This document shows, piece after piece, positions 1 through 57,703 of a DNA stretch of 57,703 bases (within the stretch, counting starts at the first letter, position 1; every line of letters starts with the position of its first letter). The stretch is from Wenzhouxiangella sp. 15190 (GTDB lineage Bacteria > Pseudomonadota > Gammaproteobacteria > Xanthomonadales > Wenzhouxiangellaceae), in NCBI RefSeq assembly GCF_003417465.1, contig NZ_QVMV01000002.1, positions 1 to 57,703 on the forward strand. The letters run 5' to 3'. Under the pieces are notes generated by a model. The model saw only the letters and a list, made by a program, of their open reading frames with translations. It was not told the DNA's origin and made no database searches. Made by a program: the position numbers and the translations under genes.

Positions 1-132
1 AGCTACGGCTACTGTCACTCGGGTCGCACCACACGATCTGCGGCATTTCCGACTGAAACGCGCCCGCGCAGAGTTGTTTAGTGGCTCCTTACTTGGGATG
101 ATCCCGACATTGGTGGCAACAAGGAGCAGGAT

Positions 133-882
133 ATGCGGATGATTCAACTAGCCGGCGTGGCCGGCGTGGCGGCGGCTTCGGCCATGGCCGGAGCGCTGAC
201 CGCCACCAGCCTGGTGCTGGGAGACGGCACCGAACCCGTGTTGCGCATTCTCGGACTCGAGCCGTTCGTCGACGATCCACCGTTACTGGTCAGCACGACC
301 GCGGCTGAAGGTGTCGACAACTCTGCCTTTTACACGGTGATGCCGGAAGGGAAGTCGCTCGATGCCGGAGCACTCGGCGCCTCGACGCGAATGGAAGGTG
401 GCGGTCGCGGCGTCGGAGCCACGCTGTATGCCGAAAACGACGGCGACAGCGGAACCGTGTGGGGCCTGAACAGCATGGGAGTGACCTGGACCGGCCGACC
501 GGCCGTCGGTGCCGAGATAAACGGCTTCAACTACTCCGACGATTTCGCGCTGGTCCGGGGCATGGAGATCATAAACGGCGGTTCAGCGCCCACCGAACTG
601 GGTTTGAGCGTCATGACCAGCAACGCACAGCCTGAGGGAAAACCGCAATACGGAATTGTGCTAGGCGGACCGGAGTTCGGCTACAGTGACCATGCGCCGG
701 CTTCCGAGGCCGGTATCGTGGTCGATTCCATCGATTCCGGAGAGGCCCTCCGGATTGCCGCCGGAAATTTCATCAGCCTGGACGGCGCCGCCGGTCGTAT
801 CCGGTTGCGCTACAACCCGGAAGAAGACCGGATCGAATTCTTCAACGGTGATCGGCTGGCCCACAGTATTCCCATGGATTGA
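133..882 (+). CDS. Exported or membrane-anchored protein of unknown function
   Basis: 249 residues; I do not recognise the family. ATG 133 follows AAGGAG at 121-126. The N-terminus (about residues 4-30) is hydrophobic and small-residue rich, fitting a signal peptide or membrane anchor. The rest is Gly/Ser/Asn rich with short alternating hydrophobic strands and no cysteine, suggesting a secreted all-beta protein. The last ~45 residues (GEALRIAAG, then IRLRYNPEEDRIEFFNGDR) recall the closing motif of phage fibre and fibre-like surface proteins, but this is a visual impression only. The next gene, a glutaredoxin, follows after 69 bp on the same strand and appears functionally unrelated. Confidence 0.6.
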   Translation: MRMIQLAGVAGVAAASAMAGALTATSLVLGDGTEPVLRILGLEPFVDDPPLLVSTTAAEGVDNSAFYTVMPEGKSLDAGALGASTRMEGGGRGVGATLYAENDGDSGTVWGLNSMGVTWTGRPAVGAEINGFNYSDDFALVRGMEIINGGSAPTELGLSVMTSNAQPEGKPQYGIVLGGPEFGYSDHAPASEAGIVVDSIDSGEALRIAAGNFISLDGAAGRIRLRYNPEEDRIEFFNGDRLAHSIPMD

Positions 883-951
883 TGAACGGTTGCGCGACAG
901 CCCGTTCTTCGCCATTGGGCAACGGACATCACGAATAGAGGAGCCTGAACA

Positions 952-1209
952 TTGAGCAAGGAAATCGTCATGTACACCAAGTCCACCTGTCCGTTCTGTC
1001 GGGCTGCGGCCGATCTGTTTCGGCGAAAAGGCGTGGCATGGTCGGAGATCGACATCGGGGCCGAGCCCGAGCGGCGCGACGAGATGATTGAACGCAGCGG
1101 GCGCCGCACGGTGCCGCAGATTTTCATCGGCGACGACCATGTCGGCGGTTTCGACGATCTCGACGCGCTGGAGCAGGAAGGCGCGCTCGACCGAATGCTG
1201 GGTTTCTAA
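952..1209 (+). CDS. grxC: Glutaredoxin 3 family (GrxC)
   Basis: 85 residues, the usual length of a monomeric class I glutaredoxin. It reduces protein disulfides and glutathione mixed disulfides in the cytoplasm, using glutathione. The dithiol active site is CPFC (residues 14-17) after the first beta strand MYTKS. RTVPQIFIG carries the conserved cis-proline, and GGFDDLDALE is the glutathione-binding GG(F/S)DD segment. The start is TTG at 952, preceded by GAGGAG at 938-943. A type-B repeat begins just after the stop. Confidence 0.93.
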   Translation: MSKEIVMYTKSTCPFCRAAADLFRRKGVAWSEIDIGAEPERRDEMIERSGRRTVPQIFIGDDHVGGFDDLDALEQEGALDRMLGF

Positions 1210-1210
1210 T

Positions 1211-1275
1211 CTCAAATTCCAAGCACCAAGTACCAAACAAATTCGAATGACCGAAATTTGAATGATCCAAACGGT
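1211..1275. repeat. Type-B intergenic repeat, single arm (copy 1)
   Basis: AT-rich stretch with the words CAAATTCC, AAGCACCAAG, ACCAAACAAATTCGAATGACC and GAATGATC. Related copies lie at 14362, 16662 (inverted), 20187, 23613, 39951 and 43540. It starts within 5 nt of the grxC stop. No coding potential. Confidence 0.75.
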
Positions 1276-1427
1276 CGAGTGCCAGAAGCCTGGTGGTTGC
1301 GATTGGTTTGACGCCGCCGGGTCGTCGGCGCGGGCCACCGAGGCATTCCGGGTGTGATGCCGGCTCACTATAGGAATTATAATGGACGGCTTGGATTCAA
1401 CCGCTTGATCACTACAGGAACCATCGC

Positions 1428-2435
1428 GTGACGCAGCAGATTACCGTCATTCGGGGCGACGGCATCGGCCCCGAGATCATGGATGCGACACTCCGCATGC
1501 TCGATACCATCGGCGCGGATCTGAGCTACGACTTTCAGCTTGCCGGCATGGCCGCCCAGGAAGAGACGGGTGAACTTCTGCCCCAGGCAACGCTCGATTC
1601 GATCGACAAGAACCGTGTGGCGCTCAAGGCGCCGCTGACCACGCCGGTGGGCGGGGGGTTCAAGTCGCTCAATGTCGCGCTGCGCAAGCATTTCGACCTC
1701 TATGCCAATGTTCGCCCGGCGATCAGCTTCAAGGGCTCGAACTCGCGTTACGAGGATATCGACCTGATCACGGTGCGCGAGAACACCGAAGGTGCCTACC
1801 TGGGCGAAGGTGCCTGGACCGCGGCCGACGACAGCCGGGCGGAATCGAAAATGGTGGTCACGCGCAAGGGCTGTGAACGCGTGGTGCGTTTCGCTTTCGA
1901 CCTGGCCCGTCGAACGGGCCGGAAGAAAGTCACAATCGTGCACAAGGCCAACATCCTCAAGGACGTGACCGGCATGTTCCTGCGCGTGGCCCACGAGGTG
2001 GCCGAAGATTACAAGGACATCGAAAGCAACGACCTGATCGTCGACAACGCCTGCATGCAACTGGTGATGCGACCCGAGCAGTTCGACGTGATCGTCACGA
2101 CCAACCTGTTCGGTGACATCATTTCCGACCTGTGTGCCGGCCTGGTCGGCGGGCTGGGTCTGGCGCCGGGCGCCAACATCGGCGAGAAGGTGGCCATGTT
2201 CGAAGCCGTGCACGGCTCGGCGCCCGATATCGCAGGGAAGGGCGTTGCCAATCCCTGTGCGTTGATGCTGGGGGCGGCCCAGATGCTCGAGCATCTCGAT
2301 CAGAACGATCGCGCCGGGCGTCTCCGAAAGGCCATTGCCGAGGTCATCGAAGACGGTGACCGGACCACGCCGGACCTGGGCGGCAGCGGCACCACCGAAA
2401 GCTTCACCGACGCCATCTGCGAACGCCTGGGCTGA
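1428..2435 (+). CDS. NAD-dependent isocitrate dehydrogenase (IDH/IPMDH family)
   Basis: 335 residues. It oxidatively decarboxylates isocitrate to 2-oxoglutarate in the TCA cycle. [11 protein letters not shown] opens the protein. [18 protein letters not shown] (about 79-96) is the substrate-binding helix typical of IDH rather than Leu[15 protein letters not shown], the catalytic Lys region [13 protein letters not shown], the Mg2+ aspartates in [10 protein letters not shown], and GLAPGANIG plus [13 protein letters not shown] of the nucleotide site all follow in order. The length matches the short NAD-dependent enzymes (homologous to eukaryotic IDH3), not the ~415-residue NADP Icd. The start is GTG 1428 with AGGA at 1416-1419. 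A TATAAT at 1378-1383 may be the -10. Confidence 0.88.
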
Positions 2436-2459
2436 CCGCCCGAAGCGTGACTGATCGGC

Positions 2460-2479
2460 TTGTTGCTCATGTGCAACAA
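2460..2479. terminator. Small hairpin after isocitrate dehydrogenase
   Basis: TTGTTGC - TCATGT - GCAACAA forms a perfect 7-bp stem 25 nt after the stop. There is no U tract, so it may be only a 3' stabilising hairpin. Confidence 0.3.
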
Positions 2480-2613
2480 TCCGGCGGCCGGCGCAGGAAC
2501 AGTGATGCCAGGGGATAGCGGAAATCACGGGGCTGTCCATGCACGCGGGCGTTGTATTTTTGCCATGTGTGACGGTACACTTGCGCCGTGACCATGTCGC
2601 AGACCTGATCCTG

Positions 2614-3807
2614 ATGCGCCGACTCTTGTCCATCGTTGTCCTGACCGTTGCCCTGGTGGTGGCCTCGCCGGGCTGGTCGATGCCGCGCATGTCCGGCTCG
2701 ATGCACCTATCTCCCTACGCCGGCCTGGCCTGGTACGTGGCTGGTTTTGAGCTCGGGCCCTGGGATCAGTATCTGGTCCACGAGATCACGCCCGATCTCG
2801 AACGCTTGTCGAAGCGCAGGTTGCCGCACGTCAGCTGGCTGCAGATCGATGAAACCATCATCCTCCCGGATTTCGCGCTGCCGCTGATGAACTCCCAGGG
2901 GCGCTCGCCGCTCAGGCTGTCGTTCCGGCAGGGTCGCGCGGGCCTGCTGCTCAGCGAACCCCTGATGGACAGCATGCGCAATGCCAATCGCTTTCAGCAG
3001 TCGGTCGTGATGCCGGGGCTTTCGCACCGTGTCGGGCCCAACAGCGACTTGACCGTCAGTGCCGTGCTGGCCAGCCAGCGTTACGGTACCGCGGCCATGA
3101 ACTTCGAGTCTTCGTCCTCCCGGCTCGGCCAGACCGACCCGGCCGATCCGCTCATACTCGATCCGTCACGAACCGAGGTTTCGAATGGCACTGGCCTGCG
3201 ATTCGCCCTGAGCAGTCAGGTGGTTAACGGCGTGCGGCTCGAAGCAGCCTTTCAGTCGCGCATCAATATGGACGAATTCGCCACCGTTCGCGGCGTCCAC
3301 GGCGCCAGCGCCGAACTCGATATTCCGCCGCGCGTCCAGCTGGGCCTGGAACTCCATACCACGCCACGTTCGTGGGTGAACTTCGGTGTCTCGCAGATTT
3401 TCTACAGCGACGTCGGCGCTTTCCCGAGCCGCTCGTTGCCGGCGCGATTCACTGCACTCCTGGGCGATCGCAACAGTCCCAGCTTCGCCTGGGATGACCT
3501 GACCGTCTACAGCCTGGGCTGGCGCTGGCAGGCGTCCGACGATGATGTCGAGTTGTTCGTCGATTACCGAACGCGCACGCAACCGCGCCCGACGGCACCC
3601 AAGCTGGCAGCCGCGCTGAGGTCGGAGCTGGCCAGCAATGCCCTCATTGCCGGGGTTTCAAAAGGAGTCGGCGAAGCCACCCGGCTGCACCTGAACGCGG
3701 CCTATGCGCCGCCCGAATACGCCTTCGGCGGCAACTTCCTGGGCGTGGTCAGCAATGAGCTCGACCAGGACTTCGAGGTACAGGCCATGCTGAGCCTTGA
3801 TTTCTGA
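2614..3807 (+). CDS. Probable outer-membrane beta-barrel protein (FadL-like)
   Basis: 397 residues from ATG 2614, chosen because it begins a clear signal peptide (MRRLLSIVVLTVALVVA, then an Ala/Ser-Pro region). The mature part has many amphipathic strands and ends in the aromatic signature MLSLDF-stop expected of outer-membrane barrels. LDIPPRVQLGLEL, SWVNFGVSQIFYSDVG and FAWDDLTVYSLGWRWQ look like the C-terminal strands of FadL/OmpP1-type hydrophobic-substrate channels. The resemblance is partial and the substrate is unknown. No obvious partner gene is adjacent. Confidence 0.6.
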   Translation: MRRLLSIVVLTVALVVASPGWSMPRMSGSMHLSPYAGLAWYVAGFELGPWDQYLVHEITPDLERLSKRRLPHVSWLQIDETIILPDFALPLMNSQGRSPLRLSFRQGRAGLLLSEPLMDSMRNANRFQQSVVMPGLSHRVGPNSDLTVSAVLASQRYGTAAMNFESSSSRLGQTDPADPLILDPSRTEVSNGTGLRFALSSQVVNGVRLEAAFQSRINMDEFATVRGVHGASAELDIPPRVQLGLELHTTPRSWVNFGVSQIFYSDVGAFPSRSLPARFTALLGDRNSPSFAWDDLTVYSLGWRWQASDDDVELFVDYRTRTQPRPTAPKLAAALRSELASNALIAGVSKGVGEATRLHLNAAYAPPEYAFGGNFLGVVSNELDQDFEVQAMLSLDF

Positions 3808-3908
3808 CGCCCGGCTTGAACAGTTTTCCTTACCCGCAGCAACAACACTCCTGATCGGCACGTTGCCCGGTGGCCTTCTTGCGGGGAAGGTCCACCGGGC
3901 AGGGCTTG

Positions 3909-3914
3909 TATAAT
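3909..3914 (+). promoter_or_regulatory. TATAAT -10 hexamer, 6 nt before the permease ATG
   Basis: A perfect TATAAT separated from ATG 3921 by TCAAGC. There is no Shine-Dalgarno and no clear -35 at the usual distance. If used, transcription would begin at or next to the A of the ATG, giving a leaderless mRNA. Confidence 0.45.
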
Positions 3915-3920
3915 TCAAGC

Positions 3921-5108
3921 ATGATCGCGCGCGTCTCCGACTGGTTCCAACGGCATTTTTCCGACCCGCAGGTCGTCATCCTGGCGCTATTCCTGGCCCT
4001 GGGCGTGCTGGCCATCGCCCTGTTCGGGAAGATGCTTGCGCCGGTGCTGGCCAGCCTGGTGCTCGCCTATCTGCTCGAAGGCGGCGTCCAGCGGCTCGAA
4101 CGGATCGGCGTACCCCGGCTGCTCAGCGTCATCAGTGTGTTCACCGGTTTCATGGCGGCACTCGTCTACCTGCTCTTCGGCCTGGTGCCGATGCTCACGC
4201 GCCAGATTGCCGCCATCGTTCGGGACCTGCCCAGTTATGTGGCCCTTGCACAGGACTGGGTTGCCAAGCTGCCTGAACGATATCCCCAACTGGTAGCGCC
4301 AGCCGAGTCGGAAGCGGAAACCGAGGCTGTGGCCGGCACGGGTTCCGAGCTGGTGGCCGACCAGGCCGAGCGCGAGCTTGCCCTGATTTCGCAGGAGCAG
4401 CTCTCCCGCTGGCTCGACAACATCGGTGCCGAACTGGTCAATTACGGCGCCACGCTGGTTTCCTTCTCGGGCGTGATGAGTGCCGTCAACCTGTTGATCT
4501 TCCTGGTGCTGATGCCGGTGCTGGTCTTCTTTTTCCTCAAGGACAAGCACAAGCTGGTCGCCTGGGCCGGCCAGTACCTGCCGCGCGATCGCGACCTGGT
4601 CACCAGTGTCTGGCACGAAGTGGATTCACAAATCGGCAATTACGTTCGCGGCAAGGTGCTCGAAATCCTGATCGTGTGGGTCGTGACCTATGCGGTTTTC
4701 GCGCTGTTCGAAATGCCTTTCCTGATGCTGCTGTCCATGCTGGTCGGCTTCTCGGTCATCATTCCCTATATCGGTGCCGCCGTGGTGACCGTGCCCGTGG
4801 CGCTGGTCGCGCTGGTCGCGTTCGGCCCGGGGGCGACCTTCTGGTACGTGTTGATCGCCTATGCCATCATCCAGGCGCTGGACGGCAACTTGCTGGTTCC
4901 CATTTTGTTCTCCGAGGTCGTCAGCCTCCATCCCGTCGCCATCATCACTGCCGTTCTCATCTTCGGCGGAATCTGGGGTTTCTGGGGCGTGTTTTTCGCC
5001 ATTCCCCTAGCGACCCTGGTCAATGCAGTGTTGCGCGCCTGGCCGCGATTGCCGGATGACGACGACGGGAAGAGCGAACAGGAAGCATCGGCGGATGCCC
5101 CCGTCTGA
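3921..5108 (+). CDS. AI-2E family transporter (PerM-like permease)
   Basis: 395 residues from ATG 3921. Inner-membrane protein with about eight hydrophobic segments: a pair near residues 18-55, one at 68-90, and a dense cluster in the C-terminal half. Between them is a long hydrophilic, Glu/Ala-rich periplasmic or cytoplasmic region (about 110-170). Conserved family features include the segment FLKDKHKL and GFSVIIPYIGA. AI-2E-type proteins export autoinducer-2 or act as ion/solute permeases; the substrate cannot be told here. Its end overlaps murL by 14 bp, so permease, murL and murD2 probably form one transcription unit. Confidence 0.85.
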   Translation: MIARVSDWFQRHFSDPQVVILALFLALGVLAIALFGKMLAPVLASLVLAYLLEGGVQRLERIGVPRLLSVISVFTGFMAALVYLLFGLVPMLTRQIAAIVRDLPSYVALAQDWVAKLPERYPQLVAPAESEAETEAVAGTGSELVADQAERELALISQEQLSRWLDNIGAELVNYGATLVSFSGVMSAVNLLIFLVLMPVLVFFFLKDKHKLVAWAGQYLPRDRDLVTSVWHEVDSQIGNYVRGKVLEILIVWVVTYAVFALFEMPFLMLLSMLVGFSVIIPYIGAAVVTVPVALVALVAFGPGATFWYVLIAYAIIQALDGNLLVPILFSEVVSLHPVAIITAVLIFGGIWGFWGVFFAIPLATLVNAVLRAWPRLPDDDDGKSEQEASADAPV

Positions 5109-6450
5109 TTCGGCCCGGCCGACATCGAGCCCGGTGGGGTGGCGGCGCGAAGACAGCCAGACCTTTAGCTTCGGCGCACGTCGATTCGATCCGGCCACCG
5201 GGTGGATCGAATTGGCCTATCAGCTCGACGGCATCGAACTGCTCGAACGTTTCCGGCTGCCGGCCAACGGTGAACGTATCGATTGCCCTCGGGCGCTCGA
5301 TGCCGCGCTGGATCTGCTGCACTGGACGGCCGGTATCAGTTACTGGAAGGCGAGCTGCCCGCCCTCCATCGACTTCGCCGATCACCGCCCGGACGAGTGG
5401 CAGGCAGTATGGCTGGCCCGGCTGTATCGCGAGGGACTGGCCGAATTCGCCTGGCGCAACGGGCTGGACCAGTCCCGGTGGGCTGAATTTCCGATATCCG
5501 AGCGAGCCGCTGCGGCCGCGGAGCCTTGTGCCCTGCCGCGCCGTTCACTTGTGCCGATGGGCGGCGGGAAGGACTCACTCGTGGCGCTGGAGCGATTGCG
5601 TCGCCGGGGCGGGGAGCTTGCCACGGTTCAGGTCGGACAGGCAGCGCTGATTCGCCAGGTGGCCGGTGCGGCGGATACGCACCACCTGGTCGTCGAACGG
5701 CATGTCGACCCGAAGCTGGCCGAGTTTAACCGTCTTGGCGCCTGGAACGGGCATGTGCCGATCACCGCCATCAATGCTTGTGTGCTGATCTTTCTGGCGC
5801 TGGTGCAGGGTTTCGACCGGGTGGTGTTCGCCAACGAACGCTCGGCCGACGAGGCCACGCTGCACGACGCGCAGGGCAGGCCGGTCAACCACCAGTTCTC
5901 CAAGTCGCTGGCTTTCGAAGCGATGCTGGGCGAGTGGATCGAGCGTTACATCACGCCCGACCTGGCCGTGTTCTCGCTGCTCCGTCGTGATCGCGAACTG
6001 GCGGTGTGCCGCGAGTTTGCCGACCTCGAGCGCTATCACGACGTTTTTTCCTCCTGCAACCGCAACTTCCATCTCGACGGCGCCCGGACGGAGCGCTGGT
6101 GCGGTCGCTGCCCGAAGTGCCATTTCGTGTTTCTGGCCCTGGCGCCCTTTATGGACCCCGAGTCACTGAACGGAATTTTCGGCGCCAATCTGCTCGAGGA
6201 CGAATCCCAGCTTCCGGGATTCCGAGACTTGCTCGCGGTCGACGGCGCCAAGCCTTTCGAGTGCGTCGGCGAGGCCGGCGAGGCCCGTGCGGCCCTGGCG
6301 GCCCTGGCCCGCGATCCGCGCTGGCGTGATTGCGCGGTGGTAGCCGGCCTGGCACCACTCCTGGTGGGCCTGGATGTGCCCGATATCGACGAACTCTGCC
6401 GGCCCGGCCGGTCACACCGCATTCCCGATGACCTGCTCACCCACGCTTGA
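5095..6450 (+). CDS. murL: UDP-MurNAc-L-Ala-L-Glu epimerase (MurL)
   Basis: 451 residues from ATG 5095, which overlaps the permease gene. MurL inverts the terminal L-Glu of UDP-MurNAc-L-Ala-L-Glu to D-Glu in an ATP-dependent reaction, replacing glutamate racemase plus classical MurD. Visible features are an ATP-pyrophosphatase-like loop VPMGGGKDSLVALERL (about 158-173), VFANERSADE, and a Cys cluster (SSCNRNFH, then WCGRCPKCHFVF) typical of the family. Identification rests on these motifs and on the directly following MurD2, the arrangement known from Xanthomonas. The pair is strong lineage evidence. Confidence 0.85.
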   Translation: MPPSDSARPTSSPVGWRREDSQTFSFGARRFDPATGWIELAYQLDGIELLERFRLPANGERIDCPRALDAALDLLHWTAGISYWKASCPPSIDFADHRPDEWQAVWLARLYREGLAEFAWRNGLDQSRWAEFPISERAAAAAEPCALPRRSLVPMGGGKDSLVALERLRRRGGELATVQVGQAALIRQVAGAADTHHLVVERHVDPKLAEFNRLGAWNGHVPITAINACVLIFLALVQGFDRVVFANERSADEATLHDAQGRPVNHQFSKSLAFEAMLGEWIERYITPDLAVFSLLRRDRELAVCREFADLERYHDVFSSCNRNFHLDGARTERWCGRCPKCHFVFLALAPFMDPESLNGIFGANLLEDESQLPGFRDLLAVDGAKPFECVGEAGEARAALAALARDPRWRDCAVVAGLAPLLVGLDVPDIDELCRPGRSHRIPDDLLTHA

Positions 6451-7768
6451 CTGGCTGCTGGCGCAGCGAATCGGACTGCTCGGCTACGGCCGCGACGGTC
6501 GGGCGACGGCCCGGGCGTTGTTGGCCCGCGATCCCGGTGCGAGTCTGACGGTCCTGGTCGAGGGCGGTGAGGCCGATTCCGAACTGCCGGTCGTCAATGG
6601 TCCCTTCGACTCGCGCCTGAAGGATTTTGACGTGCTGGTTCGCTCGCCGGGTGTGCCGGTGGATCATCCCGCACTGAGAGCCGCACGCGAGGCCGGGGTG
6701 CCCGTCGTCAATCCGGCCTCGATCTGGCTGGCCGAGAAGGGCGGCGAGCTGACGGTCGTCGGCGTGACCGGCTCGAAGGGCAAGAGCACGACATCCTCGC
6801 TGCTGGCCCACCTGCTGCGGGCACAGGGGCACGAGGTTCTGCTGGGCGGCAATATCGGGGTGCCGTTGCTCGATCATCTCGACACGGCGGCCGAAATCGC
6901 CGTTGTCGAATTATCGAGCTACCAGCTGGCAGACCTGCAGGGAAGCCTGGATCTCGGTTTGTTCACGCGACTGTTTCCCGAACACCTCGATTGGCACGGC
7001 ACTGAGGCGGCCTACATCGCCGCCAAGCTCAGGATCGCCGAACTGCTGGACGGTCGCCCGCTACTGGTCAACGGTGGCGACGAGCGCCTGGTCGCCGCCA
7101 CCGGGTCGTTGCCCGGCCGCGTGCTCGCCAATCGCCCGCCGGGTGTGTGGCGCGACGGCAATCGACTGATGATCGGCGACGCCCCGCTTTGCCCCGAGGG
7201 CGTGCTGCCCCTGATCGGTCAACACAACCTCGACAACGCGGCACTGGCCCTGCAGGCCGCGATCATGCTCGGGAACGACAGCCGAGAACTGGTCGATGCC
7301 CTCGCGACTTTCCGGCCACTGCCCCATCGCCTCGAGCCGGTGGCGACCCTCGACGGCGTGCGCTACATCAATGATTCGATTTCGACCAGCCCCTGGGCCA
7401 CGGTCGCGGCGCTGGATGCGCTCGGCGATGCACCCGTGATCCTGATCGCCGGCGGCCAGTCCCGGCCGGCCGACTGGCAGCCGGTCCTCGATCGGGTTGG
7501 CGAGCACGGACTCGAGGCCTTGTTGACGATTCCCGACAATGGGGCGGACATTGCCCGATGTTTTCGAGAAACGGTCAGGGATCGGGTCGGCACGATCGAA
7601 AACCTGGACGGGCTCGATCTCGCAGTTGCGCGTGCTCGCGAGCTGGCGCAAAGCGGTGCCGTGGTGCTGCTTTCGCCCGGCGCCCCGAGTTTCAGCCGCT
7701 TTCGCGATTTCGAACAGCGTGGTGAACGTTTCCGCGAGCTGGTAAGCGGAAGGAGCCTCTGTCAGTAA
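6428..7768 (+). CDS. murD2: UDP-MurNAc-L-alanine--L-glutamate ligase (MurD2)
   Basis: 447 residues from ATG 6428, overlapping murL by 23 bp. A Mur ligase that adds L-Glu (not D-Glu) to UDP-MurNAc-L-Ala, giving the substrate of MurL. The N-terminal Rossmann-like domain (IGLLGYGRDGRA) is followed by the ATP loop GVTGSKGKSTTSSLLAHLL (about 110-128), LSSYQLADLQ, the HLDWHGT segment with the metal/substrate His, and the C-terminal domain beginning HRLEPVATLDGVRYINDSIST. An ordinary MurD cannot be excluded from motifs alone; the coupling to murL decides it. It converges on ispB with a 7-bp overlap. Confidence 0.85.
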   Translation: MTCSPTLDWLLAQRIGLLGYGRDGRATARALLARDPGASLTVLVEGGEADSELPVVNGPFDSRLKDFDVLVRSPGVPVDHPALRAAREAGVPVVNPASIWLAEKGGELTVVGVTGSKGKSTTSSLLAHLLRAQGHEVLLGGNIGVPLLDHLDTAAEIAVVELSSYQLADLQGSLDLGLFTRLFPEHLDWHGTEAAYIAAKLRIAELLDGRPLLVNGGDERLVAATGSLPGRVLANRPPGVWRDGNRLMIGDAPLCPEGVLPLIGQHNLDNAALALQAAIMLGNDSRELVDALATFRPLPHRLEPVATLDGVRYINDSISTSPWATVAALDALGDAPVILIAGGQSRPADWQPVLDRVGEHGLEALLTIPDNGADIARCFRETVRDRVGTIENLDGLDLAVARARELAQSGAVVLLSPGAPSFSRFRDFEQRGERFRELVSGRSLCQ

Positions 7769-8760
7769 GCCCGATTGACGGCGTAGCCGGCCAGGAATTC
7801 CAGGGCGCTGCGCTCCTCGCTTTCGGGCAACACCGACAAGGCCAGTGTCGCTTTTCGCGACAGTTCCCGGGCCTGGGACATCGCCAGATCGAGCGCGCCG
7901 GTACGCTCCATGGTCCGGCGAACGTCGGTAATACGGTCGCTGCCGCCGGCCTCGATGATCTCCCGGATCAGGGCTCGCTCATCACTGTCGGCGGCCTCCA
8001 GGGCAAGGATCAGGGGCAGGGTGACCTTGCCCTCGGCCAGGTCGTCGCCGGTATTCTTGCCGAGGTCGTCGCCGTCGGCGCGATAATCGAGTACATCGTC
8101 GACGATCTGGAAGGCCTGGCCCAGGTAAAGACCGTATTCGGCCAGTCGTTCGCAGGCGTCGTCATCCATCTCGCCCAGCACGCCGCCCAGCCGGGCGCTG
8201 GCGGCGAACAGGCAGGCCGTCTTGTCGGAGATGACCTGGTAGTAGTCTTCCACGCCGAGGTCCGGGTTGCCCATGTGCATCAGCTGCAGAACTTCGCCTT
8301 CGGCAATCGTGTTGGTGGTGTCGGCCAGGATGTTCATGATGCGCATCCGGTCGAGTTCGACCATCAACTGGAAACTGCGCGAGTACAGGAAGTCGCCGAC
8401 CAGCACAGAGGCCGCGTTACCCCAGAGACGATGGGCCGTTACCTGTCCGCGTCGACGGGAGGACTCGTCGACCACGTCATCGTGGAGCAGGGTGGAGGTG
8501 TGGATGAACTCGATGATCGCCGCCAGCTTGAGGTGATCGCGGCCGTCGTAGCCTGCCGCCCGGGCGCACAGGAGGTGGACCAGCGGCCGCATGCGCTTGC
8601 CGCCGCCGCTGATGATGTGCCGGCTGATCTGGTTGACCAGCACGACATCGGAGGCCAGCCGGTCGATGATGAGGCGGTCGACCGCCCGGCGGTCGGCGCG
8701 GGTCAGCTCGAGAATGTCATCCAGGCGGGACGGCGCCGTGGGCGAGGAAAAATCGTTCAT
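7762..8760 (-). CDS. ispB: Octaprenyl-diphosphate synthase (IspB), polyprenyl synthetase
   Basis: 332 residues from ATG 8760. Condenses isopentenyl diphosphate with an allylic primer to make the long ubiquinone side chain. The two Asp-rich motifs are LLHDDVVDESSRRRG (first, DDxxD) and IVDDVLDYRADGDDLGKN (second). GGGKRMRP in the N-terminal third binds the homoallylic substrate. An in-frame TTG at 8769 is less likely because it overlaps a -10-like TATAAT. Its 3' end overlaps the murD2 stop in the opposite orientation. Confidence 0.93.
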   Translation of the reverse strand: MNDFSSPTAPSRLDDILELTRADRRAVDRLIIDRLASDVVLVNQISRHIISGGGKRMRPLVHLLCARAAGYDGRDHLKLAAIIEFIHTSTLLHDDVVDESSRRRGQVTAHRLWGNAASVLVGDFLYSRSFQLMVELDRMRIMNILADTTNTIAEGEVLQLMHMGNPDLGVEDYYQVISDKTACLFAASARLGGVLGEMDDDACERLAEYGLYLGQAFQIVDDVLDYRADGDDLGKNTGDDLAEGKVTLPLILALEAADSDERALIREIIEAGGSDRITDVRRTMERTGALDLAMSQARELSRKATLALSVLPESEERSALEFLAGYAVNRAY

Positions 8761-8768
8761 GGCTGACA

Positions 8769-8774
8769 ATTATA
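8769..8774 (-). promoter_or_regulatory. TATAAT -10 hexamer, 8 nt before ispB ATG
   Basis: Read on the minus strand, TATAAT is followed by TGTCAGCC and then ATG 8760. No Shine-Dalgarno is present. This implies a leaderless or near-leaderless message; no good -35 is visible. Confidence 0.45.
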
Positions 8775-8880
8775 CGGGTCGATGTCTTACGCCGTGGCGC
8801 GCGATTCGGGCAGGGGCGTGGCCGGGTGCCTGTGCTAGACTTTCGCGCATCTTCACACACAGAAAGGAGAGGCCTGCGCC

Positions 8881-9318
8881 ATGGCCCGTGGAATCAACAA
8901 GGCGATCCTGATCGGCAACCTCGGCGCCGATCCTGAAACCCGACACACCGCCGGCGGCAACGCCGTGACCAACATCCGCATTGCCACATCGGAGAACTGG
9001 CGCGACAAGCAGACCGGCGAGCAGCAGGAGCGGACCGAGTGGCACCGCGTGGTGATGTTCGGCAAGCTCGGCGAGATTGCCGGTGAGTACTTGCGCAAGG
9101 GCTCCAAGGTCTACATCGAAGGTCGCATCCAGACCCGCAAGTGGCAGGGGCAGGACGGCCAGGACCGCTGGACCACCGAAATCGTCGCCAATGAAATGCA
9201 GATGCTCGACAGCCGCGGCGGCAGCGCGCCATTCGACGACAACAACCAGTCCCAGCAGAACTACGACGGCCCGCCCAGCGACAACAGCGGCGGCCTGGAA
9301 GACGATATTCCGTTCTGA
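8881..9318 (+). CDS. ssb: Single-stranded DNA-binding protein
   Basis: 145 residues. The N-terminal OB fold ([19 protein letters not shown], then [29 protein letters not shown]) is followed by a Gln/Asn/Gly/Ser-rich flexible linker and the acidic tip DDIPF, which docks partner repair and replication proteins. AAAGGAGAGG at 8862-8871 provides a good ribosome site. TGCTAGACT at 8833-8841 looks like an extended -10. The gene stands alone between ispB and the rfb cluster. Confidence 0.97.
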
Positions 9319-9343
9319 ATGGGCCGAACCGCGTAAAAGCACA

Positions 9344-9522
9344 TTAACCGCAAAGACGCGAAGAACGCGAAGGAACGAAAAAGATAAAGCCGCTAGCCAC
9401 GGAAAACACGGAATGGCACGGAATCAAGAACATTCAGAAGGGTTTTCCCTCTCTTTCCGTGTCCTTCCGTGACTTCCGTGGTTCCAGCTTTTTCTTTGCG
9501 CTCTTCGCGTCTTTGCGGTTAG
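9344..9522. repeat. Type-A CACGGAA hairpin repeat (copy 1)
   Basis: A nested long inverted repeat. The outer arms, TAACCGCAAAGACGCGAAG (9345-) and CTTCGCGTCTTTGCGGTTA (to 9521), pair almost perfectly. The inner arms are runs of CACGGAA (9398-9424) and TTCCGTG (9455-9481). It fills the ssb-rfbB gap and has no coding potential. Copies at 15483 and 30057. Confidence 0.8.
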
Positions 9523-9546
9523 TTTTTCCTGAGAGACGATCTGAGA

Positions 9547-10596
9547 ATGAGTACGATCCTTGTCACCGGTGGCGCCGGTTTTATCGGTTCCAACTTTGTC
9601 CACCACGTGCTCGCGTCGGGCGACACCCGGGTGGTCAACCTCGACCTTTTGACCTACGCCGGCAACCGCGAGTCGCTGGCCGGCCTGCCGGACGATCGGC
9701 ACGTGTTCGTCGAGGGCGATATCTGCGACGGGCCTCTGGTGCGCCGGCTGCTGGATGAGCACCGGCCCGACGCCATCGTGCATTTCGCGGCCGAAAGCCA
9801 CGTCGACCGTTCGATCGACGACCCGGGTGCTTTCATCCGCACCAACGTCACCGGCACCCAGACCCTGCTCGATGCCGCGCTGGAATACTGGCAGGGCGGG
9901 GCGAGCGACTTCCGCTTCGTGCATGTGTCCACCGACGAGGTCTACGGCACGCTCGGTCCCGACGAGCCGGGTTTCACCGAGACACATCGCTACGCACCTA
10001 ACTCACCGTATGCCGCCTCCAAGGCCGCCGCCGATCATCTCGCCCGGTCCTGGCACCGCACCTACGGCCTGCCGGTGATGATCACCAACTGCTCGAACAA
10101 CTACGGCCCCTTCCAGTTTCCCGAAAAGCTCATTCCGCTGATGCTGATCAATGCCCTCGAGGGCGAGAAGCTGCCGGTCTACGGCGACGGCCAGCAGCAC
10201 CGCGACTGGCTTTTCGTCACCGACCATTGCCGCGCGATCGAGCGGGTGCTCGAAGACGGCGAGCCGGGCCGGGTCTACAACATCGGCGGCAATGCCGAAA
10301 TGGCCAACCTCGATGTCGTCCATCTCCTGTGCGACCTGCTCGACGAGCGCGTGGCGGCCGAGCAACCGCGGCGCGAACTGATCGAATACGTCACCGACCG
10401 CCCCGGCCACGACCGCCGCTACGCCATCGATGCCACCCGCATCCGCGACGAACTCGGCTGGGAACCCTCGGTCGACTTCGCCGAAGGCCTGGCAAAGACC
10501 GTCGACTGGTACCTCGAAAACCGCGACTGGTGGCAACGCATCCGCGACGGCCGCTACCGCTCCGAGCGGTTGGGCGTCGCCCGGGTAAAATCCTGA
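9547..10596 (+). CDS. rfbB: dTDP-glucose 4,6-dehydratase
   Basis: 349 residues. Second step of dTDP-L-rhamnose synthesis: NAD-dependent dehydration of dTDP-glucose to the 4-keto-6-deoxy sugar. An extended SDR enzyme with TGGAGFIGSNF at the N-terminus (NAD site), HFAAESHVDRSI, STDEVYG, and the catalytic YAASK (YxxxK). TNCSNNYGPFQFPEKLIPL is the signature region for substrate binding. First gene of rfbB-rfbA-rfbC-rfbD-manC. Confidence 0.96.
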   Translation: MSTILVTGGAGFIGSNFVHHVLASGDTRVVNLDLLTYAGNRESLAGLPDDRHVFVEGDICDGPLVRRLLDEHRPDAIVHFAAESHVDRSIDDPGAFIRTNVTGTQTLLDAALEYWQGGASDFRFVHVSTDEVYGTLGPDEPGFTETHRYAPNSPYAASKAAADHLARSWHRTYGLPVMITNCSNNYGPFQFPEKLIPLMLINALEGEKLPVYGDGQQHRDWLFVTDHCRAIERVLEDGEPGRVYNIGGNAEMANLDVVHLLCDLLDERVAAEQPRRELIEYVTDRPGHDRRYAIDATRIRDELGWEPSVDFAEGLAKTVDWYLENRDWWQRIRDGRYRSERLGVARVKS

Positions 10597-10603
10597 GGTC
10601 TTA

Positions 10604-10635
10604 CTTCACACTTCACACTTCACACTTAACACTCA
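10604..10635 (+). repeat. Type-D heptad array (CTTCACA) abutting rfbA start
   Basis: Three CTTCACA units, then CTTAACA and CTCA, ending directly at ATG 10636. It occupies the place of the rfbA ribosome site, and no Shine-Dalgarno is visible. Similar arrays precede ileS (40173) and lie between pilC and pilD (52318). Confidence 0.8.
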
Positions 10636-11520
10636 ATGACAAGAAAAGGCATCATCCTGGCCGGCGGCTCCGGTACACGGCTCTACCCGCTCACGCAGGT
10701 GATCAGCAAGCAGCTGCTGCCGGTCTACGACAAGCCGATGGTCTACTACCCGCTGTCGACCATGATGCAGGCGGGTATTCGCGAGATCCTGATGATCACC
10801 ACCCCGCACGAACAGGCCCTGTTCAAGCGCCTGCTCGGTGACGGCAGCCAGTGGGGGATCGAGCTTTCCTATGCCGTGCAGGACGAGCCGCGCGGGCTGG
10901 CCGATGCCTTCATCATCGGGCGTGACTTCATCGACGGCCATCCCTCCTGCCTGATCCTGGGTGACAACATCTTCCACGGCGGCGGTTTGCGCGAGCTGCT
11001 CGAGCGCGCCAACGCCCGCGAGCACGGCGCCACGGTGTTCGGCTACTGGGTCAGTGATCCGCAGCGCTACGGCGTGGCCGAGATGGATGCCGACGGCCGA
11101 GTGCTCTCGCTGGAGGAAAAGCCCGAACAGCCCAAGTCGAACTACGCGGTGACCGGCCTGTACTTCTACGACGAGCGCGTCTGCGATTTCGCCGCCGACC
11201 TGGCGCCGTCCGAACGCGGCGAGCTGGAAATCACCGATCTCAACCGGCGCTACCTCGAGGCCGGTGACCTGACCGTCGAGCGCATGGGCCGCGGCTACGC
11301 CTGGCTCGATACCGGCACGCATGCCTCGCTGCAGCAGGCATCGAGCTACATCGAGACGCTGGAATCGCGCCAGGGCCTGCGCGTGGCCTGCCCCGAGGAA
11401 ATCGCCTTTCGCCAGGGCTGGATCACCACCGGTCAACTTCTGGAACTGGCCGAACCGCTGACCAAGAGCGGGTATGGCGATTACCTGCGCATGATTGCAC
11501 GCACGGCCGAACCCTCATGA
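10636..11520 (+). CDS. rfbA: Glucose-1-phosphate thymidylyltransferase
   Basis: 294 residues. Makes dTDP-glucose from glucose-1-phosphate and dTTP, the committed step of dTDP-rhamnose synthesis and normally feedback-inhibited by the product. [11 protein letters not shown] is the nucleotide-binding loop. [28 protein letters not shown] (metal Asp) and VEEKP-like [23 protein letters not shown] follow in the expected order. The stop overlaps the rfbC start by 4 bp (ATGA), showing translational coupling. Confidence 0.96.
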
Positions 11521-12065
11521 AAGTGACCGATACCGATCTCCCCGGCGTCAAGCTCGTGGAACCGCGCGTGTTCGGTGACGAGCGCGGCTGGTTTCTCGAG
11601 ACCTGGCGCGAGGAGCGCTATCGCGAACACGGTATCGGCCCGGCCTTCGTCCAGGCCAACTGCTCGCAATCCGGGCGCGGCGTGTTGCGCGGACTGCACT
11701 ACCAGTGGCCCGAGCCGCAGGGCAAGCTGGTCTGGGTCAGCAGCGGCCGGGTATTCGACGTGGCCGTCGACATCCGCCCCGGCTCGAGCCACTTCGGACG
11801 CTGGACGGCGCTGGAAATCGACGCCGAAAACCATCAGCAGCTGTGGATCCCCGAAGGCTTCGCGCACGGTTTCCAGGTGCTCAGCGACACGGCCACGTTC
11901 AACTATCTCTGCACACGCCCGTATCGCGGCGAGCATGACGCATCGATCGCCTGGGACGACCCGGACATTGCCGTCGACTGGCCGCTGGATCCGGCCGGGT
12001 TGTCGGACAAGGACCGAGCCGCGCCCCGCCTGGCCGAGATCCAGCGCGATCACCTGCCGTCATGA
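11517..12065 (+). CDS. rfbC: dTDP-4-dehydrorhamnose 3,5-epimerase
   Basis: 182 residues. A cupin-fold enzyme that epimerises C3 and C5 of the 4-keto-6-deoxy intermediate. Visible are [15 protein letters not shown], the basic/His active site [17 protein letters not shown] (catalytic His), [11 protein letters not shown], and [15 protein letters not shown]. The length is standard. Overlaps rfbA (ATGA) and rfbD (ATGA) by 4 bp each. Confidence 0.96.
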
Positions 12066-12946
12066 CCACGCTGCTGCTGGGCGCCAACGGTCAGCTCGGC
12101 CGCCATCTGCGCACCGAAATCGCCAGTATGGTGACCTGTGCCCGCAGCCGGGCCGATCACTCGCTGGACCTGTCTGATATCGAGTCTGTTCCGGTACTGC
12201 TCGATCGGGTGCGGCCGGACGTCATCGTCAATGCGGCCGCCTGGACCGCGGTGGACGATGCCGAGGATCATGAATCCGAAGCCTTTCGCCTCAATCACGA
12301 TCTTCCCGCCGCGCTGGCCGAGTGGTGCCGCGGCCACGAGGCCTTGCTGGTGCATTACTCGACCGACTACGTCTTCAGCGGCGAGCCTGGACGACCCTGG
12401 CGCGAGGAAGATCCGGTGGCACCGGAATCCGCCTATGGCCGCACCAAGCTGGCCGGCGAACAGGCAATCGCGACCAGCGGCTGCCGGGCCCTGGTGTTGC
12501 GCACGGCCTGGGTCTACAGTGCCCTGCCGGGCAACTTCGTCTCCGCCATTCTCAATCGGGCCGGTGAAGGGCAGGATCTGAAGGTCGTGGCCGACCAGAC
12601 CGGCTCGCCGACCTGGGCCGGTACGCTGGCGCAGGCCACGCGCCGGCTATTGTCCCGTGGCGAGGTCGTCGACCGACCCGAGTTGCTGCATGTGGCCGGG
12701 CAGGGCGCGATGACCTGGTATGACCTGGCCGGGCGGGCCGTGCAGCTGGCCGCGGAGCGTGGCATCATTCCCGGCATCGTCGACGTCGAGCCGATCGGCA
12801 GCGACCAGTGGCCGCAGAAGGCGCAGCGCCCCGCCTGGTCGGTACTCGACGGATCGCGCTATGAACAATTCACCGGCCGGCCGCTGCCCGATTGCGAGCA
12901 GGCGCTGGCCGAGTGCCTGGACCAATGGAGCAACGTCCCATGCTGA
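12062..12946 (+). CDS. rfbD: dTDP-4-dehydrorhamnose reductase
   Basis: 294 residues. NAD(P)H-dependent last step giving dTDP-L-rhamnose. LLLGANGQLGRHL is the dinucleotide-binding loop, VNAAAWTAVDDAED the family motif, STDYVFSG the Ser/Thr of the triad, and YGRTKLAGE carries YxxxK. AWVYSALPGNFV and DQTGSPTWA are typical of RfbD. Coupled to rfbC; its end overlaps manC by 7 bp. Confidence 0.96.
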   Translation: MTTLLLGANGQLGRHLRTEIASMVTCARSRADHSLDLSDIESVPVLLDRVRPDVIVNAAAWTAVDDAEDHESEAFRLNHDLPAALAEWCRGHEALLVHYSTDYVFSGEPGRPWREEDPVAPESAYGRTKLAGEQAIATSGCRALVLRTAWVYSALPGNFVSAILNRAGEGQDLKVVADQTGSPTWAGTLAQATRRLLSRGEVVDRPELLHVAGQGAMTWYDLAGRAVQLAAERGIIPGIVDVEPIGSDQWPQKAQRPAWSVLDGSRYEQFTGRPLPDCEQALAECLDQWSNVPC

Positions 12947-14355
12947 TACCCGTGATCATGTCCGGCGGCGCCGGCACCCGGTTGTGGCCGGTGTCGCGCA
13001 AGGCACATCCCAAACCCTTCATGCGTCTGGCCGACGGGCAGACCCTGGCGGCCAGCACCATTCGCCGGGCGCTGGCGGTGGGGGATTCGCCGGTCACGCT
13101 GACTGTCACCGGGCGCGACTATTATTTTCTCACGCGCGACGAATATCTGTCCGTCGACACTTCGGCCGAGCACCGCTTCCTGCTCGAGCCCGAAGGCCGC
13201 AATACGGCGCCGGCCATCGCCGCGGCCGCGCTTTGGGCAGAGCAGCTCTATGGCCCCGAGACCCGCTTGCTGGTGATGCCGGCCGATCACCTGATTCGTG
13301 ACCTGGAGGCCTTCTCCGCAGCCGTCACGCATGCCGATGCCCTGGCCGCGGATGGCTGGCTGACCTGTCTCGGGGTGACGCCCACCCATGCCGAAACCGG
13401 CTACGGCTATATCCGCTCCGGTGAGCCGATCGGCGATCACGGCCGCGAAATCCGCGCCTTCGTGGAAAAGCCCGACCAGGAGACCGCGCGACGCTACTTC
13501 GAATCCGGCGACTATCTCTGGAATGCCGGCATGTTCTGTTTCCGCGCCGATACCATCCTGGCGGCACTCGAATCGCACGCCGGGGATATCCTGGAACGGG
13601 TTCGGAACACCTGGGCGGAGACCGATGCAGACGTGTCGCCGATCGAGCTCGACGCCGAGCGATTCGCGCAGGTGCGGGCCGACTCGATCGATTTCGCCGT
13701 CATGGAAAAGGCCGAGCGTCGCGCCGTGGTGCCGGTCGACTGTGGCTGGAGCGATATCGGTTCCTGGCAGGCCATCAGCGATCTCTACGAAACCGACGCC
13801 CTGGGTAATCGCGTCCAGGGCGAGGCCGTCCTGGTCGACGCCCGCAATACGTTCGTGCAGGGCGAAAAGCGGCTGGTGGCCGCCGTCGGCGTCGAGAATC
13901 TGGTCATCGTCGATACCGGCGATGCCGTACTCGTGGCCAGCAGGGACCGCGCGCAGGAAGTCAAGGCGGTGGTCGAGGAATTGACCCGCAACAACGACCA
14001 GCTGGCGGTCTTCCACCGTACCGTCCACCGTCCCTGGGGCAGTTTCACCGTGCTGGAGGACGCCGAGGATTGCAAGGTCAAGCGCCTGGTCGTCAAGCCC
14101 GGCGGTGTCCTGTCGCTGCAGCGGCATCAGTATCGCAGTGAGCACTGGACGGTCGTCTCCGGGCAGGCAAAAGTGCGCGTCGGTGACGAGGAACGCATAT
14201 ACGGTGCCAACGAGACGGTCGAGATTCCGGTCGGCAATCTGCACCGGCTGGAAAACCCCGGCACCGAGGACGTGCATATCATCGAGGTGCAGACCGGGAA
14301 CTATTTCGGTGAGGATGATATCGAGCGGTTGGAAGATGTGTATGGACGAACTTGA
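12940..14355 (+). CDS. manC: Mannose-1-phosphate guanylyltransferase / mannose-6-phosphate isomerase
   Basis: 471 residues from ATG 12940, chosen because GGAG (12927-12930) sits 9 nt upstream and the protein then begins at the family start. A two-domain enzyme making GDP-mannose: an N-terminal nucleotidyltransferase (MSGGAGTRLWPVSRKAHPKPF, then EPEGRNTAPAIA) and a C-terminal type II phosphomannose isomerase cupin (RPWGSFTVLED, KPGGVLSLQRHQYRSEHWTVVSG region, then IPVGNLHRLENPG). Feeds mannose-, fucose- or rhamnose-type surface glycans. It is the last gene of the rfb operon. Confidence 0.95.
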   Translation: MLIPVIMSGGAGTRLWPVSRKAHPKPFMRLADGQTLAASTIRRALAVGDSPVTLTVTGRDYYFLTRDEYLSVDTSAEHRFLLEPEGRNTAPAIAAAALWAEQLYGPETRLLVMPADHLIRDLEAFSAAVTHADALAADGWLTCLGVTPTHAETGYGYIRSGEPIGDHGREIRAFVEKPDQETARRYFESGDYLWNAGMFCFRADTILAALESHAGDILERVRNTWAETDADVSPIELDAERFAQVRADSIDFAVMEKAERRAVVPVDCGWSDIGSWQAISDLYETDALGNRVQGEAVLVDARNTFVQGEKRLVAAVGVENLVIVDTGDAVLVASRDRAQEVKAVVEELTRNNDQLAVFHRTVHRPWGSFTVLEDAEDCKVKRLVVKPGGVLSLQRHQYRSEHWTVVSGQAKVRVGDEERIYGANETVEIPVGNLHRLENPGTEDVHIIEVQTGNYFGEDDIERLEDVYGRT

Positions 14356-14361
14356 GCAACT

Positions 14362-14431
14362 GCAAATTCGAAATTCCAAGCACCAAATACGAAACAAATT
14401 CGAATGGCCGAAATTCGAATGATCGAAACTC
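14362..14431. repeat. Type-B intergenic repeat, single arm (copy 2)
   Basis: Contains CAAATTCGAAATTCC, AAGCACCAAATACGAAAC, AAATTCGAATGG and GAATGATCGAAAC. Begins 7 nt after the manC stop. Confidence 0.8.
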
Positions 14432-14480
14432 ATGGGGTAGTTCTTTCAGAGACTCCTCAGTTCAATCGGGAGCGAAGGTC

Positions 14481-15452
14481 ATGAGGCGGATTCATAGAGC
14501 GTTTTCCGCAAGCCGTTGGGTGGTTGCCATCGCGGCAGGCGTGCTGCTGCTTGCTGCCTGTGCCGTTAACGAACCCAGGCCGGAAGCGCCGCGGGATGCA
14601 TCCCGATCGGATGAGGACGTGGCGGCCTGGCGGGCGGAGGCGATTGACTGGCGGCAGCGCCGTCATGATCGACTGACCGACCCCTACGGATGGCTGAGCC
14701 TGGTCGGACTCGATTTCGTCGACGACGGTCGCTGGATTGTCGGAGCAGCCGAGGGAGCGGATATAACCATGCCGGCAGGTCCTCGGTACTGGGGCGAGTT
14801 GATCGTCGAGGGCACGCAAGCGCGCTTCGAGCCGGCTTCCGATGCCGTGCGTGTCGACGGGCGCGCCGGGGTGGCCGGCACGCTCGTCCAGCCCGGTCGT
14901 GACGAGCCGGTGTGGGTACAGGCCGCCGACGTCCGTTTCCAGATCATTGAGCGCAACGAGCGCCTGGCGGTGCGCACCCGCTGGCCCCGCGCGGAATCCC
15001 GCACCGAATTCAAGGGCCTGGACTATTTTCCCTTCGACCCGGACTGGCGGGTCGAGGCGCGTTTCGACTACCACCCGCCGGGCACGACCATGCCGGTCGG
15101 CAGCGTGCTGGGTGACGTCACGCAGGAACCCAACCTGGGCACGGCGGTTTTCGAATACGAAGGTGAGACCTACCGCCTGGAAGCCCAGGCCTCCGCTGAC
15201 GATGAAGAACTGTTCTTCGTGTTCGCCGACCGGACCACGGATCGCGAAACCTACGGGGCAGGGCGCATGCTCTATGCGCCCATGCCCGACGAAAACGACC
15301 GCACGGTGCTGGACTTCAACCGCGCCTACAACCCGCCGTGCACCTTCACCGAGTATTCCACCTGCCCCCTGCCGCCGCCGGAAAACCGCCTCGACGTGCG
15401 CATCACCGCGGGTGAAAAGGACTACGCGGGAGAGACCGGCTACCTGAAGTAA
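14481..15452 (+). CDS. DUF1684 domain lipoprotein
   Basis: 323 residues from ATG 14481. That start gives a lipoprotein signal: a charged N-terminus, a hydrophobic stretch and the lipobox LLAAC (Cys about residue 28). The mature protein is the DUF1684 domain, recognisable by DPYGWLSLVGLDFVDDG near the start, FKGLDYFPFDPDWRVEARF in the middle, and the near-invariant block DFNRAYNPPCTFTEYSTCPL followed by PPPENRLDVRI near the end. Its biochemical role is unknown. The open frame extends upstream into the type-B repeat, but that part is not protein-like. Confidence 0.85.
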   Translation: MRRIHRAFSASRWVVAIAAGVLLLAACAVNEPRPEAPRDASRSDEDVAAWRAEAIDWRQRRHDRLTDPYGWLSLVGLDFVDDGRWIVGAAEGADITMPAGPRYWGELIVEGTQARFEPASDAVRVDGRAGVAGTLVQPGRDEPVWVQAADVRFQIIERNERLAVRTRWPRAESRTEFKGLDYFPFDPDWRVEARFDYHPPGTTMPVGSVLGDVTQEPNLGTAVFEYEGETYRLEAQASADDEELFFVFADRTTDRETYGAGRMLYAPMPDENDRTVLDFNRAYNPPCTFTEYSTCPLPPPENRLDVRITAGEKDYAGETGYLK

Positions 15453-15482
15453 TGGCCACTGAAATCGTCTGAAAAAAAGCGA

Positions 15483-15617
15483 ATAACCACGGAAATCACG
15501 GAATACACGGAATCGACAGGTATGCCATCCGGCCTCTGGTTCAGGACTAATGGCTCGCCGATTTCAAGTGGGGAGTTTCTCTTCTCTTTCCGTGAACTTC
15601 CGTGCCTTCCGTGGTTG
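15483..15617. repeat. Type-A CACGGAA hairpin repeat (copy 2)
   Basis: Left arm (15484-15512) starts AACCACGGAAATCACGGAA. Right arm (15588-15616) ends CCTTCCGTGGTT. A short form with the inner CACGGAA arms only, lacking the CGCAAAG outer arms of the other copies. Lies between two converging genes. Confidence 0.8.
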
Positions 15618-15633
15618 AATTGGTTCTTTTAAT

Positions 15634-16416
15634 TCAGCGACCTTTGAATTCCGGTGTGCGCTTCTCGAGGAACGCGCCGGTGCCTTCCTGCATGTCTTCG
15701 GTGGCGCAGCACAGGGCAAAGCGGGCGGTCTCCAGCGCCAGGCCGGTCTGCAGGTCGGTGTCCGCACCCTGGTTGATGGCCTGCAGGATGCCGCGCACGG
15801 CCTCCGGGGCCGCATTGGCCAACTGACCGGCCAGGTCGTTCACGGCCGATTCCAGTTCACCCGGTTCAACCACGCGATTGACGATGCCGAGCTGCTCGGC
15901 GCGTTCGGCCTTGACGGGCTCTCCGGTCAGCGCCATCTCCAGCGCGCGGGTAGTGCCGACCAGGCGTAGCAGGCGTTGCGTGCCGCCGAAACCAGGCATG
16001 ATCCCGAGCTTGATCTCCGGCAGGCCCAGCCGGGCATTGTTCGAGGCGATGCGCAGGTGGCACCCCAGCGCCAGCTCCATGCCGCCGCCGAGCGCGAATC
16101 CGTTAATGGCGGCAATGACCGGCTTTTCCGAGCTCTGGATCCGGCTCATCAGTGCCTGGCCCGTCGCCGAGAAAGTGCGGGCTTCCACCGCGGTCTGTTC
16201 GCGGATTTCGCTGATGTCGGCGCCCGCCACGAAGGCCTTTTCGCCGGCGCCGGTGATGACGACCACGCGGACCTCGTCGGCATCGTCGGCATCCATCATC
16301 GCCTGCTGCAGTTCCCCGACCGTCTGCCGGTTTAGGGCGTTGAGTTTGTCGGGCCGGTTGACGGTGATCGTGCGCACGGCGTCGCGATCGTCGATCAGGA
16401 GATTATCGAATGGCAT
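15634..16416 (-). CDS. Enoyl-CoA hydratase (crotonase family)
   Basis: 260 residues, the standard crotonase length. Hydrates trans-2-enoyl-CoA in fatty-acid beta-oxidation or a related acyl-CoA pathway. VNRPDKLNALN and GADISEI form the CoA pocket. The oxyanion-hole region is NGFALGGGMELALGCHLRIAS with the first catalytic Glu; the second Glu is in LGLPEIKLGIMPGFGGTQRL. RFALCCATEDMQEGTGAFLEKR closes the protein as in short-chain hydratases. GGGAG lies 8-12 nt upstream of ATG 16416. Monocistronic. Confidence 0.92.
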   Translation of the reverse strand: MPFDNLLIDDRDAVRTITVNRPDKLNALNRQTVGELQQAMMDADDADEVRVVVITGAGEKAFVAGADISEIREQTAVEARTFSATGQALMSRIQSSEKPVIAAINGFALGGGMELALGCHLRIASNNARLGLPEIKLGIMPGFGGTQRLLRLVGTTRALEMALTGEPVKAERAEQLGIVNRVVEPGELESAVNDLAGQLANAAPEAVRGILQAINQGADTDLQTGLALETARFALCCATEDMQEGTGAFLEKRTPEFKGR

Positions 16417-16492
16417 GGGTGTGGAGCTCCCGGTTTGGTTCGGTTGGAGCCCGATAGTGTAAGGGCTTCCGGAATGCCGGTAGCGCGTGATT

Positions 16493-16580
16493 ATCCGGGG
16501 CCTCGCACGGTGCGGGTGGCAGTGAGCGAGGCCTTGGTTTCGGATGAGTGCGAGGTCCCGGCTCGTAGGCCGGGACGACG
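16493..16580. repeat. Type-C REP-like palindrome pair
   Basis: ATCCGGGGCCTCGCAC (16493-16508) faces GTGCGAGGTCCCGG (16548-16561), and the latter continues GCTCGTAGGCCGGGACGACG as a second small palindrome. Part of the 306-bp gap between the hydratase and the psp operon, which otherwise holds only the type-B repeat. Confidence 0.65.
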
Positions 16581-16661
16581 CTTCGCGTCGGTTTCAGGTT
16601 TCGGGTTCGGGAAGGACGGTGCGGTTGGAGTAGCGACGGGCGGCTCGGCGGCCGCCCGTTT

Positions 16662-16722
16662 CTGTCATTCGAGCATTGATATTTCGAATTTGTTTGAGAT
16701 TTGGTGCTTCGGATTTGGTGCT
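16662..16722. repeat. Type-B intergenic repeat, inverted single arm (copy 3)
   Basis: Reverse orientation: GTCATTCGAGC, ATTTCGAATTTGTTT and GGTGCTTCGGATTTGGTGCTT. It runs right up to the stop codon of the last psp-operon gene (TAA at 16725-16723, minus strand). Confidence 0.75.
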
Positions 16723-16986
16723 TTAGTTGCTCTCGACTACCCGCATGATCAGCCAGGTCGCAAACCCCAGAGTGGTCACTCCTGCCAGAAGCAGGGCCAC
16801 CGCTGGCGCAATCGGCGCCAATTCCGCCAGCAGGGCGCTGGCGTGGGGCAGGGCGTTGGAAAGACACTCGGAGTTTGCAATCGCGCCAACCAGACCTTCG
16901 CCGATTCCGGCCAGGGCGGCCGGAATCAGAAGAATCAAGAGCACGATTGTCAGTATCAAGTGCACGGCGAATGTGGATTCAAGCAA
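16723..16986 (-). CDS. Small two-segment membrane protein of the psp operon
   Basis: 87 residues, family not recognised. Two hydrophobic segments (about 8-30 and 58-82) flank a loop containing one Cys. It begins with TTG 16986 immediately after the pspC stop (TGA-TTG), so translation is probably coupled. Its position as fourth gene of pspA-pspB-pspC suggests a role in envelope-stress sensing, but this rests on context only. Confidence 0.6.
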   Translation of the reverse strand: MLESTFAVHLILTIVLLILLIPAALAGIGEGLVGAIANSECLSNALPHASALLAELAPIAPAVALLLAGVTTLGFATWLIMRVVESN

Positions 16987-17382
16987 TCAGTCGCGCAGCT
17001 CGCGGTCGATGCGATACTCGCTGGAGGTCAGCCAGGCTTCCATGCGTTGCAGTCGCTTGTCCAGTTCACGAAAGCGATGGTTGAGGCTGCTGACGCCGTC
17101 CTTGGGGCCCTTTCGCACTTCCTGCCAGAAGGCCTCGTCGTGTTCGTCGCGATACAGGTTGACCGGACGCCTGGGCAGCAGAATCCACAGCACGATGTAG
17201 CCGATGAGCATCACCGCGGTGAAGGGCAGGGCCAGCAGGACGGTAATGACACGCAGGGCCGTCAGGTTGAAGCCGGTCCAGTCGGCGATGCCGGCACATA
17301 CGCCGCCGAGGATGCTGCGCTCCTTGTTGCGATACAGTCGATTGCGGCTGGGTCGTTCGTATTCGACGTGTCCGTGTTTCAT
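16987..17382 (-). CDS. pspC: Phage shock protein C (PspC domain)
   Basis: 131 residues. Inner-membrane sensor that releases PspA/PspF control under envelope stress. The PspC domain is NRLYRNKERSILGGVCAGIADWTGFN, then two hydrophobic segments to about residue 72 ending at LLPRRPVNLY. A C-terminal amphipathic coiled coil (SSLNHRFRELDKRLQRMEAWL) is typical of the partner-contact tail. Overlaps pspB by 4 bp (ATGA). Confidence 0.93.
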   Translation of the reverse strand: MKHGHVEYERPSRNRLYRNKERSILGGVCAGIADWTGFNLTALRVITVLLALPFTAVMLIGYIVLWILLPRRPVNLYRDEHDEAFWQEVRKGPKDGVSSLNHRFRELDKRLQRMEAWLTSSEYRIDRELRD

Positions 17383-17612
17383 GTGCGGTTTCTCCAGTTC
17401 GGGCTGTCGGCGTCGAGAATGCGCTCGAGGGTGTGGATACGTTCCTCCATCTTTCGAGCGCTCTCGTGCAGTTCCTCCATCAGCGCTTCATCCTTGCTGT
17501 TGAGGCGCCGGTTGGCCGAGTTGCGGGTGGCGTAGTGGAGGATCAGCCAGATCGGCGCCACGATGACCAGAAACAGGACGATCGGCACGAACAGGATTTC
17601 GCTGAACGTCAT
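17379..17612 (-). CDS. pspB: Phage shock protein B
   Basis: 77 residues. One N-terminal transmembrane segment (FVPIVLFLVIVAPIWLILHY), then a leucine-zipper-like cytoplasmic helix (EELHESARKMEERIHTLERIL). Works with PspC to transmit envelope stress to PspA. The ribosome site AGGAG lies inside the end of pspA, 6 nt upstream of the gap. Confidence 0.93.
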   Translation of the reverse strand: MTFSEILFVPIVLFLVIVAPIWLILHYATRNSANRRLNSKDEALMEELHESARKMEERIHTLERILDADSPNWRNRT

Positions 17613-17618
17613 CGCGAA

Positions 17619-18284
17619 TTACTCCTTGTTGCGGCGAGACTTGAGTTCGGTGAGGGCTTCCTCGACCCGTTCGTCGCGCTCGAGCGCCTCGAATTCCGAG
17701 CTGAGGGTCTGGCCCTTGCGGCCCATGTCCAGCGACTCCGCCTCGGATTCGATGCGCTCGATGCGTTCCTCGGCGGCATCGAACCGATGCAGCATCTCAT
17801 CGATCTTGTCGTTGTAGACGTGCTTTTTCGTCTTGAGGTGGTGATTGGCCGAACGGTGGCGCATGACAAGCGCTCGCTGCCGATTGCGGGCGTCGGTCAG
17901 CTTGGCCTGCAGCTTGCCGATGTCCTCGTCGTACTTGGTCAGCTGCTCCTCGTATTGCTCGAGTTCCTCTTTCAGGTAGGCGATTCGATCGCCCAACGCG
18001 GTTTTCTCGGCCAGCGCGGCACGGGCAAGGTCCTCGCGGTCCTTTTCCAGGGCCAGTTCGGCCTTTCGTTCCCATTCGATCTGCTGCTGTTCCAGGCGCT
18101 TGAGCAGGCGCGTGCGTTCCTTCTTCTCGGCAATGCACTTGGCCGTGGCCGAGCGGATTTCGACCAGCGTGTCTTCCATTTCCTGAATCATCAGGCGGAT
18201 CATCTTCTCGGGGTCTTCCGCCTTTTCGAGGGCAGAGTTGAGATTGGCGTTGATGATGTCGCCCATGCGGGAAAAGATGCCCAT
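17619..18284 (-). CDS. pspA: Phage shock protein A
   Basis: 221 residues. Peripheral membrane protein that binds and inhibits PspF and, when freed, coats and stabilises the inner membrane (IM30/ESCRT-III family). It begins GIFSRMGDIINANLNSALEKAEDPEKMIRLMIQEME, the amphipathic membrane-binding start plus first helix, and the rest is almost wholly heptad-patterned coiled coil. First gene of pspA-pspB-pspC-orf, behind a strong sigma-54 site. No pspF is in the window. Confidence 0.96.
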   Translation of the reverse strand: MGIFSRMGDIINANLNSALEKAEDPEKMIRLMIQEMEDTLVEIRSATAKCIAEKKERTRLLKRLEQQQIEWERKAELALEKDREDLARAALAEKTALGDRIAYLKEELEQYEEQLTKYDEDIGKLQAKLTDARNRQRALVMRHRSANHHLKTKKHVYNDKIDEMLHRFDAAEERIERIESEAESLDMGRKGQTLSSEFEALERDERVEEALTELKSRRNKE

Positions 18285-18325
18285 GTGTGACTCCTGTGCG
18301 GTTTGGTTGTTGCCTGCACTGGACT

Positions 18326-18342
18326 AAGCAAGCCTCGTGCCA
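18326..18342 (-). promoter_or_regulatory. Sigma-54 promoter of the psp operon
   Basis: On the minus strand TGGCAC-GAGGC-TTGCT matches the -24/-12 consensus exactly, about 42 nt before the pspA ATG. psp operons are known to be transcribed by sigma-54 RNA polymerase activated by PspF. Confidence 0.88.
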
Positions 18343-18395
18343 GCCCACGGCCGCGAGGAAAATCAGGGATTTACGGACGAACCGGGTATCCGATA

Positions 18396-18431
18396 TGGTT
18401 AAATTTGCTCTTATTTTGGTAAATATAACCA
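18396..18431 (-). promoter_or_regulatory. Candidate PspF/IHF region upstream of psp promoter
   Basis: AT-rich block 55-90 bp upstream of the -24 element in an otherwise GC-rich gap. It has two related words, TGGTTAAATTTG and the near-palindrome TGGTAAATATAACCA (18417-18431). Position and dyad symmetry fit an enhancer for the PspF activator or an IHF bend; which one cannot be decided. Confidence 0.45.
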
Positions 18432-18545
18432 CACATTCGAGTTGAACCATCGTCGGGCGCGGGTGGTCCATTCAGGCGCACAGTGGAATTTCACGCTGTC
18501 AATTTTCGCGCTCCGGCGCCCGTGGCCAGCAGGGTAGTGGTCGGG

Positions 18546-18551
18546 TACAAT
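18546..18551 (+). promoter_or_regulatory. -10 TACAAT of the FKBP gene
   Basis: TACAAT followed by a GC-rich discriminator (GCCGGC), about 50 nt before ATG 18604. The -35 is poor. Confidence 0.4.
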
Positions 18552-18603
18552 GCCGGCTTTCGCAATTTCCGCTTTCAAACAACTTTCCTTCAACGGAGGC
18601 AAC

Positions 18604-19332
18604 ATGCAGAAGTTTTTCCTACCAGCGGCACTGGCCCTTTTTCTGGCCGCGCCGGCTGCAGCCCAGGACCTGGAAAGTGAGCAGGGACAGTTGGGCTATT
18701 CCATCGGTTATGAGTTCGGTGCAGAACTCAACAGTTATGAAATCGACGTGGAGCTCGAGGCTGTCCTGCAGGCGGTTCGCGACGCCTACAATCAGCAAGA
18801 ACCGAAAGTCGACATGGAGATCATGCGTGATCGCATGACCGAGCTGCAGGAAAGGCTGCGCCAGGAACGCATGGAAGCTTTCGAAGCCATGGCCGAAGAG
18901 AACAAGGTCAAGGCCGAGGAATTCCTCGCCGAGAACCAAAACAAGAATGGCATCGAGGTCCTTCCCAGCGGCGTCCAGTACCGCGTGATCGTTGAAGGCG
19001 ATGGCGAACGTCCCACGCTCGACGACACGGTCACCGTGCATTACCGCGGCTCGAAGATCGACGGTCGCGAGTTCGACAGTTCCTTCCGCCGCGGTGTGCC
19101 CGCGGTCTTCGAGGTCAACTCGGTCATCGAAGGCTGGCAGGAAGTGTTGCCGCTGATGCGCGAAGGCGCCGAATGGCAGGTGTTCCTGCCGCCCGAGCTC
19201 GCCTTCGGTGTACGCGGCGATCCGCCGGTCATCGGCCCGAACGAAGCGCTGAAGTTCGATATCAAGCTCGAGCAGATCGGTGCGCCGGAAGACTACGAGG
19301 GCCAGACCCAGGCCCCGGGCGAGGCCCAGTAG
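18604..19332 (+). CDS. FKBP-type peptidyl-prolyl isomerase, Mip-like, periplasmic
   Basis: 242 residues from ATG 18604 with GGAGG at 18595-18599. Signal peptide MQKFFLPAALALFLAAPAAAQ, then a helical dimerisation domain (about 25-115, with a long Met/Glu/Arg helix). The FKBP catalytic domain begins GVQYRVIVEGDGERP and continues VTVHYRGSKIDGREFDSS, VIEGWQEVLPLM and WQVFLPPELAFG. This is the layout of Mip and FkpA, periplasmic chaperone-isomerases for outer-membrane and secreted proteins. The acidic Gln/Glu tail is not conserved. Divergent from the psp operon. Confidence 0.93.
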   Translation: MQKFFLPAALALFLAAPAAAQDLESEQGQLGYSIGYEFGAELNSYEIDVELEAVLQAVRDAYNQQEPKVDMEIMRDRMTELQERLRQERMEAFEAMAEENKVKAEEFLAENQNKNGIEVLPSGVQYRVIVEGDGERPTLDDTVTVHYRGSKIDGREFDSSFRRGVPAVFEVNSVIEGWQEVLPLMREGAEWQVFLPPELAFGVRGDPPVIGPNEALKFDIKLEQIGAPEDYEGQTQAPGEAQ

Positions 19333-19353
19333 AAGAAGCAGAAGAAGGTCTCG

Positions 19354-19554
19354 ATGAGCGACCCCGCACGAGCGATTCCCGAAGTGGAGTCGCCCTGCAT
19401 CGGAACCTGTACGCTGGGTCCCGGCGGCCTGTGCGTGGGTTGCTTCCGTTCCGCCACGGAGATCGCCGGCTGGCTGGGCTATTCGCCTGAAAAGCGCCGC
19501 GAGATCATGCAGGCCCTGCCTGCCCGGGCGGATTGCCTGTTCGATGAAGACTGA
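19354..19554 (+). CDS. DUF1289 small cysteine protein
   Basis: 66 residues. Contains the DUF1289 signature SPCIGTCTLGPGGLCVGCFRS, with four cysteines arranged C-x3-C-x8-C-x2-C, followed by EIAGWLGYSPEKRREIM. The cysteines suggest metal or Fe-S binding; the function is unknown. The nudL-like gene overlaps its end by 11 bp, so the two are probably coupled. Confidence 0.88.
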   Translation: MSDPARAIPEVESPCIGTCTLGPGGLCVGCFRSATEIAGWLGYSPEKRREIMQALPARADCLFDED

Positions 19555-20158
19555 AGCCGCGCTCCAGCTCGATGAGCTGGTGGCGCGGCTGCATTCTCCC
19601 GATACCCCCCACGAGCGTCTTCCCCTGGGCGGTTTCCGGCCAGTACATGACCGCTGGAACCCACGGCCGGCGGCCGTGCTCATTCCCATCGTCCAGGAAC
19701 CCGAGCCCGCGATCATCCTGACCGTTCGCAGCCGCCGCATGGCGCTGCATGCCGGCCAGGTGGCACTGCCCGGCGGCCGACGGGAATCGAAGGAATCCTT
19801 TCCCCTGGCAACGGCCCTGCGCGAGACCAGCGAGGAGATCGGAATCGATGCCGGCATGGTGTCCGTCCACGGCCTGCTCGATCGTTTCGACACGATCACC
19901 GGCTACCGCATCGTGCCCGTGGTGGCCACGATTGACGGTACGCCCGAGATGCGCCCCTGCCCGCGAGAGGTTGAAACGATCTTCACGTTGCCCATGGCGA
20001 CGGTACTCGACCCCGACAGTTATCGGCACCACCGCGTCACCCGCGGTGGCCACAGCCACGACCTCGTCACCATGGCGCATCCCCGCTGGATGATCTGGGG
20101 CGCCACCGCCGCCATCCTCCACCAGTTTCACTTGAAGATGACCGTCCCTAACGACTGA
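19544..20158 (+). CDS. CoA pyrophosphatase, Nudix hydrolase (NudL type)
   Basis: 204 residues. Cleaves CoA and acyl-CoA to phosphopantetheine and 3',5'-ADP. The UPF0035-type lead-in ILTVRSRRMALHAGQVALPG is joined directly to the Nudix box: GGRRESKES, then FPLATALRETSEEIG, with REtsEE metal ligands. The protein then continues to IVPVVATI as in NudL. The Glu-rich helix is complete, so it should be active. Preceded by the overlapping DUF1289 gene. Confidence 0.9.
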   Translation: MKTEAALQLDELVARLHSPDTPHERLPLGGFRPVHDRWNPRPAAVLIPIVQEPEPAIILTVRSRRMALHAGQVALPGGRRESKESFPLATALRETSEEIGIDAGMVSVHGLLDRFDTITGYRIVPVVATIDGTPEMRPCPREVETIFTLPMATVLDPDSYRHHRVTRGGHSHDLVTMAHPRWMIWGATAAILHQFHLKMTVPND

Positions 20159-20186
20159 GGGCGACTTGCCAGGCCGTGTTGCCCGC

Positions 20187-20331
20187 AATGACCAAGTACC
20201 AAATTCCAATTTTCAAACAAGAACCAATGATCAATTGATGAATGATCGAAACCGTAACGGCCAGGTCTGTTGCATTGAAAATTGATCATTGAACATTGTT
20301 TGTAAATTGGTGCTTGATGATTGGAAATTCC
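20187..20331. repeat. Type-B intergenic repeat, two-armed hairpin (copy 4)
   Basis: Left arm AATGACCAAGTACC, AAATTCC, TTTTCAAACAA. Right arm TTGTTTGTAAATTGGTGCTTG, ATTGGAAATT. The two arms are inverted around GTAACGGCC. Fills the gap between two converging genes. Confidence 0.8.
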
Positions 20332-20345
20332 GGCGCCTACATCGG

Positions 20346-21821
20346 CTAATCATCCTCTCGCAGGCCGAACATCAGTTCCACCGACCGCTTGTCCTCAGGT
20401 TGAACCATGATGTGGACATGATCACCCGCCTGCAGCACGGTGTCGGGTGTGACCGGCAGCGCCTGTTTTTCGCGCACCACGAGCAGGATGTCGGCACCGG
20501 CCGGTAGCGGCAGCATGCGTGCCGGTTGTCCGGTCGCCAGGGCGGCCGGGTGCAGGTTGAAGGAAATGATCTGCACCGGCAGGCTGTCGATGGCGTTGAT
20601 TTCCAGCACCGGGGCGGGCCGCTGCACGCTGCCGCGTTCGACGCCGAAGAGCGATACGGCCCAACGCACCGTGGCGCCCGGAATCAGGGCGTTGACCACC
20701 ACCACGAAGAACACCAGGTGAAACAGGGTCATCGCGTTCTCGACGCCGGCCATGACCGGATAGGTGGCCAGAAGAATGGGCACCGCACCGCGTAGCCCCA
20801 CCCAGGAAATGAAGGCGGTCTCGCGGGCGCTATAGCGAAACGGCAGCAGGCACAGCGTCACCACCAGTGGACGGGCGACGAGCGCCAGTGCCAGGGCCAC
20901 CACCAGGCCGCGCCAGCCGAATGACACCAGGATCTGCGGCACGGCGAGCAGGCCGAGTACCAAAAACATCGAAATCTGCGCCAGCCAGGCCAGGGCGTCG
21001 TGTACGCGCAGGATGCCAGAGCGGTAGGGCAGGCGCTGGTTGCCCAGCATCATGGCGGTGATGTAGACCGCCAGAAACCCCGAGCCCATGAACAGCGTTG
21101 GAATACCGAAGGCGAGCATGGCCAGCGCCAGCGTCAGCGCCGGGTAGAGACCGGCGGCCGGCACCCGGATGCGCGCGAGCATCTGCGAGCCCAGCCATCC
21201 CATCGCCAGCCCCGCACCCAGGCCGACGGCAAGCTGAATGGCCACGTGGCCGAGGAAGTCGGGCCAGCTGAATGGCTCGCTGCCGATCAGCTGAGCGGTC
21301 AGGGTCAGTGTCAGGATCACGGCCATGGGGTCGTTGAGACCCGACTCCAGCTCCAGGGTGGCACCGACCCGTCGGCGCAGCTGTACATCCGAGCCACGCA
21401 GGGAAGAAAATACCGCGGCCGCGTCGGTCGAGGAAACGATGGCGCCCAGCAAAAGGGCCATCATCCAGTCCAGGCCCAGCAGCCAGGCCGTCAGGGCGAC
21501 CACGAAGGCGGTGCCCACCACGGCCAGACTGGCCAGGAGGGATGCGGGCAGCAAGTGTTCGCGGACCTGGCGGAAGGGTGTGTTCAGCCCGCCGTCGAAC
21601 AGGATCAGGACCAGGCCCATGGTGCCGATGCGAAAGGCCAGGTCAAAATCGATCAGGTCGTGGCCGAAGCGTGAACCGACCACGAGACCGATGAGCAGAA
21701 AGACCAGCACCACCGGGATGCCGATGCGTTCCGATGGTCGGCTGAACAGCACGCTCAGGACCAGCAGCAAACCGGCTGCGGTCAGTGCCAATGCCGTACT
21801 GCCCGGCTCCGATTCGAACAC
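20346..21821 (-). CDS. cvrA: Potassium/proton antiporter (CvrA/NhaP2 type)
   Basis: 491 residues. A CPA1 cation:proton antiporter with about 12-13 hydrophobic segments from residue 10 to ~395, including the conserved SSTDAAAVFSSLRG and LELESGLNDPMAVILTL motifs with the ion-binding Asp residues. A cytosolic TrkA-C-like domain follows (IISFNLHPAALATGQPARML, then LQAGDHVHIMVQPED). NhaP2 proteins expel K+ and adjust cell volume; some have a further C-terminal domain that is absent here. Monocistronic. Confidence 0.88.
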   Translation of the reverse strand: MFESEPGSTALALTAAGLLLVLSVLFSRPSERIGIPVVLVFLLIGLVVGSRFGHDLIDFDLAFRIGTMGLVLILFDGGLNTPFRQVREHLLPASLLASLAVVGTAFVVALTAWLLGLDWMMALLLGAIVSSTDAAAVFSSLRGSDVQLRRRVGATLELESGLNDPMAVILTLTLTAQLIGSEPFSWPDFLGHVAIQLAVGLGAGLAMGWLGSQMLARIRVPAAGLYPALTLALAMLAFGIPTLFMGSGFLAVYITAMMLGNQRLPYRSGILRVHDALAWLAQISMFLVLGLLAVPQILVSFGWRGLVVALALALVARPLVVTLCLLPFRYSARETAFISWVGLRGAVPILLATYPVMAGVENAMTLFHLVFFVVVVNALIPGATVRWAVSLFGVERGSVQRPAPVLEINAIDSLPVQIISFNLHPAALATGQPARMLPLPAGADILLVVREKQALPVTPDTVLQAGDHVHIMVQPEDKRSVELMFGLREDD

Positions 21822-21979
21822 GCCCTGTCACTCCCATTTCTCACTTGCCATTCATCATAACCGCAGGTGATGACAGATCGACCGTGGCGATGACGGTGCA
21901 AGGCATGATGGGTTGATTACCCATCGGCATGGACACAGCGGTAAACTTCCCAATGTACCCAACACAGGACGTCATCGGA

Positions 21980-22732
21980 ATGCTGAAGAACATCGATCAC
22001 GGCGACGGCATCACCGAAATTCGCCTCGACCGGCCGCCGGTCAATGCACTCAACCCGGCCCTCGTGACCGCACTGGACGAGGCCATCGGGAAAGCCACCG
22101 ACGACGGCGCCCGCGCTCTGGTCATATCGGGAAGCGAGGGCCTGTTTTCCGCCGGGCTGGACGTACCCGAGCTGCTTACCCTCGACGAGCAAGGGATGCG
22201 CGAATTCTGGGAGTCGCTTTTCGGCTTGCTCGAGCGCATCGCCCGCAGCCCCGTCCCGATCGTGACCGCCTTGACCGGGCACAGCCCCGCCGGCGGCACC
22301 GTCATTGCCTTGTTCGCCGACTACCGGGTTCAGGCCGAGGGTGATTTCCGGCTCGGTCTCAACGAGGTCCAGGTCGGCCTGGTCGTGCCGCCGGCCATTC
22401 ATCGCGCCCTGGTGCGACTGATCGGACCGTACCCGGCCGAGCGCCATCTGGTCGCCGGCGAGATGATCCCCGCGGCCGAAGCGCTGGAGTTGGGCATGGT
22501 CGACGAACTGGCGCCACCGGCCGATGTGGTCGAGCGTTCCGTCGTCTGGTGCCGCGAACTGCTCAAGCTGCCCAGGCATTCGATGTCGGCCACGCGCCAA
22601 CTCTGCCGTGCGGAGTTGGGGGCGTTGTTCGACGATCGCGACGCGCTGGATATCGACGCCTTCGTCGCCGGCTGGTTCGACGAGCAGACTCAGGCAACGC
22701 TCAAGAAGCTGGTCGAGCGACTCAAAGGCTGA
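21980..22732 (+). CDS. Enoyl-CoA isomerase/hydratase family protein
   Basis: 250 residues from ATG 21980, the start that gives the usual crotonase N-terminus (IRLDRPPVNALN); in-frame ATGs at 21929 and 21953 are possible. The oxyanion segment is TGHSPAGGTVIALFADYRVQA and the later block GLNEVQVGLVVPPAIHRAL carries the single conserved Glu. The pattern is closer to delta3,delta2-enoyl-CoA isomerases (mitochondrial ECI1 type) than to hydratases, which need a Glu in the first block. Probably isomerises unsaturated fatty acyl-CoAs during beta-oxidation. Confidence 0.8.
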   Translation: MLKNIDHGDGITEIRLDRPPVNALNPALVTALDEAIGKATDDGARALVISGSEGLFSAGLDVPELLTLDEQGMREFWESLFGLLERIARSPVPIVTALTGHSPAGGTVIALFADYRVQAEGDFRLGLNEVQVGLVVPPAIHRALVRLIGPYPAERHLVAGEMIPAAEALELGMVDELAPPADVVERSVVWCRELLKLPRHSMSATRQLCRAELGALFDDRDALDIDAFVAGWFDEQTQATLKKLVERLKG

Positions 22733-22817
22733 GCGAACTCTTGTTGCTCCCGCAGCGCGCGGGGGCTATGCTGAATTGACCCCAACAAACCGGAGTGGCT
22801 GCTCCGGGAGGTGTGTC

Positions 22818-23132
22818 ATGGCACAGGCCCAGGTCGATGATCGCAGGCGTTATCTGCGCTACCCGCCGGACGAGACCGAAGTCGTCCTTCTGCAGTTTTC
22901 CAATACCACGCCCAGCGAGGAAGTCTTCGAACCCGAGACCGCCGGCCTGGTGTGCGAGGAATCGCGCGGCGGCCTGCGCGTAGTCGTTCTCACGCGCGGT
23001 CCGATCCGGTCAGTGGAGAAGGGCGCACGCTGCGTTATACAGGTGGCCAACCTGGGGCTTCAGGCGGCCGAAATCCGCTGGATGGACGCCATCGACGATG
23101 ATGTGGTGAAACTCGGCCTCGAGTTCAGTTGA
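22818..23132 (+). CDS. PilZ-like domain protein
   Basis: 104 residues from ATG 22818 with GGGAGG at 22806-22811. Starts DDRRRYLRYPPDE (arginines like the RxxxR c-di-GMP motif) and has CEESRGGLRV where PilZ proteins have (D/N)xSxxG, followed by beta strands. Likely a small c-di-GMP-responsive or degenerate PilZ adaptor; the non-canonical second motif leaves ligand binding open. An orphan here, 29 kb from the pil genes. Confidence 0.65.
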   Translation: MAQAQVDDRRRYLRYPPDETEVVLLQFSNTTPSEEVFEPETAGLVCEESRGGLRVVVLTRGPIRSVEKGARCVIQVANLGLQAAEIRWMDAIDDDVVKLGLEFS

Positions 23133-23152
23133 GAGCAGTTTTTCCAGAGGTT

Positions 23153-23554
23153 TTAGTGGCCCAGTTCCCGGATGCAGGTCGGAAGCGGCACCGGTTCGCC
23201 CTTGTTCTTGTCGATCCATACCAGCGTGCAGGTCGCGTCGGCGTAGACCGTCGCCTCACCACCGTCTTTCGGAACCGACCGGATCTCGTGCTCGAGCTTG
23301 ATCGACGAGCGCCCCGGTGACAGGGGATTGAGCGTCACCTCGATATCCTGCGGCCAGTACATCGGTTGGCGGAAATTGATGTTGATATTGGCCACCACCG
23401 GCCCGGTCTCGCCTTCCTGCCAGTGACTGGGCACCGATTCCATCCAGTGCGCCCGGCAGTCCTCGATATAGCGCAGGAAGACCACGTTGCTGACGTGGCC
23501 GAAGGCATCCATGTCGCCCCAGCGGACTGCGAGTTTTATCTTGAATTCGGACAT
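23153..23554 (-). CDS. Acyl-CoA thioesterase, hotdog fold (YbgC/4HBT type)
   Basis: 133 residues from ATG 23554. Hydrolyses an acyl-CoA thioester. VRWGDMDAFGHVSNVVFLRYIEDCR is the 4HBT motif, with Asp-x-x-Gly-His and the downstream Glu. NININFRQPMYWPQDIEV and YADATCTLVWIDKN complete the hotdog strand order. The open frame runs further upstream through the type-B repeat, but that part is low-complexity and not protein-like. Confidence 0.87.
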   Translation of the reverse strand: MSEFKIKLAVRWGDMDAFGHVSNVVFLRYIEDCRAHWMESVPSHWQEGETGPVVANININFRQPMYWPQDIEVTLNPLSPGRSSIKLEHEIRSVPKDGGEATVYADATCTLVWIDKNKGEPVPLPTCIRELGH

Positions 23555-23612
23555 CCGGTGGCTTCCGGTGGAATATCCAATGGATTGTAGCGCCGTGGCG
23601 TCGGTTGGAACT

Positions 23613-23757
23613 CGCAAATTCGAAATTCGAAGCACCAAACTCGAAACAAGCACGAAATCCGAAATGAGCGCATCCCCGCTGTGCGACGTCTTAAATCGTT
23701 TGGGTTTTCGTGCTTCAAATTTGTTTCGGATTTGATGCTTCGTATTTCGTGCTTCGG
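23613..23757. repeat. Type-B intergenic repeat, two-armed hairpin (copy 5)
   Basis: Left arm CAAATTCGAAATTCG, AAGCACCAAACTCGAAAC, CACGAAATCCGAAATG. Right arm is the inverse: CGTGCTTCAAATTTGTTTCGG, ATGCTTCGTATTTCGTGCTTC. Sits between the thioesterase start and the uvrA stop; it may act as a 3' hairpin for uvrA. Confidence 0.85.
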
Positions 23758-23760
23758 CCG

Positions 23761-26631
23761 TCAGGCCGTCTTCTTCCTCTTTATGCCCAGCATATCGGCC
23801 AGATACTCCCCGGTCCACGACCCTTCCGCTCTCGCGATTTCCTCGGGCGTGCCGGTGGCGATGATCCGGCCGCCGCGCTCGCCGCCTTCCGGGCCGAGGT
23901 CGATGATCCAGTCGGCGGTCTTGATCACGTCCAGGTTGTGTTCGATCACGACCACCGTGTTGCCCTCGTCGCGCAGGCGATGGAGGACTTCGAGCAGGTG
24001 CTTGATGTCGTGGAAGTGCAGGCCCGTGGTCGGTTCGTCGAGGATGTAGAGCGTGTTGCCGGTATCGCGCTTGGACAGTTCGCGGGCGAGCTTGATGCGC
24101 TGGGCTTCGCCGCCGGACAGCGTGGTCGCGCTCTGGCCGAGCGTGATGTAGCTCAAGCCCACATCCATCAGCGTCTGGAGCTTGCGCGCGATCGCCGGTA
24201 CCGGCTCGAAGAATTCCAGCGCCTCCTCGACGGTCATGTTCAGCACTTCGTGGATGTTCTTGCCCTTGTAGGTCACCGACAGGGTTTCACGGTTGTAGCG
24301 CTTGCCCTTGCAGACGTCGCAGGGCACGAAGATATCGGGCAGGAAGTGCATTTCCACGCGGATCACGCCGTCGCCCTGGCAGGCCTCGCAACGACCACCC
24401 TTGACGTTGAAGGAGAACCGTCCCGGCTTGTAGCCGCGCGTACGGGCTTCCTGGGTGGCGGCGAACAGTTCGCGGATGGGCGTGAACATGCCGGTGTAGG
24501 TCGCCGGGTTCGAGCGCGGCGTGCGCCCGATCGGGCTCTGGTCGATGTCGACCACCTTGTCGTAGAGATCCAGCCCGGAATGGCCCTGATGCGGCGAGGG
24601 GGTCTCGGAGGCTTTATTGAGCTCGCGCGCGAGCAGCTTGTAGAGCGTGTCGTTGATCAGCGTCGACTTGCCCGAGCCCGATACGCCGGTCACGCACACG
24701 AAGCGCCCGGCGGGCAGTTCCAGGTCGACCGACTTGAGGTTGTTGCCGGTGGCGCCTTCGAGCCGGAGCATGCGATTGCGATCGGGCTTGTGGCGTTTCT
24801 TTGGCACCGCGATTTCGCGGCGGCCGGCCAGGTAGTCGCCGGTCAACGAGTCCTCGCAGTCGACCAGGCCCTCGGGCGTGCCGTTGTAGACGATTTGCCC
24901 GCCGTGCACGCCGGGCCCGGGGCCGATGTCGACCACGTGGTCGGCCGAGCGGATCGCTTCCTCGTCGTGTTCGACCACGATCACGGTGTTGCCCAGGTCG
25001 CGCAGGCGGAACAGGGTCTCGAGCAAGCGGGCGTTGTCGCGCTGGTGCAGGCCGATGGAGGGCTCGTCGAGCACGTACATCACGCCCACGAGGCCGGCAC
25101 CGATCTGGCTGGCCAGACGGATGCGCTGGGCCTCGCCGCCGGACAGCGTATCGGCCTGGCGGTCGAGGGTCAGGTAGTCCAGGCCGACGTTGACCAGGAA
25201 ATGCAGGCGCTCGCGGACCTCTTTCAGGATCCGCCCGGCGATCTCGCCGCGCCAGCCGCCCAGTTCCACCCGGTCGAAGAATTCCAGGCAGCGCTCCACC
25301 GACCAGCTCGAGACATCCGGCAGCGACTTGTCGGCGATGTAGACATGGCGCGCGGCGCGGCCCAGGCGCTGGCCGTGGCACTCGGGGCAGGCGCGCGTGG
25401 AAATGTAGCGTGAGAGCTCCTCGCGCACGATGCGCGAATCGGTCTCGTGGTAGCGCTTTTCCAGGTTGGGGATGATGCCCACGAAGGGATGCTTGCGCGT
25501 CTGCGTGCCGCGCTCGGACAGGTAGCGGAAGGCGATCTTCTCGTCCCCGCTGCCGAACAGGATGATCTGTTGCAGCTCCTCGGGCAATTCGCCGAAGGGT
25601 GTCTCGATATCGAAGCCGTAGTGCTTGGCCAGGGACTGGATCAGCTGGAAGTAATAGGCGTTGCGCCGGTCCCAGCCGCGGATGGCACCGCCGGCCAGCG
25701 ACAGCTCGCGGTTGGCCACGACGCGGTCGGGGTCGAAGTACTGCTTCATGCCCAGGCCGTCGCAGGTCTCGCAGGCCCCGTTGGGGTTGTTGAAGGAGAA
25801 CATGCGCGGCTCGAGCTCGGGCAGGCTGTAGTCGCATACCGGGCAGGCGTAGCGGGCCGAGAACAGCATCTCCTCGATGGCGCTGTCGCTATCCCCCGGA
25901 TCGGAGTCCGGGGCGGGCATCGGCGCGACCACGGCCAGGTTGTCGGCCAGCGCCAGTGCGGTCTCGAAGCTCTCGGCCAGGCGCTGGGCCAGATTCTCGC
26001 GCACGCGGAAGCGGTCGACCACCGCCTCGATGGTGTGCTTCTTCCTGAGTTCGAGCTTCGGCAGCTCGTCGTCGAGATCGATCACCTCGCCGTTGACGCG
26101 GGCGCGCACGAAGCCCTGGGCGCGCAGTTCCTGCAGTACCTGCACGTGCTCGCCCTTGCGGTTGCGCACGATGGGGGCGAGCAGCATCAGCTTGCTGCCC
26201 TCGGGCAGGTTGAGCACGGTATCGACCATCTCCGAGACGGTCTGGGCGTCGAGCTCCTCGCCATGTTCCGGGCAGCGCGGCGTGCCGACGCGCGCGTACA
26301 TCAGGCGCAGGTAGTCGTGGATCTCGGTCACGGTGCCGACGGTCGAGCGCGGATTGTGGCTGGCCGCCTTCTGTTCGATCGAAATCGCCGGCGAGAGTCC
26401 CTCGATGCTGTCGACATCGGGTTTTTCCATCATCGAGAGGAACTGCCGGGCGTAGGCCGACAGCGACTCGACATAGCGCCGCTGGCCTTCGGCGTAGATG
26501 GTGTCGAAAGCCAGCGATGACTTGCCCGAGCCCGACAGGCCGGTAAAAACGATCAGCCGGTCGCGGGGGAGCTCGACATCGATATTGGCCAGGTTGTGGG
26601 TGCGCGCGCCGCGGACGCTGATCGACTTCAT
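23761..26631 (-). CDS. uvrA: Excinuclease ABC subunit A
   Basis: 956 residues from ATG 26631 ([20 protein letters not shown]), the canonical start. Damage-recognition ATPase of nucleotide-excision repair. Two ABC modules: the first Walker A is [20 protein letters not shown] with the signature [16 protein letters not shown], the second is [16 protein letters not shown] with [15 protein letters not shown]. The Zn-finger Cys pairs CEACQGDG and [10 protein letters not shown] lie in module two. The length is normal. No LexA box could be found upstream. Confidence 0.97.
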
Positions 26632-26664
26632 GGTCGTGAACAGGAATTTTGGGACAAGCCGTCT

Positions 26665-26670
26665 AATATA
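26665..26670 (-). promoter_or_regulatory. Possible -10 (TATATT) of uvrA
   Basis: TATATT on the minus strand about 33 nt before ATG 26631. No convincing -35 and no SOS box. Confidence 0.3.
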
Positions 26671-26874
26671 TCGCGTCTGGCATGAACAGAGCAAAATCGA
26701 CGTAGTTATGAATGGAGTCGTCAACGGCTGTCTCCATTTGGCCATCCGGCTCGCTTGACGGACGAGTTCCGGGAGCGCTAATGTTTTCAAAACTGTGATG
26801 TGCGCCACAAACGGTCCTGCCCCGGCAAGGACGAATCGGGAGGGTGGCAACGAGACCAAACGAGGGAGAAATTC

Positions 26875-29271
26875 ATGGCTAGAAAACTTCAGCGGTGGAC
26901 CTGCCGCAGCATCCTTACCATCGGCGTCGCGACCTTGACTGTCGGCTTTTGTCTGTCGGCATCGGCAGCGACTTCGGGCTTCTGGCAGACGCCGCTTCAG
27001 GAGGGTTCGGAGAACGCTGGCTCAATTCGCGTGCTGTCGAGCGCGCCCGACCAGGTCACCGGGGGAGACGCCCGGGTAGCCATCGAGTTGCCGCCGGGGC
27101 ATGTCGGCAGCCTTGTCATGGTCAACGGCAGCATCGGGGTGACCAGTCTTCAGAAGAAGGGCAATCGGCTTGAAGGCATGATCAAAGGGCTCGATGTCGG
27201 CAGCAATACCGTCGGAGTCTGGCATTTCCGCTTCAATGAAGGTCTTTTCTTCCTCGAGCGCGGGGGAACGACCGAGTTGGTCAACCACCCGATCACGGGG
27301 CCGCTCTTTTCCGGGCCGCAACAGCAGCCTTTTGTCTGTACCGTTGCCTCCGAGTTCGGGATCGAGCCGAAAATCGATGGCAGCAGCCCCCCGGGCTTCC
27401 GGGTCTACGATGAATCCGGAAATGTCGTCGGCTACAGCACCAACTGCTCGATCGATTCCTTCGTCACGTACCACTATCGAACCACCGATGACCAGTGGGC
27501 CGATTGGCCGGAGGACGGATCCACGCCGGAGGATCTCGCCACGACCGTCACCATTGACGGCGATGAAGTCGAGTTCGTCGTCCGTGTCGAGCGCGGCACC
27601 ATCAATCGCTTTATCTACAGCTACGCCATGCTGGTCGATCCGGCCACCATTGGCGAGGCCGACAGCGAAACCGACACCAGCCGGTGGAACGGGCGATTGC
27701 TCTATCATTTCCAGGGCGGCGTCGGCATCGGCCACACCCAGGGTGGCTGGGCTGCCAGCCGGGCCATGAAGGCCGACGTGCTCGGCCTCGGCCACGCCAT
27801 CGCCTATTCCACCGGAACGCGCACCGGTGAGCACTACAACCTGGAAGTCGGCGGCGAGACCGCGCTGATGACCAAGGAAGGCTTCGTCGAACGCTACGGC
27901 GTGCCGATTTACACCGTCGGACTCGGCGCGTCCGGGGGTGCGATCCAACAGTACGTCTACGGCCAGAATCACCCGGGGCTGATCGACGCGGCGATCCCCG
28001 AACGCTCCTACCCCGACATGGTCACCCAGACCATTCATGTCGGCGATTGCGAACTGCTCGAGCACTACATGGACGTGACCGACCGGGACAATCCCTTCTG
28101 GCAGACCACGAAGAACCGCAGCCTGCTGGTGGGGATGAACGCGACCGACCTGTTGGGTAATCCGTTCGAGGAAGCACAGAAAGCCATGGGGTATGCCGCC
28201 GCACCGGGCATGACCGAGTGCGTCCCGGCCTGGCGCGGGCTTTCGCCGCTGGCGCTGAACCCGCATTTCGGTGCCGTGGACAACGCCGAGCACTACGAAC
28301 CCCTGTCCGACATCCAGTCCATCGAGTGGACGCACATGGATGACCTGCGCAATATCTACGGCGTGGGCGATGACGGGTATGCCCGTCGTGCGGTCGACAA
28401 CGTCGGCGTGCAGTACGGGCTGCAGGCCTTCGTGAATGGCGACATCGATGCCGAACAGTTCCTCGAGCTCAATGCCCGGGTTGGCGGCTGGAAGCCCTCC
28501 GCCGAAATGGTCCAGGAGGGTTACCCATTCATCGGTGAACCGACACCGGAGAACTTCGACCCATGGAGCCGCCGTAACATGATGCTCGGCGACGGTGAAG
28601 CACCCGCGCCGCGGCACGAGGGCAACGTGGAGGCGATCGCCGCCTTGTACGAGTCCGGTCAGGTATTCCACGGCCAGATCGACATTCCGGTGCTCGACAT
28701 CCGCGACTGGCTCGAGCCGATCCTGGACATGCACAATTCCCACCAGAGTTTTGCCGCGCGGCAACGCATCCTTGACCACATGGGATCGGCCGATCACCAG
28801 GTGGTCTGGTTCGCGGGCATCGGCGAGGAACCGCCGTTCAATGTCGGCGAGTTCAACCTCGAACTGACCGCGGTGACGGTGATGGACGAGTGGATGCAGA
28901 ACATCCTCGCCGATCCGGATGCGGGTATCGTGGCCAACCGACCCGAAGAAGCGGTTGATGCCTGTTTCCGCTACGATGGCGAGGTGCTCGCGGCCGGCGA
29001 CGGGGTATGGGACGGCATTCTCGACGATGGTCCCATGGGCGAATGCGCCGAGACCTTCCCGGTCTATTCCACCTCGCGCATCGAGGCAGGCGGTCCGATT
29101 GACGGCGATGTGTTCAAGTGCCAGCGCAAATCCGTCGACGCGGCGCTGGACGACGGCACCTATGGTGATCGCGAGTTCACGGCCGACCAGGTCGACCGTC
29201 TCGAAGAAATCTTTCCGCAGGGTGTGTGTGACTACAGCCTTCCGGACGCCGGGCGACCGCAGGATCTGTAG
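26875..29271 (+). CDS. Large secreted DUF6351-type protein, hydrolase-like
   Basis: 798 residues from ATG 26875 with AGGGAGA just upstream. A Sec signal peptide ([20 protein letters not shown]) leads to [20 protein letters not shown], the opening I associate with DUF6351 proteins. In the central part [20 protein letters not shown] (about 369-388) has a G-x-S-x-G nucleophile-elbow pattern like alpha/beta-hydrolases of the tannase/feruloyl esterase kind. Several cysteines could form disulfides. Substrate unknown; probably an extracytoplasmic esterase or peptidase. It lies alone between divergent uvrA and the ribosomal genes. Confidence 0.7.
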
Positions 29272-29283
29272 GCACGATCACCG

Positions 29284-29308
29284 CTATCGGGCGGTCGCCG
29301 CCCGATAG
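29284..29308 (+). terminator. Perfect 11-bp hairpin before the rplU promoter
   Basis: CTATCGGGCGG - TCG - CCGCCCGATAG, 13 nt after the preceding stop and 2 nt before the rplU -35. It lacks a U tract, so it could be a weak terminator, a 3' stabiliser or an operator. Confidence 0.5.
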
Positions 29309-29310
29309 CA

Positions 29311-29339
29311 TTGACTGGAAATACCGACTCCGGTAGAAT
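29311..29339 (+). promoter_or_regulatory. Sigma-70 promoter of rplU-rpmA
   Basis: TTGACT (29311-29316), a 17-bp spacer, and TAGAAT (29334-29339): the best sigma-70 match in the window. Leader of about 33 nt to ATG 29379. Confidence 0.8.
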
Positions 29340-29378
29340 TCCCGCTCTTTACTGGCGAGCTTTTGCGGAGATTCATCC

Positions 29379-29690
29379 ATGTACGCGGTATTTTCCACCG
29401 GCGGCAAGCAGTACCGGGCCTCTGAAGGCGACGTTCTGCGCATCGAAAAGCTGGAGGCCGAGAAGGGCTCCAAGGTCGAGATCGACCAGGTTCTGATGGT
29501 TGGCGAAGGCGACGACGTGCGCGTCGGTGCCCCGACTGTCGAGGGCGGCAAGGTGACCGCCGAAGTGGTCGACCATGGTCGCGGCGACAAGATCCGCATC
29601 ATCAAGTTCAAGCGCCGCAAGCACCACATGAAGCAGATGGGTCACCGTCAGTACTACACCGAAATCAAGATCACCGGAATCGAGGGCTAA
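29379..29690 (+). CDS. rplU: 50S ribosomal protein L21
   Basis: 103 residues, full length. Begins [25 protein letters not shown] and carries [22 protein letters not shown], the rRNA-contacting L21 signature. Binds 23S rRNA together with L20. Followed after 3 nt by rpmA, the universal pairing; obgE follows further on. Confidence 0.98.
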
Positions 29691-29693
29691 GCA

Positions 29694-29954
29694 ATGGCTC
29701 ATAAAAAGGCAGGCGGCTCCACTCGCAACGGCCGCGACTCCAATCCGAAATACCTGGGTGTCAAGCATTACGGCGGCGAAGCCGTGGTGGCCGGGAACAT
29801 CCTGGTCCGCCAGCGCGGCACCCGTTTCCATGCCGGCAACAACGTCGGCGTGGGCCGCGATCACACCCTGTTCGCCCTGTCCGACGGCAAGGTCAAGTTC
29901 GAACAGCGCGGCAAGCCCGTACGCAAGTTCGTGACGGTCGAACCGGCCGAATAA
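29694..29954 (+). CDS. rpmA: 50S ribosomal protein L27
   Basis: 86 residues. Begins [20 protein letters not shown], the flexible N-terminal tail that reaches the peptidyl-transferase centre, then [23 protein letters not shown] and [12 protein letters not shown]. No N-terminal extension of the cleaved type is present. Ends at the terminator at 30010. Confidence 0.98.
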
Positions 29955-30009
29955 GTAACGAGGCAGCGAAAAAACTTAGCATCCCGCCCCAAACCGGATG
30001 CCGAGCGTG

Positions 30010-30034
30010 GCCCCGCCTGAGTGCGGGGCTTTTT
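30010..30034 (+). terminator. Rho-independent terminator of rplU-rpmA
   Basis: GCCCCGC (30010-30016), 6-nt loop, GCGGGGC (30023-30029), then TTTTT. Confidence 0.88.
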
Positions 30035-30056
30035 CGTATATGGCGGGCCCGTCCTT

Positions 30057-30259
30057 AAAACCTTTAAAACGCAAAGCAGCGAAGCAGCAAAGAACGCAAA
30101 GAAAAACATGAAACCACGGAAGACACGGAAGATCACGGAAACCTTCTATTTAGAGAACTTTTTATTCCGTGCCTTCCGTGCTTTCCGTGGCCACATTTTT
30201 TCCTTTTCGTTTCCTTAGCGTTCTTTGCTGCTTAGCGTCTTTGCGTTTTAAAGGTTTTC
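30057..30259. repeat. Type-A CACGGAA hairpin repeat (copy 3)
   Basis: The longest copy. Outer arms AAAACCTTTAAAACGCAAAG (30057-) and CTTTGCGTTTTAAAGGTTTT (to 30258) match perfectly over 20 bp. Then come partly matched AAGCAGCAAAGAACGC / GCGTTCTTTGCTGCTT and inner CACGGAA / TTCCGTG runs. Fills the rpmA-obgE gap. Confidence 0.88.
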
Positions 30260-30295
30260 CTGCTTACAGCGCCCGCCGACCCGACTACGACCGAG

Positions 30296-31357
<1,062 letters not shown>

Positions 31358-31410
31358 ACCGCGGCGATTTTCGACCCTCCAAAGCCAGTGTCACCTCACG
31401 GAGCATGACC

Positions 31411-33003
31411 ATGATCAGAAGCTTGTTGGTGTTTATTCCCTTTCTCTGGCTGATTCCGGCTTCGGCCGCGATCGAGTCGGTCACCGTCTTCCCGGACCGC
31501 GCCACCGTCACCCGCGTCGTCGAAATGAACGTCGAGGCCGGTTCCGGTGAACTGGTCCAGCCCGACTTGCCGACGAATCTCTCGCGCGACAGCCTGCGCA
31601 TCTCCGCCACCGGGCCGGACGGCCTGCGCCTGGGCGCCTACCGGCTCGAGACCCGCCGCGGCAGCGAGCGCGTCAGTGAGCGGGCGCGGGATATCGAGGA
31701 GCGCCTGCAGTCATTGCGCGACCGGCGCGATGCCGTCGACGACGACATCGAGGCGCGCGAGATGCAGTTGGCTCTGTTGCGTTCGCTCGCCGGCGGCGCG
31801 GGGCAGGGCGACGAGAAGCTTGCTGTTGACGGCTGGTCCGAGGCCATGCAGATGATCGGCAGCGGCGCCGAGGAAGTGCTCGCGGCGCGCCGGCAGCTCA
31901 GTCTGGAACAGCGCGAACTGGAAGAGGAGATTGAAAGGCTCGAACAGGAATTGGCCGACCTGGGACAGCAGCAACAGGACACGTTGCGCCTGAGCCTGGC
32001 CTATGAGAGTGCATCGGCCGGCGCTACGGCATTCACCATCGAGTACACCGTTAGCGGCGCGTACTGGCGGCCGGTTTACGAGTGGCGCCTGGATACCGGA
32101 GCCGACGAGCTGCAGGTCGTCCAGTTCGCCGAAGTGCGCCAGCGTACGGGCGAAGACTGGTCGGATGCCGAGCTCAATCTTTCACTCTCGCGGCCCTCGG
32201 CGGGCGGTAGATTGCCCGAAGTCTCATCCTGGTGGGTGGATGTCCAGCCCCCTGAGAAGAAGGATTCGGGCGACCGGGCCCGGGTGGCCGGCGACCAGCT
32301 TCAGCGCAGCGAGATGGAGCTTGCGGCCGCGCCCGCGGCTGAGGCGCAGTGGGACGGTGCCGAACTGGTCGGCAGCGAATACACCCAGGCTTATCGCGTG
32401 CCCGGACGCGCCAGTGTGGCTGCCGACAACCAGCCGCATCGTTTCCGGCTCGACGAATTCAGCGTGGACGTCGCACTCAGTGCCCGAACGGTGCCGCGCT
32501 ATCAGCAAACCGCCTGGCTATACGCCGAAGGCACCTGGGAAGGCGAACTGGCGCTGCCGCCGGGATCGGTCACGCTCTACCAGGACAGCACCCTGGTCGG
32601 ACAGGCCCGGTTCGACGGTGTGGCGCCGGGCGGGGAACTGGCCTCGAGTTTCGGCGTGGACGATCGCATCACCGTCGAGTACGAACTCGTTCGCGACGAC
32701 CGCGCGACCGAAGGCATGCTGAGCAAGTCGACCGTGCTGATCCGCACTCACCGCATCTCGGTCAGCAACGGTCATTCCCGTGCAATCGACCTGACCGTGT
32801 TCGACGCCATGCCCGTCTCCCGCGACGAGCGCATCGAAGTCTCGCTGGCGGAGTCGACCACCGACCCCGACCGCCGCGATGTCGACGATCGTCCCGGTGT
32901 GCTGGCCTGGGATCGAGCGCTTTCGGCCGGAGAGGAGCTGGAACTGACTCTCGGCTACCGGCTCAAATTCCCGAAAGACCTGCCCGGCGTCCAGGGCTGG
33001 TAG
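31411..33003 (+). CDS. DUF4139/DUF4140 exported protein (MuiA-like)
   Basis: 530 residues from ATG 31411 with GGAG at 31400-31403. A signal peptide ending PASAA is followed by the DUF4140 N-terminal domain (IESVTVFPDRATVTRVVEM) and a long coiled coil (about 80-190, Arg/Glu/Leu heptads). The DUF4139 beta-rich domain begins YTVSGAYWRPVYEWRLDT and contains EDWSDAELNLSLSRP. Family members are linked to mucoidy inhibition, but no mechanism is established. The ORF overlaps obgE if extended upstream, which is unlikely. Confidence 0.82.
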   Translation: MIRSLLVFIPFLWLIPASAAIESVTVFPDRATVTRVVEMNVEAGSGELVQPDLPTNLSRDSLRISATGPDGLRLGAYRLETRRGSERVSERARDIEERLQSLRDRRDAVDDDIEAREMQLALLRSLAGGAGQGDEKLAVDGWSEAMQMIGSGAEEVLAARRQLSLEQRELEEEIERLEQELADLGQQQQDTLRLSLAYESASAGATAFTIEYTVSGAYWRPVYEWRLDTGADELQVVQFAEVRQRTGEDWSDAELNLSLSRPSAGGRLPEVSSWWVDVQPPEKKDSGDRARVAGDQLQRSEMELAAAPAAEAQWDGAELVGSEYTQAYRVPGRASVAADNQPHRFRLDEFSVDVALSARTVPRYQQTAWLYAEGTWEGELALPPGSVTLYQDSTLVGQARFDGVAPGGELASSFGVDDRITVEYELVRDDRATEGMLSKSTVLIRTHRISVSNGHSRAIDLTVFDAMPVSRDERIEVSLAESTTDPDRRDVDDRPGVLAWDRALSAGEELELTLGYRLKFPKDLPGVQGW

Positions 33004-33013
33004 GTTCACACCC

Positions 33014-33052
33014 ATGCTAGCGTACGCTGGCAATGCTATCATATGCTCTCAC
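33014..33052 (+). promoter_or_regulatory. Candidate operator of the FitAB-like module
   Basis: Two adjacent related 19-bp words, ATGCTAGCGTACGCTGGCA and ATGCTATCATATGCTCTCA. The first contains the perfect palindrome AGCGTACGCT (33019-33028). They end about 20 nt before the antitoxin ATG, as expected for autoregulation by a ribbon-helix-helix antitoxin. Confidence 0.5.
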
Positions 33053-33074
33053 CAACAAGCGGGGTGAAGCACAC

Positions 33075-33308
33075 ATGGCGAACCTGAGCGTTAGACGGCT
33101 GGACGACGAAACACTGGAGCTGCTGCGGGTTCGCGCAGCCCGGCATGGTGTTTCCATGGAAGAGGAGGTGCGTCGAATCATTCGCGAGTCGGTCTCTGCT
33201 CCCGCTCGCCTGGGCGATTTGGCGCTAGAGTTTTTCGGTGAATCGTACGGCGCGACCATCGAATTGCCGGAGCGTAAGCCCCACGAGCCCATTGATCTGG
33301 ATGCATGA
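33075..33308 (+). CDS. FitA-like ribbon-helix-helix antitoxin
   Basis: 77 residues from ATG 33075 with GGGGTGA upstream. The N-terminal RHH domain NLSVRRLDDETLELLRVRAA, then RHGVSMEEEVRRIIRES, binds operator DNA as a dimer. The C-terminal acidic/Pro segment should thread into the PIN toxin. Overlaps the toxin gene by 4 bp (ATGA). Confidence 0.9.
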   Translation: MANLSVRRLDDETLELLRVRAARHGVSMEEEVRRIIRESVSAPARLGDLALEFFGESYGATIELPERKPHEPIDLDA

Positions 33309-33721
33309 TCCTTCTCGATACCAACGTGCTGTCCGAATTGATGAAGGCTCGTCCTCAGGCTGGGGTGATTGCCTGGTTGAACGAAATGGAGACGACGCAG
33401 TTGTGGCTAAGCACCATCACGATTGCAGAGCTCGAGTATGGCCTGCAGGTGATGCCGGGCGGCGAGCGGAAGACAATGCTGAAACATCGATTCGACGGTT
33501 TCGTCGATTCGGCGTTCTCCGGCCGTGTGCTTGGATTCGGTTTCCGGCCTGCCGTCATTTACGGGGAAATTATGTCGCATCGACGTAGTGAGGGCAGGCC
33601 GATGAGCGTTCCGGATGGGCAGATTGCTTCGATTGCTTTGAGCCGGGGCCTCAAGTTGGCAACCCGCAACACCAGGGATTTCCAGGACTGCGGACTGGAT
33701 CTGATCAATCCTTTCAAGTGA
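33305..33721 (+). CDS. VapC/FitB-type PIN-domain toxin
   Basis: 138 residues. A PIN ribonuclease with acidic metal ligands in MILLDTNVLSE (Asp5), TIAELEYG (Glu) and SVPDGQIASIALSRG (Asp), and the Thr/Arg-rich LATRNTRDF. All catalytic positions are intact, so the toxin is probably functional and inhibited by the preceding antitoxin. Followed by a strong terminator. Confidence 0.92.
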   Translation: MILLDTNVLSELMKARPQAGVIAWLNEMETTQLWLSTITIAELEYGLQVMPGGERKTMLKHRFDGFVDSAFSGRVLGFGFRPAVIYGEIMSHRRSEGRPMSVPDGQIASIALSRGLKLATRNTRDFQDCGLDLINPFK

Positions 33722-33746
33722 CCAGTCGATTGCACTGCAAAGAAAA

Positions 33747-33772
33747 AGCCGCGCTCGATGGCGCGGCTTTTT
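33747..33772. terminator. Bidirectional terminator after the PIN toxin
   Basis: AAGCCGCGC - TCGATG - GCGCGGCTT, flanked by AAAA on one side and TTTT on the other. Serves the toxin gene on the plus strand and could serve rpsT on the minus strand. Confidence 0.85.
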
Positions 33773-33939
33773 CGTGTTCGACTTACGCTTCGCCAAGAAG
33801 TCTCTGGAAAACGTAGCGAGCGGGTGGCTGACGGTGGCCGCCGGAGCGGAAAAACCGGAGTGTATATGGTCAATACATGAGGATTTTGAGCACCGCCGGA
33901 CGCCGTCAGGCGCACGCGCAGTAGTTTTCCAGGGACTTC

Positions 33940-34203
33940 TCAGCTCATGTCGCGCAGATGCTGGTTGAGCCGCGACTTGTGGCGTGCGGCCTTGTTGGCG
34001 TGCATGATGCCCTTCGACACGGCACGATCGACAGCCGGCACGGCCGCCTTGTAGGCTTCCTCGGCAGCGGCCTTGTCGCCCGACTCGATGGCGCGCAGCA
34101 CCTGCTTGATCTTGGTGCGCACGTGCGAACGCTGCGAGGCATTGTGTTGCCGATGCTTCTCGGACTGGCGGGCACGTTTGCGGGCGGATACGCTATTGGC
34201 CAC
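33940..34203 (-). CDS. rpsT: 30S ribosomal protein S20
   Basis: 87 residues. Begins (M)[29 protein letters not shown], the basic 16S-binding helix of S20, and ends in a short Arg/His-rich tail. The start is GTG 34203, preceded by AGGAG 8 nt upstream; non-AUG starts are known for S20. Divergent from murJ, a frequent rpsT-murJ arrangement in gammaproteobacteria. Confidence 0.97.
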
Positions 34204-34332
34204 GTTGGAATCTCCTGAAATACTGTCGCTGAAAGATTAAGCAGGGAATTATCGGATGAATCGGCTCGAGAGTCAACAACTGCCAGCCCCCGGCGTGCCG
34301 GCCCCTGGTGCCTGTTGCCCGGTGCCGTGCCA

Positions 34333-35946
34333 ATGAGTTTGCTGCGCTCGGTTTTCAGCTTCGGCTCGATGACGCTCATCTCGCGCATTCTGGGCTTCGT
34401 GCGCGACGTGGTCTTCGCGCGCTGGTTCGGGGCCGGGCCGGCGATGGACGCCTTCGTCTTCGCCTTCAAGATTCCGAATTTCCTGCGCCGGCTGTTCGCC
34501 GAGGGTTCGTTCTCGCTCGCCTTCGTGCCGGTGCTCAACGAGTACCGCGAAAAGCACGACCACGCGCAGCTCAAATCCCTGATCGACGCGACCGCGGGCA
34601 GCCTTCTGGCCGTGTTGCTGGTGGTCACCGCGCTGGGCATGTTCGCTTCCGGCTGGGTGGTCACCCTGTTCGCGCCGGGTTTCATCAACGACCCGGAGAC
34701 GTTCGCGCTCGCCGCCGACATGCTGCGGGTGACCTTTCCCTACCTGTTGTTCATCGCCCTGACGGCGCTGGCCGGCGGCATCCTCAACACCCTCGGTCGC
34801 TTCGCCCTGCCGGCCCTGACGCCGGCGCTGCTCAATATCTCGCTGATCACCGCGGCGGTGGTCGTCAGCCCGATGTTCGAGCAGCCGGTCAAGGCCCTGG
34901 CCTGGGGCGTACTGATCGCCGGCGTCCTCCAATTGCTGGTGCAGTTGCCGATACTGGCCCGGCACGATGTGCTTCCGCTGCCGAAGCCCGGTTTCGGGCA
35001 TGCCGGTGTCAAGCGCATCATGAAGCTGATGGTGCCGACCCTGTTCGGGTCTTCGGTGGCCCAGGTCAGCCTGCTGTTCGACGTGTTCTTCGCCTCGCTG
35101 TTGACCTCCGGCTCGCTGGCCTGGCTGTACTACGGCGACCGGCTGATGGAGTTTCCACTGGGGATGTTCGGGGTGGCACTGTCGGTCGTCATCCTGCCCA
35201 CGCTGTCGTCCCTGCACGCCAGGGACGGCCGCGAGGAATACCGGGCCACGCTCGACTGGGCCATGACGCTGGGGTTGGTCATTGCCATGCCGGCGGCGGT
35301 CGGCCTGGCCATCGTGGCCGAGCCGCTGGTCATCACGCTGTTCCACTACGGCGCATTCTCCGACCGCGATGCCGCCATGGCTGCGGCGGCCTTGCTGGCC
35401 TACACCCTGGGCCTGCCGGCGTTCATCGGCGTCAAGATCCTGGCGCCGGCGTATTTCTCGCGACAGGACACCAAGACACCGGTCAAGGTGGCCATCATCG
35501 CGTTCGCGGCCAATATGGTGCTGAACGTGCTGTTTGCCGTCTCCATCGCCCTGTGGCTAGCCGGCGGCAGCTACGAAAATGGCTTTCTCGCCATGCTGTC
35601 GGACCATCCCGGCGCGCACGCCGGCCTGGCGCTCGCCTCGAGTGTGTCGGGCTGGATCAACGCATCATTGCTTTGGCGCGGCCTGCGGCATGAATCGCTG
35701 ACGCCGCGGCTGCCGTGGCTGCGCGTGGGCCAGGTTGCGGCCGGTTGCCTGGCCATGGCGCTGGTCCTGTACCTGTTGCAGCCGGATTCGGTGCACTGGC
35801 TCGAGGCCGGCACGGCCTGGCGGATCGGCATGATCACCCTCGTGATCGGGGGCGGTACGGCCACCTATGCGCTGGTGCTCCTGGCCGCCGGTCTCCGCCC
35901 GCATCATGTCGCCCGTCCGCACAAGGTCCAATCAAGCGATTCGTAG
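34333..35946 (+). CDS. murJ: Lipid II flippase MurJ (MviN)
   Basis: 537 residues from ATG 34333. Flips lipid II to the outer face of the inner membrane for peptidoglycan assembly. About 14 hydrophobic segments. Conserved MOP-family markers are SRILGFVRDVVFARWFGAGPAMDAFVFA (start), FRRLFAEGSFS-like FLRRLFAEGSFSLAFVPVLN, and LYYGDRLMEFPLGMFGVALS. No Shine-Dalgarno is evident. The stop codon TAG lies inside a type-G repeat. Confidence 0.95.
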   Translation: MSLLRSVFSFGSMTLISRILGFVRDVVFARWFGAGPAMDAFVFAFKIPNFLRRLFAEGSFSLAFVPVLNEYREKHDHAQLKSLIDATAGSLLAVLLVVTALGMFASGWVVTLFAPGFINDPETFALAADMLRVTFPYLLFIALTALAGGILNTLGRFALPALTPALLNISLITAAVVVSPMFEQPVKALAWGVLIAGVLQLLVQLPILARHDVLPLPKPGFGHAGVKRIMKLMVPTLFGSSVAQVSLLFDVFFASLLTSGSLAWLYYGDRLMEFPLGMFGVALSVVILPTLSSLHARDGREEYRATLDWAMTLGLVIAMPAAVGLAIVAEPLVITLFHYGAFSDRDAAMAAAALLAYTLGLPAFIGVKILAPAYFSRQDTKTPVKVAIIAFAANMVLNVLFAVSIALWLAGGSYENGFLAMLSDHPGAHAGLALASSVSGWINASLLWRGLRHESLTPRLPWLRVGQVAAGCLAMALVLYLLQPDSVHWLEAGTAWRIGMITLVIGGGTATYALVLLAAGLRPHHVARPHKVQSSDS

Positions 35947-35972
35947 GTCGCGGTAACATCCGCGACGGACGA
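35943..35972. repeat. Type-G palindromic repeat carrying the murJ stop codon
   Basis: CGTAGGTCGCGGTAACATCC followed by GCGACGGACG. The TAG at its third base is the murJ stop. The inverse copy at 36024-36053 supplies the stop of the convergent ArsA-like gene, and a third copy is at 40128-40157. Confidence 0.75.
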
Positions 35973-36023
35973 GGTCCGTAATCTGAACACGCATCGCTGA
36001 CCTTGGCCGGCATTCCAAACGTC

Positions 36024-36053
36024 GTCCGTCGGCCATGTGAGGCCGACCTACGT
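36024..36053. repeat. Type-G palindromic repeat carrying the ArsA-like stop codon
   Basis: CGTCCGTCGGCCATGTGAGG followed by CCGACCTACG. Read on the minus strand it begins CGTAGGTCGG, and that TAG (36050-36048) ends the ArsA-like gene. Confidence 0.75.
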
Positions 36054-36995
36054 CCGTGGCCGGCAGGGCCGCAGGAAAGTCAGCAATTCGGCAAGCTCAT
36101 CGGGCCCGGTCGGAGATTCCGCGCGCAACTCGAGTTCGTGCAGCGGCAGGTCCGGAATCTGCCGCGCGAGTTCGTCGATCCAGCGTTGCTGTTGCTTCCG
36201 GCGGCGGGCGATGAAGTCGTGGTCGTCGTCCGGAAATACGCCGTTGACGATGCAGCCGGCCACTTCGATGCCGGTTTGTTGCAGTTGACCGGCCAGGCGC
36301 ACGCTCTCGAGCACCGGTAGCCGTTCGGGCGAACACACCAGCAGCGCGCCGCAGCACTCGGCGTCGGTCAGGGCGCGACCCACCGTTTCCAGGCGCGCCT
36401 GACGGCGCTGCAGGCGGTCGGCAATGCGGCGGCTGCGTTCCGACACGCTTTCGTCGTGGCCGCGTTCTACATTCAGCCGGTCATGGCGCTGCTGTTGATC
36501 GAGCAGCTCGTCGGTCCAGCGCCCCAGCGATTCGGGCAGCTGGAGCAGGCGCAGGGTATGGCCGCCCGGGGCGGTGTCGAGCACGATCCGCGCATAGTCG
36601 CGACCGACGCCGTCGAGCAGCCCGGCCAGCCAGTCGATCAGCGCGGCCTCGACGGTGCCGGGTGCGTTGTGCGCCAGCGCCATGTGCCGGTCGATGTCGG
36701 GCCAGGTATCGGGGTGAGCATAGTCGCGCAGGGCGCGGGCCACCTGCTCGACGTGTTCGGCGGCCAGTCGTTCGGCGTCGACCTCGATCGCGTCCAGGCC
36801 GGCTTCGACCGTTGAAGGTTCGTGGCCCAGCGTTGTCTGGAGCACGTCGCCGAGCGAATGCGCCGGGTCGGTGGAGACCACCAGCGTGCGATGTCCTGCG
36901 CGTGCGGCTTGTACCGCCAGGGCCGCCGAGACGGTGGTCTTGCCCACGCCGCCCTTGCCGGCGACCAGAACTACCGGCTGATCGCTCAGCAACAA
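36048..36995 (-). CDS. ArsA/GET3-like P-loop ATPase
   Basis: 315 residues if it starts at TTG 36995 (TTG 36992 also possible); both overlap the stop of the small CC-protein, so translation is coupled. Deviant Walker A VAGKGGVGKTTVSAALAV, switch-like VVSTDPAHSLGDVL, and DTAPGGHTLRLLQLP define the ArsA/GET3 fold. A Cys-Cys pair occurs in DAECCGALLVCSPERL. Only one ATPase half is present, so it should act as a homodimer. No arsenic genes are near; the partner is the cstA operon. The open frame upstream of 36995 is the shadow of the neighbouring gene. Confidence 0.8.
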   Translation of the reverse strand: MLLSDQPVVLVAGKGGVGKTTVSAALAVQAARAGHRTLVVSTDPAHSLGDVLQTTLGHEPSTVEAGLDAIEVDAERLAAEHVEQVARALRDYAHPDTWPDIDRHMALAHNAPGTVEAALIDWLAGLLDGVGRDYARIVLDTAPGGHTLRLLQLPESLGRWTDELLDQQQRHDRLNVERGHDESVSERSRRIADRLQRRQARLETVGRALTDAECCGALLVCSPERLPVLESVRLAGQLQQTGIEVAGCIVNGVFPDDDHDFIARRRKQQQRWIDELARQIPDLPLHELELRAESPTGPDELAELLTFLRPCRPRT

Positions 36996-37243
36996 CGCGG
37001 GCAATCCAAAGGCGAGTGGGACAGGCCCATGCGTCGGTGCCAGTCGTGAAAATCGTCGGCCAGCAGGGGCTTGAGTTCCAGCAGCAAACCGGCGGCGGGG
37101 TGATCGATGCCCAGCGCCTCGGCATGGACCAGCAGCATCAGCAGGTCGTGGCGGTCGCGCCGGATGCGGGCCAGCTCGCGGCTGTGGCGGGCGTGATAGA
37201 GCGTCTCGAGAAAGGCGTCGAGCCGACGCATCAGCCGCCTCAT
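36986..37243 (-). CDS. Small CstA-associated protein ending in Cys-Cys (cory-CC-star type)
   Basis: 85 residues from ATG 37243, overlapping the cstA stop by 4 bp (ATGA). A basic N-terminal helix (MRRLMRRLDAFLETLYHARHSR) is followed by RRDRHDLLMLLVHAEALGI and the C-terminus CPRCC-stop. A short protein ending exactly in CC next to CstA fits the NCBI family named cory-CC-star (from memory). E. coli CstA and BtsT have small partners (YbdD/YjiX) that also end in CC. Probably a transporter partner; the tail may bind metal or be modified. Confidence 0.75.
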   Translation of the reverse strand: MRRLMRRLDAFLETLYHARHSRELARIRRDRHDLLMLLVHAEALGIDHPAAGLLLELKPLLADDFHDWHRRMGLSHSPLDCPRCC

Positions 37244-38916
37244 GCCGCCTCCCGTCCGTCGCTGCGGCGGGCACGTACCAGGGCGCCGGCGGTTTCCAGG
37301 GCCACGAACACCGCGGCGACCAGGATCAATGCGTCCATGCCCAGCAGGAACCATTCACCGGCGCGATAGAAGTCGACGAGCTGGTAGAGCAGGGCGGCGA
37401 CGGTCATGGCGATGAGGCCGAGCATGGGTATCAGCAGCGGCCAGGACGGCCGGCCCTGGCGCGCCACCAGCAGTCCGACGACCAGCAGCGTCAGGGCGGC
37501 CAGCAACTGGTTGGTGGTGCCGAACAGCGGCCAGATCACCAGGCCGCCGGTGCCTTCCGTGCCCCCGGCGCCGAAGGCCAGGCCGACGCAACAGCCGACC
37601 GCCAGCGCGGTCGACGGGCCCTTGCGAAGCAGCAGCCCAATACCGTAGATCTGGCCCCATTCCTGGACGATGTAGCGCTGGAGTCGCACCCCGGTGTCCA
37701 TCGTGGTGGCCGCGAACAGCACCGCCATGACCGCCAGCAGGGTGGTGCCGACGGCCACGGGAAGGCCGTAGCCGGTGTTCATCAGGTTGGCGCCGCCCTG
37801 GACGAAGGCCGCCAGCCCGCCGGAGGCAAAACTGGAATAGAGTTCATTCCACTCGCCCAGGGTGGCGAAGCCGGCCGTGCAGGCCAGGATGGCCGCCAGC
37901 GCCAGGCAGCCCTCGCCGACGGCACCGAAATAGCCGACGAAGCGCGCGTCGGATTCGCGATCGAGCTGCTTGGAAGTCGTGCCCGAAGCCACCAGGCCGT
38001 GAAAGCCCGAGATCGCCCCGCAGGCGATGGTCACGAACAGCAGCGGGATCATGGGCGGAATGTCGTCGGGCAGGCCGGTGTTGATCATCGGCGCGACCAC
38101 TTGCGGATTGGCCAGCAGCACGGCGGCGAACAGCAGGCCCAGCCCGATGAACAGCTGCAGGCCGTTGATGTAGTCGCGCGGCTGCAGCAGCACCCACACC
38201 GGCAGCAGCGAGGCGATGGCGGCGTAGGCGAACAGCACGACGATCCACTGCGCGTTCGGGCCCAGCCCGAGTGCCGTCTCGGGCAGCGCCACGGGCACGT
38301 ACTGGCCCAGCCAGATGGTGAAGTACAGCACGGCGACGCCGGCGATGGAGAGCCAGGCCAGGCCGATGCGGCCGCGCCGGATGAGCTGGCCGAGCACCAG
38401 GGCCACGGCGATGGCGCTCCAGGCCGGCACGACACTTTGCGGATAGTCGACGAACAGGCGGGCGATGACCACCGCGAACACCGCGTTGACCATCAGCAGC
38501 AGCAAAAAAATGACGATCATGAACAGCGCCCGCGTGCGGCCGCTGACGAGCGCGCCGGTGAGCGCCCCGACCGACTGGCCGCGGTTGCGTATGCTGGCCC
38601 AGATGGCGCCGAAGTCGTGCACCCCGGCGATCAGGACCGTGCCCAGCACCACCCAGACGAAAGCCGGCCCCCAGCCCCAGATGACCGCGATGGCGGGCCC
38701 GACGATGGGCGCGGCGCCGGCCACCGAGGTGAAGTGATGCCCCCACAGCACGAAGCGGTTGGTTGGCACGTAGTCGATGTCGTCGCGCAGGGTGTGCGCC
38801 GGGGTCGGGCGGCTGTCGTCGAGGCGGTAGATGCGCTCGGCGATCCAGCGCGAATAGACCAGGTAGCCGAGGGCGAAGATTCCCAGTCCGATGAACAGCA
38901 GGGCAATGGCGTTCAT
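37240..38916 (-). CDS. cstA: CstA-family carbon starvation / peptide-pyruvate transporter
   Basis: 558 residues, a short-form CstA (E. coli CstA is about 700). Inner-membrane protein with about 15-16 hydrophobic segments. It begins with LVYSRWIAERIYRLDDSRPTPAHTLRDDIDYVPT and FVLWGHHFTSVAGAAPIVGPA, the characteristic CstA N-terminal block, and carries SGFHGLVASGTTSKQLDRESDAR and IWPLFGTTNQLLAAL. Family members import peptides or pyruvate during carbon limitation. First gene of the cstA - CC-protein - ArsA-like operon, with overlapping junctions. Confidence 0.9.
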   Translation of the reverse strand: MNAIALLFIGLGIFALGYLVYSRWIAERIYRLDDSRPTPAHTLRDDIDYVPTNRFVLWGHHFTSVAGAAPIVGPAIAVIWGWGPAFVWVVLGTVLIAGVHDFGAIWASIRNRGQSVGALTGALVSGRTRALFMIVIFLLLLMVNAVFAVVIARLFVDYPQSVVPAWSAIAVALVLGQLIRRGRIGLAWLSIAGVAVLYFTIWLGQYVPVALPETALGLGPNAQWIVVLFAYAAIASLLPVWVLLQPRDYINGLQLFIGLGLLFAAVLLANPQVVAPMINTGLPDDIPPMIPLLFVTIACGAISGFHGLVASGTTSKQLDRESDARFVGYFGAVGEGCLALAAILACTAGFATLGEWNELYSSFASGGLAAFVQGGANLMNTGYGLPVAVGTTLLAVMAVLFAATTMDTGVRLQRYIVQEWGQIYGIGLLLRKGPSTALAVGCCVGLAFGAGGTEGTGGLVIWPLFGTTNQLLAALTLLVVGLLVARQGRPSWPLLIPMLGLIAMTVAALLYQLVDFYRAGEWFLLGMDALILVAAVFVALETAGALVRARRSDGREAA

Positions 38917-39015
38917 GATGTGAAGCGGTGATCGATTCGCCCCAAGGATTGGTCACCGGGCGACGGCTGTCAATGCATGCTCATTAGTAACCGCGCCGCG
39001 GCGCTCGAAACCCGG

Positions 39016-39021
39016 TAGAAT
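39016..39021 (+). promoter_or_regulatory. -10-like TAGAAT, 12 nt before ribF ATG
   Basis: TAGAAT in the context CCGGTAGAATTC, identical to the rplU -10 context. It implies a leader of only about 5 nt for ribF, which has no Shine-Dalgarno. Confidence 0.4.
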
Positions 39022-39033
39022 TCGTCGCCTGCC

Positions 39034-39954
39034 ATGCGACTCATCCGACACCTCAATTCCGATCGCGAAGACCTGCCCGCCACCTCGGTGACCGTGGGCA
39101 ATTTCGACGGTCTGCACCGCGGTCACCAGGCGCTGATCGACGCCACCCGTGACGGCGCGGGCAAACTCGTGCCCGCCCTGATGTGTTTCGAGCCGCTGCC
39201 GGCGACCTTCTTCAAGCCGGAGGCGCCCCAGCCGCGCCTGCTCAGCGTGCGGGACCGGATCCGGCTGGTTCGCGATTTCGGACTGGAGCTGATGTTCATG
39301 CCGCGCTTCGACGCCGCCTTCGCGCGCCAGAGCCCGGAGCGCTTCGTGCGTGACGTGCTGGTCGCCGGTGCCCGCGCCGAGCGCGTGGTCGTCGGGGCGG
39401 ATTTCCGCTTCGGCTCGCGGGCCGCGGGAGATGTGGCCATGCTCGAAAAGCTGGGCCGGCGCTACGGTTTCTCGGTCGAGCGCGTCGAGGCCGTCGCCGA
39501 CGGCGATGAAAGAATCTCGTCGACGCGCATTCGCACCGCCATGTTCGAGGGTGACCTGCGCGAGGTCGAACGTCTGCTGGGCCGGCCGTACCGGGTATCG
39601 GGGCGGGTGCTGCGGGGCCGGGCACTGGGCCGCGACCTGGGCTTTCCGACGATCAACATCCGGCCGCCGATGCCGCCAGCGCTGACCGGCATCCTGGCCG
39701 TGCGCGTCTCCGGCGACGGTCTGGACGCGCACCCGGGCGTGGCCAGCCTGGGCCGTCGCCCGGTCCTGGGCGGTACCGACTGGCTCCTCGAAGTGCACCT
39801 GTTCGATTACGATGACCACCTGTACGGCAAGCATCTCGAAGTGGAGTTCGTCGAGTTCATCCGAAACGAAGAACACTTTGACGATCTCGAGACGTTGACC
39901 GAGCAAATGAAGAAGGATGCCGAGAAGGCGAGGAACGTGCTCGCGCGACAATGA
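39034..39954 (+). CDS. ribF: Bifunctional riboflavin kinase / FAD synthetase
   Basis: 306 residues. The N-terminal FAD synthetase domain has TVGNFDGLHRGHQALI (HxGH nucleotidyltransferase loop) and ISSTRIR. The C-terminal flavokinase domain starts GRVLRGRALGRDLGFPTINI and includes ASLGRRPVLGG plus the late Glu motif EVHLFDYDDHLYGKHLEVEF. Converts riboflavin to FMN and FAD. First gene of the conserved ribF-ileS-lspA block. Its stop TGA lies within a type-B repeat. Confidence 0.96.
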   Translation: MRLIRHLNSDREDLPATSVTVGNFDGLHRGHQALIDATRDGAGKLVPALMCFEPLPATFFKPEAPQPRLLSVRDRIRLVRDFGLELMFMPRFDAAFARQSPERFVRDVLVAGARAERVVVGADFRFGSRAAGDVAMLEKLGRRYGFSVERVEAVADGDERISSTRIRTAMFEGDLREVERLLGRPYRVSGRVLRGRALGRDLGFPTINIRPPMPPALTGILAVRVSGDGLDAHPGVASLGRRPVLGGTDWLLEVHLFDYDDHLYGKHLEVEFVEFIRNEEHFDDLETLTEQMKKDAEKARNVLARQ

Positions 39955-40103
39955 CCAAGTACCAAATGACAATTTTCAAACAAGGACCAAGGACCGAATG
40001 AATCAATGACCGAAACAACCCCGGCCCAGCTGAGCGGGTTTCGATCATTGCAAATTGAACATTGAAATTTGTTTGTCAATTGGAATTTGGTGATTGAAAA
40101 TTT
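39951..40103. repeat. Type-B intergenic repeat, two-armed hairpin (copy 6)
   Basis: Left arm begins AATGACCAAGTACCAAATG, the same opening as copy 4, and its TGA is the ribF stop. Right arm is ATTTGTTTGTCAATTGGAAT, then TTGGTGATTG. Fills most of the ribF-ileS gap with the type-G and type-D repeats that follow. Confidence 0.85.
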
Positions 40104-40127
40104 TCTCATGGAGTCGACCGAAGCCGC

Positions 40128-40157
40128 GTCCGTCGGGGATGTAACCCCGACCTACGA
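40128..40157. repeat. Type-G palindromic repeat (third copy)
   Basis: CGTCCGTCGGGGATGTAACC followed by CCGACCTACG. Same element as at 35943 and 36024 but not at a gene end. Confidence 0.7.
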
Positions 40158-40172
40158 AGCCTGAAATTAATA

Positions 40173-40203
40173 CTTCACACTTCACACTTAACACTTCACA
40201 CTC
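40173..40203 (+). repeat. Type-D heptad array before ileS
   Basis: CTTCACA, CTTCACA, CTTAACA, CTTCACA, CTC. Ends 7 nt before the ileS ATG; no Shine-Dalgarno is visible. Confidence 0.8.
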
Positions 40204-40210
40204 CATCCCC

Positions 40211-43015
40211 ATGGACTACAAAGACACCATCAACCTCCCCAAGACCGGCTTCCCGATGAAAGCCTCCCTCGCCCAGCGCGAGCCGAACATGCTCGAGCAG
40301 TGGTATGCCGACGGGCTCTACGAGCGTATCCAGAAGGGCACGGAAGGGCGCGAGACTTTCGTGCTGCACGACGGCCCGCCGTATGCCAACGGCGATATCC
40401 ACATCGGGCACGCGGTCAACAAGATCCTCAAGGACTTCGTGGTGCGCTCGGCCCTGCTGGCCGGCTACCGGGCGCCCTACGTGCCGGGCTGGGACTGCCA
40501 TGGCCTGCCGATCGAGCTGCAGGTCGAAAAGAAGGTGGGCAAGGTCGGGCAGAAGGTCGATGCCGCTACCTTTCGGCAGAAATGCCGCGAGTACGCTGAA
40601 AAGCAGATCGACAACCAGCGCACCGACTTCAAGCGCCTGGGCGGGCTGGGTGACTGGGACAATCCCTACGCCACCAAGGACTTCAGGTACGAAGCCGACA
40701 TGCTGCGGGCGCTGTCGAAGATCGTCGAGCGCGGCCATCTCAAGCGCGGCGTCAAGCCGGTGCACTGGTGCTTCGATTGCTCCTCGGCCCTGGCCGAGGC
40801 CGAGATCGAATACCAGGACAAGACGTCCACGGCAGTCGACGTGCTGTTCCCGGCCGCCGATGTCGGCGAGCTGGGCAAGCTGTTCGGCGTCTCCGGCCTG
40901 GCCTCCGATGCCGGCATCGTCATCTGGACGACCACCCCCTGGACCATCCCGGCCAACCAGGCGGTTTGTCTCAACGCCGAACTGGACTACGACCTGGTGC
41001 GCGGCCAGCGCGAAGGCGAGCAGCGCGACCTGGTGATCGCCAGCGAGCTGCGTGAGTCCGTCGCCGAGCGTATCGGTCTCGAAAAGGTCGAAGTGCTGGG
41101 CACGATCAAGGGCTCGGAACTCGAATACCTGAAGCTCCACCATCCTTTCCGCGACTACGACGTACCGGTGGTCCTGGGCGACCATGTCACGACCGAAACC
41201 GGTACCGGGGCGGTCCACACGGCACCCGGGCACGGCCAGGACGATTTCGACGTCGGCCTCGAATACGACCTGCCGGTGGTCAACCCCATCGACGGTCGCG
41301 GCGTGTTCGTCGAGGACACGCCCGTGGTCGGCGGCGAGCACGTCTGGAAGGCCAACGCCAGTCTGGTCGAGCACATGCGCGCCAACGGCACGCTGCTGGC
41401 CGACGAGGACTTCGGCCACAGCTACCCGCACTGCTGGCGCCACAAGACGCCGACCGCCTTTCGCACCACGCCGCAGTGGTTCATCGCCATGGACCAGGCC
41501 GGCCTGCGCGAACAGGCACTCGAAGCCATCGACCAGGTGCGATGGGTGCCCGAATGGGGCCAGGCGCGCATCCGTTCGATGATCGAGACCCGGCCGGACT
41601 GGTGCATTTCGCGCCAGCGGACCTGGGGTGTGCCGCTGGGCTTCTTCATCGACCGCGACAGCCAGCAGCCGCATCCGGATACCGCCGAACTGCTGCAAAA
41701 ATTTGCCGATATCGTCGAACAGGACGGGGTCGACGCATGGTATTCGGACGACATCGCCGAGCGCCTGGGCGTCGATTCGGAGCAATATGAGGCGGTGCCC
41801 GACATCCTGGACGTGTGGTTCGACTCGGGGGTCACCCATCATTGCGTGCTCGACCAGCGCCCCGAACTCAAGCGCCCGGCCGACATCTACCTGGAAGGCT
41901 CCGACCAGCACCGCGGCTGGTTCCAGTCCTCGCTTTTGACCTCGGTGGCCATGCACGGCATCGCGCCCTACGAGCAGGTGCTCACCCACGGCTTCACCGT
42001 CGATGCCGAGGGCAAGAAGATGTCGAAGTCGCAGGGCAACGTGATCGCCCCGCAGCAGGTCATGAAGACCCTCGGCGCCGACATCCTGCGTCTGTGGGTG
42101 GCCGCGGCGGACTACCGCCAGGAAATGAGCGTCTCCGACGAGATCCTCAAGCGCGTGGCCGATGCCTACCGGCGCATCCGCAACACCGCGCGCTTTTTGC
42201 TGGGCAACCTGCACGATTTCGATCCGCAGTCGAACAGTCGGTCACTCGACGAGCTGTTGCCGCTCGACCGCTACGCCGTCGACATGGCCGCCCGATTGCA
42301 GGACGAAGTCACCGACGCCTATCGCAACTATCGCTACCTCAACATCTACCAGGGCGTGCACCATTTCTGCAGTGTCGACATGGGTGCGTTCTACCTCGAC
42401 ATCATCAAGGACCGCCTGTACACGCTGCCGGCCGACCACCCGGCCCGCCGCTCGGCGCAGACGGCCATGCACCACATCCTCGAGGCCCTGGTGCGCTGGC
42501 TCGCACCGGTATGCTCCTTCACCGCCGAGGAAATCTGGCAGGAAATGCCGGGCGGGCACGACGAGTCGGTCATGCTCGCGACCTGGTACGAGGGGCTCGA
42601 GACCGGTGACCAGGCCACGCGGGAAAGCATGCAGCGCCTGCGCAAGGTGCGCGAGGTGGTCGGCCCCTGGCTCGAGCAACTGCGGCGCGACAAGACCATC
42701 GGCGCCTCGCTGGCGGCCGAAATCACGCTGGAGGCGACGGGCAAGCTGGCCGAGGAGCTGGAAGCCGTCGGCGACGAACTGCGTTTCTTCTTCATCTCCT
42801 CGGACGTGCATCTGGCGCCGGTCGCCGAGCCGATGGAAACCGCCGAGATCGATGGCGACACGCTCAAGGTGGCCGTCAAGCCGAGCGAACACGCCAAGTG
42901 CGTGCGCTGCTGGCACCACCGCGACTCGGTCGGCAGCAACCCGGACCACCCGGAAATTTGCGCTCGCTGCGTGGAAAACATTAAAGGCCCGGGCGAGACC
43001 CGGCGCTGGGGCTAG
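40211..43015 (+). CDS. ileS: Isoleucyl-tRNA synthetase
   Basis: 934 residues, full length. HIGH motif in [22 protein letters not shown]1 editing domain in the middle ([15 protein letters not shown]), and KMSKS loop [14 protein letters not shown] (about 600). The C-terminal Zn finger has CVRCWHHR and CARCVENI, as in bacterial type-1 IleRS. Charges tRNA-Ile. No T-box leader. Followed after 5 nt by lspA. Confidence 0.97.
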
Positions 43016-43020
43016 CGGCA

Positions 43021-43521
43021 ATGTTGCCGATGCGCCCGACGCGGTACGGACTGTGGCTGCTGCTGGCAGTAGCCATCGTCCTGCTCGATCTGGCCACCAA
43101 GCAGCTGGCCATGCAGCACCTGGAGCTCTACCGGCCCAACGCGGTGTTCTCCTGGCTGAACCTGACCCTGGCGCACAACACGGGCGCGGCCTTCAGCTTC
43201 CTGGCCGGCGGCAGCGGCTGGCAGCGCTGGTTCCTGTCGGTGGTGGCGGTCATCATCGTCGCCGTGCTGCTGGTGTGGCTGTGGCGCCTGCCGCACCGCG
43301 CCCGCCTGCTGCCGAGCGCGCTGGCGCTGGTCATCGGCGGTGCCATCGGCAACCTGGTCGACCGCATCCGCTTCGGCTACGTCGTCGACTTCATCGACAT
43401 CCACTACGCCGACTGGCACTGGCCCGCCTTCAACGTGGCCGACTCGGCGATCGTGGTGGGCGTCATCCTCCTGCTTCTCGACAGCCTGCTCCCCGGCCGC
43501 CGCATTCATCATCACGAGTGA
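43021..43521 (+). CDS. lspA: Lipoprotein signal peptidase (SPase II)
   Basis: 166 residues. Inner-membrane aspartyl protease that removes lipoprotein signal peptides. Four hydrophobic segments. The catalytic Asp residues are in GNLVDRIRFGYVVDFIDIHY and FNVADSAIVVG. NTGAAFSFLAG is the conserved loop. Ends in HHHE. Coupled to ileS. Confidence 0.96.
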   Translation: MLPMRPTRYGLWLLLAVAIVLLDLATKQLAMQHLELYRPNAVFSWLNLTLAHNTGAAFSFLAGGSGWQRWFLSVVAVIIVAVLLVWLWRLPHRARLLPSALALVIGGAIGNLVDRIRFGYVVDFIDIHYADWHWPAFNVADSAIVVGVILLLLDSLLPGRRIHHHE

Positions 43522-43540
43522 GCCCGGCGTGCGCCGGGCC
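43521..43540 (+). terminator. GC-rich hairpin after lspA
   Basis: GCCCGGCG - TG - CGCCGGGC immediately after the lspA stop; no U tract. Followed directly by a type-B repeat. Confidence 0.4.
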
Positions 43541-43607
43541 AAATTCGAAATTCGAAGCACCAAATCCGAAACAAATTCGAAATCCGAATTTTCGAATGAC
43601 CGAAACG
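43540..43607. repeat. Type-B intergenic repeat, single arm (copy 7)
   Basis: CAAATTCGAAATTCG, AAGCACCAAATCCGAAAC, AAATTCGAAATCC and TTTCGAATGACCGAAAC: the cleanest copy in the window. Confidence 0.85.
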
Positions 43608-43624
43608 CGGGAGTATGGCATTAT

Positions 43625-43640
43625 ATGACCAATTAGTCAT
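43625..43640 (+). promoter_or_regulatory. Palindromic operator of the Phd/PIN module
   Basis: ATGAC - CAATTA - GTCAT, overlapping TTATAT (43621-43626), a possible -10. Located 15 nt upstream of the antitoxin ATG, as expected for Phd-type autoregulation. Confidence 0.55.
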
Positions 43641-43654
43641 TTCAGGAGCCTGCC

Positions 43655-43885
43655 ATGCGTACGGTACCCGCCGCCGAAGCCAAGGCCCACTTTTCCGAGC
43701 TGCTCAAGTCCGTGGAGGCCGGCGAGGAAATCGTCATTACCCGTCGCGGCCGGGCGGTTGCTCGGCTCTCCTCTCAGAAACCACTCAAGGCAGCCGATGT
43801 GTTGGCACCGCTTTGGGATGAGCCGCTCGATATCGAATCGCCGGAGGACCGGACGCCGGAGCCCGTGCCGACCTGGGATGACTGA
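43655..43885 (+). CDS. Phd/YefM-type antitoxin
   Basis: 76 residues with CAGGAG upstream of ATG 43655. Begins RTVPAAEAKAHFSELLKSVE, then AGEEIVITRRGRAVARL, the Phd/YefM DNA-binding domain. The C-terminal ~30 residues are acidic and Pro rich, the toxin-neutralising tail. The PIN toxin starts 2 nt after its stop. Confidence 0.92.
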   Translation: MRTVPAAEAKAHFSELLKSVEAGEEIVITRRGRAVARLSSQKPLKAADVLAPLWDEPLDIESPEDRTPEPVPTWDD

Positions 43886-43887
43886 GC

Positions 43888-44292
43888 ATGGCGGTTTACC
43901 TGCTCGACACCAACATGTTGATTGCGGCGGTCAAGGGTCGTTCCCCGGTGCGCGAACGGCTTGAAACGATCGATGCCTCCAATATCCTGATTTCTCCCAT
44001 CGTTCTGGGTGAACTGCTCACCGGGGTCGAGAAAAGCCAAAGGAAATCCGCCAACCGAAAGCGGTTGCTGACGGTCCTGGAAGGGTTGCGGATTGTCGAG
44101 TTGGGCCCTGAAGTTGCCGTCCGATACGGCCAGGTTCGCGCTTTCCTCGAATCGAAGGGTACCCCGATCGGGGCGAATGACTTCTGGATTGCCGCTCACG
44201 CCCTGGACCTGGGCGCCGTGCTGGTTACCGACAACGAGCGGGAATTCCACCGTGTACCCGGTCTGGACGTCGAGAACTGGCTGGCTAATTGA
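43888..44292 (+). CDS. VapC-type PIN-domain toxin
   Basis: 134 residues. PIN nuclease with the ligands in YLLDTNMLIAAVKG (Asp), ISPIVLGELLTG (Glu), IGANDFWIAAHAL (Asp) and LVTDNEREFHRV (Asp). Catalytic set intact. Predicted tRNA- or mRNA-cleaving toxin held by the preceding Phd-type antitoxin. Unrelated in detail to the FitB-like toxin at 33305. Confidence 0.93.
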   Translation: MAVYLLDTNMLIAAVKGRSPVRERLETIDASNILISPIVLGELLTGVEKSQRKSANRKRLLTVLEGLRIVELGPEVAVRYGQVRAFLESKGTPIGANDFWIAAHALDLGAVLVTDNEREFHRVPGLDVENWLAN

Positions 44293-44330
44293 GGTTGCGA
44301 GCTGTCGGAAAAGGCGACACTCGCGCGTTG

Positions 44331-44336
44331 TACAAT
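44331..44336 (+). promoter_or_regulatory. -10-like TACAAT, 6 nt before the MNT gene
   Basis: TACAAT, then CGGCCC, then ATG 44343; no Shine-Dalgarno. Candidate leaderless start of the MNT/HEPN module. Confidence 0.4.
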
Positions 44337-44342
44337 CGGCCC

Positions 44343-44645
44343 ATGCGATTGACGCCGGAACAAGTTGAAGCCATAAAAGCCGCAGCGGCGGAAGTGTTCG
44401 GTCCGGATGCTGAAGTGTGGCTGTTCGGCTCGCGCGCCGACGACTCGCGTCGGGGTGGTGATATCGACCTTTATGTCGAACTCGGCCGAATCAGTAGTGG
44501 GGAACGCACCCGGCTCGAGGCCAGGTTCTGGGCGAAACTCCAGCGTTTGCTGGGCGAGCGCAAGATCGACATCGTCACACATCCGCACGGGGCGCCTGTT
44601 CGACCCATCGATCGCCAGGCTCGCAGTTCGGGCGTGCGTCTATGA
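44343..44645 (+). CDS. mntA: MntA-type nucleotidyltransferase antitoxin
   Basis: 100 residues from ATG 44343. Minimal nucleotidyltransferase with LFGSRADDSRRGGDIDLYVE (GS plus DxD) and a third carboxylate in KIDIVTH. In characterised systems MntA neutralises its HEPN toxin by transferring AMP groups to a tyrosine. The HEPN gene starts inside its stop codon (ATGA overlap). The longer reading from 44289 lacks conserved sequence. Confidence 0.88.
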   Translation: MRLTPEQVEAIKAAAAEVFGPDAEVWLFGSRADDSRRGGDIDLYVELGRISSGERTRLEARFWAKLQRLLGERKIDIVTHPHGAPVRPIDRQARSSGVRL

Positions 44646-45136
44646 ATAGCAGCGAAATCGTTGAACTCAATCTGGAACCGGCTTTGCGTGAATGCCGGCT
44701 GCACGAACGGCGATTGGCCTACGCCCAAGCGCAACTCGCCAACCAACTGCCGCTGTCGGCCTCCGGCTGGGAATCTCTGGACGATGAGACCGTGGCGGAC
44801 ATCGACCAGCTCCTGTTCCGATATGACAAACTGCAGGACGCCAAGGGGCAGCGGCTCTTTCCGGCCATACTGATGCTGGGTGGAGATTGGCGGGAAGATC
44901 AGACGTTCATAGATCGGCTCGATCTGCTGGAAAAGCTGGGCGCCATTCCGTCGGCACAGCAATGGAGCGAACTGCGTGCCATCCGCAACAAGATGACTCA
45001 CGAATACCCCGACGCGCCCGAAGTGAATGCCGCCAATCTGAACCGGGTGGTGGAGTCAATCGGGCCGTTGAGGGAAGCGCTGGATCAGTCCGATTCCTTC
45101 GCGAAACGACTGGTCGAGCGCGTCGTTTCTCGGTAG
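44642..45136 (+). CDS. hepT: HepT-type HEPN ribonuclease toxin
   Basis: 164 residues, all-helical. Carries RNKMTHEY, matching the R-x4-H-x-Y motif: Arg and His form the HEPN RNase site and Tyr is the residue AMPylated by MntA. The motif lies in SELRAIRNKMTHEYPDAPEV near residue 120. Antitoxin comes first here, with a 4-bp overlap. Longer at its N-terminus than the smallest HepT proteins. Confidence 0.88.
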   Translation: MNSSEIVELNLEPALRECRLHERRLAYAQAQLANQLPLSASGWESLDDETVADIDQLLFRYDKLQDAKGQRLFPAILMLGGDWREDQTFIDRLDLLEKLGAIPSAQQWSELRAIRNKMTHEYPDAPEVNAANLNRVVESIGPLREALDQSDSFAKRLVERVVSR

Positions 45137-45150
45137 AAGTCGATCGGAGT

Positions 45151-45273
45151 GTCATCCCGGCCGGAGCAAAGCGAAGAGCCGGGATCTCGCGCCCGGCATC
45201 AGCATTGAGAAGGGCCGTGCCTGCCGAGTCGTGCGGGGTCCCGGATATTCGCTTGCGCGAATTCCGGGACGAC
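45151..45273. repeat. Type-C REP-like palindromes (two units)
   Basis: Unit 1 at 45151-45193 (GTCATCCCGG ... CCGGGATCTCGC) and unit 2, inverted, at 45231-45273 (GTGCGGGGTCCCGG ... CCGGGACGAC). They open the 319-bp gene-free stretch after hepT, which holds only repeats and a terminator. Confidence 0.75.
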
Positions 45274-45277
45274 ATAC

Positions 45278-45304
45278 AAAAACCCCGGCGGGTGGCCGGG
45301 GTTT
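45278..45304 (-). terminator. Terminator of the BI-1 gene
   Basis: On the minus strand AAACCCCGGC - CACCC - GCCGGGGTTT, then TT; 10-bp stem, about 150 nt after the stop at 45456. Confidence 0.7.
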
Positions 45305-45312
45305 CGGTTCGG

Positions 45313-45399
45313 GATGATGCGTTACGGCCTGACGGCCTTCACGCATCCTAACTCGATGTCGTCCCGGAATCGCCGCAGGCGATATCCGGGACCCCGCAC
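45313..45399. repeat. Type-E palindrome followed by a type-C unit
   Basis: Type E: GATGATGCGTTACGGCC (45313-) and GGCCTTCACGCATCCTAA (to 45351). Type C: GTCGTCCCGGAAT ... ATATCCGGGACCCCGC (45358-45399). Confidence 0.7.
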
Positions 45400-45455
45400 C
45401 GATCAACGGGCAAGGCATATCTGATGCCCACTGCCAGATGATCCGTCCGCCTGCC

Positions 45456-46139
45456 TTACTCCTCGCCGAAGAAGAAGCCGAGCAGGTGCAGCAGGCTCAG
45501 GAACAGGTTGTAGATGGACACGAACAGGGTGACCGTGGCCATGATGTAGTTGGTCTCACCGCCCCGGACGATCTGCTGGGTCTGGTACAGGATCAGCCCG
45601 CACATCAGCAGGGCGAACATGCCGCTCACCGCCAGGCTTAGGGCCGGCATGCTGAAGATGTAGGCCGCCAGGCCGGCTATGAACGCCACCAGGATGCCGG
45701 CGAACAGCATCGGGCCCATGAAGCTGAAGTCCTTCTTCGTCACCATGGCGAAGCCCGACAGGCCGATGAAGGCCACGCCGGTGGTGCCCATGGCGGCCAT
45801 CACGATCTCGCTGCCGTTGCTGAACATCGTGGTGTAGGCGTTGATGATCGGGCCGATCGTCAGGCCCATGAAGCCGGTCAGGGCAAACGTGGTGACGATG
45901 CCCCAGGCGGAATTGCGCAGGGCCTGGGTGGCGAACAGCAGCCCGAAATAGCCGACCAGGGTGATGATCAGGCCGGGATGCGGCCAGTTGTTGACCATCG
46001 ACAAGGCGGCCGTTCCGGCGCTGAACAGCAGCGTCAGGGCCAGCAGGTTCCAGGTATTGCGCAGCACGCGGCGCGCATTGTCGTCCATCTCGACGGACTG
46101 GCCGCGACTGATTGTCTGTGCACGAAGGTTCTCGCTCAT
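45456..46139 (-). CDS. Bax inhibitor-1 / YccA family membrane protein
   Basis: 227 residues, seven hydrophobic segments. Includes SGFAMVTKKDFSFMG and ends with LFVSIYNLFLSLLHLLGFFFGEE, the C-terminal charged pore-side signature of BI-1/YccA proteins. Bacterial members behave as calcium leak channels or FtsH modulators; the role here is inferred from family only. Ribosome site GAGGA before ATG 46139. Monocistronic. Confidence 0.93.
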   Translation of the reverse strand: MSENLRAQTISRGQSVEMDDNARRVLRNTWNLLALTLLFSAGTAALSMVNNWPHPGLIITLVGYFGLLFATQALRNSAWGIVTTFALTGFMGLTIGPIINAYTTMFSNGSEIVMAAMGTTGVAFIGLSGFAMVTKKDFSFMGPMLFAGILVAFIAGLAAYIFSMPALSLAVSGMFALLMCGLILYQTQQIVRGGETNYIMATVTLFVSIYNLFLSLLHLLGFFFGEE

Positions 46140-46219
46140 TGTGGGCGTTGATCCTCAAGGTTGTGGTGTGTGAACTGCCTATTCTGACCGTGATTCTAGC
46201 AGGAAGGTTTCAACGGAAC

Positions 46220-46259
46220 GGGTTGGCTGGTTAGCTTGTTCGCTGGTTGGCTGGTTCGG
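46220..46259. repeat. Left arm of 40-bp inverted repeat around the S23 gene (type F)
   Basis: Starts GGGTTGGCTGGTTAGCTTG and ends TTGGCTGGTTCGG. Its reverse complement matches 46716-46755 at about 35 of 40 positions. Confidence 0.85.
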
Positions 46260-46331
46260 CGGCCGCGCGGAGTGGCGATCAGTCGGATACCGCTGCTAAA
46301 CTGAAGGCGAAATTGGCTGTAAGCTCTTGGT

Positions 46332-46697
46332 ATGGGGACGATTTCTCGGTTCGAGGATATCGAGGCCTGGAAGGAGGCTCGGGTGTTGGTACAGCACGTC
46401 TATCGCTGCTGTCGGAACACCGCTCTGAGCCGAGATTTCGGACTGCGGGATCAGCTCCAGCGATCGGCGGTTTCGGTGATGGCCAACATCGCCGAGGGCT
46501 TCGAGCGAAAGAATCCCAATGAATTCAGACATTTCCTCCGTGTCGCACGCGGATCGTGTGCCGAGGTGCAATCCCACTTGTACGCCGCACTGGATACGGG
46601 TCAAATCGAAACCGAACAGTTCGAATTCCTGCAAAAACAGGCAATTGGAACCGCGCGCCGGATCAGCGCATTTCAGCGCTACCTGAATACCGATTAG
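46332..46697 (+). CDS. Four-helix bundle protein (S23 / 23S rRNA intervening-sequence type)
   Basis: 121 residues. Begins ISRFEDIEAWKEARVLVQHVY and continues DFGLRDQLQRSAVSVMANIAEGFER, then FRHFLRVARGSCAEVQSHLYAAL: the S23 family pattern of four long helices. Homologues are encoded inside intervening sequences of 23S rRNA genes in Leptospira and Coxiella, and Avd of diversity-generating retroelements shares the fold. Here no rRNA or reverse transcriptase is present, but the gene sits in the loop of a 40-bp inverted repeat. Biochemical role unknown. Confidence 0.9.
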   Translation: MGTISRFEDIEAWKEARVLVQHVYRCCRNTALSRDFGLRDQLQRSAVSVMANIAEGFERKNPNEFRHFLRVARGSCAEVQSHLYAALDTGQIETEQFEFLQKQAIGTARRISAFQRYLNTD

Positions 46698-46715
46698 CAA
46701 CACACCCAGACGCGC

Positions 46716-46782
46716 CGAACCAGCCAACAAGCCAACAAGCAAACCAGCCAACATTGCCTTGCCACCAGCCAACAAATCCTGG
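46716..46782. repeat. Right arm of inverted repeat around the S23 gene plus CCAACAAG run (type F)
   Basis: Starts CCGAACCAGCCAACAAGCC, then AACAAGCAAACCAGCCAAC (to 46753), followed by a further degenerate CCACCAGCCAACAAATCC. The loop between the arms is about 456 nt and holds the whole S23 gene. Confidence 0.85.
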
Positions 46783-46829
46783 CCGCCAGGCAGCGTGCTA
46801 TCGGACTTTTCCGCGAACGTGAAACCGGC

Positions 46830-46835
46830 TACAAT
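46830..46835 (+). promoter_or_regulatory. -10 TACAAT of rplY
   Basis: TACAAT followed by a GC-rich discriminator (GGCGGGC), about 68 nt before ATG 46903. Such discriminators are typical of stringently controlled ribosomal promoters. Confidence 0.5.
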
Positions 46836-46902
46836 GGCGGGCTTGCTCCGGCGGCCTGGTCGCGGGCTGCCGGTTCGTCAACCCTGAAAAGAGACAACTG
46901 TC

Positions 46903-47673
46903 ATGTCGAAGCAATACAAGATTCCGGCAGAAAAGCGTACGGACGTGGGGAAAGGTGCGAGCCGCCGCCTGCGCCGTGCGGGTCGGATCCCCGCCGTGGT
47001 TTACGGCGGCGATCGCGAGCCTGCCAGCATTACCGTCGATCACGACTTCCTGCTGCACGAGGCCCATGAAGAGGCGTTCCATTCCTCCATCCTGGAAATC
47101 AGCGTCGGCAAGAAGAAGGAGAAGGTCGTCCTGCGTGACCTGCAGCGCCATCCCTTCAAGCCGCTGCTGACCCACGCCGACTTCCTGCGCGTGTCCGAAG
47201 ACCACGAGATCCGCATGCAAATCCCGCTGCACTTCACCAACGAAGAGCAGTCGCCGGCCGGCAAGGAAGGCGGTGTGGTCATCTCTCACCAGGTGGTCGA
47301 AGTCGAAGTCGAGGCGCTGCCGCAGAACCTGCCCGAGTACATCGAGGTCGACCTGTCGAAGCTCGAGCCGGGCGAGAGCGTGATGCTCAGCGACATCAAG
47401 CTGCCCGAGGGCGTGATCCTCCCGGTACTCGAGTACGAAGGCGAAGAGCACGACTACTCCCTCGTCTCCGCGCTCTACATCCGTGCCGGCCAGGGTACCG
47501 GCGAAATGGCCGCCGAGGCCGATGCCGCCATGGGTGAAGCCGGCGAAGTCGAGACCATCGGCGAGGAAGAGGAAGCCGAAGCCGCCGAGGGCGAAGAAGC
47601 CGAAGGCGAGGAAGGCGAGGAAGCCGAAGGCGAGAAGTCCGAGGACGACGACGAGTCCAAGAAGGACCACTAG
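46903..47673 (+). CDS. rplY: 50S ribosomal protein L25 / general stress protein Ctc
   Basis: 256 residues, the long (Ctc/TL5) form. The N-terminal 5S-rRNA-binding L25 domain (DVGKGASRRLRRAGRIPAVVYGG) is followed by the beta-rich Ctc domain (about 95-190, EVEVEALPQNLPEYIEVDL). A very acidic Glu/Ala/Gly tail of ~60 residues follows, with EGEEAEGE repeats, ending KKDH. The low-complexity tail is the only odd part. Followed by pth and ychF in the usual order. Confidence 0.96.
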   Translation: MSKQYKIPAEKRTDVGKGASRRLRRAGRIPAVVYGGDREPASITVDHDFLLHEAHEEAFHSSILEISVGKKKEKVVLRDLQRHPFKPLLTHADFLRVSEDHEIRMQIPLHFTNEEQSPAGKEGGVVISHQVVEVEVEALPQNLPEYIEVDLSKLEPGESVMLSDIKLPEGVILPVLEYEGEEHDYSLVSALYIRAGQGTGEMAAEADAAMGEAGEVETIGEEEEAEAAEGEEAEGEEGEEAEGEKSEDDDESKKDH

Positions 47674-47689
47674 TTGAAGGACCACTAGT
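47661..47689 (+). repeat. 14-bp tandem duplication at the rplY/pth junction
   Basis: GAAGGACCACTAGT occurs at 47661-47674 and again at 47676-47689. The first copy holds the rplY stop TAG. The second holds a second TAG, a GAAGG ribosome site and the first two bases of the pth GTG start. Confidence 0.85.
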
Positions 47690-48266
47690 GAGCGATCGCT
47701 GGCTGATCGTCGGCCTGGGTAACCCGGGCAGCAAGTACGAAAGAACCCGGCACAACGCCGGGTTCTGGTTTCTCGACGCCCTCGAACGCAAGCAGCCGCT
47801 GGGCCTCAAGCCCAACAAGAAACTCCACGGCGAGGCGGCCAAGACACCATTTGCCGGGGCTGATTGCGTGTTCCTGCGCCCGGACACATTCATGAACGAG
47901 TCGGGCCGGGCAGTGCGTGCGGCGGCCGACTACTTCGACGTGGTGCCCGAGCGCGTGGTCGTGGCCTATGACGATCTCGATCTGCCGCCCGGCACCGTCA
48001 AGCTCAAGCAGGGCGGTGGCCATGGCGGTCACAACGGTCTGAGAAGCACTTTCAGCCACCTGGGCAGCCCGAACTTCTGGCGCGTGCGAATCGGCATCGG
48101 CCATCCCGGCATCAAGGAAGCCGTAACGCCGTGGGTGCTCAGTCGCGCCGGAGCCGAGGACGAAAAAGCCATCCAGAACGCCGCAGAGCGCGCTGCAGAC
48201 GCCTTGCCGGACCTGCTGGAGGGCAACCCGGGCGAGGCCATGAAAAGGTTGCATACAAAGCCGTGA
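47688..48266 (+). CDS. pth: Peptidyl-tRNA hydrolase
   Basis: 192 residues, GTG start 47688. Releases peptides from stalled peptidyl-tRNAs. Active-site region IVGLGNPGSKYERTRHNAGFW with the catalytic His, then FLRPDTFMNESGRAV and KLKQGGGHGGHNGLRS, all conserved Pth motifs. The start lies in the duplicated junction with rplY. Confidence 0.96.
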   Translation: MSDRWLIVGLGNPGSKYERTRHNAGFWFLDALERKQPLGLKPNKKLHGEAAKTPFAGADCVFLRPDTFMNESGRAVRAAADYFDVVPERVVVAYDDLDLPPGTVKLKQGGGHGGHNGLRSTFSHLGSPNFWRVRIGIGHPGIKEAVTPWVLSRAGAEDEKAIQNAAERAADALPDLLEGNPGEAMKRLHTKP

Positions 48267-48270
48267 TTCT

Positions 48271-48519
48271 GTCGTCCCGGAATTTGCGCGAGCAAATATC
48301 CGGGACCTCGCACGCCGAAATCCGGCAACAATGATGTGTCGTCCCGGCCCCGGATCAGGTCCGGGCAGGCTCTTGAGCCGGGACCTGAAACACGGCAAGA
48401 ACATATGTCGTCCCGGCCTTGAGCCGGGACCTCGCACGCCGGATTGCGGCACGATTTGGCTCACTGCCGCCGTAAAAGTGCGAGATCCCGGATAACGCCT
48501 GCGGCGTTTCCGGGACGAC
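48271..48519. repeat. Type-C REP-like array of four units
   Basis: Four CCCGG...CCGGG palindromes: 48271-48315 (with AATTTGCGCGAGCAAAT in the loop), 48337-48387, 48407-48436 and 48478-48519 (inverted). This 347-bp gap between pth and ychF contains nothing else except the type-E unit that follows. Confidence 0.8.
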
Positions 48520-48540
48520 AATGCTTTCCAACGAAAGTCG

Positions 48541-48580
48541 TCGTAGGATGCGTGAAGGCCGCAGGCCGTAACGCATCATC
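48541..48580. repeat. Type-E palindrome before ychF
   Basis: TCGTAGGATGCGTGAAGGCC and GGCCGTAACGCATCATC face each other. Confidence 0.7.
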
Positions 48581-48613
48581 AATACCAACCAATCGAGCAA
48601 CGCGAGAAAACCC

Positions 48614-49705
48614 ATGGGCTTCAAATGCGGCATCGTCGGCCTCCCCAACGTGGGCAAATCGACGCTCTTCAACTGCCTGACCAAAGCCGGCATCCAGGCC
48701 GAGAACTATCCGTTCTGCACCATCGAGCCCAATGTCGGCATGGTGCCCGTGCCCGACCCGCGCCTGGATGAACTGGCGGCCATCGTCAAGCCCGAGAAGG
48801 TCATCCCGACGATGATGCAGTTCGTCGACATCGCCGGGCTGGTCGCCGGCGCCTCGAAGGGGGAGGGCCTGGGCAACCAGTTCCTGGCCCACATCCGCGA
48901 GACCGATGCCATCGCCCATATCGTGCGCTGCTTCGAGGACGACGACGTCACGCACGTTTCTGGCCGCGTCGACCCGGTCTCCGACATCGAGACCATCGAC
49001 ACCGAACTGTGCCTGGCCGACCTCGACGTTGCCGAAAAGGCGCTCGACAAGGTCAGCCGCCAGACCAAGTCCGGCGACAAGGAAGCCATCCGCCAGGCGA
49101 AACTGCTCGAGCGCGTCGTCGCCCACCTGGGCGAGGGCAGGCCCCTGCGCAGCTTCGAGATGGACGACGAAGATCGCAAGATGCTGCGCACCTGGCAGTT
49201 CATCACCCGCAAGCCGGTGCTCTACGTGGCCAACGTCGACGACAGCGCGAGCGAGGACAACGACCACGTCCGGGCGGTACGCGAGCATGCCGCGGCCGAA
49301 AATGCCGAGGTGGTCGTGCTGTGCGCGGCCATGGAAGCCGAACTGGCCGAGCTCGACGAGGACGAACAGGCCGAGTTCCTGGCCGACCTGGGCCAGGACG
49401 AGCCGGGCCTGCATCGCCTGATCCGCACCGGCTACGCGCTACTGGACCTGCTCACCTTCTTCACGGCGGGCCCGAAGGAAGTACGCGCCTGGACGGTCAA
49501 GAAGGGCTCCACGGCCCCGCAGGCCGCCGGGCGCATCCACACCGACTTCGAAAAAGGCTTCATCCGCGCCGAAGTCACCGCCTACGACGACTACATCGCC
49601 TGCAACGGCGAAGCCGGCGCCAAGGCCGCCGGCAAACTCCGCCTGGAAGGCAAGGAATACATCGTCCAGGAAGGCGACGTCATGCACTTCCGCTTCAACG
49701 TCTAA
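48614..49705 (+). CDS. ychF: Ribosome-binding ATPase YchF
   Basis: 363 residues. Obg-related P-loop protein that prefers ATP. G1 is [16 protein letters not shown]2 region [12 protein letters not shown], and G3 [20 protein letters not shown]. The NxxE/NVDD replacement at G4 (LYVANVDD) explains the relaxed specificity. The C-terminal TGS domain has [20 protein letters not shown] and ends DVMHFRFNV, as usual. Immediate neighbour of pth in many gammaproteobacteria. Confidence 0.97.
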
Positions 49706-49714
49706 ACCACCCCT

Positions 49715-49830
49715 GTCGTCCCGGAATTTGCGCCAGCAAATATCCGGGACCCCGCACGCACCCGCGGGCACGGCCCCACTGAGCGGCAACAGCATAGGTG
49801 TGAGATCCCGGCTCAAGGCCGGGATGACAG
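49715..49830. repeat. Type-C REP-like palindromes (two units) after ychF
   Basis: GTCGTCCCGGAATTTGCGCC ... ATATCCGGGACCCCGCAC (49715-49757) and, inverted, GAGATCCCGGCTCAAGGCC ... GGGATGACAG (49802-49830). Confidence 0.75.
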
Positions 49831-49905
49831 GGAGGAACTGCGGCCAGAGTGGCACCAGTCCAGGCAAAGTGCCAAAATGGAAATGTGCTCCAGAGAGGTG
49901 CTCTT

Positions 49906-50130
49906 ATGAGTCGACAGAAAATTGAGGACGAAGCTCTCCACCTACCACGACAGGAGCGGGCAAAACTGGCTCAACGCTTGCTCCTGAGCCTGGATGATCC
50001 GTCTTCGGATGAGTTGCGTGCGGAATGGCTGGAAGAGGCTCAACGCCGGGCCGAAGAACTGGATCGTGGCTCAGTAAAGCCTGTACCGGCTGATGAGGTC
50101 TTGACGAAAGCACGCTCATTGACTGAATGA
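49906..50130 (+). CDS. Addiction-module antitoxin (RelE/ParE-partner type) 1
   Basis: 74 residues from ATG 49906 with AGAGAGG upstream. Short helical protein with LHLPRQERAKLAQRLLLSLDDPSSDELRAEWLEEAQRR, the layout of the family annotated as putative addiction module component. Overlaps the toxin gene by 4 bp (ATGA). Confidence 0.85.
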   Translation: MSRQKIEDEALHLPRQERAKLAQRLLLSLDDPSSDELRAEWLEEAQRRAEELDRGSVKPVPADEVLTKARSLTE

Positions 50131-50420
50131 GCTACAGGTTTCACCCCTCGGCAGAGGCTGAGTTTCTGGACGCAGTTAGCTACTACGAATCCAGGGCCTT
50201 TGGTTTGGGTGCCGCTTTCATTGCGGAATTCGAGGCTCTTGCCAATCTGATTGCTGAGTCACCCAAGGCCTGGCAAGTCGAACTTCGTCCAGATATTCGC
50301 AGCGCACCCTTGCGACGATTTCCCGTTTCAATCATTTATCGAGAGCAGTTGAACGGGTTTGAAATTCTGGCTGTCGCACACCAGCGGCGACATCCACAAT
50401 ATTGGCTTGGCAGGACATAG
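50127..50420 (+). CDS. ParE/RelE-type toxin 1
   Basis: 97 residues. RelE/ParE fold: FHPSAEAEFLDAVSYYESRAFGLG at the N-terminus, then LRRFPVSIIYRE and AVAHQRRHPQYWLGR at the C-terminus. The His/Arg-rich end is that of ParE-like gyrase or ribosome toxins. A paralogue lies at 50705 on the other strand. Confidence 0.88.
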   Translation: MSYRFHPSAEAEFLDAVSYYESRAFGLGAAFIAEFEALANLIAESPKAWQVELRPDIRSAPLRRFPVSIIYREQLNGFEILAVAHQRRHPQYWLGRT

Positions 50421-50421
50421 C

Positions 50422-50619
50422 ATGCGCTCAGACAATCGAGAAGTTACCGAGAAGGTTAACCGGGGTGGAAAGAAAGCCACAAAGCGGGTCGATATGGACC
50501 ATGCATTCAGCGCAACCGCGCCGCTCGTAAGGCTGAGTAATACAGTCGTGATCTATTCGGAACCCCTCAGTTCGGTTGCGCAAGATGAGTGGGAGGCCCT
50601 CCGCTGTCCTCGAAGTTGA
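50422..50619 (+). CDS. Short hypothetical ORF after ParE-like toxin
   Basis: 65 residues from ATG 50422, 2 nt after the toxin gene. No family recognised, no clear ribosome site; basic first half, then a hydrophobic SNTVVIYSEPLSS. May be a real third gene of the module or non-coding. Confidence 0.25.
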   Translation: MRSDNREVTEKVNRGGKKATKRVDMDHAFSATAPLVRLSNTVVIYSEPLSSVAQDEWEALRCPRS

Positions 50620-50658
50620 TCCCCTCGCTCCGAGCGATCCTCAATGAAGAACCGGAAA

Positions 50659-50690
50659 GATGCGTTGCGCTTGCGCTCCACCCATCCTAC
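50659..50690. repeat. Type-E-like palindrome variant
   Basis: GATGCGTTGCGC and GCGCTCCACCCATCC, a GATGCGT/ATCC palindrome between the two converging toxin modules. Confidence 0.5.
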
Positions 50691-50704
50691 GGCGCTGTCT
50701 GAGT

Positions 50705-51019
50705 TCAGGGCTTGACCCGGTTGCGCCAATAGCCCGGCTTTCTGGAGTGGTGCGCAAATGCAACTACAATAATTTCTTGAGCGCTTTCAACGACAACAAT
50801 GTCGAACGGAAAGCGCCGAAGAATTAGTCGTCTCGCACCTTTCGAACCGGCATGACCCGGCATGGGGGAGAGTGGGACAATCCCCTCCTCAATTAAGTAA
50901 AGCCCAGCATTAACAGCGTCGATGAAATCGGTTCCCAGGCCGCGTCGTTCAGTTTCGTACCAGGCAGCAGCTGCCTCTGCTTCTTCGCTGGCCTCCCTGA
51001 GAACACGGACTCTTGGCAC
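50705..51019 (-). CDS. ParE/RelE-type toxin 2
   Basis: 104 residues. Same pattern as toxin 1: REASEEAEAAAAWYETERRGLGTDFI, ILRRFPFDIVVVE and VVAFAHHSRKPGYWRNR. Its start overlaps the antitoxin stop by one base. Intact length. Confidence 0.88.
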   Translation of the reverse strand: MPRVRVLREASEEAEAAAAWYETERRGLGTDFIDAVNAGLYLIEEGIVPLSPMPGHAGSKGARRLILRRFPFDIVVVESAQEIIVVAFAHHSRKPGYWRNRVKP

Positions 51020-51258
51020 TAAGCGCTCTCGATTTTGGCTTGTAGCCGTCGTCGGAACTCAGCCCGGTCAATCAATTCAGCCTGCCCCTCCTCGATTTCA
51101 TTGATGCGAAGCATGATCTCTCGATCCCAAGCGTCTTCGACATCGTTGTCTCGGGGCGCATCCAGGCTTTGAAGTAACTCATGAGCCAACTCTGCCCTAT
51201 CGGCTTCGGAAAGCGCCAGAACCTCGGAACGTAATCGATGAAGTGGTTCTGTGGCCAT
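51019..51258 (-). CDS. Addiction-module antitoxin (RelE/ParE-partner type) 2
   Basis: 79 residues from ATG 51258, with CGGAGG 4 nt upstream. LHRLRSEVLALSEADRAELAHELLQSLDAP is the same helical layout as antitoxin 1, with a C-terminal Glu/Arg-rich toxin-binding part. Together with toxin 2 it forms a module convergent to module 1. Confidence 0.85.
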   Translation of the reverse strand: MATEPLHRLRSEVLALSEADRAELAHELLQSLDAPRDNDVEDAWDREIMLRINEIEEGQAELIDRAEFRRRLQAKIESA

Positions 51259-51309
51259 GGGACCTCCGGATCTTGATGGTGAGCCTATGTTATCGCCCAT
51301 TTCCAGTCG

Positions 51310-51400
51310 CCACAATCGGCTTTCCCCACAGTGCCGCAGGATGCATGAAGGCGAAGCCGTAACGCATCAAACAAGCCAACCAGCCAACCAGCCAACCCGT
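51310..51400. repeat. Type-E plus type-F repeat inserted behind pilD, with duplicated flank
   Basis: CCACAATCGGCTTTCCCCA (51310-51328) matches 51420-51438 inside pilD at 18 of 19 positions. Between them lie a type-E palindrome (CAGGATGCATGAAGGCG ... CGTAACGCATC, 51337-51369) and a type-F run (AAGCCAACCAGCCAACCAGC, from 51373). Confidence 0.65.
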
Positions 51401-52272
51401 CAGGGATACAACCAAAACTCCACAATCGGCTCTCCCCAAAGCAAGGCGATCCACCCCGCGGCCGCCAGGTACGGCCCGAAGGCGATCGGCACTTCCTTGC
51501 CCCGGCGCGTGGCGATCATGATGGCGATGCCGGAGATCGCGCCTACCAACGACGCCAGCAGGATGACCACCGGCAACACCTGCCAGCCCATCCAGGCGCC
51601 CACGGCCGCCAGCAGCTTGAAATCGCCGTAGCCCATGCCTTCCTTGCCGGTGAGCAGCCTGAACAGGTGAAACACCGCCCACAGCGACAGGTAACCGGCA
51701 ATCGCGCCGATCACGGCGTCCTCCAGGCTGGCGAACAGCCCCAGCCACAGGTTCAGCCCCAGGCCCAGCCACATCAGGGGCAGGGTGATCTGATCGGGCA
51801 GCAACTGGTAGTCGAAGTCGATGCCGGTGGCCACGATCAGCATCCAGGTGAACACCAGCGCGGCCAGCCCCTCGGGCGTGGCGCCGAAATGCAGGATCAC
51901 CGCCGCCGAGAGAACGGCCGTGACCAGCTCGCCCAGCGGATAACGCCAGGAAATCGCCTCGCCGCAGTGCCGGCACTTGCGCCCCAGCACCAGCCAGCTC
52001 AAGACAGGAATATTGTCGTACCAGGCAATGCCCTTCTCGCATTTCGGGCAGTGCGAGCGCTGGACCACCAGCCCGGGCGGCGCCGGCTCGGCCTGGTCGA
52101 TCTCGAGCAGCTCGCGGCATTGACAGCGCCAGTCGTGAAACAGCCGCGCCGGCAGGCGCAGAATCACGACGTTGAGAAAGCTGCCCACAACCAGCCCGAA
52201 AACGAAAACGGCGGTCGCAAGGACCGCCGGCGGCAGAGCATTCAAAGATTCAAGAAATTCCACCCAAATCAC
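51400..52272 (-). CDS. pilD: Prepilin peptidase / methyltransferase PilD
   Basis: 290 residues. Cleaves prepilin leader peptides and N-methylates the new Phe. Cytoplasmic Zn-type Cys pairs CPKCEKGI and CRHCGEAI near 70-100. The catalytic aspartates are in GIDFDYQLLPDQITLP and GYGDFKLLAAVGAWMG. About eight hydrophobic segments. Last gene of pilB-ank-pilC-pilD; its 3' end carries a repeat insertion. Confidence 0.95.
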   Translation of the reverse strand: MIWVEFLESLNALPPAVLATAVFVFGLVVGSFLNVVILRLPARLFHDWRCQCRELLEIDQAEPAPPGLVVQRSHCPKCEKGIAWYDNIPVLSWLVLGRKCRHCGEAISWRYPLGELVTAVLSAAVILHFGATPEGLAALVFTWMLIVATGIDFDYQLLPDQITLPLMWLGLGLNLWLGLFASLEDAVIGAIAGYLSLWAVFHLFRLLTGKEGMGYGDFKLLAAVGAWMGWQVLPVVILLASLVGAISGIAIMIATRRGKEVPIAFGPYLAAAGWIALLWGEPIVEFWLYP

Positions 52273-52317
52273 CCTCTATCACTGGCCACCGGAGCAAACG
52301 CCCCGGCGCCCGAAACC

Positions 52318-52347
52318 TTCACACTTAACACTTCAAACTTAGCACTA
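52318..52347 (-). repeat. Type-D heptad array between pilC and pilD
   Basis: CTTCACA, CTTAACA, CTTCAAA, CTTAGCA on the plus strand. Unlike the other two arrays it does not adjoin a start codon. Confidence 0.75.
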
Positions 52348-52352
52348 AGGTT

Positions 52353-53573
52353 TTAAATTACTGCACCCATCTGGAAGATCGGCAGGTACATTGCGACAAC
52401 GAGCCCGCCGACAACAACGCCGACGAACACGATGATGACCGGCTCGAGCAGGCTGGAGAGTGCATCGACCGTGTTGTTGACCTCTTCTTCATAGAAGCTG
52501 GCCACCTTGTCGAGCATGGCATCGAGCGAACCGGCTTCCTCACCGATGGCCGTCATCTGGATCATCATGGGCGGGAACAGGCCCGTCTGTTGCATGGCCA
52601 GCTGTAGCGAGTGCCCGGTAGCCACGTCTTCCCGGATCTGCAGCGTGGCGTCTTCGAAGACGACGTTGCCCGTCGCGCCGGACACGGTCTTGAGCGCCTC
52701 GACCAGCGGCACGCCGGCGGCAAAAGTGGTCGACAGCGTGCTGGCAAAGCGGGCCAGGGCCGACTTTTCCAGTACCATGCCGATCACGGGCAGCTTGAGC
52801 GACATTCGATCCATGAAGTGCGCGAACTTCTGATTGCGCTTGCGCAACTGGATGATGCCGACGATGGCGCCGATGAAGGCAACCAGAATCAGCCAGCCCT
52901 GGTCTCGCATGAACTCCGACATACTGACCACCAAACGGGTAAACGCCGGCAGATCCGCACCGAAGCTCTGGAACACTTGTTCAAACTGTGGGATGACGAG
53001 CACAAGCAGTAGTGCGGTCACGCCGATCGCCACGGTGATCACGGCGGCCGGATAGAACAGGGCCTTCTTGATCTTGCCCTTGATGGTCTCGATGCGCTCC
53101 TTGTAGCTCGCAATGGAGTCCAGCACCTTGTCCAGCACACCGGCCGACTCCCCGGCCTCGACCAGGTTGACGTAGAGATCGTCGAAATAGTAGTGATGCT
53201 TGTCCAACGCTTCGGCCAGGGTGCTGCCCGATTCCACGTCGGTCTTAACATCGTTGATCAGCTTCTTCAGGCGCGGATTCTCGGCCGCCTGACCGATGAT
53301 GCCGAAAGCCTGAACCAGCGGGATGCCGGAATACAGCATCGTTGCCAGCTGGCGGGTGAAGACCGCGATATCCTTCGGCTTGATGCGCTTGCCGGTGCTG
53401 CCGAACAGGGGCTTGGGCTTGCGCTTGACCCGGCCGGGAACGATGCCCTGCTGCCGCAACTCGGCCTTGACGATCATCTCGTTGCGGCCGACTCGCTCGC
53501 CCTTGAGCTTCTTGCCCCGCCGATCCTTGCCTTCCCAGAGGAAGGTTTGCATCTGTTCCTGGGTTGTTGCCAT
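52353..53573 (-). CDS. pilC: Type IV pilus inner-membrane platform protein PilC
   Basis: 406 residues from ATG 53573, with AGGAG 9 nt upstream. GspF/PilC family with two repeated domains: first VFTRQLATMLYSGIPLVQAF, second FASTLSTTFAAGVPLVEAL, each followed by transmembrane helices. EEVNNTVDALSSLLEPVIIV and VVAMYLPIFQMGAVI close the protein, as usual. Couples the PilB motor to pilin assembly. Confidence 0.96.
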   Translation of the reverse strand: MATTQEQMQTFLWEGKDRRGKKLKGERVGRNEMIVKAELRQQGIVPGRVKRKPKPLFGSTGKRIKPKDIAVFTRQLATMLYSGIPLVQAFGIIGQAAENPRLKKLINDVKTDVESGSTLAEALDKHHYYFDDLYVNLVEAGESAGVLDKVLDSIASYKERIETIKGKIKKALFYPAAVITVAIGVTALLLVLVIPQFEQVFQSFGADLPAFTRLVVSMSEFMRDQGWLILVAFIGAIVGIIQLRKRNQKFAHFMDRMSLKLPVIGMVLEKSALARFASTLSTTFAAGVPLVEALKTVSGATGNVVFEDATLQIREDVATGHSLQLAMQQTGLFPPMMIQMTAIGEEAGSLDAMLDKVASFYEEEVNNTVDALSSLLEPVIIVFVGVVVGGLVVAMYLPIFQMGAVI

Positions 53574-53702
53574 CTGGCCGCGCTCCTGGATGTTGACCTG
53601 CACCGTGGTAATCAAGCTCAACGTGCAGAATGGTTTGTACTCGGGTGATTTTGCGCAGTTTATGCGCCAAATTCAAGCAGGCCGGCAGGCGATGTCGTTA
53701 AC

Positions 53703-54242
53703 CTAGCCGCCTCGGAAAATACGGGTTACCTCTCTGAAATCCGATGCTTCGGCCATCTGATAGGGCGTGCTACCGGGCAGGTGCACGTTCCCGCGCACAT
53801 CCGGCTCGCTTTCGGCAAAAGTTCGCAGGCTGGTTCTCGCGCCGCCGGACATCAGCAGGATCACCATCTCCGGATTATTGGCGCGCACCGCTGTGTGCAG
53901 TGGGGTTTCTCCCGCCGACTCGTCGCGGATGTTCGGATCAGCCCCGGCTGAAATCAGGGCCCTTGCAACGGCGGTCTGGTCGTGCCATGCGGCGACATGT
54001 AGCGGCGTTTGTCCGTTTCGCTTCTGCACGTTCGGATCGGCGCCGGCATCAAGTGCTTCATAGATTTCGCCGACCTCGCCGCTTTCCGCCGCCGAGAAAA
54101 GCTGGCGTTCGTCGAGGCTGATACTGAAATAGATGGATATGCCCCAGGCCACCAGACCGACGACAATCAGCGTCGGGATCAGCGAGAGAATCGCCTTCCT
54201 GCGCTTTTTTTTCTTCTGTTCTTCGTACTCGTATCCCCACAC
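53703..54242 (-). CDS. Membrane-anchored ankyrin-repeat protein in the pil cluster
   Basis: 179 residues from GTG 54242, chosen because GAGGGA lies 8 nt upstream; an ATG further upstream (54320) would add unconserved sequence. Cytoplasmic Lys/Arg-rich N-terminus (EEQKKKKRRK), one transmembrane segment (ILSLIPTLIVVGLVAWGISIYF), then three to four ankyrin repeats (LFSAAESGEVGEIYEALDAGADPN, NGQTPLHVAAWHDQT, GETPLHTAVRANNPEMV). Topology by positive-inside puts the repeats in the periplasm. Its place between pilB and pilC suggests a pilus-linked binding role (inference). Confidence 0.85.
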   Translation of the reverse strand: MWGYEYEEQKKKKRRKAILSLIPTLIVVGLVAWGISIYFSISLDERQLFSAAESGEVGEIYEALDAGADPNVQKRNGQTPLHVAAWHDQTAVARALISAGADPNIRDESAGETPLHTAVRANNPEMVILLMSGGARTSLRTFAESEPDVRGNVHLPGSTPYQMAEASDFREVTRIFRGG

Positions 54243-54361
54243 GGCGCCGATCCCTCGGTTTCGGTTGGCCCCTTCAATCTCTCCAATTGGGCTGGCTGCC
54301 GTCCCCCTCGGCCCGGCCACCCTAACCGTAGACTATACCAGAGCCCAAGCTCCCGGCACCC

Positions 54362-56083
54362 TCAGTCCTTGGTTACGCGGTTCATCTCGGCCAGGCTGAT
54401 CTTGCCGCCCTTGACCTTGTTAAGCGCCGCTCGGCGCAGGTCGATCACCCCGTCCTCGGCGGACTGCTTCTCGAGTTCCAGCGAACCGCCGCCTTCGAGG
54501 ATGATCTGTTCCATTTCTTCCGAGATGGGCATCACCTGGAAAACCCCCGAACGGCCCTTGTAGCCGCCGGTGCACTGGTCGCAGCCGCCGGCCTGGTACA
54601 CCTTGATGCCTTCGCCGACCTCTTCTTCTGTAAAGCCGAGCTTGAGCAGGGCGTCGTCGGGCACTTCCTCGGGCTTCTTGCAGGAGTGCAGCGTGCGCGC
54701 CAGGCGCTGGGCCAGCACCAGGTGCACGGTCGAGACGATGTTGTAGCTGGGCACCCCCATGTTCATCAGTCGGGCCACGGAAGCCGGCGCATCGTTGGTA
54801 TGCAGGGTCGAAAGCACCAGGTGACCGGTCTGGGCGGCCTTGATGGCGATTTCTGCCGTCTCCAGGTCGCGGATTTCCCCGACCATGATGATGTCGGGAT
54901 CCTGGCGCAGGAACGAGCGCAGTGCCGCGGCGAAGGTCAGGCCCTGCTTGACGTTCTGCTGGACCTGGTTGACGCCCTTCATGCGGATTTCCACCGGGTC
55001 TTCCACCGTGGAGATGTTGCGGCCCTCGTCGTTGAGGATTCCCAGGGCAGTGTAAAGGGTGACCGTCTTGCCCGAACCTGTCGGGCCGGTGACCAGCACC
55101 ATGCCGTAGGGCTTGGAAATGGCCGCAAGGTAGTCGTCCTGCTGTTTTTGCTCGAAACCCAGCTTTTCCGGTCCCAGGAAGGCGCCCGAGGAATCCAGGA
55201 TACGCAGCACGATCTTCTCGCCCCACAGGGTCGGGCAGGTGGAAACGCGGAAGTCGTAGGCCGAGCCCTTGGAGACATTGAGCTTGATGCGCCCGTCCTG
55301 CGGTACGCGGCGCTCGGCGATATCCAGGCTGGCCATCACCTTGAGGCGAGCGGAAAGGCGCGGCGCCATGCGCCTGGGCGGGCGAACCTGAGTGACCAGA
55401 ACGCCGTCGACGCGGAAACGAACCCGGTATTCATCCTCGTAGGGCTCGAAGTGGATGTCCGAGGCACCCTTGCGGATGGCGTCGACCAGCACCTTGTTGA
55501 CGAAGCGCACCACCGGGGCCTCGTCGGCACCGGCTGCGTCGCTGCTGTCTTCTTCCTGTTGTTCGCTGGAGTCGAACTTGAGGTTGTCGAGATCGTCCTC
55601 GTCCTCGGTCAGCTCGGTGAAGGCCTGGGCCGAGCCGGCCAGCGCCCGGTCCATCGCTGGCTCGATGGCGCTGTAGGGCGCCAGAATGGCCTCCACGGCC
55701 AGCCCGGTTGAAAACGCGATCTCGTCGATGCCCGCCTTGTTGCCCGGGTCGGCAACGGCCACGAAAAGCCGTTTGCCGCGCTTCATGATGGGCAGGATCA
55801 GGTGCTTGCGAACCAGATCCTCACTGACCATGTCCACCGGGGCGTGCTTGAGGTTGACCGCCGCCAGGTCCACCAGCGGCATCCCGAAGTCCTCGGCCGC
55901 CAGGTGGGCGAAGCCCATGGCGTCCACTGCCTTCTCGCGGACCACGTGGCTGGTGAAAGTGCGGCCCTTTTCCGTCGCCTTCTCGGCGACTTGCAGGGCC
56001 TTGTCCTCGGTCAGCAAGCCGGCCTCGACCAGTTTGCGGCCGAGGGTGGGTAGGCGCATTATCGAGGCGGGCTGGGCTGGCAT
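54362..56083 (-). CDS. pilB: Type IV pilus extension ATPase PilB
   Basis: 573 residues. Hexameric motor powering pilus extension. N-terminal MshEN/GspE-N domain, then the secretion ATPase core: Walker A VTGPTGSGKTVTLYTALGIL, Asp box IRMKGVNQVQQNVKQGLTFA region, Walker B RQDPDIIMVGEIRDLETAE, and His box TGHLVLSTLHTNDAP. The Zn-binding tetracysteine is represented by HSCKKP and CDQCTGGYKGR. Divergent from pilA across a 317-bp regulatory gap. Confidence 0.96.
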   Translation of the reverse strand: MPAQPASIMRLPTLGRKLVEAGLLTEDKALQVAEKATEKGRTFTSHVVREKAVDAMGFAHLAAEDFGMPLVDLAAVNLKHAPVDMVSEDLVRKHLILPIMKRGKRLFVAVADPGNKAGIDEIAFSTGLAVEAILAPYSAIEPAMDRALAGSAQAFTELTEDEDDLDNLKFDSSEQQEEDSSDAAGADEAPVVRFVNKVLVDAIRKGASDIHFEPYEDEYRVRFRVDGVLVTQVRPPRRMAPRLSARLKVMASLDIAERRVPQDGRIKLNVSKGSAYDFRVSTCPTLWGEKIVLRILDSSGAFLGPEKLGFEQKQQDDYLAAISKPYGMVLVTGPTGSGKTVTLYTALGILNDEGRNISTVEDPVEIRMKGVNQVQQNVKQGLTFAAALRSFLRQDPDIIMVGEIRDLETAEIAIKAAQTGHLVLSTLHTNDAPASVARLMNMGVPSYNIVSTVHLVLAQRLARTLHSCKKPEEVPDDALLKLGFTEEEVGEGIKVYQAGGCDQCTGGYKGRSGVFQVMPISEEMEQIILEGGGSLELEKQSAEDGVIDLRRAALNKVKGGKISLAEMNRVTKD

Positions 56084-56171
56084 CGGCCAATATCTCCTTG
56101 AGACTGGAGCAAATCCTAGCTGTTAGGCTCTGATTTTGCAAAGGTTCTAACTTTCAATCTGCTCTGGAATG

Positions 56172-56206
56172 TGACAAATTACGCCAATAACTGACAATTT
56201 TTGTCA
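56172..56206 (+). promoter_or_regulatory. Candidate PilR enhancer sites upstream of pilA
   Basis: TGACA at 56172 and 56192 (20 bp apart) and TGTCA at 56202. The last two form the perfect dyad TGACAA-TTT-TTGTCA. They lie 100-134 bp upstream of the -24 element. PilR of Pseudomonas binds repeated TGTC half-sites upstream of pilA. Confidence 0.5.
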
Positions 56207-56305
56207 ACTTGAGCGGTGTGTAAACGTGAAACGCAGCACAAAGTGCTGAAATGCATCCCGAATGCCGTCAAAGGGCGGCTTCTATATGTCGTCTTGTGGT
56301 GTGAT

Positions 56306-56321
56306 TGGCACGGTACATGTA
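56306..56321 (+). promoter_or_regulatory. Probable sigma-54 promoter of pilA
   Basis: TGGCAC-GGTAC-ATGTA: perfect -24 half, weak -12 half (GT in place of GC), about 80 nt before the pilA ATG. pilA is commonly sigma-54/PilR dependent. Confidence 0.5.
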
Positions 56322-56400
56322 AGATGGATGGTGATCGCGAGTTACATAACCACGCGACCCATAGAAACTGTCTTTAGTTAATTGAACAGGGAGTTCCCCC

Positions 56401-56826
56401 ATGAAAACGATCCGCAAACAATCCGGTTTTACGCTCATCGAGCTGATGATCGTGATCGCCATCATCGCCATCCTGGCGGCCATTGCCCTGCCGGCATACC
56501 AGAGCTACGTCGTTCGCACGCAGGTTTCTGAAGTCATCACTGCCGCTTCTGGAGCCCGCACGGAAATTGCCGAGTATGTAGCCTCCAATGGTGAGCTGCC
56601 GGGCGCATATTCTGTCCAGGAGCAAGAGTCTAAATTTGTCGAATCCGTGACGTGGAGCGATGGCAGTGAAAGAATCGAGGCGAAAGCTCGATCCACGAAT
56701 AGTGACGACGTCAATGGAGAATTCATCTATCTGACACCGACGGTTAACAGTGCTAACAATACGGTCGCCTGGGTTTGCGATGGAAGTATTCCTGATAATT
56801 TCCGTCCCGGAAGCTGCCAGGGCTAG
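56401..56826 (+). CDS. pilA: Type IV major pilin PilA
   Basis: 141 residues with GGGAG before ATG 56401. Class III leader MKTIRKQSG is cleaved before [20 protein letters not shown] by PilD. Glu5 of the mature protein is present. The C-terminal disulfide loop is [14 protein letters not shown]. The globular domain is Ser/Asn/Glu rich, with a lower GC than neighbouring genes. Divergent from pilB, followed by a strong terminator. Confidence 0.96.
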
Positions 56827-56876
56827 AAAAGGTGGTTCAGTTTTAATCGATCCTATTCTTACTCTGTAAAGCCTAT

Positions 56877-56906
56877 GCCCCCGCTCCATGCGGGGGCCTT
56901 TTTTTT
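56877..56906 (+). terminator. Rho-independent terminator of pilA
   Basis: GCCCCCGC - TCCAT - GCGGGGGC followed by eight T residues. Confidence 0.92.
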
Positions 56907-57004
56907 AGAAAATAGACAGCTTCCGGTAGCAGAGCTTTCCCTCATTATTTGCTCTCCATGAGGTCGAGCTCCAAGGCACATATCCATTAGAACGAAATAT
57001 AACC

Positions 57005-57703
57005 TCATCTCTCATTTTCGTTTCTTTCAAGTTGCACGGCGCTCAAGCTATCGAGCAAATCATTCAGCCTTTGTCGCCAAATAGCCCGGCTGATGATTCC
57101 TTCAACGGGAGGATTTCGGATTGATTCCTTCAGGTGACTTATTGCCATATTGAGGTCACCGCTTTCCACCATAAAATACGCCATCAGCACTGCGGCCTCC
57201 AGATTGGGTCGAACATCCATGGCTGAACGTAACGCGTCCGTTGCCGCAACATAATTTTCTCTATGCTCTTCGATCTGCGCCCGTGTAAACAGAAGGTCCA
57301 CCCTTGCACTCGGATGAATGATCTGATCTGGGTTGTCGGAAGCCGCAACTAGGAGCGTTTCTACCGCTTCAACATCTAAATGGCGGCAATTCGAATCTGA
57401 GGCGCGGGCGGCTAGCTGCTGAATCATGTTCGTATGATTGACATTCAGTACTGGAATTGTTGCCACATCAGAAGCCGCGCGCTCAATCTTGTCTTTGTAC
57501 CTTGAGGCATCCGTGTCGCATATACCCAGTGCTTGCAGTGGAAAAAGCGGATTTCCGGGGTGGTCCTTCATGAAACGTTGATTGAGCTGGGATGCCAAAT
57601 TCGAATCTTCTTCGTTACTATAGAAATTGTAGAGGTAGACGGACGCCCGAACCGAATCCCGGTTGTGTATATACCAGATCTCCGAAGATAGTTGATGGTT
57701 TCC
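57005..57703 (-). CDS. 3' part of a TPR-like protein, possibly a pilin glycosyltransferase/ligase (partial)
   Basis: The reading frame stays open to the window edge, so about 232 C-terminal residues are visible. The region is helical with TPR-like spacing (YVAATDALRSAMDVRPNLEAAVLMAYFM, then ESGDLNMAISHLKESI). MKDHPGNPLFPLQALGICDT recalls the C-terminal part of Wzy/PglL-type polymerases and O-oligosaccharyltransferases, which often sit beside pilA; this is a guess. GC content is lower than in neighbours. Tail to tail with pilA. Confidence 0.6.
   Translation of the reverse strand, partial: GNHQLSSEIWYIHNRDSVRASVYLYNFYSNEEDSNLASQLNQRFMKDHPGNPLFPLQALGICDTDASRYKDKIERAASDVATIPVLNVNHTNMIQQLAARASDSNCRHLDVEAVETLLVAASDNPDQIIHPSARVDLLFTRAQIEEHRENYVAATDALRSAMDVRPNLEAAVLMAYFMVESGDLNMAISHLKESIRNPPVEGIISRAIWRQRLNDLLDSLSAVQLERNENER

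Follow-up and report, generated by a model that had tools for sequence, protein, structure and literature searches.

Pyruvate transport by the CstA relatives studied to date is described as secondary, i.e. proton-driven, and arsenite export by ArsAB is driven by ATP. Within the ArsA/GET3 family, metalloid-binding cysteines are a feature of the arsenical pump ATPase ArsA, whereas a CxxC zinc motif at the dimer interface is a feature of GET3, the tail-anchored targeting factor that recognises C-termini. In Escherichia coli (PMC5847655), deletion of ybdD lowers pyruvate uptake to 20% and deletion of cstA to 13% of the wild-type level, and the authors allow for indirect effects in these results. 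A second report (PMC7730263) describes BtsT, a relative of CstA, as an H+/pyruvate symporter. The role of the small partner ending in Cys-Cys (CC) has been a question ever since full pyruvate uptake proved to require YbdD. The large set of CstA proteins accompanied by an ATPase, which a single point mutation can inactivate, gives a handle on this role, and natural versions of the partner without CC point to its essential part. If the model proposed below is true, the ArsA/GET3 family would have a bacterial job beyond arsenic export.

The cstA locus of Wenzhouxiangella and the families of its products

The window, i.e. the whole stretch of DNA analysed, comprises 57,703 nucleotides of contig NZ_QVMV01000002.1 of Wenzhouxiangella sp. 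15190. On its minus strand, cstA, a gene for an 85-residue protein ending in CPRCC and a gene for an ArsA/GET3-type ATPase overlap end to end (Table 1), as the initial annotation had described. The Cory stop codon (36988-36986) is overlapped by the ATPase gene read from the inferred TTG at 36995; adjacent TTG codons at 37004 and 36992 are possible alternative starts, and 36995 was chosen because 15 other loci, including the close relative L007, have an overlap of exactly 10 bases (in the count over 93 loci, the window's own copy is entered at an upstream TTG). Scans for promoters and terminators found none. The neighbouring genes include murJ and ribF, and the window cstA encodes the single CstA found in this genome.

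Table 1 Features of the cstA locus in the window.
Feature	Coordinates	Strand	Evidence
cstA, short-form CstA transporter, 558 aa	37240..38916	-	PF02554, E 7e-131
cory-CC-star protein (Cory), 85 aa	36986..37243	-	NF041419, 95.3 bits (cut-off 80); no Pfam family
ArsA/GET3-type ATPase, single-domain, 315 aa, TTG start inferred	36048..36995	-	TIGR00345, 223 bits; PF02374
ATGA overlap, cstA stop/Cory start	37240..37243	-	sequence
10-base overlap, Cory stop/inferred ATPase start	36986..36995	-	sequence; equal overlap in 15/93 loci measured
Codons of terminal Cys84-Cys85 of Cory	36989..36994	-	Cys-Cys in 94/94 Cory sequences
Cory FHDWHRR motif, residues 65-71	37031..37051	-	FHxWHxR in 94/94
ATPase P-loop GKGGVGKT	36936..36959	-	sequence
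ATPase switch II DTAPGGHT	36555..36578	-	DTAPxGHT in 94/94 CC-partnered, 0/14 CC-less-partnered ATPases (few independent lineages)

The family of the small protein is already named: it is the cory-CC-star protein (NCBIfam NF041419; hereafter Cory), with a match over profile positions 2-80 of 80 that passes the curated cut-off and a C-terminus, DCPRCC followed by the stop codon, that agrees with the Cys-Cys-stop ending defining this protein. Cory has no Pfam match to YbdD/YjiX (PF04328), and no member of that family was found in the whole window genome. Literature searches found no paper on the cory-CC-star protein; thus, the earlier statement that the joint mechanism is undescribed stands as far as publications go but has to be amended with respect to the small protein, whose family has a name. 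Similarly, the description of this protein as basic is correct for the window copy (pI 8.66) but does not extend to the family, in which sampled members range from about 5.0 to 9.1.

The window CstA scores 438 bits against PF02554 (gathering score 27). That it is a short form, as had been suggested, agrees with the lengths of the 75 Cory-linked CstAs read complete, 551-585 aa (557-564 aa in 68 of the 75), compared to 646-683 aa in 30 long-form CstAs. The ATPase matches ArsA_ATPase over its full length and exceeds the TIGR00345 (TRC40/GET3/ArsA) cut-off of 135 bits, at 223.4 bits; against TIGR04291, the profile of the arsenical pump ATPase ArsA, it reaches 137.7 bits compared to the 650 of that profile, and has one domain in 315 aa, not two. 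Across 89 aligned ATPases no cysteine column is conserved, so that neither the metalloid-binding cysteines of ArsA nor the CxxC of GET3 was found. In a phylogenetic tree with few outgroups, the linked ATPases lie on one side of a branch that separates them from arsenic ArsA (support 99/97).

Linkage and co-occurrence of the three genes

Conserved linkage in other genomes had been set as a check on the initial annotation, and the three genes are indeed found together across phyla, in the order CstA-Cory-ArsA in 75 of the 80 best loci, with Cory-ArsA in 79. All eight positives in a 200-genome order sample carry the same three genes (seven of the eight, the window genome included, are over the cut-off), and three plasmid records list CstA, cory-CC-star and ArsA in this order under these names. 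Among 398 genomes, Cory was found in seven, and an ATPase of the same type (223 bits or more) in precisely these seven and no other; they span seven families, and all have CstA. When genomes were compared within genera, CstA was present in 6/6 Cory-positive mates and in none of the 10 Cory-negative mates tested (15 listed). Cory-ArsA lies apart from CstA in five loci (L063, L068, L076, L089 and L170), with CstA elsewhere in each genome; in that of L076, this is a distant CstA alone, with 34% identity and in two pieces. Across 82 loci, the distances of the three proteins are highly correlated (0.79-0.91), which we do not count as evidence because plain vertical descent yields the same result. 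No extra gene family was found near most of 68 loci examined for a wider operon; the largest cluster covers 19 loci, and any lineage restriction of the recurring neighbour families was judged by eye. A weak Cory match was seen in one control genome, Haloferax volcanii.

No Cory or ArsA gene is annotated beside two haloarchaeal plasmid CstAs and one Azospirillum CstA, and a stretch from Acetoanaerobium carried no annotation at all. Four genomes of one genus encode a Cory-clade CstA with neither Cory nor the ATPase. Thus, the ATPase is not retained in the absence of Cory, and, as this lineage persists without the two, both are dispensable for some CstAs of the Cory clade. All four members are altered at 16 of 222 conserved CstA sites, which are scattered, mostly conservative changes and gave no lead.

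The Cys-Cys tail and relatives that lack it

A small CC-ending protein follows 29 of 30 long-form CstA genes, and the consensus of these YbdD-type proteins contains two conserved histidines in addition to CC, in a motif unlike that of Cory. When Cory, the CC-less set described below, or all Cory-like proteins together were aligned with YbdD by hhalign (HMM-HMM) in several directions and modes, the probability of homology never exceeded 1.5%. Homology of Cory and YbdD was accordingly rejected as a shown relationship, with room left for a distant common origin. As Cory, invariably CC-ending, has no detectable homology to YbdD, the tail looks convergent at the sequence level, in agreement with the earlier proposal that a terminal Cys-Cys is a convergent feature of CstA partners. 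None of the 398 genomes has both Cory and YbdD, but with about 1.2 such genomes expected by chance, this absence alone is not significant; an ATPase of the Cory-linked type, at a threshold of 223 bits, is absent from all 67 genomes that encode a YbdD-type protein.

Genomes sampled around an Acidobacteria MAG yielded CstA accompanied by Cory-like proteins without CC and by one or two ArsA genes, a combination new in this analysis; in nine genomes, such a CC-less homologue is encoded between CstA and ArsA. Because they keep CstA and the ArsA genes, the tail is not what ties the ATPase to the transporter, and the suggestion that the ATPase acts at this tail, on the transporter, the partner or a metal, is not supported as worded. 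Against NF041419, the four CC-less homologues tested score 21-36 bits and a CC-ending but divergent homologue 59 bits, all below the cut-off. The ATPases beside CC-less partners, which come from few independent lineages, have altered switch motifs (Table 1), so that their nucleotide switching may be different or absent. The restriction of the canonical switch to CC partners, along with the occurrence of the CC-ending HcsL and HcsS beside arsA, indicates that the tail may be relevant to the ATPase.

Two candidate partners of the tail were considered. A metal hand-off from Cory to ATPase cysteines, as stated, is unlikely and was rejected, given the 89 aligned sequences free of conserved cysteine. 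In CstA, Cys299 is invariant (124/124, partnered and lone alike), and Cys443 is shared by all but one of 76 Cory-linked CstAs and by the four lone members of the Cory clade but missing from the other 14 lone and the 30 long CstAs; this distribution gave no clear lead.

A proposed model, its alternatives and known systems

On the basis of the genes as observed, their linkage, the way they are present or absent together and the existence of CC-less relatives, we tentatively propose, with slightly less than even confidence, that Cory is an accessory subunit of CstA, that the ATPase is a nucleotide switch acting through Cory, and that the tail provides an additional thiol site. The operon would then encode a three-part transporter, with CstA as the membrane permease, whose substrate is probably pyruvate or some related compound (a small carboxylate or a peptide), and Cory as a small cytosolic helical hairpin that would occupy on CstA the place held by YbdD on long-form CstA. 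The ATPase, probably a homodimer, would act on CstA via Cory, such that its cycle of binding and hydrolysing ATP attaches Cory to the permease or releases it and thereby sets the assembly or activity of CstA. The terminal Cys-Cys would be an extra of one branch, conceivably gained here or lost elsewhere, that tunes the switch according to redox or metal state. All binding, the direction of action and the roles of ATP and of the tail are what we infer. A fold search with Cory returned five matches, none meaningful (best E 5.8).

Should the ATPase instead power uphill pumping by CstA, with Cory as the coupling subunit, the locus would follow the ArsB-ArsD-ArsA plan, to which the family of the ATPase, the resemblance of permease, small Cys-pair protein and ATPase to arsB, arsD and arsA, and the CC-ending proteins that adjoin arsA in haloarchaea too (NCBI annotation) all correspond. 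However, this ATPase is single-domain and without conserved cysteines, CC-less relatives stay linked to CstA despite their altered switches, and BtsT is considered a symporter, so that such a pump appears unlikely. We regard as similarly improbable a GET3-like chaperone that takes no part in transport but brings Cory, or CstA, to the membrane. The closest solved structure to the AF2 model of the ATPase is archaeal TRC40/Get3 (3zq6, TM 0.82), and a C-terminal tail as signal would suit a factor of this kind, but the last 13 residues of Cory form a loose tail in the predicted model, not a membrane anchor, Cory is hydrophilic (gravy -0.31), its relatives can lack the tail, and the ATPase lacks a conserved CxxC.

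Less probable still is a metal or redox sensor, in which Cys84-Cys85, perhaps with the invariant His66 and His69 of the FHxWHxR motif, binds a metal, a metalloid or a disulfide partner and the ATPase responds by gating CstA. Invariance of both motifs, the analogous His pair and CC of YbdD-type proteins, HcsL/HcsS beside arsD-arsA and, by eye, the L170 locus, where a CC-ending Cory relative and its ATPase lie beside genes apparently for efflux, for an ArsR-type regulator and for a heavy-metal P-type ATPase, are compatible with sensing; CC-less homologues nonetheless keep CstA and the ATPase, the two conserved CstA cysteines offer the tail no clear partner, and neither of the window neighbours murJ and ribF is a metal gene. 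That unrelated genes are simply co-transcribed is very improbable: although the window itself directly shows only gene order and overlap, the survey contradicts this reading through cross-phylum conservation, joint presence or absence, and co-occurrence of unlinked genes.

A broader extension of the accessory-subunit model, which we consider possible but doubtful, is that CstA-Cory-ArsA represents an ancient, widespread class of ATPase-coupled transporters, in which an ArsA/GET3 nucleotide switch would control or power a carbon-starvation permease via a small hairpin, in at least three architectures (CC-tailed trio, CC-less trio, and two hairpins with two ATPases); the CC tail would have arisen several times, in small proteins unrelated to each other (Cory, YbdD, HcsL/HcsS), to serve such machines in docking or sensing.

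Compared to described systems, the window small protein scores above the NF041419 cut-off, and the name of that family is silent on function. E. coli CstA-YbdD likewise combines a CstA-family permease with a downstream gene for a small CC-ending partner, but there CstA is of the long form, the partner is not detectably homologous to Cory, and YbdD-type genomes have no such ATPase. The arsenite-pump ATPase ArsA, which works with ArsB and ArsD, belongs to the same family and has a helper protein with a cysteine pair, but the window ATPase differs in domain number and cysteines and lies across the supported branch. GET3/TRC40 is similar in ATPase fold and size but has the CxxC missing here, and no tail-anchored client is known for the window ATPase. 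Finally, the halo-CC-star proteins HcsL (NF041416) and HcsS (NF041415) are also small, CC-ending and encoded beside an ArsA ATPase, whereas HcsL is a Com_YlbF-type protein and their setting is an arsenic operon with no CstA in the stretch viewed.

The trio and its linkage across genomes

Both junctions of the trio in the window, between cstA and the small gene and between the small gene and the ATPase gene, overlap. The small protein belongs to the NCBIfam family NF041419 (cut-off 80 bits), the 'cory-CC-star protein', hereafter Cory, and a Pfam search with it matched no family. The ATPase passes the cut-off of TIGR00345 and does not pass that of the arsenical-pump model TIGR04291. One copy of CstA was found in the window's genome, and no relative of YbdD/YjiX, the partner of E. 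coli-type long-form CstA, was found there.

Features of the trio, its flanks and two toxin regions of the window
Feature	Positions	Strand	Remarks
cstA	38916-37240	minus	
small 85-codon gene (cory)	37243-36986	minus	NF041419, 95.3 bits
ArsA/GET3-type ATPase gene	36995-36048	minus	start position inferred
murJ	34315-35946	plus	flanks trio
ribF	39034-39954	plus	flanks trio
FitA-like antitoxin and PIN toxin genes	33033-33721		pair with overlapping ends
Phd/YefM-type antitoxin with PIN toxin, then directly nucleotidyltransferase gene and small gene without Pfam match	43655-45136		last two possibly (a guess) an MNT-HEPN type pair

The linkage from which the initial annotation set out is conserved in other genomes: a scan of genome contigs with an alignment of eight Cory proteins gave at least 497 related sites, and among the best 80, which were analyzed, 75 held all three genes in the order CstA-Cory-ArsA. 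Cory and ArsA were together in 79 of these 80 loci, and CstA and Cory in 76. The exceptions are L085, which is without the ATPase and has a different ORF next, and L063, L068, L076 and L089, where CstA is not adjacent; all four of the latter genomes have a CstA match elsewhere, with 67, 69 and 57% identity in three and only 34%, in two pieces, in that of L076. At L076 and L089, the Cory and ATPase genes adjoin, instead of cstA, smpB-like, NSS-type symporter, ratA-like and rnfH-like genes (by eye). CstA is split over two reading frames in L035, and the ATPases of L045 and L080 are truncated by the contig end. Among the named plasmid records examined, the trio also occurs in Pseudochrobactrum, Paracoccus and Cytobacillus (Bacillota), the last with one additional small gene separating cstA from cory.

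The initial annotation had further called the joint mechanism undescribed, which holds in part: searches of the openly available literature for cory-CC-star or CC-star, for CstA with ArsA and for carbon starvation with ArsA family ATPase returned nothing relevant, but the small protein is already named, 'cory-CC-star' being a family name in NCBIfam and in plasmid record annotation.

Joint presence and absence

The same 398 genomes of the window's phylum were searched for Cory, CstA, YbdD and the ATPase, yielding CstA in 189 genomes, YbdD-type proteins in 67 and Cory in 7. ATPases of this type (at least 223 bits) were present in 7 genomes, from 7 families and identical to the 7 Cory genomes; the other 12 genomes with an ATPase match at E 1e-18 reached at most 147 bits, and 10 of these weaker matches were in ORFs as long as two-domain ArsA (579-918 aa). 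Cory and YbdD shared none of the 398 genomes, with a chance expectation of only about one. At the order level, 8 of 200 sampled genomes had Cory; within the window's genus, CstA was present in 6 of 6 Cory-positive mates and in 0 of the 10 Cory-negative mates tested (15 listed).

Four genomes of another genus encode a CstA within the Cory clade (support 98/93; exact position differing between two trees), yet neither Cory nor the ATPase. These lone CstAs (L140-L143) sit on a long branch (0.59-0.72), and the lineage reads as one that lost Cory and the ATPase jointly. Given these four genomes, CstA can outlive the pair, whereas the ATPase is not retained without Cory. The 398-genome sample also has many lone short-form CstAs from other lineages.

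The Cys-Cys tail and relatives without it

A terminal Cys-Cys (CC) was observed in all 94 Cory proteins compared, of which 89 are distinct and one is the window's own; they are close relatives by search design. It also ends the small protein encoded after 29 of the 30 best-scoring long-form CstA genes of the CstA search (exception, L130). The peptide patterns of the best-80 scan exclude the tail, and the NF041419 model includes it. Within 350 bases after lone short-form CstA genes (14 of other lineages and four of the Cory clade), no CC-ending ORF was found (0 of 18). Because profile comparison detected no homology between Cory and YbdD (at most 1.5%), the tail common to both is probably convergent, as initially proposed for CstA partners.

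Relatives without the tail (CC-less) were sought in 80 genomes from the phylum of the Acidobacteria MAG G591. At E 1e-3, 12 of these matched the Cory model, just 2 of them with scores that exceed its cut-off, and the regions of the 10 below-cut-off genomes and one of the 2 above were examined. Three genomes held CstA, one CC-less Cory-like protein and one ArsA, with genes that overlap or abut; five held CstA, two CC-less Cory-like proteins, the first taken from a longer ORF in some, and two ArsA genes; and one held CstA, another ORF, a CC-less protein and ArsA. The two-hairpin, two-ATPase loci are L171, L174 (spread over two contigs in its genome), L175, L176 and L177; the literature searches on cory-CC-star and on CstA with ArsA gave no description of this version. 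At locus L170 (genome G654), the Cory relative is divergent and ends in FCC, and CstA is on a different contig; the relative and its ATPase lie between genes that, by eye, resemble a heavy-metal P-type ATPase on one side and efflux genes on the other. The CC-less Cory proteins are homologous to the CC-tailed ones (98.4%, E 4e-15, L170 excluded). In four CC-less relatives, as in the divergent CC-ending one, no match exceeded the cut-off of an NCBIfam or Pfam family. The CstAs with CC-less partners require at least three separate positions in the CstA tree (long branches flagged), suggesting that the CstA-Cory partnership is either old or moved among CstA lineages.

HcsL, a Com_YlbF-type protein, and HcsS are further CC-ending proteins that NCBI names beside arsA, which keeps open the possibility that CC tails meet ArsA-type ATPases. 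On a Halobacterium plasmid (L193:3322-3953), both lie downstream of arsD-arsA. Searches for HcsL, HcsS and C-terminal Cys-Cys gave nothing related among the matches listed.

The ATPase and a putative mechanism

In a tree of 44 sequences, with few outgroups and letter make-up flagged in several rows, all 39 Cory-linked ATPases fall on one side of a branch (99/97), and four arsenic ArsA domains and one lone haloarchaeal ATPase on the other. The switch II motif DTAPxGHT is present in 94 of 94 CC-partnered ATPases of at least 280 aa versus 0 of 14 CC-less-partnered ones, and STDPAH in 93 of 94 versus 0 of 14, a correlation with the tail that few independent lineages underlie. The count omits 4 of 98 CC-partnered ATPases, namely three truncated at contig ends and that of L038, which has both motifs. 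The switch II motif is also present in arsenic ArsA, and GET3 proteins carry it as well. In the five two-ATPase loci, Asn replaces the switch I Asp in one ATPase (the second), pointing to an unequal heterodimer in which one site is weakened.

The Cory model consists of two predicted helices (residues 2-43 and 51-72) and, at the C-terminus, a loose tail (pLDDT 82 on average, 53 in the last block), and a fold search with it gave no meaningful match. For the ATPase model (pLDDT 88), the nearest structure is the archaeal TRC40/Get3 3zq6 (TM 0.82). A sequence search for solved structures found no CstA or Cory relative.

The ATPase follows the presence of Cory more closely than that of CstA and would therefore most likely act through Cory as a nucleotide switch. 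The outcome for CstA could be gating, assembly or powering, among which sequence alone does not tell, and for the CC tail the best reading is an additional thiol site. In E. coli, according to one study, pyruvate uptake falls to 20% of wild type without ybdD and to 13% without cstA, with indirect effects allowed for by the authors (PMC5847655), and a preprint reports a predicted CstA-YbdD complex above cut-off (PMC11188072). By analogy with this E. coli CstA-YbdD pair, Cory would be an accessory subunit of CstA.
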